This document shows, piece by piece, positions 1 to 42,271 of a DNA stretch of 42,271 bases. The stretch comes from a virus. Below the pieces are notes generated by a model, which searched no databases, was not told the DNA's origin, and worked only from the letters and a program-made list of their open reading frames with translations. The first letter of the stretch is position 1. Each line of letters starts with the position of its first letter. The stretch is from positions 1 to 42,271 of the IMG/VR virus record IMGVR_UViG_3300045741_000550. One strand, written 5' to 3'. Made by a program: the position numbers and the translations under genes.

Positions 1-1
1 A

Positions 2-3000
2 TATGAAAAAATTTACATTCCGCATGTGCAAAAGGAATTTGGGGCAAAACTGGTAAGTCAGGAGGCCGGCCCGACTTTGGGTTCGCAACAGCAAAAACCT
101 CCTTCGACCTGGTATCAATGGGATCTTGATCCTGCGTTGCAGAGAATTAACCCTGAGTACTACAGCATTGACAAAGGGGTTGAGGGGGAACTTGGGGATG
201 GGGAAGAGACGTACTACACCTCTGCTTTGCCGGACATGGAACGCCTTATGGCTTTGCTCGGTGCAAAGCTTTATGGTGACCCGGCAGAAATGGGGACAGT
301 GACAATCAAGGAATTCCTCCAGAATTCGTTTGACGCGATCAAACCTATGCTCGCAGATGGGAGGCTGTCGGAAGGGAAGATTGATATCACGCTCAATGAA
401 GAAACACGTCAGATTACGTTTTCCGACAATGGGCATGGAATGTCGAAGGAAACGTTGGGTGGGGCGTTTGTATCCCTTGCGGGTTCGAAGAAGGAAGGTA
501 AGAGAGCAAGTGGGTCGTTGGGACTCGCAAAGGGGTTGATTCTGTATGGTAACAAAGATCTCGAGGTTGAAACTACTCGGGATGGAGTTACAAGTTCAAT
601 GAAAACCACGGGGCTTGCACTTCTACAAGCCTCACAGGGTGGGCCAAAGGTTTCGATAGTCGCGAAGAGAACGGGAAAACCAGCGGGGACAAAGGTTACA
701 GTAACTCTTCCGAAAACTTATTTCAATACGGAAAGTGCGACTGATGAAGAAGTAGATTTTCCGTCTACGACTTGGATAGTTGTCTCTCCGCTTGCAAACA
801 GTCCACTTTTTGACAATATCGAGGTCACGTATAACGGTGAGAAAGTACTAATTGGAAAACACTTTCCTTATAATGAGTATTCGCAATTGTTCACCGTGCA
901 GTTCAATTGGGGAATAGCACGAGTTTACGTTGAAAAAAAGGAAGGAAACTATCCAAAATATTCAAACTTGGTAATGCTATCAAATGGTATTTACCAATTC
1001 CCTGCAACTCTCCTGGAAGATCCAACAAATCCGTGGGGGACACCACTTAAACGGCAGTTCTATGCCGACATCGTTCCGAACACAACGGGAGAACACGCAT
1101 CCTACCCGTTCCAGATGGACCGGCAAAGTTTCACGGCCCATGCTCAAAAGGATATGAATACACTGATTCTATATTTGAATCAGTTGTATCGAAAATCCGA
1201 ATTGGTTACGATGGGGAAAAAATACTCGGCGGTTTCGTATTTAACGCCTGCGGGGGATGTGGAGCCGTCAATTAGCCTAACTCCGCCGGTGCCAAAAGAA
1301 ACGTTAAATACTTTGTTCGAAGCCACGATTAATGACTCGGTCGAAGTTCGGGATGGGGAGTTGATTGTTAATAACAGACCCGTTCCGATGCACACAAAGG
1401 AGCAGTTGAAGGCTATTAAAACGGATTTGGCGCAGTTCCGTGTTGATCCAAGTCTGCTAAAGCCAAATCAGGTGATTTACCATGATAATTTGCTGGTGGA
1501 GCCGGGTATTTCCTTAGGGGAACCGAAAGGGTTGGTCCCACTCTCTCAAGAAATGGAAGGTCTTTTTGGCAAGAAATTTTTTAAGGCCATGAACGATCTT
1601 GGCGAATTTGGTCTTACTATGCGTGAGCACCTGGCAAACACGGAACAAGGGGCATCGGCAGAGGAGTACCGAGGATTCTCAGTTGGTATTGGTTTTGACC
1701 CTGCTTGGTATGGGTTAAACACAACGATTCCATTGCGTGTAATTTTTGTAAACCCAGCAGCGAAGATTGACAATGGAATTGACGGAGTTACTGAAACTCT
1801 GTGGATCACACTTTGGCACGAACTCGCGCATGTGCCACAACGCAATCACGGTGCGAAGTTTCAATCCCAGCTTGAGGATTTCCTCGTGGCTGGAGCAGTT
1901 AATCCCAAGTTGGTTCAACTCAAGAAAGATATTCGAGAGTGGGTTCGAGCTAATTGGGCAATCTTGGAGGTGTTACATGAATATCTCGTCTCCCCAAACA
2001 GCAAGCCTGCTACTGACGCTCTCGCAGAAAACGTCCAAAAAGGCACTGGACTCAGCGCTCGACGCCTTGATATCATTGGGAACCGGGCAAGGCGCAGAGC
2101 CGAGTTACTTAGACGCGCTCTCGGAAGCGAGGGTGGCCTTGAGGAATTCTCGGACATTGGACGAGTTTCTGATCCATCTGAAGAAGGCGACGGAGCAGAT
2201 CCCGCCAACGCCGGAGACGCTGTAAAGGCTCTTGGGGTTACTGATGACGTTCCAGAACTTCCTACGTATTTCAAACGAATGCAAGGATTCTTCCACGGAT
2301 CGCTTCAGTTACTCCAAACCGCAAAGTTGCTTCCGAACCTTAAGCCATTGCAGTATTACCGACGTTTGATGCAAAGCATGTCGAACATGAAAAATCAGTT
2401 GATGTCGGGCCCGAACCAACGGATCAAGGAGTGGTATAACCTCTCGAAGGAGGACTCACGGGGGGTTATGCAGATGATCAAAAAGGAGGTGTCGGGTGGG
2501 ACACATTGGACCGAGTTGGAGCGGGTTCCAGTAGTGTTGAATGGACAGCCTGGCACGATTTGGTTGCATAAGGCAACGCAACGAGTTCATGATGAGGCGA
2601 AGGCATTGGGGTTGTCCAATGCAGCTGTTCAGGTGTATATGGGGGTTAAGAATGATTTTCTTACAACCCTGGGTGAGATGGAAATGGTTGCGCATAGGAG
2701 TGTGCAGGATTTCTTTGCGAAGAACCCGATAAGTGCAGCAATTCGGGTGGGGGCGATTAACGCTGAGTTTAAAAAGCTTCGAGAAACTCCATATTTTCCT
2801 GATCGACGATTTGGAAAGTGGAGCAATGTGGTTCGGACAAAGAAAGAAATGGTGGTGGATGGAAAGACGATAAAGGCCGGGGAAACTGTTTTCTTTTCTG
2901 GCCACCGCCGCAAAGGTGCAAGGAATCGGGAATACAAGGAACTTGTGGCGAAGTATGGAAGTGACTATGCGGTTACAACAACCTATGTTGAAGATGAACC

Positions 3001-4906
3001 GTATGTCATGCGTAGCATGCCAAGGGAGTTGTTGCGTGCTCTTCCAGAAAAGCTAAGCCTCACTCCGGATCAAATAGATTTGTGGGAACAGCTCTATTAC
3101 GATGTCACCCGCGAGGGAAGCTATATCAAGATGTTGGGGATGGAAAAGAAATCCACAGCGGGGGCTGAACAGGATCTGCGAATGTCGTATGCGGATTACA
3201 TGTGGAGAACGAGTAATCTGATTTCGAAGATGGCGTATTCAAGGCCATTAAGCCGGGAGTTAAACAAAATTAAAACCATGGTCAAAACCATCAAAAACGT
3301 GGGCGGGAACAGTGAACCGCTTGAACGTTTGCATGAGTATTTGACGAAGAACTACGACTATGTCATGCGGCCACAAAGAGAGTACGAAGCTCTGAGGGCT
3401 TGGACGAGTTTGTGGTATCTTTGGGGTGCCCCAAAAACTGCGTTGATGAACTTGTCGACGTTGGCAACCACTTCCTATCCCTATCTTGCAGCCCGGTCGA
3501 ATGATCTTATTGCAACAAAGGAAATTATAAGGGCAATGAAGGATGTAGTGGCATATTGGAAGACCGGGAAGAGTGATGTTGAAACAGCTACGGTGTTGGC
3601 ACAAGGGCTGAAGGATGGCGTTATCAATCAGTCTTTTGCGGCGGAACTTGCGGCGGTGCAGGATGGCAATGCTATTGAAAGGTTGCTCCCAACATTTTCC
3701 ATGATGAAAGACTCTGGGCTGCGGGATACGACGAGAAAAGCCTTGTGGAAAACGATGCATTGGGGAATGTTGCCGTTTCGAGTCGCGGAGGGATTTAACC
3801 GGCAAGTTACTATGCTTGCGATGTACCGTATTGCCCGAGCACAAGAAAGTGAGGGGATTTTAAGCGGAAAGAAGGGTGATGGGAGTGCGTATCAAATTGC
3901 CCGTGATGCTGTGGACTTCACACAAAACGAATATGCTCCATGGAATCGGGCTCCGTTTCTCTGGGGAAAGAAGAGTGTCTTTTTGATATTCTACTCCTTC
4001 GTGCAACACATGGCCTTCTTCATGCTTGGTGGTGATAAGGGTTGGTTGCGGTCGTGGTTGATCCTTGCATTCCTGGCGGGGATGCAAGGACTTCCGGGAG
4101 TTGAGAATGTTATTGATGTGCTCAACTGGCTCGGAAGAAAATTTTTGGGAGAAACAGATCTCCGGCGAAGTGCGCGGGAGTTTGCACAAGGTGTGGGGGT
4201 GAACCCCGACTATGTGATGCATGGAGTTTCCCACTCAATGTTTGGTTTAGGGTGGGATGTGAGCGCGAGTATGAGTCTTGGCCGGATAATCCCGGGAACA
4301 GACGCAATCTTCGGTCAAGGATCTTTCGATCAGAGGTTGGCGCAAGCAGCCGGGGAGATTGGTGGGCCCTTCTTCTCACTCTCACTCGGTATCATGCAGG
4401 CTCTCACGAGTGATAACCCCAACATGCTACTCCGGCTTGATAAGGCTCTTCCACCCTTCTTTCGAAATTTGGAACGCACAGCGAATGCTATGCAACATGG
4501 TGAGTGGCAGAGCGGGACGGGGAAGACGCTGGTGGATGAGGTAACAGGAGTGGAGCTTTTGGGTCAGGCAATGGGGTTCGCGCCGACTTCAAAAACCGAA
4601 GCGCAGGAAAGGAATTATTTCCAACAACAAGCTGCACAATACTATGTGCTTCGACGAACGAATTTGATGGCAATGTTGTTTGAAGCAATAGAAGCAAAAG
4701 ACACTGATGCTATCGCAGACAGTCGAGAGGCAATTGCGAAGTACAATTTGGATGTTCCTGACCGGCAGTTGAAGATAACTCCGCAGGATATTCGTGCAAG
4801 CCTGAATGCGCGGAAAAGAACCGAGAAGGCAGTGGAGACGGGAATGGCGGCAACTCGCAGGTACCGGCCCCTATACGAAAGGGTCGGATCCACCTTTGCC
4901 GAGTGA
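2..4906 (+). CDS. Giant polyvalent ejection/virion protein, 5' end missing
   Basis: The frame is open to the left edge, so at least 1634 residues are the C-terminal part of a larger protein; GTG at 26 is probably not the start. Counting from that GTG, a GHKL (Hsp90/gyrase/histidine-kinase) ATP-binding motif set is visible: EFLQNSFDA at 96-104 (N box), DNGHGM at 134-139 and GSLGLAKG at 163-170. A zincin signature HELAHVPQRNH spans 598-608 with His spacing 0, 4, 10. The C-terminal half has long helical stretches and a hydrophobic segment near 1340-1365, as in the large polyvalent proteins that podoviruses eject with their DNA. It lies downstream of the ejection genes if the window is circular. 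The domain calls rest on motifs only; the overall class is inferred from size, composition and position. The 3' end overlaps the convergent gene by 36 bases. Confidence 0.75.
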   Translation, partial: YEKIYIPHVQKEFGAKLVSQEAGPTLGSQQQKPPSTWYQWDLDPALQRINPEYYSIDKGVEGELGDGEETYYTSALPDMERLMALLGAKLYGDPAEMGTVTIKEFLQNSFDAIKPMLADGRLSEGKIDITLNEETRQITFSDNGHGMSKETLGGAFVSLAGSKKEGKRASGSLGLAKGLILYGNKDLEVETTRDGVTSSMKTTGLALLQASQGGPKVSIVAKRTGKPAGTKVTVTLPKTYFNTESATDEEVDFPSTTWIVVSPLANSPLFDNIEVTYNGEKVLIGKHFPYNEYSQLFTVQFNWGIARVYVEKKEGNYPKYSNLVMLSNGIYQFPATLLEDPTNPWGTPLKRQFYADIVPNTTGEHASYPFQMDRQSFTAHAQKDMNTLILYLNQLYRKSELVTMGKKYSAVSYLTPAGDVEPSISLTPPVPKETLNTLFEATINDSVEVRDGELIVNNRPVPMHTKEQLKAIKTDLAQFRVDPSLLKPNQVIYHDNLLVEPGISLGEPKGLVPLSQEMEGLFGKKFFKAMNDLGEFGLTMREHLANTEQGASAEEYRGFSVGIGFDPAWYGLNTTIPLRVIFVNPAAKIDNGIDGVTETLWITLWHELAHVPQRNHGAKFQSQLEDFLVAGAVNPKLVQLKKDIREWVRANWAILEVLHEYLVSPNSKPATDALAENVQKGTGLSARRLDIIGNRARRRAELLRRALGSEGGLEEFSDIGRVSDPSEEGDGADPANAGDAVKALGVTDDVPELPTYFKRMQGFFHGSLQLLQTAKLLPNLKPLQYYRRLMQSMSNMKNQLMSGPNQRIKEWYNLSKEDSRGVMQMIKKEVSGGTHWTELERVPVVLNGQPGTIWLHKATQRVHDEAKALGLSNAAVQVYMGVKNDFLTTLGEMEMVAHRSVQDFFAKNPISAAIRVGAINAEFKKLRETPYFPDRRFGKWSNVVRTKKEMVVDGKTIKAGETVFFSGHRRKGARNREYKELVAKYGSDYAVTTTYVEDEPYVMRSMPRELLRALPEKLSLTPDQIDLWEQLYYDVTREGSYIKMLGMEKKSTAGAEQDLRMSYADYMWRTSNLISKMAYSRPLSRELNKIKTMVKTIKNVGGNSEPLERLHEYLTKNYDYVMRPQREYEALRAWTSLWYLWGAPKTALMNLSTLATTSYPYLAARSNDLIATKEIIRAMKDVVAYWKTGKSDVETATVLAQGLKDGVINQSFAAELAAVQDGNAIERLLPTFSMMKDSGLRDTTRKALWKTMHWGMLPFRVAEGFNRQVTMLAMYRIARAQESEGILSGKKGDGSAYQIARDAVDFTQNEYAPWNRAPFLWGKKSVFLIFYSFVQHMAFFMLGGDKGWLRSWLILAFLAGMQGLPGVENVIDVLNWLGRKFLGETDLRRSAREFAQGVGVNPDYVMHGVSHSMFGLGWDVSASMSLGRIIPGTDAIFGQGSFDQRLAQAAGEIGGPFFSLSLGIMQALTSDNPNMLLRLDKALPPFFRNLERTANAMQHGEWQSGTGKTLVDEVTGVELLGQAMGFAPTSKTEAQERNYFQQQAAQYYVLRRTNLMAMLFEAIEAKDTDAIADSREAIAKYNLDVPDRQLKITPQDIRASLNARKRTEKAVETGMAATRRYRPLYERVGSTFAE

Positions 4907-5137
4907 GTTCAGGTCAACGCGGGGAATTTCTTCATAAGCCTTTAACGCACAATTTTTGAGCTGTGGGCAAACACACCTACCATCGCGCACGTCGTAACGA
5001 TAAAGGCGTATGGTGGTGGGTGAAAGCCCGATTTTGCGGGAAACTGTGCCATGAGATCTTCCGCGAACGGCGCGAATAAAGGCATAGGTGCAGCAAAATC
5101 CCATGCTGCGTATGATTGGGCGGATAAGGTTATACAT
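4871..5137 (-). CDS. Small putative HTH protein with Cys residues, 88 aa
   Basis: I do not recognise a named family. The start ATG at 5137 is set by an AGGAG eight bases upstream and overlaps the end of the preceding gene by eight bases; the longer frame further upstream has no such support. The middle (GTVSRKIGLSPTTIRLYR) reads like a helix-turn-helix, followed by a CVC pair and another Cys. It is the last gene of the leftward early block and its 3' end runs 36 bases into the end of the convergent giant virion gene. A DNA-binding role is only an inference from the HTH-like segment. Confidence 0.6.
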   Translation of the reverse strand: MYNLIRPIIRSMGFCCTYAFIRAVRGRSHGTVSRKIGLSPTTIRLYRYDVRDGRCVCPQLKNCALKAYEEIPRVDLNSLGKGGSDPFV

Positions 5138-5393
5138 CGTCCACTCCTTGCATGTATTGTCGGGGCATCGAGTTGAGATCTTCGAGGGTGATGATCTTAT
5201 GATGTGGGTTGAGGTGCTTTCGAAGCACGAGGTAATAAAAGCGTAAAGCTTCGTTTCTCCAAGCTTTTTTTGCCTCTTGCTCGTCTCGAGCTCTTGAAAC
5301 TCGCTTGGGGGTGAACCCCGAAGCAGCGTAGTCGAGTCGGAGAAAGGATTCGATACTCTCCAACTCCCCAATTGTCGGCTCTCTAATTTCCAT
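5130..5393 (-). CDS. Hypothetical protein, 87 aa
   Basis: Charged, helical 87-residue protein that I do not recognise. ATG at 5393 is preceded by AGGTG with a short spacer and overlaps the end of the DUF3987 gene by 11 bases, so it is likely to be co-translated with it. It has no Cys, signal peptide or membrane segment. The sequence MEIREPTIGELESIESFLRL suggests a soluble alpha-helical protein. Its position directly after the helicase-like gene hints at a replication accessory role, but nothing in the sequence proves this. Confidence 0.65.
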   Translation of the reverse strand: MEIREPTIGELESIESFLRLDYAASGFTPKRVSRARDEQEAKKAWRNEALRFYYLVLRKHLNPHHKIITLEDLNSMPRQYMQGVDDV

Positions 5394-6579
5394 GTTTCAC
5401 CTTGATAAGGATTTGGTTTCCCTCCTGGGTTTGGATAATGTGGCCGGCAGCGAGGGCACTCTGCTTGGCCTTGCAATAGTCCTCGTAGGACATGGTACGG
5501 AAAAGGTGTTTGTAAAGTTCGGTGTCGGTAACAACCCCCACAGCGCGAACTGCGCTTACAAGGCGGGTAGCGCCGAGGGATTGTTGTGAGGAGCCGATTC
5601 GTTCAAAAACCTTTGGCATGTCGGCTTCGAGGGAACTTACGAGCTTTTCCGCCTTTTGCAGTATTTCAAGGGGAATAACAAGTTCATCCCCCTCACTCGC
5701 GGCAAGCACCATGGCGAGTTTGTGGATATGGGTTTGCTTCCGGGCCAAATACCCGCCCATACGATCACTGTCCATGTGAGTTGGAAGCTTAGCGTAGTGG
5801 TCAGCGTACCATTGTTCCCCCCAGGCATAAGCGTCTTCGGTGAGTTTGTACTCCCCAACGAGTTTTTCCGCTATATGGGTGAGATCGTGAATGAGCCGGG
5901 TTTGTAGCTCCTCATACCCGGCGGGGCGCTTACGGGAAGGATAGGCACTTAGGTTGCGTTTTTTATCTGCGTGGAGAAAGATACAGCGCGAGGTAAACCC
6001 GCCCCCAATCATCGACTCGGAAAAGTTATCTTCGATCCAAGACGGGGTGGTGCACCCGATCATGTTGATAAAGGGGTTCTCGATGGTGTCGTCCCCTTGC
6101 GTTTTCGTTTCCTTATCAAACACCCCTTTGCGCCCGTCCCAAAGCGATATGAGGGTGTTTATCATGTCGCTATCTTTTGGGTTTAAAAAGTTGCCCAATT
6201 CTCCCGACGCGACGGTGATGGCAGACATGGGATAAAGCAAATCCGAGTCGTCAACGCGAAACATTTCAAGCGACTTCGCCATCTTCTCGGCAAGTTTTTG
6301 CCAGGTGATGACTTGAGGCCCGAAGTGGATGCGGGGAACGGCGCGGAGGAGGTTAATGCCTACGTCGATTGTGGTTGTCTTAGATATAATTCCTGGCGGG
6401 GCAACAATGATGATGTAGAAATTTGGGACCCATTGAAATATAGTTTGGTCGATCCAAACATGACGTCGGAGGGCTCCGGCGATGGTAGCAACGCCGGTCC
6501 AGAAGTAAAGGGTGATAGGTGCCTCTCCGATTTCTGCATATTCAATGAACGCTTTTAACCAATCCTTGTGGTAACGCAA
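5383..6579 (-). CDS. DUF3987-type primase/helicase-like ATPase
   Basis: A 398-residue protein resembling the DUF3987 P-loop proteins that many phages carry beside their polymerase. A Walker A-like segment VAPPGIISKTTT lies near residue 60; it departs from GxxxxGK[ST] by having Ser before the Lys. The start is TTG at 6579, chosen because AAAAGGGG sits six bases upstream and the N-terminus matches the usual start of such proteins; no ATG lies nearby. It overlaps the polymerase gene by 38 bases. The likely role is in replication fork unwinding or priming, with the polymerase encoded just upstream. Confidence is good for the family and modest for the exact biochemistry. Confidence 0.75.
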   Translation of the reverse strand: MRYHKDWLKAFIEYAEIGEAPITLYFWTGVATIAGALRRHVWIDQTIFQWVPNFYIIIVAPPGIISKTTTIDVGINLLRAVPRIHFGPQVITWQKLAEKMAKSLEMFRVDDSDLLYPMSAITVASGELGNFLNPKDSDMINTLISLWDGRKGVFDKETKTQGDDTIENPFINMIGCTTPSWIEDNFSESMIGGGFTSRCIFLHADKKRNLSAYPSRKRPAGYEELQTRLIHDLTHIAEKLVGEYKLTEDAYAWGEQWYADHYAKLPTHMDSDRMGGYLARKQTHIHKLAMVLAASEGDELVIPLEILQKAEKLVSSLEADMPKVFERIGSSQQSLGATRLVSAVRAVGVVTDTELYKHLFRTMSYEDYCKAKQSALAAGHIIQTQEGNQILIKVKHGN

Positions 6580-9004
6580 TTGAAACCCCTTTTACTAAAC
6601 CCCAAGATTTTGGGCTTTGTTTGAAGCTGACAGGAATTGTCAGTGGGTCGTCGTAAGGGATGGTTACGCAGAAAAGCGGATAAATGTTTGCAAGGATGGT
6701 AAGGGGGTCGGGTTGTGGAACGGCAAGGGTAAGGGAGTCGTGGACTTGAAGGAGAGGGAAAATGTGCTTGGCGCGTTCGTGGATACGAATAAGAATTTCG
6801 TTGATCACGAGGGCAACGGTGGATTGCGGGAGCCAAGCAAGTGCTTCGGGAAGGATGGAGGAAATACGGTCGAGGAAGATGCGGTGGAAGCCGAAACGAT
6901 TGGTGATGGTTCGGTTGGTGCTGAGTTGAAGTTGGGTTCTTTCATGCCACTTTTTAATTCCAGGGTGCACGGCGAACCAGCGAGTGCGAAATTGGTCTGC
7001 GGCGTGGACGGTAATGCCCAGGGTCCGCGCAAGGGTGCGAGAGTATGCACCGTAGTCAGTAGCGTGAACTCCGTTTTTTGCATATTGACGTTGCAGTGCA
7101 AAGCGTAGTTTGTGTTCTCGACAGGCAGGATGTGTTTCGATCAGTTCATCATCGGGAAGGTTTTTTAAGTTGAAAATGTCCCGAGCGTTGTAAAGGTGCA
7201 TATCCACGCCAGCTCGAAGGGCTTCTTTTAATGGTTCATCCTCGGCCTCCCAAACTACCACTTGCAAATCGGCCCGGTCAAGGTCAACGTCGACAATGAC
7301 ATACCCTGGCGGGGGAACAATGAGGTTCCGCATGTTCGGGAGTGGGTAGCCGGTAAACTCGCTCGGACCCCCCGAGGTTAGGTTTTGCAGGTTTGTTCCG
7401 GAGTCAAACGCGTCTTCCTTGGAGGAAAAGCGGAAGGTTTCTGTTCCGGAAATGTTATAGGAACAACGCAGGCGATTGTCGTTTCCTAGCGGGCGTTTAA
7501 GTACGTTCAGGCCGGCGCCGATTGTGCGGGATTCGATAATGGCATAGCACAACTTTTGCACCAACGGTTCAACTTTTGCGAGTTCCTTTAACGCGTCTTC
7601 GTCGGTAGTTGGCCGCTTTGTTTTTGGGTTGAACTGCACGGGGAGGTTTAGCCGGTGGTAAAAGAACTCTTGGAGTTGTTGCGGGGAGCGAACGTTTAAA
7701 CCTCCGCTAAGTCTATTCACCGTGCTTTCTCGAACGTTGATCGCTTCTAATAGTTCCAAAGCCATTTTGTTTCGCAGGGGGAGGTCAACGTCGACTCCTC
7801 GCAGCATCATGTCGAAGACAGCGTTGTAAACGCGCTTTTGGAATTGGAAAGGTTTGGTGAGGTTCATAGAACGAATCACCGCGTCGAGGGCGTAGGAACA
7901 TTCGTAGGTGACCACCGCGTCTTTGCAGTTATATCCCCACCATTGTTCCTCAGGATCGTTCCGAGGGTCGAATTCTTTTCCTTCGTCTTTCCAGTATTGG
8001 TGGAAACGACAATAAAGAGAGGAAAGGTGGTCCAACCCCTTTGGAGTTCCCGGCCAACACAGGTGATGGGCAATCATGGTGTCCATATATGTGTTGCACT
8101 TGAACCCCCAATATCGAGCGTTGTATTGTTCGTCGTAGGTAAAGTTTTGCCCCACCACTTCGACGTTTGGATGGGTTAAGAGCCGGCGGAGGAGTTTGAT
8201 AACGATGAGTTCCTGCTCGCGTTGGAAGTATCTTTCTCCTGTTTGCACGCTGAGAAAAGGGATGCAAATGGCATCGTAGTTTGACCAGGCAATGCCGCAA
8301 CAGGCAATTAAACTCCAACGAGTTTCAAGGTCTTCGGCCACGCGGAGGTGGACGCCGGAGTCGAGTTTGGTTATCAGAGATTGAAGCACCTCACAAGTTT
8401 TTTCAAAAGAGGGCCGGATGTGGAATGAGTAGGGCGGGTAGCGAACCTCGGGGTAGAGGGATTCGAGACGGGCGTGGCGGAGGTCATGAACCGCGAAGAA
8501 GCGATTTTCCCATTGACGGAGAATTCCGGCGGGGTGAAAGGTGGGGACAACTTTAAAGGGGGCAAATTCGTCAACACCTTGGAGTGTGGAGTTGCGCCAG
8601 GAGGTTATCCCCCAGTGTCCAGTCAATGCCCAAAGAGGTGCGTTGCCGAGAGCGATGACAACGTTTGGTCGGATCTGAGAAAGGTCGTGGAAAAGTTGGG
8701 TTAGACCGAGCTGGATCTTGTCGTTGAAATTCAATCCATGGCGAGTGAGGTAAAGGTCCCTTTCCTTTATGTGTTTCTTTTTTTCACTCAGCCAGTTGGT
8801 GAGGTCATTATCGGGTGGGCGGAGGTTTATAACGTTGGTGAGATAGCACTCATTTCTGTCAATCCCCGCATCGGTGAGCATACGGGTGAGTTCCTTCCCG
8901 CTTTCCCCCACAAAGGGGGCTTTTTCTTCGTCCTCCGTGGCGCCATACGCCTCGCCGACGATAACGATTCTTGCGCTGCTTGGTCCTTTTCCACCGAGGT
9001 TCAT
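6542..9004 (-). CDS. Uracil-DNA glycosylase / 3'-5' exonuclease / family A DNA polymerase fusion
   Basis: This 820-residue replicative polymerase has three parts. Residues about 11-190 match family 4-like uracil-DNA glycosylases (GEAYGATED, PFVGESG, later PTFHPAGILR). A DEDDy exonuclease follows: Exo I EDLET near 222, Exo II NFTYD near 288, Exo III YNCKDA near 358. The palm and fingers hold motif A DLDRADLQ near 571, motif B RQYAKNGVHATDYG near 640-653 and motif C QVHDS near 753. Motif A has Asp where Pol I has the Glu steric gate, motif B has His at the position equivalent to E. coli Phe762, and motif C has HDS rather than HDE. Glycosylase-like N-termini on phage polymerases are known from SPO1-type phages. 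The start ATG has AAGGA upstream and overlaps the previous stop as ATGA. Confidence 0.93.
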   Translation of the reverse strand: MNLGGKGPSSARIVIVGEAYGATEDEEKAPFVGESGKELTRMLTDAGIDRNECYLTNVINLRPPDNDLTNWLSEKKKHIKERDLYLTRHGLNFNDKIQLGLTQLFHDLSQIRPNVVIALGNAPLWALTGHWGITSWRNSTLQGVDEFAPFKVVPTFHPAGILRQWENRFFAVHDLRHARLESLYPEVRYPPYSFHIRPSFEKTCEVLQSLITKLDSGVHLRVAEDLETRWSLIACCGIAWSNYDAICIPFLSVQTGERYFQREQELIVIKLLRRLLTHPNVEVVGQNFTYDEQYNARYWGFKCNTYMDTMIAHHLCWPGTPKGLDHLSSLYCRFHQYWKDEGKEFDPRNDPEEQWWGYNCKDAVVTYECSYALDAVIRSMNLTKPFQFQKRVYNAVFDMMLRGVDVDLPLRNKMALELLEAINVRESTVNRLSGGLNVRSPQQLQEFFYHRLNLPVQFNPKTKRPTTDEDALKELAKVEPLVQKLCYAIIESRTIGAGLNVLKRPLGNDNRLRCSYNISGTETFRFSSKEDAFDSGTNLQNLTSGGPSEFTGYPLPNMRNLIVPPPGYVIVDVDLDRADLQVVVWEAEDEPLKEALRAGVDMHLYNARDIFNLKNLPDDELIETHPACREHKLRFALQRQYAKNGVHATDYGAYSRTLARTLGITVHAADQFRTRWFAVHPGIKKWHERTQLQLSTNRTITNRFGFHRIFLDRISSILPEALAWLPQSTVALVINEILIRIHERAKHIFPLLQVHDSLTLAVPQPDPLTILANIYPLFCVTIPYDDPLTIPVSFKQSPKSWGLVKGVSIALPQGLVKSVH

Positions 9005-10308
9005 CGCGCAATCCTTGTTAAAGCTGTTGCATGGTGGCGTTCGGAAATTTCAATTCCGGTGGCGATGAGGGAAAGCCGGTCGGCTGCGTCGAAGATGGGA
9101 CCGCTTCCGCAGCAAGGGTCAAGAACGCGATCGCCAGGATTGCAGGAACGGCGGAGAAGGTTTTCGAGCACCTCAACGGGCTTGGCCGCGGCGTGGAGTG
9201 ACGCATCGGCGGGGTTGGCGATGATGGTGTCGAAATAAACTCCCTTCACCCGCTTATCCCCCCGAGTGGCGTAGATGATCATTTCGTAGGATTTTCTCGG
9301 ACCGCGGGTGGAGTCACCAAGCATTCCGCCAGTGGGTTTGTGCCAAATTATCGGAGTTGGCCAAACAACCCAACCTGCGTAGGTGAGGATTAACTTGACC
9401 GTTTCCCAGTGGCGAAAGTCGAGGAACATGTAAAGGTGGGCTTCGGGCTTGCAGACTTGAGCACCGAAATTGGCAATGCACTCCCAAATTTTCTTTGCAC
9501 TTTCGGGAGAATCTTCATACTCGTGCATCATCCCGCTTTCGCTTTGAGACATTGGGGTCATCTTGTGCGCGTTGATTCCATAGGGGGGGTCGACGAGGAT
9601 GACGTCGTAGCGGGTCGGTTCAACGCAAAGTAGCGGGAGGTAGTCGAGGCACGACCCGCAAATTAATCGGTGGGGTTTGTTAACGCGGTTAAGATCCATG
9701 CGTTTGGCGAGGGCCCCGCGAAAAATGTCGGTGAGTTTTTTCTTCACGATATTCACCGCTTCCCGCCGAGTTTTCGCCCCCTTTACGTCGTCATCCTGTA
9801 AATAGGGTTCCAGCATTACGTTTTCGCGGAGGTCGGTAATAGCGGCGGTGTTGAAACTATCTCCTTTAATTTCTCGTGCCGTATCCGTCAAGGTTTGAAC
9901 CGTTCCCACCGTATCCGCTTGTTTCACACGGAACTTGTGAAGGCGTGCTTCTGCCGCAACCCGATCCTGCCACGAAAGGTCTTCGCGGGCAATGTTCTCG
10001 GTGTATTCGATTTCTTGTCGGAGCTGATCGTCAACATCCGAGCGAAGGAGAACTGGCACACAGCCTAAGGGCCCGAGTTCGTTTGCGCAGAGAATCTCCG
10101 ATTCGAGTTTACGCATTGCAAGAAGTCGGCGTTCTCCTACGAGGAGGTAGGGTTCCTCCAGGGATTCGACAACAATGGGGTGGATCAATCCAAAGTGTTT
10201 GATCGAATCCATCAAGGCTTTGAGTTTCTTTTCATCCATCGACTTCCGTTGCCGGTCTTGGCGCACGATAACGGTGTCGTGAGGAATCCAGTGGATCGTA
10301 GATGGCAT
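9001..10308 (-). CDS. ParB-like domain fused to DNA N4/N6 methyltransferase
   Basis: The N-terminal ~200 residues resemble the ParB/Srx fold found in phage fusion proteins, with the family segment LLVGERRLLAMRKL near residue 55-70 and helical text after it. The C-terminal half is an amino-methyltransferase: catalytic motif IV DPPYGIN near 238-244 precedes the S-adenosylmethionine motif I DPCCGSGP near 396-403, the order of the beta class. It should modify adenine or cytosine in DNA, protecting phage DNA or marking sites recognised with the ParB part. ATG at 10308 has AAGGA about nine bases upstream. A strong terminator hairpin ends just before that ribosome binding site. The 3' end overlaps the polymerase start as ATGA. 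Confidence 0.9.
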   Translation of the reverse strand: MPSTIHWIPHDTVIVRQDRQRKSMDEKKLKALMDSIKHFGLIHPIVVESLEEPYLLVGERRLLAMRKLESEILCANELGPLGCVPVLLRSDVDDQLRQEIEYTENIAREDLSWQDRVAAEARLHKFRVKQADTVGTVQTLTDTAREIKGDSFNTAAITDLRENVMLEPYLQDDDVKGAKTRREAVNIVKKKLTDIFRGALAKRMDLNRVNKPHRLICGSCLDYLPLLCVEPTRYDVILVDPPYGINAHKMTPMSQSESGMMHEYEDSPESAKKIWECIANFGAQVCKPEAHLYMFLDFRHWETVKLILTYAGWVVWPTPIIWHKPTGGMLGDSTRGPRKSYEMIIYATRGDKRVKGVYFDTIIANPADASLHAAAKPVEVLENLLRRSCNPGDRVLDPCCGSGPIFDAADRLSLIATGIEISERHHATALTRIAR

Positions 10309-10320
10309 GGGGGTTAATCC

Positions 10321-10355
10321 TTAAAAAACCCCCGGTCGATACGGCCGACCGGGGG
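10321..10355 (-). terminator. Intrinsic terminator upstream of the methyltransferase gene
   Basis: On the minus strand CCCCCGGTCG pairs perfectly with CGACCGGGGG across a 7-base loop (10329-10355), and six T residues follow at once (10328-10323). This is a textbook Rho-independent terminator lying after the 148-aa gene and before the methyltransferase, polymerase and DUF3987 genes, so it should reduce or gate their transcription. Confidence 0.9.
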
Positions 10356-10370
10356 TACTGCGGGAGTGGC

Positions 10371-10817
10371 TTACAGCGGGGAAACGGCGACGACGTTATC
10401 GAACACGTCCTCGGGGTCCTTCTCGCTGGGTTTGTTCTCGACACGAACTCGGGCGGTGCCGCCTTTGAGCATCATCGGGGACCAGGGTTGGCCCGCGATG
10501 TTTTGGTTCACCGCCTTGCGCACCTTGCCGAGGGCGACGTTCTTTCCTTCGGAAAAGGAGAGCATCCCGTTCTCGAAGTCGAGAAACAGGGATTGCCGCA
10601 CGACCACTTCTTTCTTGCCAGTGCGATCCTTCGCAACCGCGTCGTCGATCGTCCAGAGAACATCGAGAATAATCGACTCCTTGGCGACGCGGGATTTAAC
10701 GTCCTTCACCTGTGCCACGTACTCTCCTGCTGGGCAGGGAATGACGCGAGTGGCATTGGCATCGGTGAAGGTAGTGTTCAGGAAAGCAGCTGGGTCAAAC
10801 GGTGTGGAGTTTTCCAT
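10371..10817 (-). CDS. Conserved phage-type hypothetical protein, 148 aa
   Basis: Soluble protein with a mix of beta-strand and charged segments; I do not recognise a firm family. Residues 25-45 (CPAGEYVAQVKDVKSR) and a later LDVLWTIDD resemble DUF669-like phage proteins that sit beside single-strand DNA binding and recombination genes, but the match is weak. ATG at 10817 follows an AGGA with a rather long spacer of about 13 bases. It is followed directly by the strong terminator at 10321-10355. Its place between the SSB-tailed protein and the methyltransferase suggests a DNA-metabolism role, as inference only. Confidence 0.7.
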   Translation of the reverse strand: MENSTPFDPAAFLNTTFTDANATRVIPCPAGEYVAQVKDVKSRVAKESIILDVLWTIDDAVAKDRTGKKEVVVRQSLFLDFENGMLSFSEGKNVALGKVRKAVNQNIAGQPWSPMMLKGGTARVRVENKPSEKDPEDVFDNVVAVSPL

Positions 10818-10838
10818 GATGGATATGGTTCCTAGTGG

Positions 10839-11102
10839 TTAAAAGGGTATTTCGTCGTCGTCGTTGAACGGAGTGGGTTGTTTCGGTTCAGCCGTTTTTG
10901 CGTGTGAAGATCCGTCTCCTTTTTCATAAAGGTTAATCCAACCATTCCACCCGGTATGGGGGAGTGGCACTGCTTCGAGAATGAGGGAAATCCGGCCCTC
11001 GTCGTCGAACCACCGGCCAATGCGGACGGAGTTGTATTTCCGTTCGGTTTTGGCGTTTGTGTTTGGGATCGAGGCGCAAACATCGCCCATGTGCTTTCTC
11101 AT
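10839..11102 (-). CDS. Small protein with SSB-like acidic C-terminal tail, 87 aa
   Basis: The last residues are FNDDDEIPF, close to the DDDIPF tail by which bacterial SSB proteins recruit partners. The body (RKYNSVRIGRWFDDEGRISL, then LILEAVPLP) is a short beta-rich module with Trp and Tyr residues, seen as a small stand-alone protein in plasmids and phages. ATG at 11102 overlaps the upstream stop as ATGA; upstream frame extensions have no ribosome binding site. The protein may bind single-stranded DNA or compete for SSB-interacting host proteins. It lies between the Sak4-like/M15 genes and the 148-aa gene, which fits a recombination-replication cluster. Confidence 0.7.
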   Translation of the reverse strand: MRKHMGDVCASIPNTNAKTERKYNSVRIGRWFDDEGRISLILEAVPLPHTGWNGWINLYEKGDGSSHAKTAEPKQPTPFNDDDEIPF

Positions 11103-11557
11103 AACCTGATCCCAGGAAGGTAAGAGGTTTTTTCGGTTTGGGAAAACACGGCGGTGAGAATTTCCTTCCTTCCCGGTCCCCCTTGAAAGGAAATATGCAC
11201 CCAAGACCCCTCATAGATGAGCTGGTCGAAGTTGGTCTGAGCCCGCTCGAAGTATGCCGCGAGAAAGGTTGCGACTTGGTGGGCCGGGGCAAAAGTGGGG
11301 GAAACAAAATCAGCGGCGAGACCGAGTGTGTGCATACTGGTACGGTGAGAGCCGACTAGGGCGTTGACTGCGTGGCACCGATAGCCCGAGGTGATGAACA
11401 TGGGTTCATGAAGGATATCTCGCACCATGTCGAGTTTCGAGGCGAGGAACTTCAGGTTTTCCATGTACATGATTGGGCATGTGTTGTCGATACACGCCCT
11501 CTCTGCAATGTCGGACCGGGTGAGTTCCTCAAGGGTGAAATATTTACTTATTAACAT
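11099..11557 (-). CDS. M15A-type peptidase, putative endolysin
   Basis: This 152-residue protein has the zinc peptidase pattern of the M15A family: SGYRCHAVNALVGS, then SMHTLGLAADF with the His and Asp ligands, and WVHISF with the third His. Such enzymes cut peptide cross-links in peptidoglycan (D-Ala-D-Ala carboxypeptidase or endopeptidase activity). ATG at 11557 is chosen because AAAGGAG lies seven bases upstream; it overlaps the previous gene by 14 bases. No signal peptide or membrane anchor is visible, so release would need a holin. It is the only peptidoglycan hydrolase I recognise here, and it sits on the early strand among recombination genes rather than with the structural genes. Confidence 0.88.
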   Translation of the reverse strand: MLISKYFTLEELTRSDIAERACIDNTCPIMYMENLKFLASKLDMVRDILHEPMFITSGYRCHAVNALVGSHRTSMHTLGLAADFVSPTFAPAHQVATFLAAYFERAQTNFDQLIYEGSWVHISFQGGPGRKEILTAVFSQTEKTSYLPGIRL

Positions 11558-12371
11558 TGACGTTCTCCTTTGGTATACGGGCCTTCCATTGTTCAAAGAG
11601 GCGTTGGAAGTTTGGCTCGTAGGTTTGCCCGATGGGGAGGTTGCGGGACTTTAGAGACATGAGCGGAGTTGCGGTGGACCAACGAAAGGTGGTGCCTTCC
11701 CGCGTGGCATGGATCACGTCGGAGAAGTAACGCGGAATCTTCGGCGGGAGTTTCCGGCCCAGGGTGGAGACCATGTTGTTAGTCGTCCCGGTAACTTCGT
11801 TGAGTTCCTTTTCAATGTGGGCGGTAAGCACGAAGAAACAGTTGCAGGAGAAGACGAGTTTGTTGACGATGTATTCCACGGTGTCCATCGCAACACCCCA
11901 GTCGGGCTGCGAAAGAATGGGTTTTGCGCCAACGGTTAGGTGCTTAGCAAGCAAGGACAGGCCGGAGAGCGAGTCAACGACCAGCGCCCAGTTTGTGGGC
12001 CATTTTGACACATCGCCGAATTCCTTTCCGGTTCGGTCGCATTTGAAGTTGGAGAAGGTTTTTAACACCTCCATAAAGGCGTCGTATTTCGACCGATTTG
12101 GGTCGGTCCATTTTTGCAACGCTTCATTGGACATCATGTTGACCATCTTGGCGTTGTTGATCATCACATCCCACGGGACGTCAATGGGCGGGATGTAGTG
12201 CCAGTGAAGGCGTTGGGGGTCGGTGTCCTCGAGAACGTCGGTGTATTCGGTTGCGAGGACAAAGACCTTTTCGCAGCAATTTAGCAACGTGCGAATGGCG
12301 TGGGTTTTGCCGCAACCAATGTCACCGAGGAGAAGCACGCTTGGCGCTTTGCGGTTGAATTCTGGGGTCAT
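11544..12371 (-). CDS. Sak4-like / AAA-type phage recombination ATPase
   Basis: A 275-residue P-loop ATPase with Walker A GDIGCGKTHA near residue 16 and Walker B WALVVDSLS near 128. The layout matches phage AAA ATPases of the Sak4/RecA-like group, which load on single-stranded DNA and support annealing-type recombination. ATG at 12371 follows AAGGA and overlaps the upstream stop as ATGA. Neighbours are a Cas4-like nuclease upstream and an SSB-tailed protein downstream, the usual company of a Sak4 system. A different AAA function, such as helicase loading, cannot be excluded from the motifs alone. Confidence 0.82.
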   Translation of the reverse strand: MTPEFNRKAPSVLLLGDIGCGKTHAIRTLLNCCEKVFVLATEYTDVLEDTDPQRLHWHYIPPIDVPWDVMINNAKMVNMMSNEALQKWTDPNRSKYDAFMEVLKTFSNFKCDRTGKEFGDVSKWPTNWALVVDSLSGLSLLAKHLTVGAKPILSQPDWGVAMDTVEYIVNKLVFSCNCFFVLTAHIEKELNEVTGTTNNMVSTLGRKLPPKIPRYFSDVIHATREGTTFRWSTATPLMSLKSRNLPIGQTYEPNFQRLFEQWKARIPKENVNVNK

Positions 12372-12664
12372 TCTGAAAGGTCCTTGGTGTAGTGGAGGTT
12401 CCCATCACCGTCGATCAGCACGTCGTGCATCCAGGGGGATTCAACCCACTCCACGCCTGAATTTTCAATCACTGCAACGTGGGGGGAGTCGATGTCCGCA
12501 AAGGCGTCGAGGAGAATGGAGGAACGGTTTGCGGTGGAAACTCGCAAAACTCCCGAGAAGGCCCCGTGAATTTCTACGGTAATGTCCGTATTCGCGCCGG
12601 ATTCCTTCAGTGCGAGGCCGGTAAAGGGGCGTCGGAGTCCATAAAGGAGAAGCTCTTTTGACAT
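12368..12664 (-). CDS. Hypothetical protein, 98 aa
   Basis: Small soluble protein of beta-rich appearance (TDITVEIHGAFSGVLRVST) with an acidic C-terminus. I do not recognise a family. ATG at 12664 has AAGGA 11 bases upstream and lies within the last 58 bases of the preceding gene. The 3' end overlaps the Sak4-like gene as ATGA, so the two are probably translationally coupled and may work together. Confidence 0.65.
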   Translation of the reverse strand: MSKELLLYGLRRPFTGLALKESGANTDITVEIHGAFSGVLRVSTANRSSILLDAFADIDSPHVAVIENSGVEWVESPWMHDVLIDGDGNLHYTKDLSE

Positions 12665-12966
12665 GGTGTGTAGTCCTTCGACAGGTCGAGAAAGTCGTTC
12701 AGGAGAACGATGTGGGGAACTTTAGAAAGATAGTGCAAATCGAAAAGGCACCCGGGAGTGGGCTGGAGAATTTCCGGCTCGTGTTTCACACAATAGCGTT
12801 CGAGGGGCCGGAAGCGGTGTTGAGCTTCTACCACCACTCTCCCCCAAACCTCTCCGCAAAGTGGACAGAGATAGGTAAGTCCCCAACGCATATTTTCTTC
12901 TGGCTGGGAAATTGTGTCTATCGCAAGAAGCTCGTTGTTCTTATAAAAGAACCGGTTGTAGTTCAC
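12607..12966 (-). CDS. Putative zinc-ribbon protein, 119 aa, GTG start
   Basis: The start is GTG at 12966, which overlaps the Cas4-like stop as GTGA and has GGAGGAGGT at ideal distance; the longer frame upstream lacks support. CPLCGEVW near residue 33 and further single Cys residues (YCVKH, TPGC, TPCQ) suggest a metal-binding fold. I cannot name the family. The strong ribosome binding site and tight coupling to the Cas4-like nuclease point to a joint role in DNA end processing, which is inference. Confidence 0.7.
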   Translation of the reverse strand: MNYNRFFYKNNELLAIDTISQPEENMRWGLTYLCPLCGEVWGRVVVEAQHRFRPLERYCVKHEPEILQPTPGCLFDLHYLSKVPHIVLLNDFLDLSKDYTPCQKSFSFMDSDAPLPASH

Positions 12967-13958
12967 GCAATTACCTCCTCCAGAGTTTCGTGGAAAGAAA
13001 GCGGAGACCAGGGTTCGACTTTGAAGTCGTTTGCAATCCAGTTTTCCGGCTGGGGAGTGTTGCAGAGGTTCATATACGCACAGCCGGAGTAAGAGGAACA
13101 ATGCGAGGCGAAGTTGTAGTCGAAGTGGTTTTCTTCCCAGCACCGAATCGCGCGTTGAAGGTCACGAACAAGCTGAGCATACCACATTTCAATCTTCCAA
13201 GACGGAAGGTCGATGAGGCTTTGAGCGTGCTTGATTTCCCCCTTTAGCACCGCGATTCCGCGTACCACTGCACCGACTACAGGGTAGTTGTACTTCCGAC
13301 TCCCCCAGGCGTAGCCCATGAATTGGGAACGAAGTTTCCATTGATTCGCCCACTTCGGCCCGATGCCTTTGGTGGTTTTTTCATCACAAATCCACATTTG
13401 CTCGTCGACCTCGCGCTGTTGCACCAACGCGTCAAACCGACCGCAGTAGATGAGAGGCTCTTGGGTTACGGGGTGCAGCACTTCCTCGATGGGCCACGCG
13501 AAGTTGAACTCCACGGCAGCTTTTCCGCCGAACATAACGGGCGGGAAGCGTTCGAAGGTAGGAGAGTAGATGATGGAGTAGTCACGGAGTGCTTCCATGA
13601 GGCGAACAACGTTCTTGGCTGAATCCGGCGGGCATTCGAAGTCGCCGTAAACTCGAATGAGTTCCCGCAAACCCTCGGCAACGGCGTGGTCGACTGAGGT
13701 GCCATTTTCATACACGTTGCGGCGAAAGACCTCGATACCTTTCGCAAAGGCTTCGCCGGCCACGAGGTGAACGCTTTTCGCGTTTGGCACCAGACCGTGC
13801 ACGAAGCGGTAAAAGAAAAGCCGAGGGCAGTCCACGAAACTCGACCTCATGGTGTTGTCCCAAACTAGGGGGAAGGTTCCATGGGTGGAGAGGTCGGGGA
13901 TGTTTTCGAGGATTGGAGTGGGAACGGTGTCGTTGATGAGGGCGTTGAGATCGAACAT
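12963..13958 (-). CDS. Cas4/RecB-like PD-(D/E)XK nuclease
   Basis: The 331-residue protein has the PD-(D/E)XK core: GRFDALV near residue 170 supplies the Asp and ICDEKTTK near 190 the E-x-K. An N-terminal Cys (DCPRLFFYRF) and C-terminal Cys residues (HCSSYSGCAYMNLC) match the four Fe-S ligands of Cas4/AddB-type nucleases. It is likely to process DNA ends for recombination with the Sak4-like ATPase encoded two genes downstream. ATG at 13958 has AGGAG eight bases upstream and lies inside the end of the preceding gene (94-base overlap). Confidence 0.87.
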   Translation of the reverse strand: MFDLNALINDTVPTPILENIPDLSTHGTFPLVWDNTMRSSFVDCPRLFFYRFVHGLVPNAKSVHLVAGEAFAKGIEVFRRNVYENGTSVDHAVAEGLRELIRVYGDFECPPDSAKNVVRLMEALRDYSIIYSPTFERFPPVMFGGKAAVEFNFAWPIEEVLHPVTQEPLIYCGRFDALVQQREVDEQMWICDEKTTKGIGPKWANQWKLRSQFMGYAWGSRKYNYPVVGAVVRGIAVLKGEIKHAQSLIDLPSWKIEMWYAQLVRDLQRAIRCWEENHFDYNFASHCSSYSGCAYMNLCNTPQPENWIANDFKVEPWSPLSFHETLEEVIA

Positions 13959-14455
13959 GGAGAAGCTCCTAGACGTTTAAGTTGCAGTCGAAGCATCCGA
14001 AGACGGTGGGACATGTGCTTCACGGCGGCATACTCGCCGCAAAGAATGTCGTCCATTTGACCACAACCGGGAAACCCGTGAGGGCATTTTGCCATTTCAG
14101 GTGCATTGCAGTAGATACAACTTGGGGAGAGTTTGTGGACCATTACGCGGAGGGTATCGTTTTCCTGCCGGAGACGCTCGTTTTCGAGGAAAAGTGTTTC
14201 CTTTTCGCAAAGAGTGGTGTGGAGAAGGTCTTCGGCGGAAGGTTTCCGACCGGTTCTTGGGCGGGAGCTGAACTCGTAACGGGCTCCCCGCCAAACTTCC
14301 ACGAGGCCAAGCTTTCGCAATGTGCGTGCTGCTGGAAAGAAGGTGGGACGCTGAAAGCGAAGCATGGTGGTCTTCGATATTTTCAAGGCACGACCGGCGT
14401 TTATTATACCACCATGCTCTTCACAAATTCGAGCGAGTGCTTCGGTAAGGGTCAT
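13865..14455 (-). CDS. HTH, coiled-coil and Cys-rich protein (paralogue A), 196 aa
   Basis: Three segments are visible. An N-terminal winged-HTH-like region covers about 1-55 (GRALKISKTTMLRFQ, then TLRKLGLVEVW). A coiled coil follows near 82-110 with repeated EN and LR. A Cys cluster then reads CIYC, KCPHGFPGC and ILC, probably zinc-binding. The same coiled coil and Cys cluster occur in the protein at 15367-15924. The C-terminus is Ser/Thr/Pro-rich and translated over the start of the Cas4-like gene. ATG at 14455 has only a weak Shine-Dalgarno and overlaps the upstream stop as ATGA, so translation is probably coupled. Function is unknown; DNA binding is suggested by the HTH. Confidence 0.68.
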   Translation of the reverse strand: MTLTEALARICEEHGGIINAGRALKISKTTMLRFQRPTFFPAARTLRKLGLVEVWRGARYEFSSRPRTGRKPSAEDLLHTTLCEKETLFLENERLRQENDTLRVMVHKLSPSCIYCNAPEMAKCPHGFPGCGQMDDILCGEYAAVKHMSHRLRMLRLQLKRLGASPCSISTPSSTTPFPLQSSKTSPTSPPMEPSP

Positions 14456-14658
14456 ACGATTGGGTCCCAGGTTATGTCAAGACCAAATCCAATAAAGTCG
14501 TCGCGAACAACGTGCATACATTCAAAACCACCATCAGCCCAACGGATAATGGTGAGATCTCCGTGATACACGTCGCTCAGGTCGTCTTTGGTTATAGGGC
14601 CGGATGTTGCCCAGTAGCTGTCGTGATTCCAGAGGTAGAGATATGGTTTAGTCTTCAC
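14452..14658 (-). CDS. Hypothetical protein, 68 aa, GTG start
   Basis: Short acidic, aromatic-rich protein (YLYLWNHDSYW, then a Trp-containing C-terminus). GTG at 14658 has GGAG about 10 bases upstream and overlaps the upstream gene by 11 bases. The 3' end overlaps the next gene as ATGA. No known family; a small beta-sheet protein is the best guess from composition. Confidence 0.55.
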   Translation of the reverse strand: MKTKPYLYLWNHDSYWATSGPITKDDLSDVYHGDLTIIRWADGGFECMHVVRDDFIGFGLDITWDPIV

Positions 14659-14878
14659 GGTGGCGTGGCTCCAGTTCGCGTTGAACCCACTCGGGATCGA
14701 CCTCGGTTTCGCACTTGGGACAGAAGTCGGGTTCGAAGCCGCCGCCTTCGTCGGGGTAGCAGAGTTCGGGCGGACCAGAGAAGCGCCCAGGCGTGAAGGG
14801 CTCCACCTCGATGGTGAAGGCGTGGTTGCAGTTGGGGCACTCGTAATCGAGTTGGTAGTTCGGGTTCCAGCGGGGCAT
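14648..14878 (-). CDS. Zinc-ribbon protein, 76 aa
   Basis: Two CxxC knuckles, CPNC near residue 15 and CPKC near 54, frame an acidic segment, which predicts a zinc ribbon. ATG at 14878 is set by AAGGAG six bases upstream; a longer frame from 14902 would only translate the ribosome binding region. The initiation region is part of a 22-base near-repeat also found at 15240-15261. Role unknown; zinc ribbons of this size often bind nucleic acid or a host polymerase. Confidence 0.7.
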   Translation of the reverse strand: MPRWNPNYQLDYECPNCNHAFTIEVEPFTPGRFSGPPELCYPDEGGGFEPDFCPKCETEVDPEWVQRELEPRHRED

Positions 14879-14891
14879 CACTTTCTCCTTG

Positions 14892-15179
14892 TTAGCCGGC
14901 ATGTCCGTCGCGCGGTATGATCGTCATGATTGTCCAGCCATCCGCAAGGCCGTAAACCGGGCCGCGCAGGATGTACGTCACGTAAACGTAGAGCGGAGGC
15001 CCCACGTATTCGAGCGGTGCGCCTTGGGCCATTTCCGCCCCGGTGTGGCGCGTCCTCCGCAACTTCAGCAGGTCGCCAACCTCGTAGCCGCGATCATCTT
15101 TGCGAATCTCGAACCGCTTGAGTCCGTTCACAACATCGTCGAATACTTGCGGGTCGGTCTTGAGTTCGTGTTCCTTCAT
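14892..15179 (-). CDS. DUF3850 (ASCH-like) protein, 95 aa
   Basis: The sequence MKEHELKTDPQVFDDVVNGL followed by KRFEIRKDDRGYEVGD is the hallmark of DUF3850, a small ASCH/PUA-like fold common in phages and thought to bind RNA or modified nucleotides. ATG at 15179 gives the canonical N-terminus and has GAGGAG seven bases upstream. A second in-frame ATG at 15242, overlapping the previous stop as ATGA and with its own AGGAG, would add 21 residues, so two forms are possible. It belongs to the leftward early string of small genes. Confidence 0.8.
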   Translation of the reverse strand: MKEHELKTDPQVFDDVVNGLKRFEIRKDDRGYEVGDLLKLRRTRHTGAEMAQGAPLEYVGPPLYVYVTYILRGPVYGLADGWTIMTIIPRDGHAG

Positions 15180-15238
15180 GTCTTTCTCCTCGTTTATGCT
15201 GGTGCTTCGTGGTAGCCGGCTTCCCCAGAAATGCCCTC

Positions 15239-15370
15239 TCATCACTTTCTCCTAGTTAGCCACCCGCTATTTTTGCGGGCAAGGCAGGTTGCACAACGCC
15301 ACTGGCGGCCGATCTTTTTGATCGCCGGACGCAAGCGGCAGTCCATACAGGTAGGGTTGCGAAGGGTCAT
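15239..15370 (-). CDS. Small zinc-ribbon protein, 43 aa
   Basis: A short basic protein with CMDC near residue 8 and CATC near 29 around RPAIKKIGRQW, the spacing of a compact zinc ribbon. ATG at 15370 overlaps the preceding stop as ATGA, with GAGG close upstream, and the TGA stop overlaps the ATG at 15242 of the DUF3850 frame as another ATGA. The paired overlaps and the Cys pattern argue that it is real despite its size. Function unknown. Confidence 0.62.
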
Positions 15371-15924
15371 GGCTTCCTCTCCGCGTCGATGGCGTCATCT
15401 ATCCGTTTATCCAGCGTCGTCCCGTCTAAAGCGGGAAGTGGTTCCAACCCCATTCCAGTGCGACGCCAAGCACGCACTTCAATCAGCACGCGACGCAGCG
15501 CAGCGTTCGCTTCGAGAAGTTCATCCCGCTCCATCGCCACACCAGCCTCCCGGCAAAGCATCTGGTCGTCTGCGCGATCACAGCCGGGGAAGCCACTAGC
15601 ACATTTCCCCTGCTCATTCGCGCCAAGACCACAGTAGACGCAGGCTTTGGCAGAGGTTCCTGAGTGGGCGCGGAGGAAGTCGTTCTCCTTGCGCAGCGCC
15701 ACGTTCTCGGCGCGCACTGACGCGAGTTCGCGCGTCAAATCTCCATTCTCTGCCAGCATAGTACAAAGCTGGTCCACGTTGTATATTTCTACCACTCTGT
15801 CGCCGTGAGATGCTGGTTGCTTGGAACAGATGTGCTCGGCAATGGATTTGTCGCGCCAGCAACCTACGAACGTGCCATCCTGCATCTGTACGGCATAGCC
15901 TAATGGTTTGATCTGGTCGCTCAC
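15367..15924 (-). CDS. Coiled-coil and Cys-rich protein (paralogue B), 185 aa, GTG start
   Basis: GTG at 15924 has AGGAGG four to five bases upstream. Residues 1-45 form a short globular region (LGYAVQMQDGTFVGCWRDKS) like those that sense small substrates in phage proteins of unknown role. A coiled coil follows near 58-88, then a Cys cluster CVYC, KCASGFPGC and MLC near 94-124. The coiled coil and Cys cluster match those of the protein at 13865-14455, so the two are paralogues that differ at the N-terminus. The C-terminus is helical. Function unknown; zinc-dependent oligomerisation is a fair guess. Confidence 0.68.
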   Translation of the reverse strand: MSDQIKPLGYAVQMQDGTFVGCWRDKSIAEHICSKQPASHGDRVVEIYNVDQLCTMLAENGDLTRELASVRAENVALRKENDFLRAHSGTSAKACVYCGLGANEQGKCASGFPGCDRADDQMLCREAGVAMERDELLEANAALRRVLIEVRAWRRTGMGLEPLPALDGTTLDKRIDDAIDAERKP

Positions 15925-15932
15925 TTTGCCTC

Positions 15933-16142
15933 CTACCTTATTGTGTAATACTTACACACCGGCTCTTCCCGTTCGCTTGCCGCGATGATGAGTCGCTTGC
16001 CATGTGCAGGAGAGGCACAGGAAATGTGAAGGACATTGATGTGCCGCGAAGTTGGGGGAACGGCGAGCGCGGCGTGTGCGAGGACGATGGAAATGAGAAG
16101 AACAGTTGCAAGAACGACAATCTCAAGCCAGTCGAGTTTCAT
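15933..16142 (-). CDS. Small single-pass membrane protein, 69 aa
   Basis: After the short N-terminus MKLDW a hydrophobic run of about 22 residues (IVVLATVLLISIVLAHAALA) forms a membrane segment or uncleaved signal anchor; the rest is polar with two Cys. ATG at 16142 has GAGGT four to five bases upstream. Candidate roles include superinfection exclusion or an early inner-membrane function. A holin is less likely because there is a single segment and an early position, but it cannot be ruled out. Confidence 0.6.
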   Translation of the reverse strand: MKLDWLEIVVLATVLLISIVLAHAALAVPPTSRHINVLHISCASPAHGKRLIIAASEREEPVCKYYTIR

Positions 16143-16162
16143 GGTTACCTCGTGCGTGAGAA

Positions 16163-16197
16163 GAAAAGGTGTCCCCCTGTGCCCTAGGTGGGGGGAC
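16163..16197 (-). terminator. Candidate terminator or attenuator hairpin
   Basis: GTCCCCC (16171-16177) pairs with GGGGGAC (16191-16197). On the minus strand the hairpin is followed by ACC and TTTTCTTCT, moderately U-rich. A second perfect 9-bp hairpin (16213-16238) lies just before it and covers the stop codon of the upstream gene. Partial termination between the two early sub-blocks is plausible. Confidence 0.5.
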
Positions 16198-16234
16198 GGC
16201 ACCTCGGAGAGAATGACCGCTGGGAGGGTAGCGG

Positions 16235-16462
16235 TCATGGAGAGGGCACTTCTCCGGCGTTCTTTTGTTTGAACGCAGCGAACTTGCTTGCGAGGTCGAT
16301 CTTCTTCACGACCACGCTGTCGGCCTTCGCTTCCTTCGTTTGGTTTTTATGTGCGGAAATGGCGTCTATCCCCGCTAGGAGTTCCTCGTCGGAGACGTCT
16401 TCCCCGGCGAGGACGCGCCGACGCAGGTCAACGATTTGCGCTTCGGTGAGGGGCTGGCTCAT
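16235..16462 (-). CDS. Hypothetical small phage protein, 75 aa
   Basis: Charged helical protein; the first 40 residues (LTEAQIVDLRRRVLAGEDVS) resemble short helical repeats that recur in small phage proteins of unknown function, followed by a Lys-rich segment. ATG at 16462 has AAGGA about 10 bases upstream and overlaps the upstream stop as ATGA. Its stop codon lies in a perfect 9-bp hairpin. Confidence 0.65.
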   Translation of the reverse strand: MSQPLTEAQIVDLRRRVLAGEDVSDEELLAGIDAISAHKNQTKEAKADSVVVKKIDLASKFAAFKQKNAGEVPSP

Positions 16463-16713
16463 GGTGAGGATCCTTCAGTTGAATTTTCATCGGGCATAAT
16501 GCCCTCTTCCCCCTCACGTGTCAAGCTGGGAGCGCCTTTTTCGAGCCATTGTTTGAGCAAGAGCTGAAACAGGCGCGAGCGGGAACCGTAGGTGGATTTC
16601 CCGGTGGTGGGGTCGTAGAGAATGATTTCGATTTTAGCCACGAGGCTTCGCGGGAGGGAAACCCAGAGGTCGACGGGTGGATCTAGGAGGGGCTTCCGCC
16701 CACGCTTAGCCAT
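16459..16713 (-). CDS. Putative ribbon-helix-helix DNA-binding protein, 84 aa
   Basis: The basic start MAKRGRKP is followed by a strand-like WVSLPRSLVAKIEIIL and a helix ending FQLLLKQWLEKG. This order resembles small ribbon-helix-helix regulators in phages; the C-terminal 25 residues are acidic and disordered. The ATG at 16713 shares its last bases with the upstream TAA (TAATG). It could regulate the early promoters, but no target site can be assigned. Confidence 0.6.
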   Translation of the reverse strand: MAKRGRKPLLDPPVDLWVSLPRSLVAKIEIILYDPTTGKSTYGSRSRLFQLLLKQWLEKGAPSLTREGEEGIMPDENSTEGSSP

Positions 16714-17072
16714 TATGAACCCTTTTTCCGGTTGAAGAACTGGTGTGCCAGTTCAGAATTGTTGGTTATCAAGAATATGTTGGTGTCGTCAGTTTCAACG
16801 TCTTGACCTACCTCCAAGTGAGGGCCGATGATGTAGACTTGATTGTGCGTAACCGCCAAACACAAAAAACCTTCTTGTTTTAAGATTTCTTTCACGACAT
16901 AGTGGCGGATCGGGTGATCGCAATTGAGACACTTGAAGGAGTAAATTGTGGAACGATTGCTCGCACCACAATTCGGGCAATAGCTCCGTGCGTCGATGCT
17001 GCGCTCGCACCTACCCCCGCCAGAACGATGTGGCCAGGGGTAGGCGGGGCATGTGCAGATGTAGGGTTTCAT
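16713..17072 (-). CDS. Zinc-ribbon protein, 119 aa
   Basis: The N-terminal half holds two CxxC pairs, YCPNCGASN and KCLNCDHP, plus additional Cys and His residues near the start (CTCPAYPWPHRSGGG), predicting one or two zinc sites. The C-terminal half is a mixed alpha/beta domain (VYIIGPHLEVGQ). ATG at 17072 overlaps the upstream stop as ATGA. I do not recognise the family; a nucleic-acid or protein-binding adaptor is the likely type. Confidence 0.65.
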   Translation of the reverse strand: MKPYICTCPAYPWPHRSGGGRCERSIDARSYCPNCGASNRSTIYSFKCLNCDHPIRHYVVKEILKQEGFLCLAVTHNQVYIIGPHLEVGQDVETDDTNIFLITNNSELAHQFFNRKKGS

Positions 17073-17359
17073 AGGTTGGGCGCGATGTTTTGGAGCGTGC
17101 GGATGTATGCTTTTACGTCGTCTGTAAACTCCTGGGTTTCTTTCTCGTTTTCTGTATCCACCATCTGTTCGAAAGTCTGCGTATAAATACTTTCGAACAG
17201 GAGTTTACTGAGCCCCTTGGCACAGAATTCGTTGTAATACGACATTGAAGCGATCAACCGAATTTTCTTTGCACGTTCCACCCCTACCCGCGCAATGAGG
17301 GCGGTCGTCACCTCGTCGTTTCTTATAACGTAGTTCTCAATTTCGGTTTTGATGTCCAT
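17069..17359 (-). CDS. Hypothetical helical protein, 96 aa
   Basis: Mostly alpha-helical by composition (MDIKTEIENYVIRNDEVTTA) and without recognised motifs. ATG at 17359 overlaps the upstream TAA as TAATG and has GGAG eight bases upstream; a longer frame from 17446 has no support. It is part of the coupled early string. Confidence 0.6.
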   Translation of the reverse strand: MDIKTEIENYVIRNDEVTTALIARVGVERAKKIRLIASMSYYNEFCAKGLSKLLFESIYTQTFEQMVDTENEKETQEFTDDVKAYIRTLQNIAPNL

Positions 17360-17859
17360 TAGAACAACTCCAATTGCGGTTTGAAGTGGGTAGCGTGGTG
17401 CACGGCGAATTCCACCAGGGTGTCGATCGGCCCAGGTTCTTGGCACACAATACAGGCGGGAAGTTGAACGCCCTCGATGGAGCGTTCGATCTCAAAGCCT
17501 TGTTCGATCAACTCCCGCATCCGCGCCCCGGTGGTTTCCTTCACCCTTTGCGCGGTGCGGTCGTCTTTATGTCCTTGGATCTCGAACAGGCCGGTGGTGG
17601 CATAAGCTATGTGCCCGCAGCATTGACAGTCTTGCCACTGCCCGCTGAGTAAAAGGCGTTTGGGGTACCAACGCGCTTCGTCGTGCAATCGCTTGAGTTC
17701 CTTTGCGATTGCGTTTGCTGCCTCGATTTGCGTTTTCGGGGCCGCCTTTGTCGTGGTGGCCTTCAACGCGAGTTTGGCGAGCTTTTCTTTTTCTTTGCGC
17801 TGTGCTGCTAGGCGCAGGGCGAAGAGTCGGAAGCGTTCTTTTTGTTCAGGAGTTATCAT
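17359..17859 (-). CDS. Hypothetical protein with Cys knuckles, 166 aa
   Basis: ATG at 17859 is set by AAGGAG seven bases upstream. The first ~60 residues are a basic, Ala/Lys-rich helix. Next come CQCCGH near residue 80 and CIVC near 140, which together could form a zinc site, and His residues near the C-terminus (VHHATHF). The pattern CxxCGH plus CxxC with trailing HH resembles zinc-ribbon or HNH-like folds, but I do not see a clear HNH catalytic set. Function unknown. Confidence 0.6.
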   Translation of the reverse strand: MITPEQKERFRLFALRLAAQRKEKEKLAKLALKATTTKAAPKTQIEAANAIAKELKRLHDEARWYPKRLLLSGQWQDCQCCGHIAYATTGLFEIQGHKDDRTAQRVKETTGARMRELIEQGFEIERSIEGVQLPACIVCQEPGPIDTLVEFAVHHATHFKPQLELF

Positions 17860-18113
17860 TTTTTTCTCCTTCGGGGAAGTGGTACCAGGGCAACTTCGCT
17901 GGGAAAGAAGATGTCGACGATCTTGAGCCCGAAGCGTTCGGGGTTGGAGTAGAAAACGTGGGCGGGATTGTCGCGGTAGGACACGAGGAGCTCGGCTCCG
18001 CCTCCTTCGTAGGGACGCGCGAGGATTCCTCGCAGGGTGAACCACGCCCCGCCTTGTCCCTGGAATTCGTCGCCGGGCTTGATTACGACGTCTTTCTCGT
18101 TAATTGCTTTCAT
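17856..18113 (-). CDS. Hypothetical beta-rich protein, 85 aa
   Basis: Small protein with Gly-rich and aromatic strands (VIKPGDEFQGQGGAWFTL) and a basic C-terminal tail. The codons GTG (18116) and ATG (18113) lie in tandem; GGAGGAG is better spaced for the ATG, which overlaps the upstream stop as TGATG. The fold could be SH3- or Tudor-like; no family is recognised. Confidence 0.6.
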   Translation of the reverse strand: MKAINEKDVVIKPGDEFQGQGGAWFTLRGILARPYEGGGAELLVSYRDNPAHVFYSNPERFGLKIVDIFFPSEVALVPLPRRRKK

Positions 18114-18316
18114 CACAAAGCTCCTCCGACCTTTTTCACTTGCACCGTGATTTCGTACTTATCTTCGCCGAGCGTTGTGGTCACCGATCCGGTTTCGAGC
18201 AGCTCCACGAGTTCTTCGTGGAACTCATATCTTTCGTCGTCGATGGACCAATGGGGAAAATCGTTGGTGGTTTCATTGGCGAGGTTTTGGAATTCTTCCC
18301 AGGTTTTTGGGCTCAT
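18113..18316 (-). CDS. Hypothetical acidic protein, 67 aa
   Basis: Acidic protein (TWEEFQNLANETTND, then EELVELLETG) that could mimic nucleic acid or bind a host partner, but there is no known motif. ATG at 18316 has AAAGGA about six bases upstream and overlaps the upstream stop as ATGA. A longer frame from 18451 lacks a ribosome binding site. Confidence 0.58.
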   Translation of the reverse strand: MSPKTWEEFQNLANETTNDFPHWSIDDERYEFHEELVELLETGSVTTTLGEDKYEITVQVKKVGGAL

Positions 18317-18537
18317 GATTTGTCCTTTTTGCAAACTACGCAAGCTTCCCGGCCGCATGGTTCGGCGCGGAGTTGGGGGTGGGTGTGCCAGACATGGCAA
18401 CGAGGGTCCAGCCTGAAGGGCTGGTCGCGGGGAACGGGATAGATCCGCCATTCGACAACCCGGCCTTGATACGTCAGGGTCTTATAGAGCCCTTTGGAGT
18501 CTTGTTTCAACCCATTTACATCTTGAAACGCTGCCAT
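18313..18537 (-). CDS. Hypothetical Cys/His-containing protein, 74 aa
   Basis: The C-terminal half has DPRCHVWHTHPQL, EPCGREACVVC and further Cys, a plausible zinc site. The N-terminal half looks like a short beta-sheet (LTYQGRVVEWRIYPV). ATG at 18537 has GAGAGG directly upstream with a short spacer. Part of the early string; function unknown. Confidence 0.58.
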   Translation of the reverse strand: MAAFQDVNGLKQDSKGLYKTLTYQGRVVEWRIYPVPRDQPFRLDPRCHVWHTHPQLRAEPCGREACVVCKKDKS

Positions 18538-18593
18538 TATCCTCTCCAGGGTTTCGGCAAAATAGCCGAGAAAGGGGTTTCCCCCTTTCCCTG

Positions 18594-18866
18594 CTACTCT
18601 GACTTGGCCTTGGGCAAGTTATTGAGGTAGAGGTACGCCGCAGTCGGCGCCTTTGGGCGGACCCATTGGAAAGCGTTCTTGGCGAACTCCGGCCAGAGGT
18701 CGTACGGAGTATTGGCCAGTTTTACCAACATGACCTCTCCGAGGTCTTTTGCGAAGTCGCGAAGCATGGGCTTGGTGGTTCGTTCATATACCAGGTCCGC
18801 TTCCAACTCCGCGATTCGACGCTTTTGTTGGCTAGCGACGTTTTCTTGCCCTGTTTTAAATGGCAT
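18594..18866 (-). CDS. Hypothetical protein, 90 aa
   Basis: N-terminal coiled-coil-like helix (QQKRRIAELEADLVYER) followed by an aromatic C-terminus. ATG at 18866 has AGGAG about six bases upstream. A 7-bp hairpin (18571-18588) with a GAAA-type loop lies just after the gene on this strand but lacks a U run. No family recognised. Confidence 0.6.
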   Translation of the reverse strand: MPFKTGQENVASQQKRRIAELEADLVYERTTKPMLRDFAKDLGEVMLVKLANTPYDLWPEFAKNAFQWVRPKAPTAAYLYLNNLPKAKSE

Positions 18867-18875
18867 GGTATTCTC

Positions 18876-19112
18876 CTAGAAAAGTTTGCCAGTTTGCGTA
18901 CCGCCCTCGGCCTGCATCCAGGGGTCCCGTGAGTTCTTGCGGACGTAGCGCTGGCCGCTTCCGAGCCCGAGAACGGCGTCGGACATGTGAAAGCACTTCG
19001 CGCATAGGTTTCCCCATCGACCTTTATCGGGGCCGCTACGGAGACGTACGTCGTATTTCACACGGAGCATTGGGGCTTCACAGAGATTGCAGGGATCTAC
19101 CTTCGTTGCCAT
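18876..19112 (-). CDS. Putative zinc-binding protein, 78 aa
   Basis: CNLC near residue 8 and CAKC near 37 bracket a basic segment (LRVKYDVRLRSGPDKGRW), indicating a zinc ribbon. ATG at 19112 has GGAGAG five bases upstream; that site lies in the loop region of an inverted repeat TTTTCTC/GAGAAAA, which might mask it. The much longer frame upstream crosses the terminator-like hairpin and the 57-aa gene and is rejected. Confidence 0.65.
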   Translation of the reverse strand: MATKVDPCNLCEAPMLRVKYDVRLRSGPDKGRWGNLCAKCFHMSDAVLGLGSGQRYVRKNSRDPWMQAEGGTQTGKLF

Positions 19113-19125
19113 GTTTTCTCTCCAG

Positions 19126-19153
19126 AGAAAAGTGGCGGGGATTGCTCCCCGCC
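19126..19153 (-). terminator. Candidate terminator after the 57-aa gene
   Basis: GGCGGGG (19134-19140) pairs with CCCCGCC (19147-19153) across a 6-base loop. Read on the minus strand the stem is followed by ACTTTTCTC. The hairpin begins six bases after the stop of the 57-aa gene, so part of the transcripts from the 19384-19412 promoter may end here. Confidence 0.5.
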
Positions 19154-19159
19154 GGGGGT

Positions 19160-19333
19160 TTACGCCAGTGCCTTCACGTTGTAACCGTTCTTGATCAACC
19201 CGTCGCGGATCTCCTTTTTGTCTTCCGGCGTGAGCTTGCGATACTCGCCCATGAGGGCCGGGTTCTCGATGTTCCCGCCGTAGAAAAAGTCCTTGATGCA
19301 GGAAACCAGCGGGGCTTCGATCGTTTTGTCCAT
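19160..19333 (-). CDS. Small hypothetical protein, 57 aa
   Basis: The reading frame begins MDKTIEAPLVSCIKDFFYGG and ends with NVKALA, a compact helical protein with one Cys. ATG at 19333 has AGGAG nine bases upstream. It is the first gene after a strong sigma70-type promoter (19384-19412) and is followed by a terminator-like hairpin, so a short abundant transcript is likely. Its composition resembles the neighbouring early proteins. No family recognised. Confidence 0.65.
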   Translation of the reverse strand: MDKTIEAPLVSCIKDFFYGGNIENPALMGEYRKLTPEDKKEIRDGLIKNGYNVKALA

Positions 19334-19383
19334 CGCGATGTACTCCTAGGTGGTTGGGAATAGGCTCAATTGAGCCGAAGGAT

Positions 19384-19412
19384 ATTATCGGGCAAAGCCA
19401 GGCACTTGTCAA
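19384..19412 (-). promoter_or_regulatory. Sigma70-type promoter
   Basis: On the minus strand a perfect TTGACA (19412-19407) is separated by 17 bases from GATAAT (19389-19384), five of six matches to the -10 consensus. It lies about 50 bases upstream of the 57-aa gene and should drive the leftward early string. Confidence 0.8.
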
Positions 19413-19440
19413 GCGGATTATGATGGGGCTTAAAGAAATT

Positions 19441-19812
19441 TTATCCCCCGCTTTTATTCCCACCATACAGCTCTTCAATTGTGCTCTGATGGCTCGGTTC
19501 AGTGTTGGGGAGTTGCACTGGCATTTCGATTGCCCGCGTCTCGAGCGCGCGCTTCACCGGATCGGGCATGAGGTCACGGTGCTCGACCACCACACAATCC
19601 CCGCGCACTTGGAAGAGAAGTGCCTTTCCCATTTGCGCGTGAGGGTGCTTTTGGTGTGCCAGCGCAGCGACGAAACCATAAAGCCGAAAGCGCAGGTTCT
19701 GCGCCTCTTTTTGGCTCTCACACGGGAGGCTGAGCGGGAAGGAGTCGGGCGGGAGTTCCATCAACTCCAAATAACTGGCGGGGTAGTTTTGCGGATCACG
19801 AGAATAACCCAT
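19441..19812 (-). CDS. Hypothetical protein, 123 aa, first gene of the leftward block
   Basis: Soluble protein with a Pro-rich N-terminus (MGYSRDPQNYPASYLELMEL) and a central alpha/beta part (GKALLFQVRGDCVVVEHRDL). ATG at 19812 has AAAGGA seven bases upstream. It directly follows the strongest promoter seen here (19858-19886) and borders the putative origin, a position often taken by an early regulator or origin-binding protein. I do not recognise its family. Confidence 0.68.
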   Translation of the reverse strand: MGYSRDPQNYPASYLELMELPPDSFPLSLPCESQKEAQNLRFRLYGFVAALAHQKHPHAQMGKALLFQVRGDCVVVEHRDLMPDPVKRALETRAIEMPVQLPNTEPSHQSTIEELYGGNKSGG

Positions 19813-19857
19813 ATGGTTTTCCTTTGAGGATGAACGGGACGTGAACTTTGATCCGAG

Positions 19858-19886
19858 ATTATGGGGGAAAGGCGGGAACGTGTCAA
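19858..19886 (-). promoter_or_regulatory. Strong sigma70-type early promoter
   Basis: Perfect TTGACA (19886-19881), a 17-base spacer and CATAAT (19863-19858) on the minus strand. The transcript would begin about 40 bases upstream of the first gene of the leftward block. The promoter lies just outside the left arm of the origin-like inverted repeat. Confidence 0.85.
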
Positions 19887-19904
19887 GGTGAATTGGGGCG
19901 GGGA

Positions 19905-20217
19905 TTCATTTGTCCACATTTATCTACACTGATCTACGTCGATCTACTGAGATCATATGATATCTACAGGGGCACATTAGCTTGACCCCCTTCTATATCC
20001 CCTTCCTTAATTCCCTATCCACGTGCCTTCTCCTCTCCACTGCTTTTACTTAAAAAAAAATAAAAAAAAAAAAACGTGGGTATAGAGAAAAGCACAGGGG
20101 TAAAGGTAAAGGGTGGGATCAATAGGGTTGGGGATATAGAGGGGGGTAAGGACAATGTGCATCAGTAGATCTCGTATGATCTCAGTAGAACAATGTAGCG
20201 CAATGTGGATAAATGAA
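19905..20217. other. Origin-like region: inverted 10-bp-phased iterons around a poly(A) tract
   Basis: The left arm (19905-20002) and right arm (20130-20217) are imperfect inverted repeats. The left arm has six six-base units starting every 10 bases (19912, 19922, 19932, 19942, 19952, 19962): GTCCAC, ATCTAC three times, ATCATA, ATCTAC. The right arm has five on the other strand (20165-20170, 20175-20180, 20185-20190, 20195-20200, 20205-20210), so the arms differ by one 10-bp unit. Each arm continues with GCACATT and CTATATCCCC. The outer ends carry a DnaA-box-like sequence: TTATCCACA on the minus strand (20204-20212) and TTGTCCACA (19910-19918). The 127-bp spacer holds A9-T-A13 (20052-20074). 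Two A tracts, phased iterons and DnaA boxes suggest a replication origin; a partition or regulatory complex is an alternative. Confidence 0.7.
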
Positions 20218-20310
20218 CTTGTCATCGCGCAGATGACAGGTTGCAACTAACGCAAAAAGCGGGAGAAAAGGCGGGAAAATGGGAGAGTGTGAGTGAACCT
20301 GTCATCGCGC
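20215..20310. repeat. Repeated GAACYTGTCATCGC element next to the origin
   Basis: GAACTTGTCATCGCGC (20215-20230) and GAACCTGTCATCGCGC (20295-20310) are direct copies, and GATGACAGGTT (20232-20242) is an inverted half forming the palindrome TGTCATC-GCGCA-GATGACA (20220-20238). A further copy lies at 21366-21379, before the small terminase gene. The rest of 20218-20360 holds no gene that I can support. Confidence 0.65.
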
Positions 20311-20360
20311 TTGACGCGAAGGCCGATGCGTGAGCATCGCAAATAACCCAGGTCTGGGGC

Positions 20361-20384
20361 AAAAAAAACCCCGCCGAAGCGGGG
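20361..20384 (-). terminator. Intrinsic terminator of the 197-aa gene
   Basis: On the minus strand CCCCGC, the tetraloop TTCG and GCGGGG form a perfect hairpin followed by eight T residues. It begins 20 bases after the stop of the gene at 20405-20998 and isolates that gene from the origin region and the leftward block. Confidence 0.92.
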
Positions 20385-20404
20385 CAAACGGCGTGGAGCG
20401 CCGA

Positions 20405-20998
20405 TTACTTGGCGAAGGAACTTTTCTGGCCTTCGGCGGCCTTGACCGCTTCGGCGGCCTTTTTCGCGGCTTCGTCTGCCCGGATCTTCGCGAGCTGAAC
20501 CGCGACTCCCGGATCTTCCGAAATCCCCTTTTTCGTTTCGCGAACGATTTTTTTCTGTTTCGCCTTTTCTTCATCGGTCAGGGTTTCGGAATCGGAATCG
20601 GGATCAATCCCGTTTTCCTCAAGCGCCTCGTTGATCAGCTGCGCGATAAATGCAGCGGCATCGGCCGGTTCGCAGCCCTGAACGAGCGCCAGGGCGCGCG
20701 CGAGCTGAGAATGTTCGCTTTCGCCCCGTTCTCCGCCTTCTCGGTGCGCCTGCCATTTCCCGGCCATGAGCGCCTCGACACGGGTTTTGACCGCCTTGAG
20801 CGCGTCCTCGGGCTTATCCATTCGCCCGGCGGTTGCATTCCGCAGCATGGTTTTTGTTGCGAAAAGGATCGCCTTTTGCGCCAGCTCCCCGAGCTTTGAG
20901 AACCCGAAAACCTTCTCCAGGTCAAGCTCTGCTTTGAGCTTTTCCGAAACAGCATAGGTGAAGCTGGAGCCTTGCAAAATTACATGTTTATCTGCCAT
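20405..20998 (-). CDS. Conserved-type hypothetical protein with basic Ala/Lys-rich tail, 197 aa
   Basis: A stand-alone leftward gene. The N-terminal 110 residues look folded and helical (FGFSKLGELAQKAILFATKT). An acidic patch near 132-145 (DPDSDSETLTDEEKAKQKK) follows, and the tail is a Lys/Ala-rich helix (RADEAAKKAAEAVKAAEG) typical of DNA-coating proteins. The gene has its own promoter (21044-21072), two operator-like palindromes and a perfect terminator, so it is expressed separately and probably at a high level. A DNA-binding, scaffold-like or virion internal role is possible; I do not recognise the family. Confidence 0.75.
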   Translation of the reverse strand: MADKHVILQGSSFTYAVSEKLKAELDLEKVFGFSKLGELAQKAILFATKTMLRNATAGRMDKPEDALKAVKTRVEALMAGKWQAHREGGERGESEHSQLARALALVQGCEPADAAAFIAQLINEALEENGIDPDSDSETLTDEEKAKQKKIVRETKKGISEDPGVAVQLAKIRADEAAKKAAEAVKAAEGQKSSFAK

Positions 20999-21022
20999 GA
21001 TCTATTCAGCCTTATCGGTATA

Positions 21023-21036
21023 CCATCAAATGATGG
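21023..21036. promoter_or_regulatory. Operator-like palindrome CCATCA-AA-TGATGG
   Basis: A perfect 6-bp inverted repeat with a 2-base centre lies between the -10 of the 21044-21072 promoter and the start of the 197-aa gene. A dimeric repressor bound here would block early elongation. No protein can be assigned to it. Confidence 0.45.
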
Positions 21037-21043
21037 CATTCGA

Positions 21044-21072
21044 ATTCTGCGCTACCTCGCATAGCTTGTCAA
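21044..21072 (-). promoter_or_regulatory. Sigma70-type promoter of the 197-aa gene
   Basis: Perfect TTGACA (21072-21067), a 17-base spacer and CAGAAT (21049-21044) on the minus strand. A palindrome TATCGC-GCCA-GCGATA (21079-21094) lies directly upstream of the -35 box and could bind a regulator. Confidence 0.7.
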
Positions 21073-21098
21073 CTAGGTTATCGCGCCAGCGATAAAAA

Positions 21099-21419
21099 AA
21101 GTTATGGGCACGTTCCCAGGATCGGCGGGCGGCAAGCCGGATCGCGCGAGACGTGGGACTGATCCCATTCCTGTCCTACTGTCGTCCAGGAGGCCGACCC
21201 TGGGCGGCAGCCCACCCCGAGGGGCGGGGGGTATCGCCCCTCGAAAGACCACACGCCGCCGCGCACGTACTTTTAATAAACCCTGGGATTATTTCTGCCA
21301 TAACCCCTATTTTAACTTCCCGCCCACTTTTGTCAACGGCTACCCAACTTTCCCCACCCCCGTTCGAACCTGTCATCGCTATTCTTTACTTCCCACCCCA
21401 CTCAATACATGATAAAGGC
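21099..21419. other. Gene-free region with tandem hairpins upstream of the small terminase gene
   Basis: About 320 bases without a supported gene. Three perfect hairpins occur in a row: TGGGA/TCCCA (21154-21167), TGGGC/GCCCA (21201-21214) and CGAGGGGCG/CGCCCCTCG (21218-21243). After them comes an A/T-richer stretch, then a copy of GAACCTGTCATCGC (21366-21379) about 40 bases before the terminase start. No sigma70-type rightward promoter is clear. The region is a candidate for a packaging recognition site, a late-promoter control region or a structured leader RNA. Confidence 0.5.
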
Positions 21420-21950
21420 ATGGAAAGTAGATCAAACGCGGTGGCAAAGCTTAACTTCTCCCACGAGGCGATTGCCCGCTGGATGTTGGAAAACCCAGGC
21501 GGGAAAATGGGGGATTGTGCCCGCCATTTCAACTACTCACAAGCCTGGCTTAGTCAGGTTATCCATAGCAACGCCTTCCAGGAGTACTATCGAGGGTTGC
21601 AGAATGGGGCGAATGCAGTGGTGCTTTTGGATATTCCCACGAAGCTTCGTGCAATTGCCAGCACCGCGTTGGATGGGCTTGGAGAAGCAGTGGAACAGGC
21701 TATGGAGTCGAATGCCCCACTGCTCCATCGGGAGTTTTTGAAGGAAACTGCGGAGACCGCCCTCAAGGCACTCGGGTATGGGGGCGGGAAAACGGTGATC
21801 AATGCGGGGTCCGGTGCAGTGGTGAATACCCTCTCTGTCGATGCCCCACTCCTTGCAAGAGCCCGTGAGCGGATGCAGAACGCTCATTCAACGCCTGTGG
21901 AAAGAGTTCTCAATGCCACTCCCGCCCCCGGACTTCCATCCGATCAATAA
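21420..21950 (+). CDS. Terminase small subunit
   Basis: The 176-residue protein has a helix-turn-helix near residues 25-50 (GDCARHFNYSQAWLSQVI) of the type that phage small terminases use to bind the packaging site, then a helical oligomerisation part (IPTKLRAIASTALDGLGEAV) and a flexible C-terminus. ATG at 21420 gives the usual N-terminus, although its Shine-Dalgarno (AAAGG) is very close; the much longer upstream frame crosses the hairpin region and is rejected. It opens the late block and is followed at once by a nuclease-like gene and the large terminase. Confidence 0.82.
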   Translation: MESRSNAVAKLNFSHEAIARWMLENPGGKMGDCARHFNYSQAWLSQVIHSNAFQEYYRGLQNGANAVVLLDIPTKLRAIASTALDGLGEAVEQAMESNAPLLHREFLKETAETALKALGYGGGKTVINAGSGAVVNTLSVDAPLLARARERMQNAHSTPVERVLNATPAPGLPSDQ

Positions 21951-22419
21951 TTGTGATTGGGCCGAGCACAGTGAAGTTCCTCCACACTTTGTGCATCCTG
22001 TTAAATACACGGGTAAGCGCGGGGTGGGTGTCCGGTACGAGAACAGGGTCAGGGAGTGGATCTCGAAGCAGTTTGCCGGGCGGTGTTTCCCGAGCCAGTG
22101 GATTCGATACCGCGCCGATGGCGACTCGCGCATTCGATGGTGCCAGCCGGACAACCTCATACTCAGCCCCGTTGAGTCGAAGCTCACGATTGTTGAGGTC
22201 AAGTACCAACATTGTGATCTGGCATGGTGGCAACTCTTCCGGCTGTACAAACCGGTCGTGGAGAGGCTCTTTTTGGGGCATGGATATACTCTGTGCACCG
22301 TGGAGGTTGTGCATTGGTTTGATCCCTCTGTACGCACGATGCAAACCCCAAAACTTCGTGCAAGGGTGGAGGACGCACAGCCAGGGGAATTCGCAGTGCA
22401 CATTCGGAGCCCGGGATGA
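21913..22419 (+). CDS. Putative PD-(D/E)XK-like protein between the terminase genes, 168 aa
   Basis: ATG at 21913 lies 38 bases inside the end of the small terminase gene, with GGAAAGAG upstream. The central part (CQPDNLILSP, then KLTIVEVKYQH) has the D...ExK arrangement of PD-(D/E)XK nucleases after an Arg/Trp-rich segment. It ends as ATGA over the large terminase start. Its place in the packaging operon suggests processing of DNA ends or resolution of branched DNA before packaging. The nuclease call rests on a short motif and needs a structure comparison. Confidence 0.62.
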   Translation: MPLPPPDFHPINNCDWAEHSEVPPHFVHPVKYTGKRGVGVRYENRVREWISKQFAGRCFPSQWIRYRADGDSRIRWCQPDNLILSPVESKLTIVEVKYQHCDLAWWQLFRLYKPVVERLFLGHGYTLCTVEVVHWFDPSVRTMQTPKLRARVEDAQPGEFAVHIRSPG

Positions 22420-23876
22420 ACGATAAGATTTCTCGGGAGGAGATTGTTGAACTGGCAGCAGTGGATGATGAACTCTACTGCCGAACGTTCTTTCCGGCCA
22501 CCTACCGGCAACCCTTTCCGTCGTATCATGAAACCGTTACGGCGGCGTTGGAGAATCCGGCCCATCGGTATGTGGCGTTGAAAATGTTTCGCGGCAGTGC
22601 GAAGACAACTCGGTTACGGACATTTGTCTCAAAAAGAATTGCCTACGGAATTTCGAATACGATTCTTTTCGTGTCGAACGCACAGAAGCATTCCTTTTAT
22701 TCCGTGCGTTGGATTCGGAGGCAGGTGGAGTTTAATACCCTCTGGGCACAAACCTTCAACCTCCGGCCCGGTCCGTTGTGGAATGATGACATTCTGCAAA
22801 TTTTACATGGGGTTGATGATTATTTAATCACTGTACTTCCTCTCGGTATCACGGGGCAGATCCGTGGTATTAACCTGGACGACTACCGGCCCGACTTGAT
22901 TGTGCTGGACGACCCCGATAATGAAGAGACCACGCGGACTCCTGAGCAGCGAGAAAAAACAAGTGATTTGATCTTCGGTGCTCTACAAAAGTCTCTTGCG
23001 CCACCGACAGAAAATCCAATGGCGAAAATGGTGGGATTGCAGACACCATTGAATGAGTTTGATTTTATCTCAACCGTTTCCAAGTCTCCGCAATGGCACA
23101 TTGTCGAGGTGAGTTGTTTCAATAAGGACAATGAATCGGTTTGGCCCGAAAGGCTCCCGACAGCGTTTCTTCGAGAGGAAAAGCGAGAGCACATTCGGTT
23201 GAACAAACTCTCGTTGTGGATGCGGGAAATGGAAGTGCGGATTGTTGCAAAGGAAACCGCAGCCTTTGATGTAACGTGGTTGCGGTACTGGGACGAGACC
23301 GGTCTCCCGCCCGGAATGCGGAAACGCATTGCGATTGATCCCGCGAGTAGCGATAACAAGAACGCTGATGATCAAGTGATTGGTGTGGTGGGTTTCCGTG
23401 GGCGGGATGTATACCTTGTGGAGTACACGGCGGAAACAGGGGAAATGCCCGATGCGGCAGCGAATACGTTCCTGTCATACCTCAGCAAACACACGATTCT
23501 CACCGCCGCCGTGGAGTCGATTTCCTATCAACGAATCCTGGCTTGGTACATTGAAAAGGCTATGCGGGCCGCACGGAAGTTTGTGCTTGTTCGTCAGGTG
23601 CAGGACAAGCGGAGGAAGTCGGATCGTATTATTCAGGCACTTCGTGAGAAGGCTGCGCATGGGCACCTCTTTGTGCACTCATCGCATACAAAGTTCATTC
23701 AGCAATTTGCCGACTACCGGCCCGGTGTAGAAATGCATGATGACGTGTTGGATATGCTTGCGATTGCCATTACCGACGATAAAGGCTATCAGGATGAAAC
23801 TGTGCTCGAGGGTGAGTACCGAATAGAGGATGAGAGTCACATTCCCGCCTTCGAACTTGAATACGGAGCACCTTGA
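22416..23876 (+). CDS. Terminase large subunit
   Basis: The 486-residue packaging motor has an N-terminal ATPase with Walker A-like FRGSAKTTRL near residue 58 and Walker B DLIVLDDPDNEE near 160. The C-terminal RNase H-like nuclease shows RIAIDPASSDN near 310, AAVESISYQ near 370 and HDDVLDMLA near 448. GGAG precedes the ATG by six bases. It cuts concatemeric DNA and drives it into the prohead through the portal encoded next. Confidence 0.95.
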   Translation: MNDKISREEIVELAAVDDELYCRTFFPATYRQPFPSYHETVTAALENPAHRYVALKMFRGSAKTTRLRTFVSKRIAYGISNTILFVSNAQKHSFYSVRWIRRQVEFNTLWAQTFNLRPGPLWNDDILQILHGVDDYLITVLPLGITGQIRGINLDDYRPDLIVLDDPDNEETTRTPEQREKTSDLIFGALQKSLAPPTENPMAKMVGLQTPLNEFDFISTVSKSPQWHIVEVSCFNKDNESVWPERLPTAFLREEKREHIRLNKLSLWMREMEVRIVAKETAAFDVTWLRYWDETGLPPGMRKRIAIDPASSDNKNADDQVIGVVGFRGRDVYLVEYTAETGEMPDAAANTFLSYLSKHTILTAAVESISYQRILAWYIEKAMRAARKFVLVRQVQDKRRKSDRIIQALREKAAHGHLFVHSSHTKFIQQFADYRPGVEMHDDVLDMLAIAITDDKGYQDETVLEGEYRIEDESHIPAFELEYGAP

Positions 23877-25822
23877 TGTTACGTCCCGAAGTCTTTGAGA
23901 TCAAGTATGGTACGCGACTGCACGATACCGTGCTTGAGGCGGTTCGTCGGCGATTTCGGCTGTCGTATGACTCGATGAGCCGACGGTATGATGCGTGGAA
24001 AATACAAGAAGAACGGGCAAAGGCGTATATTAATCTTTCCACGAATGATCGTGTTCGAAAAGAACTGCGGAAAACGGGGAAACCTCAGTACGTGACTCTG
24101 GATATTCCCTACTCCTACGCGATGCTGCTCACAGCGCACACGTACTGGACCAGCGTTTTGACGGGCCGATCACCCATTTTCCAGTATCAAGGGAATAACG
24201 GGCAAGCGCAAACTTCCGAGCAAGGGTTGGAGGCGCTGATAAATTATCAGGTGAGCGCCTCGGATATGGCTCTGGTGCTTTCGCTGTGGCTGATGGATAC
24301 GGGCAAATACGGGCTTGGAGTTATCGGGAATGGGTGGGTGGAGGAGAGCGTTTATACCTCCCAAACCATCGAGGTTCCCGCCGCGTATTACGGAATCCCG
24401 CTTCCGTTTGCAAAACCCCGGTACAAGCGCCAGACCATGAAGATTCCTGCGTATCAGGGGAATCGAGCGTTTAACATCCGTCCCCAGGACTTCTTTCCTG
24501 ACCCGAGAAAACCTATTTCGTTGCTGCAAAAAGGTGAGTTTTGTGGCCACAAAGTGAAAGTGGGGTGGAACACTGTTCTGTGTCGGCAGCAGGATGGGTT
24601 TTATTTCAATATCGACGAAATGCAGAACAACCTGAGGGCAGCTCGTGGGGAAACCCATGATACGGGTTCCTCTCAAATGGTACTTCCCGCCGAGATGGAT
24701 ACGTTGTATTACCAAACCTCCACTGACGGTACGAAGGATGATAAGAAGTCGTACCTGGAAATCGGCGTGATGTACGTTGAGCTGGTTCCGAAGGATTGGG
24801 GGTTGGGGAGTTCTCCCTACCCAGAAAAGTGGGTGTTTGAAATCGGGAACGATGCGGTGATTCTCTGTGCAATGCCGTCAGGGGCGTATCACGGACAATT
24901 CGAATACTACGCTTTGGAGTATGAAATTGAGGGGTATGAACTCACGAAGCGTGGAATGCTCGAGGTGGTGGATCCTCTAAACGAGGTGCTTACCTGGTTG
25001 TTCAATTCGCATATGTATAACGTGCGGAAGATGATGAATGACCAGTTGGTGGTGGACCCGAGCAGGATCGTGATGAAGGACCTCACCGACCCGGCGGCGG
25101 GTCGAATTATTCGACTCAAACCTGATGCGTACGGAACCGATCCGAGAGTGGCGTATAGCCAACTCACCGTGCAGGATATTACCCAGAATCACCTGCGTGA
25201 CGCAGAGGTGGTGATGGAAATGATGCAGCGGGTGTTGGGGACAACTGAAAACATCATGGGGATGGTGAATCAGGGGGGAAGGAAGACGGCGACTGAGGTG
25301 CGCACGAGTTCAACCTTTGGCGTGAATCGGTTGAAGACGAACACCGAGCACTTCTCGTCGATGGGATGGGCTCCGTTCTCTCGAAATTTGGTGAAGAACA
25401 CACAACAGCATTATGATACTCCACGAAAGTTCCGCATTGCGGGGGATATGTTGGGGTTGGAAGCAATGCTTGTGAGTCCAGAGGACATTGCGGGGGATTT
25501 CGACTATATCCCGGTGGATGGTACTTTACCGGTGGACCGGTTTGCGATGGCAAATCTGTGGAAGGAAATGATGCAGGTGATGATGGGGATTGAACCACTT
25601 GCGACGCGTACAGATTGGCTGAAGCTTATGCAGTATGTGGCGCAGTTGACGGGGATGAAGAACTTTTCACAGTTCAAGATCCAAGTACAGCCTGATCAGG
25701 CCCTAGCGGCGGGACAACAGGCTGGGAATGTTGTTCCGCTTCCTAAAGTGGGTGGAGAAAATCGGGATTTTAACCAGATGCCCGGTTCCGCGAATGTTGC
25801 GGGTGTGGGGAGGACAGGGTAA
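23876..25822 (+). CDS. Portal protein
   Basis: The 648-residue size, its place directly after the large terminase and the text (NVRKMMNDQLVVDPSRIVMK, then RVLGTTENIMGMVNQGGRKT) fit the portal or head-tail connector of a short-tailed phage. ATG at 23876 overlaps the terminase stop as TGATG; a TTG three bases upstream is the alternative. The dodecameric portal forms the DNA channel and binds the terminase and the adaptor protein at 34480-35130. Confidence 0.88.
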   Translation: MLRPEVFEIKYGTRLHDTVLEAVRRRFRLSYDSMSRRYDAWKIQEERAKAYINLSTNDRVRKELRKTGKPQYVTLDIPYSYAMLLTAHTYWTSVLTGRSPIFQYQGNNGQAQTSEQGLEALINYQVSASDMALVLSLWLMDTGKYGLGVIGNGWVEESVYTSQTIEVPAAYYGIPLPFAKPRYKRQTMKIPAYQGNRAFNIRPQDFFPDPRKPISLLQKGEFCGHKVKVGWNTVLCRQQDGFYFNIDEMQNNLRAARGETHDTGSSQMVLPAEMDTLYYQTSTDGTKDDKKSYLEIGVMYVELVPKDWGLGSSPYPEKWVFEIGNDAVILCAMPSGAYHGQFEYYALEYEIEGYELTKRGMLEVVDPLNEVLTWLFNSHMYNVRKMMNDQLVVDPSRIVMKDLTDPAAGRIIRLKPDAYGTDPRVAYSQLTVQDITQNHLRDAEVVMEMMQRVLGTTENIMGMVNQGGRKTATEVRTSSTFGVNRLKTNTEHFSSMGWAPFSRNLVKNTQQHYDTPRKFRIAGDMLGLEAMLVSPEDIAGDFDYIPVDGTLPVDRFAMANLWKEMMQVMMGIEPLATRTDWLKLMQYVAQLTGMKNFSQFKIQVQPDQALAAGQQAGNVVPLPKVGGENRDFNQMPGSANVAGVGRTG

Positions 25823-26172
25823 TGGCTACTGCGGCGACTGAAGGCACTCTTTCTGCGGCCAACTCGACGGAAATTCGAACGAGTACGTGGACACTGTCAG
25901 CGGGAGAAACCGGTGATGCAGTGGCGATGCCCGGCCATGCTGATCGAAGCGTGCAGGTTTTTGGGACTTTCGGCGGGGCTACGGTGATTTTCGAGGGGTC
26001 GAATGAAGCCTCTCCTACCACTTACGCCACTCTCAATGACCCGTTTGGTACGGCGTTGAGTAAAACCTTGGCGGGCCTTTTTGGGATTGCCGAAATGGTG
26101 AGATACTTTCGCCCGAGGGTGAGTGGGGGCAGTGGAACGAGTGTAACGGTTATTCTTTTTGCAAAAAGGTAG
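25822..26172 (+). CDS. Small virion-type protein, 116 aa
   Basis: Beta-rich, Ser/Thr/Gly-rich protein (TWTLSAGETGDAVAMPGH, later RPRVSGGSGTSVTVILFA) like small head decoration or capsid-associated proteins. ATG at 25822 overlaps the portal stop as TAATG and has GGGGAGG upstream. The composition and position support a structural role, but no exact family is recognised. Confidence 0.7.
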   Translation: MATAATEGTLSAANSTEIRTSTWTLSAGETGDAVAMPGHADRSVQVFGTFGGATVIFEGSNEASPTTYATLNDPFGTALSKTLAGLFGIAEMVRYFRPRVSGGSGTSVTVILFAKR

Positions 26173-26179
26173 AGTTCAC

Positions 26180-26449
26180 ATGTTTGCCTTCCTCAAACGT
26201 TTTTTTGGTCGAAAAAGTCCAAGCGATGATTTGGTGCTTCAACCGCAGCCGATCTTTTTCAACCCGAGTGCTATTGACCGAGCTGAACGAAATGTGGAGC
26301 GATTGAAGCGGCTTCTCCGAGCGGTGGCGGCAGGAGATGGCACGAGTTCTATTCTTGAGGAAATCCACCGAAGGACAAACGGGATCGGCCCAAAAACTTC
26401 TGCGGAGGCTGAAGAACTCCTTCGAAAACTTGAAGGCGAGGAAGCGTAA
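26180..26449 (+). CDS. Hypothetical helical protein, 89 aa
   Basis: Basic, hydrophobic N-terminus (MFAFLKRFFGRKSP) followed by two amphipathic helices (AIDRAERNVERLKRLLRAV). ATG at 26180 has AGGTAGAG upstream, eight bases after the previous stop. A peripheral membrane or capsid-internal role is possible. No family recognised. Confidence 0.65.
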   Translation: MFAFLKRFFGRKSPSDDLVLQPQPIFFNPSAIDRAERNVERLKRLLRAVAAGDGTSSILEEIHRRTNGIGPKTSAEAEELLRKLEGEEA

Positions 26450-26450
26450 A

Positions 26451-26903
26451 ATGGCAACCACACTGAACCTGTACGATGTGTTTCGGAAGAAACAAATTGG
26501 TGGAAGTGGGGGAGTTAATTTGACTTCCTTGACGGTGAAGGCGATGATCGTTACTTCGACCTACACCCCAAACCAAAACACGCACGACTTCCGTGATGAC
26601 GTGACCAACGAGGTGAGTGGTTCAAACTACACTGCGGGTGGAAATGCGTGCGCGAATCCGGTCGTGTCAATGGACGGGTCGGGAAATGTTACCGTCGATT
26701 TTGACGATCCCGCGACTTGGTCACAACATGCAAGTGGATTCTCGAACGGAAGGCGAGTGGTTTTTTACATCGCACGGGGTGGCGCTTCGTCTGCAGACGA
26801 GTTGATCGGGTATAGTGCCGATCCTGGTGCAGATTTCGGCAACGTGGCCGGCGACCTCACCGTACAGCTCAGCGCGAGCGGACTTATCACCGGAGGGAGA
26901 TAG
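26451..26903 (+). CDS. Conserved phage virion-type protein, 150 aa
   Basis: The start (TLNLYDVFRKKQIGG), the segment VTSTYTPNQNTHDFRDDVTN and the Gly-rich strands match a small beta-sandwich protein found in many phage structural operons, often annotated as a tail or capsid-associated protein. ATG at 26451 has GAGGAA upstream. It ends six bases before the G+C-rich insert. Confidence 0.75.
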   Translation: MATTLNLYDVFRKKQIGGSGGVNLTSLTVKAMIVTSTYTPNQNTHDFRDDVTNEVSGSNYTAGGNACANPVVSMDGSGNVTVDFDDPATWSQHASGFSNGRRVVFYIARGGASSADELIGYSADPGADFGNVAGDLTVQLSASGLITGGR

Positions 26904-26908
26904 CAACC

Positions 26909-27343
26909 ATGCTTATCGATGAAATACGTGCGCTGCCCGCGGAGCTTCTGGCTCGTCGCAGCAGCGCGGAAATCACTGCAGCGCTCAACCTCGCCCGCCC
27001 TCGCGCTCTCAAGTCGCGGCGGATCACGGCAGCAACGGTACTAGCTGAGCTGCCGGTATCAGGCAGCGTGCGGGGGGCGGTGGTGCTTAACAAGATCGAG
27101 GCTGCAGGCGCCGTGAGCCCCGAATGCAAGTGGGCCGCGCGTTTGCTCACCACCGACGGGCTGGACATCGGGCACCCGAACGCCCAGGCGATGCTCGCGG
27201 TGCTGTCTTCGCCGGCGGGAGGTAGCGTGCTTACGCCGGAAGAAGCGGGCACGTTGCAAGGCATGGCGCTACAAGACGACCCGGTCGACGAGATGACCGT
27301 GCGTCGGACTATCTGGTCTGATTCAGGGGAGTGGTTGATATGA
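26909..27343 (+). CDS. Hypothetical protein, G+C-rich, 144 aa
   Basis: Helical, Ala-rich protein whose central part (LLTTDGLDIGHPNAQAML) and C-terminal part (LTPEEAGTLQGMALQDDPVD) match a small phage protein family usually encoded next to tail or fibre genes. Codon use is clearly richer in G+C than in genes on either side. It has a GGAGG-type ribosome binding site, and its stop overlaps the next start as ATGA. It probably arrived with the next two genes as one cassette. Confidence 0.68.
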   Translation: MLIDEIRALPAELLARRSSAEITAALNLARPRALKSRRITAATVLAELPVSGSVRGAVVLNKIEAAGAVSPECKWAARLLTTDGLDIGHPNAQAMLAVLSSPAGGSVLTPEEAGTLQGMALQDDPVDEMTVRRTIWSDSGEWLI

Positions 27344-27930
27344 GCACCGCAACGAAAACCGCACGGAACATCATCGCGCGCGGTACCGCCAACGCTGCGT
27401 TCACCCAACTCACCGGATGCTCGGTCACGCGCTCGGGAACAACGGCGACGCTGACAAAGACCTCGCACGGGCTGAGCAACAGCGACAAGGTGCTCATCCA
27501 AGGCTTTGAGCTGGAAGAGTTCAACGGCGTATTCACCATTTCTAACGTGGCCACGAACACCTTCGACTACATCATCAAGCAAGACCCGGGCGCAAACCCG
27601 TCGGGCACGCCGGGGACGGTCGACAAGGTGACGCTCGGCACTGCGGTGGACTTGTCCACGGCCTACGGTCTTCAGGTGCAGATCGGCCTTCAGAACAAGA
27701 ACACTGGCCCCGGCGTGGCACCGCAGGTTTGGAAGGGTGTGGCGAACGCGAACAACGAGTACGACTACATCTGGAGTCAAATTGGGGTCGGCGACACGAC
27801 AGCCAACAGCTTGACCTCGATAGTTGACTTCGTTGACGGGGCAGTGATGTTCGTCAACTATACGGTGTGTCGCAACACATCGCAGAGCGTTGACTGCTAC
27901 GCGATCGCCAGCGAATTGACGAGCGGTTAA
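27340..27930 (+). CDS. Putative virion or tail-associated beta-rich protein, G+C-rich, 196 aa
   Basis: Two beta-rich parts: an N-terminal Ig-like segment (TLTKTSHGLSNSDKVLIQGF, then NGVFTISNVATNTFDY), common in phage tail proteins, and a C-terminal jelly-roll-like part (ITVCRN-type text is absent; FVDGAVMFVNYTVCRNTS is seen). ATG at 27340 overlaps the upstream stop as ATGA with AGGGGAG before it. G+C-rich codon use is shared with the gene before it. A structural role is inferred. Confidence 0.65.
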   Translation: MSTATKTARNIIARGTANAAFTQLTGCSVTRSGTTATLTKTSHGLSNSDKVLIQGFELEEFNGVFTISNVATNTFDYIIKQDPGANPSGTPGTVDKVTLGTAVDLSTAYGLQVQIGLQNKNTGPGVAPQVWKGVANANNEYDYIWSQIGVGDTTANSLTSIVDFVDGAVMFVNYTVCRNTSQSVDCYAIASELTSG

Positions 27931-29906
27931 TGTTTTTGCGAAACACACCGTGGGGAGGCACTAAACCTCCTCGTGGGTCCATGCTTACCGGGGGTCACCC
28001 TATTAACAACGGTAGAGTTGGTCTTTGGCTGATGAACGAGGTTGGTGAGAGGAGCTTTTCCAACCTCGTGCAGAAGCGGCGTGCGATTTTTGCCTCTAGC
28101 TCCGCCGCTCCAACGTGGATGCCGAGCAAGTTTGGCCCTGGGGTCAAGTACACGCGCGCCTCCTCACAGAAAGCTACGGAGACGTATGCCGCGTGGATGA
28201 GTGTCAAGGCGATTACGCTATCTGCGTGGATCAATTTGCCGGGGGCGAGTACGGCCAATTATCACCAGATAATGGATCGGGATAACTTCGGAGCAAGCCA
28301 GCGGTCGTTTCAGTTACGCACTGTTGGCGGCGGGGGTAATGCTGGAAAGCTTGAGTTCATTCCATTTGACGCCACCACCAACGGCTCGATTATTAGCAAC
28401 ACAGTCGTTGTCAACTCGGGGTGGCACCACGTTGTCGCGACCTATTTAAACACCGCCCCGGCCGCATACGACGTCTATATCGACGGGGTGAAAGATGCCA
28501 CGACCAAAACAGACCGCTCGGGCGACTTGAGAGCAAGCACCGCCGATCTGGCTTTCGGCACCGATCAGTCCGCCGGCGGTTTCTACATGGAGGGGTGGAT
28601 TGACAACTGCTCCATGTGGAGCAGGGCATTGACGGCGAGGGAAATCTGGCAACTGTATAAAGACCCGTTTGTCGGCGTTGTACCTTTCAAACGCATCAAG
28701 CCGACTGTGTCTGTTGCTGTGCCTGGAGCGTACAAGTCTATTCGACGGCGGTGGGGCGCGGTAAAGCCAGGACGCGGTTGGGGAGTGGACACTGCTGACC
28801 CCATCAATAAAGGCATGTTCGGGTGTTGGTTGTTCAACGAGTCTAACGGTCTGAAGGCATACGATCTTTGCCAAGGCAAGTATCACGGAGATTTAACCAG
28901 CTCTCCGAAGTGGTCTGCGGGCCGGTTCGGGCCGGGCATAAACGTGGTTTCTGGCTCGTATGTGGACATGGCTGGATTGGCGGGTAACGATTCCCGCTTT
29001 ACGTCTTCGTCCAGCGCGACGTTCACAGTTGCGTCGTGGTTCAAAACAACCAACACAGCGTTGCAGTTCTTGGTAGATACAGAAACCGCATCTAATACTG
29101 AAGGATTCAGTATTCTCACCAACATGACTGGCAGCGATGGGGGGTGTTTTGGGGCAAGGACGAAGAATGGGTCGTCTCAGTATTTAGGTCGGGCATCAAC
29201 TACGGTAGTTGCCGACGGCAAATGGCATTTCTGCGTAGCTGTCGTTAAAGCAAATACCACGGATTACACACAGCAAGACATCCAACTATATGTGGACGGC
29301 GTCTCCAATCAGGGCACGCTTACAAACGCGGGTGTATCCGCAGCACCGGCCAGCACAACCTTTCGGGTAGGCGCGCGACGCAGCGGGGCAAATCCTTTTA
29401 ATGGCACGATTGATCATATTCGCCTCTGGAGCCGTGCGATCACGCCGGCAGAGATGAAACGCCTCTATACCGAGCCCTTCGCCGGAATTCTCGGACCACG
29501 CGTTTTGATCGGGTCGGTCGCAGCGGCGGGTGGGAGTTATACGCTGTCGCTTGCAAACGCAGTGTTCTCCCTGCTCACTGCGTCACCAACCTCGAAGCTG
29601 CGTTCGATACTCACCGCGTCTGCGCTAAACGTTTTAGGTACCGCAGTACAGAACAAGACTACGGCTAAACTTACCGCGCCAGCTCTTGCCATTACTGGTG
29701 CCTCATTAACTGGACGTTTGAGTTTCATTCTCAGTGCGGCATCTCTTTCTTTTGTATCTCCGGCTTTGAATTTTGTTCTCCACTATTTCCTTATCCTTAC
29801 GGCGGCCACGATCCAGATATCGGGGCAAGCAGTGCAGCTTGGGGGAAACTTTATTCGAGCTTGTTGGGTTTTTTTAATGCGCCGTAGACGGCGTGGGAGT
29901 TCGTGA
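27930..29906 (+). CDS. Double LamG-domain protein with C-terminal short repeats, 658 aa
   Basis: Two concanavalin/LamG-type modules are visible. The first runs about 25-250 (GRVGLWLMNE, later GWHHVVATYLN, WIDNCSMWSRAL) and the second about 290-520 (GMFGCWLFNE, KWHFCVAV, TIDHIRLWSRAI). The paired segments show an internal duplication. The last ~130 residues hold roughly five 20-residue repeats of the LTAxAL...G type, seen in phage tail proteins, and end in a run of Arg. LamG modules bind glycans or proteins, so a receptor-binding or surface decoration role is likely. Translation is coupled to the previous gene (TAATG). It lies inside the head-gene block. Confidence 0.8.
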   Translation: MFLRNTPWGGTKPPRGSMLTGGHPINNGRVGLWLMNEVGERSFSNLVQKRRAIFASSSAAPTWMPSKFGPGVKYTRASSQKATETYAAWMSVKAITLSAWINLPGASTANYHQIMDRDNFGASQRSFQLRTVGGGGNAGKLEFIPFDATTNGSIISNTVVVNSGWHHVVATYLNTAPAAYDVYIDGVKDATTKTDRSGDLRASTADLAFGTDQSAGGFYMEGWIDNCSMWSRALTAREIWQLYKDPFVGVVPFKRIKPTVSVAVPGAYKSIRRRWGAVKPGRGWGVDTADPINKGMFGCWLFNESNGLKAYDLCQGKYHGDLTSSPKWSAGRFGPGINVVSGSYVDMAGLAGNDSRFTSSSSATFTVASWFKTTNTALQFLVDTETASNTEGFSILTNMTGSDGGCFGARTKNGSSQYLGRASTTVVADGKWHFCVAVVKANTTDYTQQDIQLYVDGVSNQGTLTNAGVSAAPASTTFRVGARRSGANPFNGTIDHIRLWSRAITPAEMKRLYTEPFAGILGPRVLIGSVAAAGGSYTLSLANAVFSLLTASPTSKLRSILTASALNVLGTAVQNKTTAKLTAPALAITGASLTGRLSFILSAASLSFVSPALNFVLHYFLILTAATIQISGQAVQLGGNFIRACWVFLMRRRRRGSS

Positions 29907-30193
29907 TGGCACAAACACAGTTTGAAGAAGCAAAAATGACCATTCGGGAGTTTCGAGAGTTAATTGAAACTCCCGGATGGAAAAGTTTGAAAGAAGTGGC
30001 AAGGGCGCAGATAGAAGCTCGACGTGCTCAGCATTCCCGAACCCCTGCGATTGGGACGGAGGGAATGTTAAAGCAGCAATGGGACTTTGGAGAAGCGTGT
30101 GGGATTGAACTTTTCCTCTCACTTCCGCAGAGTTTAATTGATGGTGCCGAAGCCATCATTCAAGAAGGAACTGAAAATGAAAATGCAGAATAG
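29906..30193 (+). CDS. Hypothetical helical protein, 95 aa
   Basis: Charged helical protein (FEEAKMTIREFRELIETPGW) without recognised motifs, of a type often found before the scaffold in podovirus head operons. ATG at 29906 overlaps the LamG stop as TGATG, and GGGAG lies upstream. The gene overlaps the scaffold gene by 17 bases. Codon use returns to that of the main phage genes. Confidence 0.68.
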   Translation: MAQTQFEEAKMTIREFRELIETPGWKSLKEVARAQIEARRAQHSRTPAIGTEGMLKQQWDFGEACGIELFLSLPQSLIDGAEAIIQEGTENENAE

Positions 30194-31064
30194 GGTTTAT
30201 AGCCCTGACGACGAAGCCTCTCCCGGTGGATCAGCTGGAGATAGTTCTTCCAGTTCAGACGATGCATGGTTGGAAGAAGTTGAACGTGAAGTGGCTGAGT
30301 TGGAAACTCCGCCGGAAATCCCTACGAAGGTAGTGGAACCGACGGCGACTGAAACTCCGCCTTCCGTGCCACCTCCCACACCTGCTCCAGTCGCCAAAGA
30401 TCCGGCGGTGCCGGCATCCCCAACTCCGGCTCCTGAGCCGACCCCCACGCCAGCGCCTGTTACACCGCCTCCGCCACCACCTCCCGCACCTACTGCGGAA
30501 GAAGTGACGCGTCAGGCAGCAGAACGGCGGAGGCAGTTTGAGGATCAGCTCGTACAGCGTTATGCGCTGTCGGAAGACGACGCGACGTCGATCATTGCGG
30601 AACCTGAAAAAACTTTGCCAAAACTTCTGGCGAAGGCACATATGTCCGTAGTGGAAGACACGATGCAATGGGTGCAAGCAAACTTTGGTCGAATGGTCGA
30701 AGGAGTAACACGGCAACAGACTGTCATTCAGGAAAGTGTTTCAAAGTTTTACAAAGAATTTCCTGAACTTGTCGGAGACGACAAAGGACCGACTGTTGCA
30801 CGAATCCTTCAAGGTGTTCGAGCGGCAAATCCAAATGCAACGACTGAGCAAGTCATTCGGGAAGGTGGTATTGCGGCTTTGGTCGCGCTTCGGATTCCAC
30901 TTCCGGAGCGGTTGACAAAGCAGCATACCGCAGATCTTCCCACCCAAAGACCGGTGGTCGGAACCCATACCCCTCCTGGGGGTTCGGGACCCGCGCCGGT
31001 ACCGAAACCTCCTGTGGACAATATCTTCACCGTTATTGCGGAAGAAGATCTGCAGGACAGATAA
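30177..31064 (+). CDS. Scaffold-like protein, Pro-rich, 295 aa
   Basis: Three parts are visible: an acidic disordered N-terminus, a Pro/Ala/Thr-rich stretch near residues 45-100 (PPPPPPPAPTAEE), and a helical C-terminal region (RRRQFEDQLVQRYALSEDDA) ending in a basic and acidic tail. Such low-complexity, helical proteins placed just before the capsid gene are typical scaffolds. ATG at 30177 has AAGGA upstream; an ATG two codons on is possible. It would guide capsid assembly and leave the mature head. Confidence 0.78.
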   Translation: MKMQNRVYSPDDEASPGGSAGDSSSSSDDAWLEEVEREVAELETPPEIPTKVVEPTATETPPSVPPPTPAPVAKDPAVPASPTPAPEPTPTPAPVTPPPPPPPAPTAEEVTRQAAERRRQFEDQLVQRYALSEDDATSIIAEPEKTLPKLLAKAHMSVVEDTMQWVQANFGRMVEGVTRQQTVIQESVSKFYKEFPELVGDDKGPTVARILQGVRAANPNATTEQVIREGGIAALVALRIPLPERLTKQHTADLPTQRPVVGTHTPPGGSGPAPVPKPPVDNIFTVIAEEDLQDR

Positions 31065-31076
31065 AGGAAATAGATC

Positions 31077-32285
31077 ATGGCAGCTGTTGGTGGTTTGAGA
31101 GGTTCTGGCGATTGGGCCACGGACGAACGCCCGAAGAACTTTCGGGAGTACATCCTGTGGCGGCAACCGAACGGACAGGCTCCTTTGACGGCGTTGCTAG
31201 GCCGGATGAAGTCCGAAAGTGTGGACGATCCGGAGTTTGCGTGGTGGGAAGAAGAACTCAATGCCATGCGCTTCACCCTGGCGGCAACGGCCCAGGCGAC
31301 TACGGATACGTCGCTGACGCTTCTGACGACGGGCACTTTCACGGCATCGGATTTGGTTGCTGGGGACGTGCTGTTGATCGAAGCGGCACTGACGACTTCG
31401 TATGCGCATGAGATCGTGGTGGTCTCGAGCGTGACGAGTTCAGCGGTGGTCGTCGTGGCCCGTGCAGCTTCGGGCACAACGGCGGCGCCCATCCCCGTCA
31501 GCGCGAATCTGACGAAGATCGGGAACGTGTTCGAGGAAGGTTCTGCGTCCCCGAATGCCGTCACCCGTCAGCCCTCGAAGCTGTACAACTACGCTCAGAT
31601 CTTCAAGACGGCGTATCGCATTACGGGTACCGCGTTGAAGCAGAAGATCCGAACGGGTGATCCGCTGAAGAACGACAAAAAGCGGAAAATGTTCGACCAC
31701 TCTGTGGCTCTGGAAATGGCGTTCTTCTTCGGAAAGCGCTATGAAACCACGGGTCCCCAGGGCAAACCCCTGCACTTCACGGGGGGTGTGCTGAACATGA
31801 TGGCGACGTACAACTCCGGCAGCATCAAGGCGTATACCACCACGCCGACGGAGTCGAACCTCCTCGATGACGTGTACGGGATCTGGGACTACAACACCGA
31901 AGCGGGAACGGACCGCATTGCGTTTTGCGGAAATGGTGCCTTGAATTCGCTGAACAAGTTGGCGAAGGGATCAAGTTCCACCCGCATCAACTTTGAAGGG
32001 TTCGTGAACGTGTTCGGAATGCGTCTCCAGCACTGGATCTTTCCCCAGGGGGATTTGTACCTCAAGACCCACCCGCTGTTCAACACCCATGCGAGGTTCA
32101 CCAACGATATCTTCGTGATGGACCCGGGCGCGTATGTGTATCGCTATATCCGGGACACGAAGCCGCAAGACAACATTCAGGCGAACGACGCTGACGAGCA
32201 AAAGGGTCAGTGGTTCACCGAGGCCGGTCTTGAGGCGCGCCATCTGAAGACGTCGAAGTGGCTTTCCAACTTCGTGGTGCCCTGA
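31077..32285 (+). CDS. Major capsid protein
   Basis: This 402-residue protein follows the scaffold gene and is followed by hairpins and a decoration-type gene. The N-terminal arm (FREYILWRQPNGQAPLTALL), a beta-rich insertion domain near 75-160 and the later segments KTAYRITGTALKQKI and FMDPGAYVYRY-like text (here FVMDPGAYVYRYIRD) fit the HK97-fold, SU10-type capsid family (DUF5309-like). AAAGGA precedes the ATG. It is the best candidate for the most abundant virion protein. Confidence 0.87.
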   Translation: MAAVGGLRGSGDWATDERPKNFREYILWRQPNGQAPLTALLGRMKSESVDDPEFAWWEEELNAMRFTLAATAQATTDTSLTLLTTGTFTASDLVAGDVLLIEAALTTSYAHEIVVVSSVTSSAVVVVARAASGTTAAPIPVSANLTKIGNVFEEGSASPNAVTRQPSKLYNYAQIFKTAYRITGTALKQKIRTGDPLKNDKKRKMFDHSVALEMAFFFGKRYETTGPQGKPLHFTGGVLNMMATYNSGSIKAYTTTPTESNLLDDVYGIWDYNTEAGTDRIAFCGNGALNSLNKLAKGSSSTRINFEGFVNVFGMRLQHWIFPQGDLYLKTHPLFNTHARFTNDIFVMDPGAYVYRYIRDTKPQDNIQANDADEQKGQWFTEAGLEARHLKTSKWLSNFVVP

Positions 32286-32293
32286 GATTGGTT

Positions 32294-32318
32294 GGGGGTT
32301 AATTCTCCAATAACCCCC
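32294..32318 (+). terminator. Hairpin after the capsid gene
   Basis: GGGGGTTA (32294-32301) pairs with TAACCCCC (32311-32318) across nine bases. A pyrimidine-rich but not pure T stretch follows, so termination would be partial. Such a structure could also protect the capsid mRNA from 3' decay. Confidence 0.5.
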
Positions 32319-32352
32319 GCCAAAACCCTTTCCCTTTTCAAGGAGTTTCAAA

Positions 32353-32844
32353 ATGTCTGGACGTGCAAGATTGGATTTTCGAGGGGCCGGCCCGTATGTG
32401 TCGGGAGTGGACTCCATCGCTTTCGAGCCCTACGACGCGGCAGCGGCAACGCTGGCTCTCACCGAGGACTATTCGGGCCGGTTGATCGGCTTGAATCGGG
32501 CGGCGGGAGTTACCGTTACCCTTCCCAGAGCAACAGGGAGTGGCGCCTCGTACAAGTTCTGGGTACGAACTGCGGTGACCTCCAACAGCGACATCATCCA
32601 AGTCGGGAATACGGATGATGTGATCCAAGGGATCATTCAGTCAACGTTGGTTGGTACTCCCACAACCAACAATGGCTGGATCGCTGGTTCCACAGGGGAT
32701 ACCATCACCCTGAACGGTACCACAACGGGCGGTCTTCGTGGGGACTACATCGAGATCACGGACTACGCTCCGGGAATCTTTGTGTGCTTCGGAAGAACCT
32801 CCCAGTCCGGTACTGGTGCCACGCCCTTCTCGGCGGCTGTTTAA
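32353..32844 (+). CDS. Putative capsid decoration or head-fibre protein, 163 aa
   Basis: Beta-rich protein with Gly/Thr-rich strands (RLIGLNRAAGVTVTLPRATG, then TDDVIQGIIQSTLVGT), similar in texture to phage surface decoration proteins. AAGGAG lies before the ATG. It is framed by hairpins at 32294-32318 and 32853-32868, and lies right after the capsid gene, the usual place for a decoration protein. Confidence 0.72.
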   Translation: MSGRARLDFRGAGPYVSGVDSIAFEPYDAAAATLALTEDYSGRLIGLNRAAGVTVTLPRATGSGASYKFWVRTAVTSNSDIIQVGNTDDVIQGIIQSTLVGTPTTNNGWIAGSTGDTITLNGTTTGGLRGDYIEITDYAPGIFVCFGRTSQSGTGATPFSAAV

Positions 32845-32852
32845 CCTCAACC

Positions 32853-32868
32853 GACCCCTTCGGGGGTC
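32853..32868 (+). terminator. UUCG-tetraloop hairpin after the decoration gene
   Basis: GACCCC, the tetraloop TTCG and GGGGTC form a perfect, very stable hairpin 8 bases after the stop. No T run follows, so it may mark an mRNA processing or stability boundary rather than a full terminator. Confidence 0.45.
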
Positions 32869-32882
32869 CCCAGGACAATCAA

Positions 32883-33599
32883 ATGTCTTCAAAAGCAAAG
32901 CATCTTGGAGTTGCGGTCGGAATCCCGAATATGGGAATGTGGTATACCGATTTTGCAACCAGCTATTGCAACATGATGGTGCATTTCATGACTCACCGAG
33001 TAAAGGATTACGATTCCCAGGTGATGCAAACGATAAGTGCGCGGGGAAGTTTGCTGCCGAAACAGCGGAGGGAGTGCGTGTTGCAGGCGAGGAAACTTCG
33101 AGCGGACTATCTTTTGTGGTTGGATTGCGACCACACCTTTCCGCGCTACCTTCTCTCCGAGTTGTTGAAGGCGGATAAGGATGTGATTGGGATCAACTGC
33201 GTTACCAAGCAGATCCCGGCAACCCCGACTGCACGTAGGCAATCTCTCCCCCACGAAGCTCCGCACGGAATGCCCGTGTATTCCGATACCACAAGCCAGA
33301 GGTACGAAAAGGTGTGGAGACTGGGTTGTGGGATTATGCTGGTAAAAATGTCGGTGTTTCAAAAGACAGGTCCAAACATCTTTTCCATGAACTACCGGGA
33401 AGATGTGGATACCTTTCAAGGGGAAGACTGGTCCATGTGTGAGGCGATGGAGCAGGCGGGGGTGGATATCTGGGTGGACCACGAACTCAGTTTACAGGTG
33501 GGACACATCGGGTATTTGGAATACAATCATTCCCTCGTGGGGGAAATTGTGCGAGAGGGGGCGGAAGATGTGGTGCCTTCCAACACACTCTCGACCTGA
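32883..33599 (+). CDS. GT-A type glycosyltransferase-like protein, 238 aa
   Basis: A Rossmann-like N-terminus with YLLWLDCDHTFPRYLLSEL supplies the DxD metal/nucleotide-sugar motif near residue 80. Downstream segments DVIGINC and WRLGCGIMLVKMSVF are those of family 2-like glycosyltransferases of bacteriophages. ATG at 32883 follows AGGA. It would transfer a sugar to a capsid or tail component or to a host target. It lies between decoration and head-tail genes, and a second glycosyltransferase-like gene overlaps it. Confidence 0.78.
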   Translation: MSSKAKHLGVAVGIPNMGMWYTDFATSYCNMMVHFMTHRVKDYDSQVMQTISARGSLLPKQRRECVLQARKLRADYLLWLDCDHTFPRYLLSELLKADKDVIGINCVTKQIPATPTARRQSLPHEAPHGMPVYSDTTSQRYEKVWRLGCGIMLVKMSVFQKTGPNIFSMNYREDVDTFQGEDWSMCEAMEQAGVDIWVDHELSLQVGHIGYLEYNHSLVGEIVREGAEDVVPSNTLST

Positions 33600-34242
33600 A
33601 AAGCTCATGCGGTTGGTGGAGTCGATGTCGGAAAAAGACCGACAGGAGCCGGTGTGGTTGATGGTTTGGGACGGAGATCCGTGCCGGGATAGGTACCTAA
33701 AACTCTCTCTGCCAAAAAATTGGAATATCCATGTGGGGAGGGAGGAGTGGTGCGGGGAAAAGATGAACCGCCTCTTCGAACTTTTCCCAAGGGAACCCTT
33801 TTACGGGTTTTTGAGCGACGATGTGGAGCTGGAAACTCCCGACATGCTCGCAGAGTTGGGGAAGAGTGCAGTTCCAAACTTGGTGGTTTATCCAGATGAT
33901 GGGGTTCATGGTCCGACACTGTGCACGCATCCGGTGATCGGCGGAGATCTTGTGAGAGCTATGAGGTGTTGGGCTCATCCTCTTTTTCCACAAGATTTCC
34001 TGGATCTCATCATTTATGATGTGGGGGACTATTTGGGGCTTTTGTACTATCGTCCAGAATTTCGGATCAAAGTACGCCATCCAAAGCTGGGAACCGCGCC
34101 AATGGATGCTACGTACCACAAAGGACAAAAGCAAAGTCTGGAAGCCCTGAGTCGGTATGTGAAGTGGAAAAATACCGAACGATTTACTTTTCTAAAAGGA
34201 GTTCAAAATGGCCTCAAAACCTGTTCCCGCAACTGCGCCTGA
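33568..34242 (+). CDS. Second glycosyltransferase-like protein, 224 aa
   Basis: The start WCLPTHSRPEKLMRLVESM, the segment PVWLMVWDGD and especially FYGFLSDDVELETPDML resemble the GT-A core, with the Asp pair in the place of the DxD motif. ATG at 33568 has GAGAGGGGG upstream and overlaps the previous gene by 32 bases; the longer frame from 33403 is rejected as it lies inside that gene. The tight overlap suggests the two enzymes act in sequence on one substrate. Confidence 0.7.
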   Translation: MWCLPTHSRPEKLMRLVESMSEKDRQEPVWLMVWDGDPCRDRYLKLSLPKNWNIHVGREEWCGEKMNRLFELFPREPFYGFLSDDVELETPDMLAELGKSAVPNLVVYPDDGVHGPTLCTHPVIGGDLVRAMRCWAHPLFPQDFLDLIIYDVGDYLGLLYYRPEFRIKVRHPKLGTAPMDATYHKGQKQSLEALSRYVKWKNTERFTFLKGVQNGLKTCSRNCA

Positions 34243-34477
34243 GTACGTCCCGACGCTTCATATGGACTTTCACAAGAACGCGGAGGAGGTCAGAGGCTTG
34301 GCGGTGGGAGATCAGGTGCATTTCATCGTAACCGGGATTGTTCAGGGAGTGGAACAGCGGGAAAGCTGGGACGACCCGAAGGAAATGGTGGCAAGCGTGT
34401 GTTTGAAGAAGTACAAAGTTCAAGTCGTGAGTGCCGAGGACTGGGCCTCGAAGTACGATAATGACGGGGATGAGTGA
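34208..34477 (+). CDS. Hypothetical protein, 89 aa
   Basis: Small protein of a beta-barrel look (GDQVHFIVTGIVQGVEQRES) with an acidic C-terminus. ATG at 34208 has AAAGGAG upstream and overlaps the end of the glycosyltransferase-like gene by 35 bases. Proteins of this type occur in podovirus head-tail modules; the role is unknown. Confidence 0.65.
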   Translation: MASKPVPATAPEYVPTLHMDFHKNAEEVRGLAVGDQVHFIVTGIVQGVEQRESWDDPKEMVASVCLKKYKVQVVSAEDWASKYDNDGDE

Positions 34478-34479
34478 TC

Positions 34480-35130
34480 ATGACAGGACAGGAAGCAGTA
34501 GATCTCCTTCTTGGTCGGTGCGGGAATAATACCGACACAACTTTCGCTACCTTGGCGCTTGCTGAGTTGAAGGCGGCACAAACGGAGCTGGAAGGGGAAG
34601 CGTTCAAGCCGTGGTTTCTGGAACAATTCTACACGACAGCATTTGCCACGACGGCGAATACTGAAAGTGTTGCCCTTCCGTCTACGTTTCTTTTGCCGAA
34701 GGACGAAGGGGGGTTGTGGTATCAAGATACGACTATTACAACTCCAGACCAATGGGTGAAAATTGAACGAGATGGGTATTCGGCAATTCAGGCGTATTAT
34801 AAAGATAGCGTGAGCGGACCCCCTGAGAAGTACGATATCGTGCTCAATACGCTTTACTTCCGTCCATTTCCCGACGCTGCGTATTCGTTGAAGATGTACG
34901 GGTTCTTTGCGGATTCTGCAATCACCCTTGGGGGGACGAATCTGTGGTTCACACACGCAGCGGACTACGTTATCGCCCGCGCAGGTTTTCGCCTTGCCGG
35001 GTACAATTTGCAAAACAAGGAACTGGCAAACACCTTTGGCAGCGATGTCCTTCTCGCGCGCGATCGACTGCGCCGTGTTCACGAGGCAAAACTGCACACC
35101 GATCGAACCTACTCCATGGGAGACGACTAA
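34480..35130 (+). CDS. Head-tail adaptor protein, 216 aa
   Basis: The helical start (AVDLLLGRCGNNTDTTFATL), the central beta segment (YSAIQAYYKD) and the helical end (GFRLAGYNLQNKELANTF) fit the P22 gp4-like/T7 gp11-like adaptor that binds the portal and carries the tail. ATG at 34480 lies three bases after the previous stop; a GTG at 34474 overlapping that stop is an alternative. Tail genes follow. Confidence 0.75.
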   Translation: MTGQEAVDLLLGRCGNNTDTTFATLALAELKAAQTELEGEAFKPWFLEQFYTTAFATTANTESVALPSTFLLPKDEGGLWYQDTTITTPDQWVKIERDGYSAIQAYYKDSVSGPPEKYDIVLNTLYFRPFPDAAYSLKMYGFFADSAITLGGTNLWFTHAADYVIARAGFRLAGYNLQNKELANTFGSDVLLARDRLRRVHEAKLHTDRTYSMGDD

Positions 35131-35131
35131 C

Positions 35132-36019
35132 ATGGGCCTGGAATCTGTTACCTATATCAATGATCTGGTCACCACCAATCCTGTCGGGGCAACAGATCCA
35201 AAGAGCGAGGGTGATGACCATATTCGGAACATCAAAGCTGCGTTAAAAAACTGTTTCCCGGGGTTGGCAGGGGCGGCCTTCCGAGTCCAGGCGAAGACGG
35301 CAAACTACACCGCGATCGCAACGGATAATTCCACCCTTTTGGCTTTTTCAAGCACGGCGACAACTCTGTCTCTTACGGCCGCGGCGACGTTGGGGAATCA
35401 GTTTCTGTGCTTTGTGTATAACGGCACGACTGGTGCGTTGACAATTGACCCCAACGGGGCCGAGTTGGTCAATGGAGTTTCAACGATTTCGCTTCTTACC
35501 GGCCAGGCATGTATTTTGGCTTGTACGGGATCGGGCTTTCATGCCTTTGTGATCGACTCGCTTGTGCAGCCTGTTCCGATGATGGTGAAGCGAAAAGCGT
35601 CGGATGAATCCGTTACCTCGAGCACCACACTGCAAGATGATGATGACTTGCAGTTTGCAATTGGTGCGAATGAAACGTGGGTTGGAAGCATCGAACTGTG
35701 GGTTGGTGATGCTTTGAGCACTACGGGAATCAAGTTCTCGGTGGATACTCCAGCGGGATCGGCCGGAAAGGTGAGCTGGCTTGCCTCGCAATATGGGAAT
35801 GGTATTCACGCTTTCAATTCAACTGTTGGTGTTAGCACCACGGTGGACTACGTTGCAGGCTATTGGGCGTCGGTTACTGGATCACTCCGAATCGAGTTTT
35901 CAGTTGCAAACGGAGCAACTGCTGGAAATGCGAAACTCAAATGGGCTCAGTCCACTTCGAGCGGCACTGCGCTTAAGGTTTTGAGTGGGTCGAATCTTCG
36001 GGCTTCGAGGGTGTCATGA
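35132..36019 (+). CDS. Tail fibre/spike-like protein, 295 aa
   Basis: The N-terminal segment (YINDLVTTNPVGATDPKSEG followed by DDHIRNIKAAL) is a conserved tail-attachment module of phage fibre proteins. The rest is Thr/Ser/Gly-rich beta repeats ending in a jelly-roll-like domain (TWVGSIELWVGDALSTTG), which is likely to bind a receptor. ATG at 35132 immediately follows the adaptor stop. It overlaps the next gene by four bases (ATGA). Confidence 0.8.
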   Translation: MGLESVTYINDLVTTNPVGATDPKSEGDDHIRNIKAALKNCFPGLAGAAFRVQAKTANYTAIATDNSTLLAFSSTATTLSLTAAATLGNQFLCFVYNGTTGALTIDPNGAELVNGVSTISLLTGQACILACTGSGFHAFVIDSLVQPVPMMVKRKASDESVTSSTTLQDDDDLQFAIGANETWVGSIELWVGDALSTTGIKFSVDTPAGSAGKVSWLASQYGNGIHAFNSTVGVSTTVDYVAGYWASVTGSLRIEFSVANGATAGNAKLKWAQSTSSGTALKVLSGSNLRASRVS

Positions 36020-36327
36020 GGATACTTCTTCTTTTGTTGGTACTCATTTCCTCCGAAGTGGGCGGGCAGGAGTGGGGACGCTACGGTCGTGGGTATGAAG
36101 CTGTTTCTATACCCCCACCACAAATCCAAATCGCTCCCACGGTAAACTCAGGCCATGTCGAAGCATTGCGGGGTCCTCTTCCTGGTTGGAAACCGCAACC
36201 ATTTTTTGATCCGGAAAAGCAAACACGAGAACGGCATGTTCCAGTACCTATGCCAAATTTGCCGTTAAACCTTTTTCAACCTCCCCCAACCCCAGGATCG
36301 AATCCTCAAGCTTCACGGGTTCACTAA
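36016..36327 (+). CDS. Secreted Pro-rich small protein, 103 aa
   Basis: MRILLLLLVLISSEVGGQ is a signal peptide-like N-terminus, followed by a Pro-rich, probably extended region (PNLPLNLFQPPPTPGSNPQ). There is no lipobox Cys, so it does not look like a classical Rz1 lipoprotein. It is followed 13 bases later by a membrane-anchored coiled-coil protein. A secreted periplasmic or tail-associated role, or a spanin-like role with that partner, is possible. ATG overlaps the fibre stop as ATGA. Confidence 0.68.
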   Translation: MRILLLLLVLISSEVGGQEWGRYGRGYEAVSIPPPQIQIAPTVNSGHVEALRGPLPGWKPQPFFDPEKQTRERHVPVPMPNLPLNLFQPPPTPGSNPQASRVH

Positions 36328-36340
36328 TTAGGAGAAATTC

Positions 36341-36664
36341 GTGGAAGGAAATCAAAATGAGGAATTACACGTTAGAACCTCTTTTGCGGATGTTTCCGCT
36401 CGGGGACCTACGGTTTTGATTGTTCTTGTGGCTATCTGCCTCGCAGTGATTTTCTGGTATTTGCTTTCACAGCACGATCGAATGTCTCAAATGCGAGTGG
36501 TGGAGGTCGTTCAGAAAATTGAGGATACAAAGCGAGAAGTTTCGGCGTCGAAATCTGCGTTGGAAGAACAGACGTATATTCTAACGCTTTCTGCGGAGGA
36601 ACGGGCAAGGTTGAAGTTGGATATGCCTCCGAGCCTTCGACAGAAAATTGGAGGGGGACGATAA
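36341..36664 (+). CDS. Single-TM coiled-coil protein, 107 aa, GTG start
   Basis: A membrane segment near residues 24-45 (VLIVLVAICLAVIFWYLL) is followed by a coiled coil (VVQKIEDTKREVSASKSALE), the layout of an inner-membrane spanin (Rz-like) or a holin-associated protein. GTG at 36341 has TTAGGAG six bases upstream; the nearest ATG is in another frame. Its place among tail genes, after a secreted Pro-rich protein, supports a spanin pair, but a virion component that crosses the membrane during ejection is the alternative. Confidence 0.7.
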   Translation: MEGNQNEELHVRTSFADVSARGPTVLIVLVAICLAVIFWYLLSQHDRMSQMRVVEVVQKIEDTKREVSASKSALEEQTYILTLSAEERARLKLDMPPSLRQKIGGGR

Positions 36665-38238
36665 TGATCCACAGTGTGAGTCAAGTCGGAAAATACGGAG
36701 TAATCCGGGATTTACTTCCACACGAAATGCCCGCAGAAGCGTGGAGTGATGCGCAGAATGTTCGGATGCGGGATGGGTATGTGGAGAAGTTTCTCGGGCA
36801 TACTGCGGCGATTACTCCGAGTATTACACCTTACTGGGCTCTTCCCGCCAGGACTGCTTCGAGTGCCTTTTGGCTCTATGCCGGGCTTACAGCAGTGTAT
36901 GCCACGGATATGTCGACCCACGCAGATATCACACGTGCGGCCGGTGGGGCTTATGGGGCGACGGTGGATGGAAATTGGAACGGGGGAGTGCTGAATGGAA
37001 TCCCCGTTATCAACAATGGTGTGGATGATCCGCAAATGTGGACTCCGGTGTCGCTGGCGCAAAAGCTGCAAAAGCTGTCGAATTGGCCTGCGAACACCAC
37101 TTGCAAAATCATCCGTCCGTATAAGTATTTTCTTGTGGCTTTGGATGTTACTGTTTCCGGCACGAGAAATCCAAGGTTGGTGAGGTGGTCTTCTCTTGCG
37201 GATCCTGGAACGGTGCCGGCGACTTGGGATTACACGGACCCAACCCAAGAAGCTGGTCAAGTGGAATTAGCCCAAACAATGGGCAATATTGTGGATTGCC
37301 TCCCCCTGCGGGATGACAATATCATTTACAAAGACGATATGGTCATCCGTATGCAATATGTTCCAGGAAGCACGGACATTTTCCGCTTCGGGGACATTTT
37401 TCAAGAGGTGGGAATTCTCGGGCAAGCATGTGCAACGACGGTGGCAAAGGGCTACCATGCGGTGCTCACTGGAGATGATTTTATTCGCCATGACGGGCAA
37501 ACAGCGGAGAGTTTGATTGACAAGCGTTTGCGTAGGTGGTTGCAAACGCAGTTGAGCAGCACGTATTACTATCGCAGCTTTGTGGTGAGTAACTTTGCTG
37601 CGCGGGAGGTGTGGTGCTGCTTGGTTCCGGTGGGGCAAACGTTTGCAACTCTGGCGTTGGTGTGGAATTGGAATGATGACACTTTAGGAGTCCGGGAACT
37701 TCCCGCGATTCGCTATGGTGCGGCGGGGGTAACCGGCGCGGGAGTGGTAACGGGCTGGGCGGGGGATTCGGATACGTGGAATGGGGACTCTTCTGCGTGG
37801 GATGATTCTCCTTACAAGCCTTCGGTGAAGGATATTATGTTGGTATGCCCCTCACCGAATGGGTTGTACAAGGTGGACTATTCCGCCCAGTTTTTGGGCA
37901 CGAATATGCAGGCCTACGTGGAAAGGACGGGGATTGGAATTCCGGCGACGGAAGGGAGCCCTCCCGATCTGTTTTCGAAGAAGTTTCTACGGGGGGTTTG
38001 GCCTCGAATTTCGGGAACTGCGGGTGGAAGTATCAATGTCTATCTCGGAACGCAAGATACGGTGGATGGGGCGGTGACCTGGTCGAGCCCGGTTGCCTTC
38101 ACCATTGGCTCGGGTAAACACATTGATTGCCGTTTAAGTGGTCGGCTTTTTGGAATTCGATTTGAGTCGACTACAAACATCAACTGGCGACTCTTGGGAT
38201 ATACCATGGATCTTGAGTTTCTTTCCAAGGGTGTGTGA
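36664..38238 (+). CDS. Tail hub/stabilisation-like protein, 524 aa
   Basis: The start (SQVGKYGVIRDLLPHEMPAE then AWSDAQNVRMRDG) is typical of a large beta-propeller-like protein of podoviruses, in the place of P22 gp10 or T7 gp12. Trp/Gly-rich strands recur through the middle and C-terminal parts (WNWNDDTLGVRELP). It probably closes the portal channel and forms the tail tube. ATG at 36664 follows the previous stop directly, with GAGGGGG before it. Confidence 0.78.
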   Translation: MIHSVSQVGKYGVIRDLLPHEMPAEAWSDAQNVRMRDGYVEKFLGHTAAITPSITPYWALPARTASSAFWLYAGLTAVYATDMSTHADITRAAGGAYGATVDGNWNGGVLNGIPVINNGVDDPQMWTPVSLAQKLQKLSNWPANTTCKIIRPYKYFLVALDVTVSGTRNPRLVRWSSLADPGTVPATWDYTDPTQEAGQVELAQTMGNIVDCLPLRDDNIIYKDDMVIRMQYVPGSTDIFRFGDIFQEVGILGQACATTVAKGYHAVLTGDDFIRHDGQTAESLIDKRLRRWLQTQLSSTYYYRSFVVSNFAAREVWCCLVPVGQTFATLALVWNWNDDTLGVRELPAIRYGAAGVTGAGVVTGWAGDSDTWNGDSSAWDDSPYKPSVKDIMLVCPSPNGLYKVDYSAQFLGTNMQAYVERTGIGIPATEGSPPDLFSKKFLRGVWPRISGTAGGSINVYLGTQDTVDGAVTWSSPVAFTIGSGKHIDCRLSGRLFGIRFESTTNINWRLLGYTMDLEFLSKGV

Positions 38239-38618
38239 TGTATCACCCGGAAAACCCTCCGACTAGTGCAGAGGAACTCCCCCGATGGCTGTATACGGAG
38301 TTGTTGCGACTTGCCGGGGTATTGCAAGGGCAACAAAGGTTTCAATCCGTAGCAATGCTGTACGGGACGGATACGACTGCGGGGGCGAGCGCTACGTTGA
38401 ATACAGCACATGGAAGATTTCGAGTAAGTGCTGGTACGGCAACTTTTACCTTGACGAATTCAAGAATTCATGCGAGAGACACGGTGCTGGCTCTTCCATG
38501 TCAAAACGATGCGACTGGGAGAGTTTTAAACGCCGTTCCCGCCGATGGAAGTGTGGTGATAAAACTCACCGCACCCACGGCTAATATGGATGTAATGTTC
38601 GCAATCCTTCAGGCGTAG
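38238..38618 (+). CDS. Tail-associated small protein, 126 aa
   Basis: Helical N-terminus (AEELPRWLYTELLRLAGVLQ) with a beta-rich C-terminus (ATFTLTNSRIHARDTVLALP), like small tail or receptor-tip proteins in phage tail modules. ATG at 38238 overlaps the previous stop as TGATG; GTG three bases upstream is the alternative. Confidence 0.68.
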   Translation: MYHPENPPTSAEELPRWLYTELLRLAGVLQGQQRFQSVAMLYGTDTTAGASATLNTAHGRFRVSAGTATFTLTNSRIHARDTVLALPCQNDATGRVLNAVPADGSVVIKLTAPTANMDVMFAILQA

Positions 38619-38621
38619 ATC

Positions 38622-40394
38622 ATGGCAAATGCAAACACTCTTTTTCCGGAATTGCAGATCAACGGCGCTTTGAAGCCTAATGGTGGGAAATTTGGCGCGC
38701 AGTATGGTTTGTTTCGACTTCCCGATGGACGACTCGCTCGCGCTGTAGACCCAAATGCTGATAACGGGCCATACAGTCAAATCGACATGCAGGGAAGTAA
38801 CCAGTTCTACTTCCAGCCGAGTACGCCACTTCCGATAACCGGTTGGACCGGCGTTCCCCATGACGATGACAACGGTGGAATTGCCTACAACACGCCGAAT
38901 TACCAAGATCCGTTCGAGGCTGGAAGAGTGAGTCGGGCGACCATTGGCGGCAAGCAGTTCTACGTCTACAACGAGGAGCCGACTACTGGAAGCCACGATG
39001 TAACGACTGGTGGGGAATCGTATCTGGAAGGCTTAGGGACGAGTGTTCTCGGGGGTTTAATGGGAGGGGGACTTGCAAGTCTTAACAGCTTTGGAAACGC
39101 TGTTGAGGCCGCTGGTGGGTTGAGCAATTTCGTGTCGAATACTGGTTCGAACCTTTCCGATTACTTCTCAAATCTGTTTTCGGGTGGAAGCGGAAGTACT
39201 CCGGTTTTCCCCACAGATTTGGGGGTGAAAAATTTTGCAGATGTTACAATGCCAATTTCCGCGTCTGGAGGTGATACGATGAGCTGGGCTGAAAACTTTG
39301 GATTAACACCGGAGCAGTGGAAATCCATGGAAATACTCGATATGTATACCCCTTCCGGAACTGATTGGATGAGTAAACTGGCTCCTGGGGGAATTGGTCC
39401 CGATTTCGGTTTGGATCCAGAACTTTTGAAACAATTTACCAATGCGAGTGCCGTTCCGTCCCAAAGTATGTTGGATGAGCTTTGGCGGACAGCGGGACTC
39501 GACCCCGCTGAAATGCGAACTCCGGTAACTACTCCGGGTCTGACCACGAATTTGGCCAATAGCGCCTCGGGAGTACCCACAATCGATCTTGGACCTTTGG
39601 GGCCGATGTATGATACTCTTCGACAAATTCCTGGGATTGGCAAGATTCTGCCCGGGTTTGCTGCAAATGCTGTTGGTGGAGGTGCGGGAGGTACAGGTGG
39701 GGGTACCGGGTCGTCTGCGGGGGCTTTGCCGGCAATTATTGGTGCTCTTTTAGGCGCGACGCAAGGACAGCCCGCCCCGATTTCTACCACGCAAACCCCC
39801 TGGGCTCCTGCAATTCCGTACATGCAGAATGCACTGCAAGGAGTGCAAACTGCAGCGGGAAATGCACATCTTAATTTGCCGGATGTTCCCCAGATCACGC
39901 CCTTTACCGGGACGATGTCGCCTGAGTATATTCAACAGGCAATCGAAGCCGCGCTGTCTCCGGTAACGCAAACATTGCAACGCCAGGTTTTGCCCCAGAT
40001 TAACGCGAATTCGGCGGGAGCTGGTGCGCTCGGGGGAACGAGGCAAGGGGTTGCGCAGGGACTTGCCGTGAGTGATTGGGAAAAAACGGCGGGGAACATT
40101 GCGGCGGGGATGCGGCAGAATTACGACGTTACCCGCGCGAAAGAGGCGTTGGATGCGTGGACGGCAAATACCAACGCAACACAACAGACGTATCAAAACC
40201 AGGTCGGGGCGGCAACGGCAAATGCAACGTTCCCTATCAACACAGCACTTTCTTTTGCCAACGCAGCCAACGCAGCAGGAGGCGGGGGGAGGAGTACGGT
40301 GACTCCGCTTCCGACAACTCCGTGGTGGCAAACCGCACTTGGCGGGGCGTTGGCGGCAGATACAGTGGCAAACAAAGTGTTCTCGGACCGTTAG
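38622..40394 (+). CDS. Ejection (internal virion) protein, Gly/Ala-rich, 590 aa
   Basis: The C-terminal half (PEYIQQAIEAALSPV, then QINANSAGAGALGGTRQGVA) matches a motif common in podovirus ejection proteins, and Gly-rich linkers (GGGAGGTGGGTGSSAGA) divide the chain. The N-terminal half is of mixed composition. It would be stored in the head and pass into the host envelope with the DNA. It is followed by another Ala-rich ejection-type gene. Confidence 0.78.
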   Translation: MANANTLFPELQINGALKPNGGKFGAQYGLFRLPDGRLARAVDPNADNGPYSQIDMQGSNQFYFQPSTPLPITGWTGVPHDDDNGGIAYNTPNYQDPFEAGRVSRATIGGKQFYVYNEEPTTGSHDVTTGGESYLEGLGTSVLGGLMGGGLASLNSFGNAVEAAGGLSNFVSNTGSNLSDYFSNLFSGGSGSTPVFPTDLGVKNFADVTMPISASGGDTMSWAENFGLTPEQWKSMEILDMYTPSGTDWMSKLAPGGIGPDFGLDPELLKQFTNASAVPSQSMLDELWRTAGLDPAEMRTPVTTPGLTTNLANSASGVPTIDLGPLGPMYDTLRQIPGIGKILPGFAANAVGGGAGGTGGGTGSSAGALPAIIGALLGATQGQPAPISTTQTPWAPAIPYMQNALQGVQTAAGNAHLNLPDVPQITPFTGTMSPEYIQQAIEAALSPVTQTLQRQVLPQINANSAGAGALGGTRQGVAQGLAVSDWEKTAGNIAAGMRQNYDVTRAKEALDAWTANTNATQQTYQNQVGAATANATFPINTALSFANAANAAGGGGRSTVTPLPTTPWWQTALGGALAADTVANKVFSDR

Positions 40395-40403
40395 GAGAAA
40401 ATC

Positions 40404-41684
40404 ATGGCCGGTTTCAATATGGCGGATCAAACCAATTTTGAGATGAACACTCAACCCATCGTTCCCCTCGGACCCACAATGCCGGCTCCGGTTGCGGTTC
40501 CTCCTCCTGTTGTGCCACCGATGCAAAGCCCGGAGTTGCAGGCTCAACAACCGTTGATTCCGAGGGAAATGCTCTCACAGTTGTTGGCAAAGGCGCTGGG
40601 AACACCACAAGCCTCTCCGGAGGATATGGTAACGGCAAAGTTCAAGATCGCACAAGCCCTCCTCCAGCCCAGGATGCAAGGGCAAAGTGTGGCCGGGAAT
40701 ATCGGGAATGCGTTGGGTGCGGGGGTGGATACTGTTAATGCGTCGCAGGAAAGGGCGCGGCAACAGGCGGTTCAGAATGCTCAGCTAGCGTCCACGATTG
40801 GAGCCCAAGATACTCAAACGCGCCAAGCAGAAATGTCGATGGCGCAGGCTGCGCAGAAGTTCCCGTTGGAAATGAAGAAGCTAACGGAAGAAGTGCAGCA
40901 ATTGAAGGTGGAGGGACGAATCAAGGAGGCGCAGGCAATTGTGGCGGAGTTTCAATCGAACCCGGCGCGGTTGCTTGAGGATTACAAAACGAAGTTGGAA
41001 AAGACCCGGGCGGAAACAGGAAAAGCCGAGGCGGAAGCGAAAAAGGCTACGGCGGAAGCGACCATTGTGGCTCCCGCCCATGCAGCGTATTACACTGCTG
41101 CGGGCGAGGCGGAGAGAAATCGAACTGCTGCGTTGGACAATACCAAGGTGCAAATGCTTAATACTCCAGATGGGGTGTTTGAGTATGACCCGCAGGCGAA
41201 GAAGATGCGACATATCCGGCCTGGCCTGACACAGGCTGAGGCGTTTGCACAAGCGAAAAAGGAGTTGGATTCTCCTTGGGGTCCTACCCCTACGGAAAAG
41301 ATCCGATTGCGAGCACAGGAGTTGATGCAACCAAAAGCAGTTCCGGTGGACTTGACGGGAACTGGAGTTGCGCCAGCAACCGCAGCAGCAGCGGCTCCTG
41401 CACAAGCTACTCCCTCCGCAACAACGGAAACTTCTGTGAGGATAGCCCGTCGACGTGCAGATGGGGGAATTGAAGTAGATGTTCCTCGTATGAGTGCAAG
41501 ATCAAGGCTGGGTGCTGATGCTAACCTTTCCGATGGAGACAAGAAAAAGCTCATCGCAGGAAAGTATCGAAAGCTGATTCCCGGTGCGGGGGATGAAGAT
41601 CGAGTGGAGTATGGTCAACTCTCAAGCACGGATGAACGGCTGGCTTGGTTGCGTGAACGCGCGCAGGCGCGTGGGTTGGAATAA
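40404..41684 (+). CDS. Ala/Glu-rich coiled-coil ejection protein, 426 aa
   Basis: Long helical, Ala/Glu/Lys/Gln-rich protein with a central coiled coil (residues about 110-240, e.g. RAETGKAEAEAKKATAEA) and a Pro-rich N-terminus. The pattern matches internal virion proteins that form a channel for DNA transfer. TTAGGAG precedes the ATG. It lies between the 590-aa ejection protein and the start of the giant polyvalent gene. Confidence 0.75.
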   Translation: MAGFNMADQTNFEMNTQPIVPLGPTMPAPVAVPPPVVPPMQSPELQAQQPLIPREMLSQLLAKALGTPQASPEDMVTAKFKIAQALLQPRMQGQSVAGNIGNALGAGVDTVNASQERARQQAVQNAQLASTIGAQDTQTRQAEMSMAQAAQKFPLEMKKLTEEVQQLKVEGRIKEAQAIVAEFQSNPARLLEDYKTKLEKTRAETGKAEAEAKKATAEATIVAPAHAAYYTAAGEAERNRTAALDNTKVQMLNTPDGVFEYDPQAKKMRHIRPGLTQAEAFAQAKKELDSPWGPTPTEKIRLRAQELMQPKAVPVDLTGTGVAPATAAAAAPAQATPSATTETSVRIARRRADGGIEVDVPRMSARSRLGADANLSDGDKKKLIAGKYRKLIPGAGDEDRVEYGQLSSTDERLAWLRERAQARGLE

Positions 41685-41721
41685 GTTGGGATTAAAAGCC
41701 TAATAACCCCAGGAAATTCTC

Positions 41722-42271
41722 ATGGCAAAAGTATTCGAGTTTGAAGGCCAAAGATACCATTTTCAGGACTATGTTCCTGATGATGTTGCCTTGGAAAAGA
41801 TTAAAGAACTTAGCCAGCCGGCGAGTTGGGCGGATACCGCTGGGCAAATCTTGCCTGAAACGCGCCGACAGTTGGTCGAAACCGTCGCTGGGACAAAAGG
41901 CGCGCTGGGAGATGTGTTTAAGATCCCTTCTTGGGTAGAGGAGGCACAGCGAGTTCGGAGTGAAGTTACCTCTGAGCGGAATATCCAAACCCCGTTGAAT
42001 CTTTCAATGGGGCAAGAAGCGTTGATCTCAGGAGGAGCGAGTGCGCTGACGCAGTTGCCGTCCCTGGCGGCAAGTGCAGTTGGTGCTCCCTTTCTTGCGG
42101 CGCGGGTTGGGTTGAAGGAAGCTGCAAAAGCGTTGGCTTCAAGCACCACAACCCTCATGGGTGCACAAACGGGGTTGCAAAAATACGGAGAGTCACGGGA
42201 TTATGGGTTTTCGCCGACTCGAAGTGCGGTGCATGGGTTGATCCATGGGTTGGTGGAGAAGTACACAGAAT
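41722..42271 (+). CDS. 5' part of the giant polyvalent protein, cut by the window edge
   Basis: ATG at 41722 has AGGAAATTCTC upstream. The open frame (at least 183 residues) starts with FEFEGQRYHFQDYVPDDVAL, a short module like those at the N-terminus of podovirus ejection proteins, then a Gly/Ala-rich helical region (GASALTQLPSLAASAVGAP) that could contact membrane. It ends at the edge with KYTE. If the last two bases of the window are the first two (AT), the frame continues exactly into the open frame at position 2, giving one protein of about 1818 residues. Confidence 0.7.
   Translation, partial: MAKVFEFEGQRYHFQDYVPDDVALEKIKELSQPASWADTAGQILPETRRQLVETVAGTKGALGDVFKIPSWVEEAQRVRSEVTSERNIQTPLNLSMGQEALISGGASALTQLPSLAASAVGAPFLAARVGLKEAAKALASSTTTLMGAQTGLQKYGESRDYGFSPTRSAVHGLIHGLVEKYTE

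Follow-up and report, generated by a model that had tools for sequence, protein, structure and literature searches.

The window, by which we mean the entire stretch of DNA analysed here, comprises an IMG/VR virus record in full (42,271 bases). Its genes include those for a capsid protein and portal of SU10 type and for a T7-type terminase domain, and the virus is an SU10-like podophage with a bacterial host. The open reading frame at 2..4906 (+) specifies 1634 amino acids and is 5' open at the record edge. The first-pass annotation had taken 2-4906 for a giant protein gene; the reading frame stands, but it encodes only the C-terminal portion of a giant protein of the polyvalent/ejection kind, an assignment based on the open 5' end and on the internal position of its conserved module in related proteins. 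The N-terminus lies at 41722..42270 (+), in a frame that is the last of the ejection cluster and is 3' open. It encodes 183 Ala/Gly-rich, hydrophobic residues with weak similarity to the N-termini of the giant proteins of two relatives, G002 (1.4e-4) and G010 (1.1e-5). The reading frames do not match across the 42271/1 joint, and thus a stretch of the giant gene is missing between the record ends; no contig was found with an exact DNA probe to bridge both ends. The 1634 C-terminal and 183 N-terminal residues are the visible part of the incomplete gene, and any counterpart of the first zincin of G002 (zincin-1) would fall outside them. The record is a permuted fragment, with the giant gene split at its ends (41722-42271 and 1-2).

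Two genes precede the giant gene in this cluster. The product of 38622..40394 (+) resembles a DNA ejection protein (PHROG 4287 ‘DNA ejection protein’, 5.6e-7). Directly upstream of the giant gene, 40404..41684 (+) encodes a probable ejection-cluster protein that matches the gene at the same place in G002 (1.6e-5) and was assigned no family in the family search.

The giant protein carries a GHKL ATPase domain closest to Hsp90

Residues 78-242 (233..727, +) form a GHKL (Hsp90-like) N-domain, as judged from Pfam, Foldseek and invariant alignment columns. The GHKL-like motif spacing noticed in the first-pass annotation is borne out: the N-box (E104-N108-D111; 311-337, +) lies in EFLQNSFDA at residues 104-112, the G1 motif (D142-G144-G146; 425-442, +) in DNGHGM at 142-147 and the G2 motif (S170..K177; 512-535, +) at GSLGLAKG, 171-178, with G3 at G229-T230. 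Pfam HATPase_c_3 scores 29.8 bits (cut-off 25; E=7e-7, residues 100-203), and HATPase_c is likewise above its cut-off. The structure prediction that had been proposed as a check gave the same answer for the ATPase; with an AF2 model of residues 60-680 (pLDDT 84, pTM 0.76), the best 50 Foldseek matches in the PDB are all Hsp90/TRAP1, with E values down to 1.9e-14. With both the motifs and the Bergerat fold present, the domain is a member of the GHKL ATPase superfamily.

Within this superfamily, the domain is closest to Hsp90. Indeed, comparison by hhalign yields lower E values for HtpG (2.8e-8) than for MutL (1.1e-5), GyrB (7.4e-5) or T4 RIIA (4.3e-4). The NCBIfam HtpG/HSP90 models reach 15-32 bits, which is below their cut-offs of 371-455; the domain resembles the N+M part of Hsp90 and is not classed as an Hsp90. 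The overall rmsd of the Hsp90/TRAP1 overlay is high, and therefore it is the individual domains that match, rather than the assembly as a rigid body. The protein shares with HtpG/TRAP1 the N-domain motifs and the N+M fold arrangement, but differs from them in a middle domain that is unrecognisable by sequence, in having no Hsp90 C-terminal domain that we could see, and in the fusion to a protease. An ATPase of the Hsp90/MORC/gyrase type had been suggested, and of these the Hsp90 likeness stands while that to gyrase does not. A gyrase or topoisomerase identity was rejected on its scores, which are below those of Hsp90, and on the lack of Toprim; no Toprim or topoisomerase catalytic domain was reported in family scans of the window protein and related carriers. 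T4 RIIA is also a phage protein with an N-terminal GHKL domain and is among the structural matches, but RIIA has no zincin, is a separate protein and is less similar than Hsp90. In a review of jumbo phages, topoisomerases and RIIA are the only proteins for which GHKL is mentioned.

Residues 243-420 (728..1261, +) form a middle, transducer-like domain, defined by invariant columns and by Foldseek similarity to TRAP1, with some alignments covering TRAP1 N+M fragments over ∼440 columns. Profile comparison found no sequence-level match of this domain to the Hsp90 middle domain or its catalytic Arg loop. The domain has two invariant motifs, SxGxxQF (residues 327-333) and YPFxxxR (residues 368-374; 1103-1123, +). 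We infer that YPFxxxR, a candidate catalytic arginine loop, occupies the position of the catalytic Lys/Arg loop of GHL ATPases, ahead of an amphipathic helix; YPFxLNRQxF resembles the HtpG loop LPLNVSREILQ, a likeness by eye only. A linker of variable length in the alignment of relatives (residues 421-504; 1262..1513, +) connects the middle domain to the zincin.

A weakly Wss1-like zincin follows the ATPase in the same chain

The zincin domain, which corresponds to the second zincin of G002 (zincin-2), spans residues 505-670 (1514..2011, +) and includes HELAHVPQRNH at residues 606-616 (1817-1849, +), with F620 downstream. It is defined by Pfam WLM/YgjP matches in relatives, by the AF2 model and by the invariant H, E and H. 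The match of the window sequence alone to Pfam is weak (YgjP-like, 0.14). Among relatives the values are 4.9e-5 for WLM, found in 6 of 18 carriers, and 2.3e-4 for YgjP, found in 3 of 18; the zincin of G002 matches WLM at 3.3e-4, under the Pfam cut-off. Modelled alone by AF2, the zincin has a pLDDT of 90, and Wss1/SPRTN are its best Foldseek matches by probability (0.75-0.90), with weak E values of 0.3-1.3. A profile search with the zincin matches abylysin and Wss1. Across 34 sequences, H606, E607 and H610 never vary, and conservation of H616 and F620 is at least 90%; the family thus keeps the HExxH and third His of a zincin metallopeptidase.

HELAHVPQRNH had been read as either metzincin or SprT-like. 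The SprT-like spacing holds, but the metzincin reading was rejected, with the best matches instead to WLM/Wss1, YgjP and abylysin. Like Wss1/SPRTN (WLM, SprT-like) and the minigluzincin abylysin, the domain has HExxHxxxxxH and a following Phe; unlike these proteases, to which its overall similarity is low, it has no DNA-binding or Ub-like partner domains that we could see and is coupled in one chain to an ATPase. It is highly likely that both active sites, GHKL and zincin, are functional.

The C-terminal core points to delivery with the phage DNA

The C-terminal delivery core occupies residues 757-1634 (2270..4903, +), ending ...RPLYERVGSTFAE, and is defined by NF032893 and PHROGs. NCBIfam NF032893 ‘PLxRFG’ scores 249 bits over residues 930-1620 (cut-off 100), and the core matches PHROG 11358 (2e-43) and the DarB-like antirestriction PHROG 10089 (9.5e-22). 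This region is common to 73 phage records, in which it is annotated as DNA methylase, Snf2 helicase, lytic transglycosylase, structural protein or internal virion polymerase; among the phage giants that share the core, the C-terminal part is common and the remainder differs. Neither the adenine methylase nor the SWI2/SNF2 helicase of DarB is present in the 1634 residues, and from its sequence the window protein appears to share only the C-terminal core with DarB antirestriction proteins.

The DarB-like protein gp69 of phage JC1 (4515 aa) was identified in purified virions by mass spectrometry, from 51 unique peptides (PMC9144972). By analogy, the PLxRFG/DarB-like core, this virion homologue, the SU10-type virion genes and the nearby ejection-like gene make it very probable that the window giant is a virion ejection protein. 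The claim that both domains sit in one chain of the polyvalent type is upheld, since the chain is homologous to giant virion proteins through the PLxRFG core. It is a giant chain in which several unrelated domains are combined with polyvalent-associated ones, and LPD38, LPD39, LPD22 and ART-PolyVal domains are present in carriers of the module. The giant multidomain chain and the homologous C-terminal core, together with polyvalent-associated and zincin-like domains in relatives, are features of polyvalent proteins (including DarB-like/PLxRFG giants) as presented in the main text of Iyer et al. 2017 (PMC5512222). The pair of GHKL and Wss1-like zincin is not described in that main text, in which GHKL has 0 occurrences. 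Literature searches turned up no paper on a phage GHKL-zincin protein. Polyvalent proteins are thus already known, and the new part is the pairing of GHKL and zincin.

The layout also resembles that of the N4 virion RNA polymerase, gp50, which has an N-terminal anchoring region, a central enzyme, an HExxH domain and a large helical C-terminal region (PMC12633501). The central enzyme is an RNA polymerase in gp50, but an Hsp90-like ATPase here.

In G002, the capsid protein of which is 68% identical to that of the window, the giant consists, in order, of an N-terminal hydrophobic region, zincin-1 (HEFGH, 586), GHKL (from 915), zincin-2 (HELAHIPERSH, 1356), ART-PolyVal (1529-1712) and the C-terminal core. 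The ART-PolyVal ADP-ribosyltransferase domain of the G002 giant (1529-1712; L027:8078-8629) is just at the Pfam cut-off and does not occur in the window protein. Despite the close capsid proteins, the module is ∼30% and the core overlap ∼26% identical between the window and G002, and thus the whole protein evolves fast. GHKL and zincin-2 are absent from other relatives with this core, namely G006, G008, G009, G010, G013 and Mel-JY34, and are therefore optional cargo; most relatives without GHKL still carry a separate HExxH.

The GHKL-zincin pair is a conserved module of uncultured phages

GHKL and zincin form one module of ∼600 residues in constant order. Scanning IMG/VR with the full ORF as a lone query gave no match. 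Relatives were reached through the major capsid protein, followed by a two-sequence alignment of window and G002 stretches; the two-sequence scan gave 68 loci (34 clusters), and a widened scan gave 125, of which 80 were kept. The scan peptides came from the GHKL and middle domains only, and therefore the zincin provides independent evidence, while conservation of the N-box is partly selected by the search. Once identical proteins were removed, 81 distinct giant carriers with the N-box were left, all from uncultured phages, and so the combination is not unique to the window phage. HExxHx5H follows the N-box in 77 of the 81 and HExxH alone in the other 4, with no carrier lacking it (81/81); when carrier sequences were shuffled, 0.7% had HExxH within a stretch of 520 aa and 0% had HExxHx5H. 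Chance pairing of GHKL and HExxH is excluded. The module is internal in the carriers, usually hundreds of residues past the start, and complete carrier ORFs have a median length of 2866 aa. The longest open frame seen to bear the module is L157 ORF 2-16678, with >5,500 residues.

The conservation alignment comprised 34 sequences, each representing a cluster, nearly all with <65% mutual identity. Invariant columns include E104, N108, D111, D142, G144, G146, S170, G171, K177 and G229 in the ATPase, and further along Q332, F333, Y368-F370, R374, N584, P585, H606, E607 and H610; the zincin residues are conserved as strongly as those of the ATPase.

A search of 50,697 phage records gave one partial GHKL match and no complete module; nor was the module found whole in 72,556 plasmids, where only the GHKL part of ‘ATP-binding proteins’ matched. 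Among bacterial genomes, in a collection of 84,980 species, only two MAG contigs matched, one interrupted by Ns and the other matching near its terminus, outside any long open frame. BFVD entry A0A516L4L2_1, a UniProt-derived viral model, contains the whole module (E 2.8e-58, TM 0.86, 27% identity across 634 columns).

The C-terminal core of the window protein is found in 51 of 70 carrier ORFs and not in the remainder, a few of which are truncated at contig ends. On the module tree, in which some rows are long-branched, the core label changes 5 times, and at least 4 of these changes are forced by starred branches. Furthermore, carrier L050 has the N-terminal region of the N4 virion RNA polymerase and a different C-terminus. 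These core switches and L050 indicate that the cargo module moves among delivery proteins, and it rides on at least two kinds of them. The retention of residues in 34 clusters with <65% identity and the exchange among delivery proteins argue that the module must be useful; since the cultured-phage collection yielded no complete copy, it has escaped study. Proteins ejected by a phage encounter host defences before any others do, and for most of them no function has been assigned. Judged from sequence, the module looks like a widespread infection tool of uncultured phages.

A proposed model of ATP-gated proteolysis in the infected cell

The constant pairing, the constant order and the double conservation suggest that ATPase and protease act together. 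The conserved linkage shows a functional unit; ATP-driven proteolysis by this unit is a proposal that goes beyond the linkage. We propose that the giant acts as an ATP-gated ejected protease, a model to which, as a whole, we give a probability of about 0.5. Judging from its homologues, the giant would travel inside the phage head and enter the host together with the DNA. The N-terminal hydrophobic region would probably stay at the inner membrane, the C-terminal ∼700 residues would serve as the shared delivery part, and the cargo between them would be the Hsp90-like N and middle domains joined to the Wss1/SprT-type zinc protease. A protein threaded through the narrow phage tail must refold, and the chain would do so upon reaching the ATP-rich cytoplasm. 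ATP binding would then close the GHKL part, probably as a dimer, and closure would present a substrate to the zincin or unmask the zincin, so that a protein is cut. Mechanical coupling of the ATPase and protease is, to us, an even proposition.

The likeliest substrates may be host proteins bound to the incoming DNA or close to it, which are favoured because of the likeness of the zincin to DNA-protein-crosslink proteases; the giant's own polypeptide would come next. That a host protein is the main substrate is a tentative suggestion. In the fullest form of the model, such giants would make up a class of ATP-dependent proteases, delivered by phages, whose Wss1-like zincin is powered or gated by an Hsp90-like GHKL machine instead of an AAA+ motor, and they would strip host (possibly defence) proteins from incoming DNA; we regard this full form as rather unlikely. 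To our knowledge, AAA+ motors drive the ATP-dependent proteases described so far, and coupling a protease to an Hsp90-type ATPase would depart from that design.

The main rival to ATP-gated proteolysis is self-processing, in which zincin-2 cuts its own giant chain, ATP signals arrival in the cytoplasm and the domains are freed as effectors. Zincin-2 does sit between the cargo and the delivery core, and in the text of Iyer et al. autoprocessing by zincin-like domains of polyvalent proteins is proposed and P1 DdrB is described as processed prior to packaging; the same text, however, has the N4 virion RNA polymerase and conjugative ArdC/TraC1 travelling unprocessed (PMC5512222). Moreover, a processing protease seems to be present without the module, as most GHKL-less relatives keep another HExxH, and zincin-2 is thus probably dispensable for general processing. 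We consider self-processing somewhat unlikely.

The Hsp90/TRAP1 proteins are the nearest structural neighbours of the ATPase, as would be expected if it were a chaperone that refolds the ejected polypeptide(s) after passage through the tail, with the zincin only trimming misfolded material, and unfolding followed by refolding is proposed for ejected giants like the N4 polymerase (PMC12633501). Yet the Hsp90 C-terminal dimerisation/client domain was not seen, the AF2 model runs on into the linker and zincin, and the many related giants without the module show that such delivery does not require it, all of which makes a chaperone improbable. Weak matches to topoisomerase VI B, T4-type topoisomerase II and RIIA would fit a GHKL domain that acts on DNA or membrane state, with an incidental zincin. 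This reading is very improbable, given that no Toprim or topoisomerase catalytic domain was found, that Hsp90 outscores GyrB, MutL and RIIA in profile comparison, and that the zincin residues are conserved equally with those of the ATPase.

Other genes in the window

Elsewhere in the window, 6542-9004 (-) encodes an 820-aa protein that combines a uracil-DNA glycosylase superfamily domain with a 3'-5' exonuclease and a family A DNA polymerase, and 9001-10308 (-) encodes an N6/N4 DNA methylase fused to a ParB_N domain. The 658-aa product of 27930-29906 (+) has two LamG/ConA-like lectin stretches and is probably a tail or adhesion protein.
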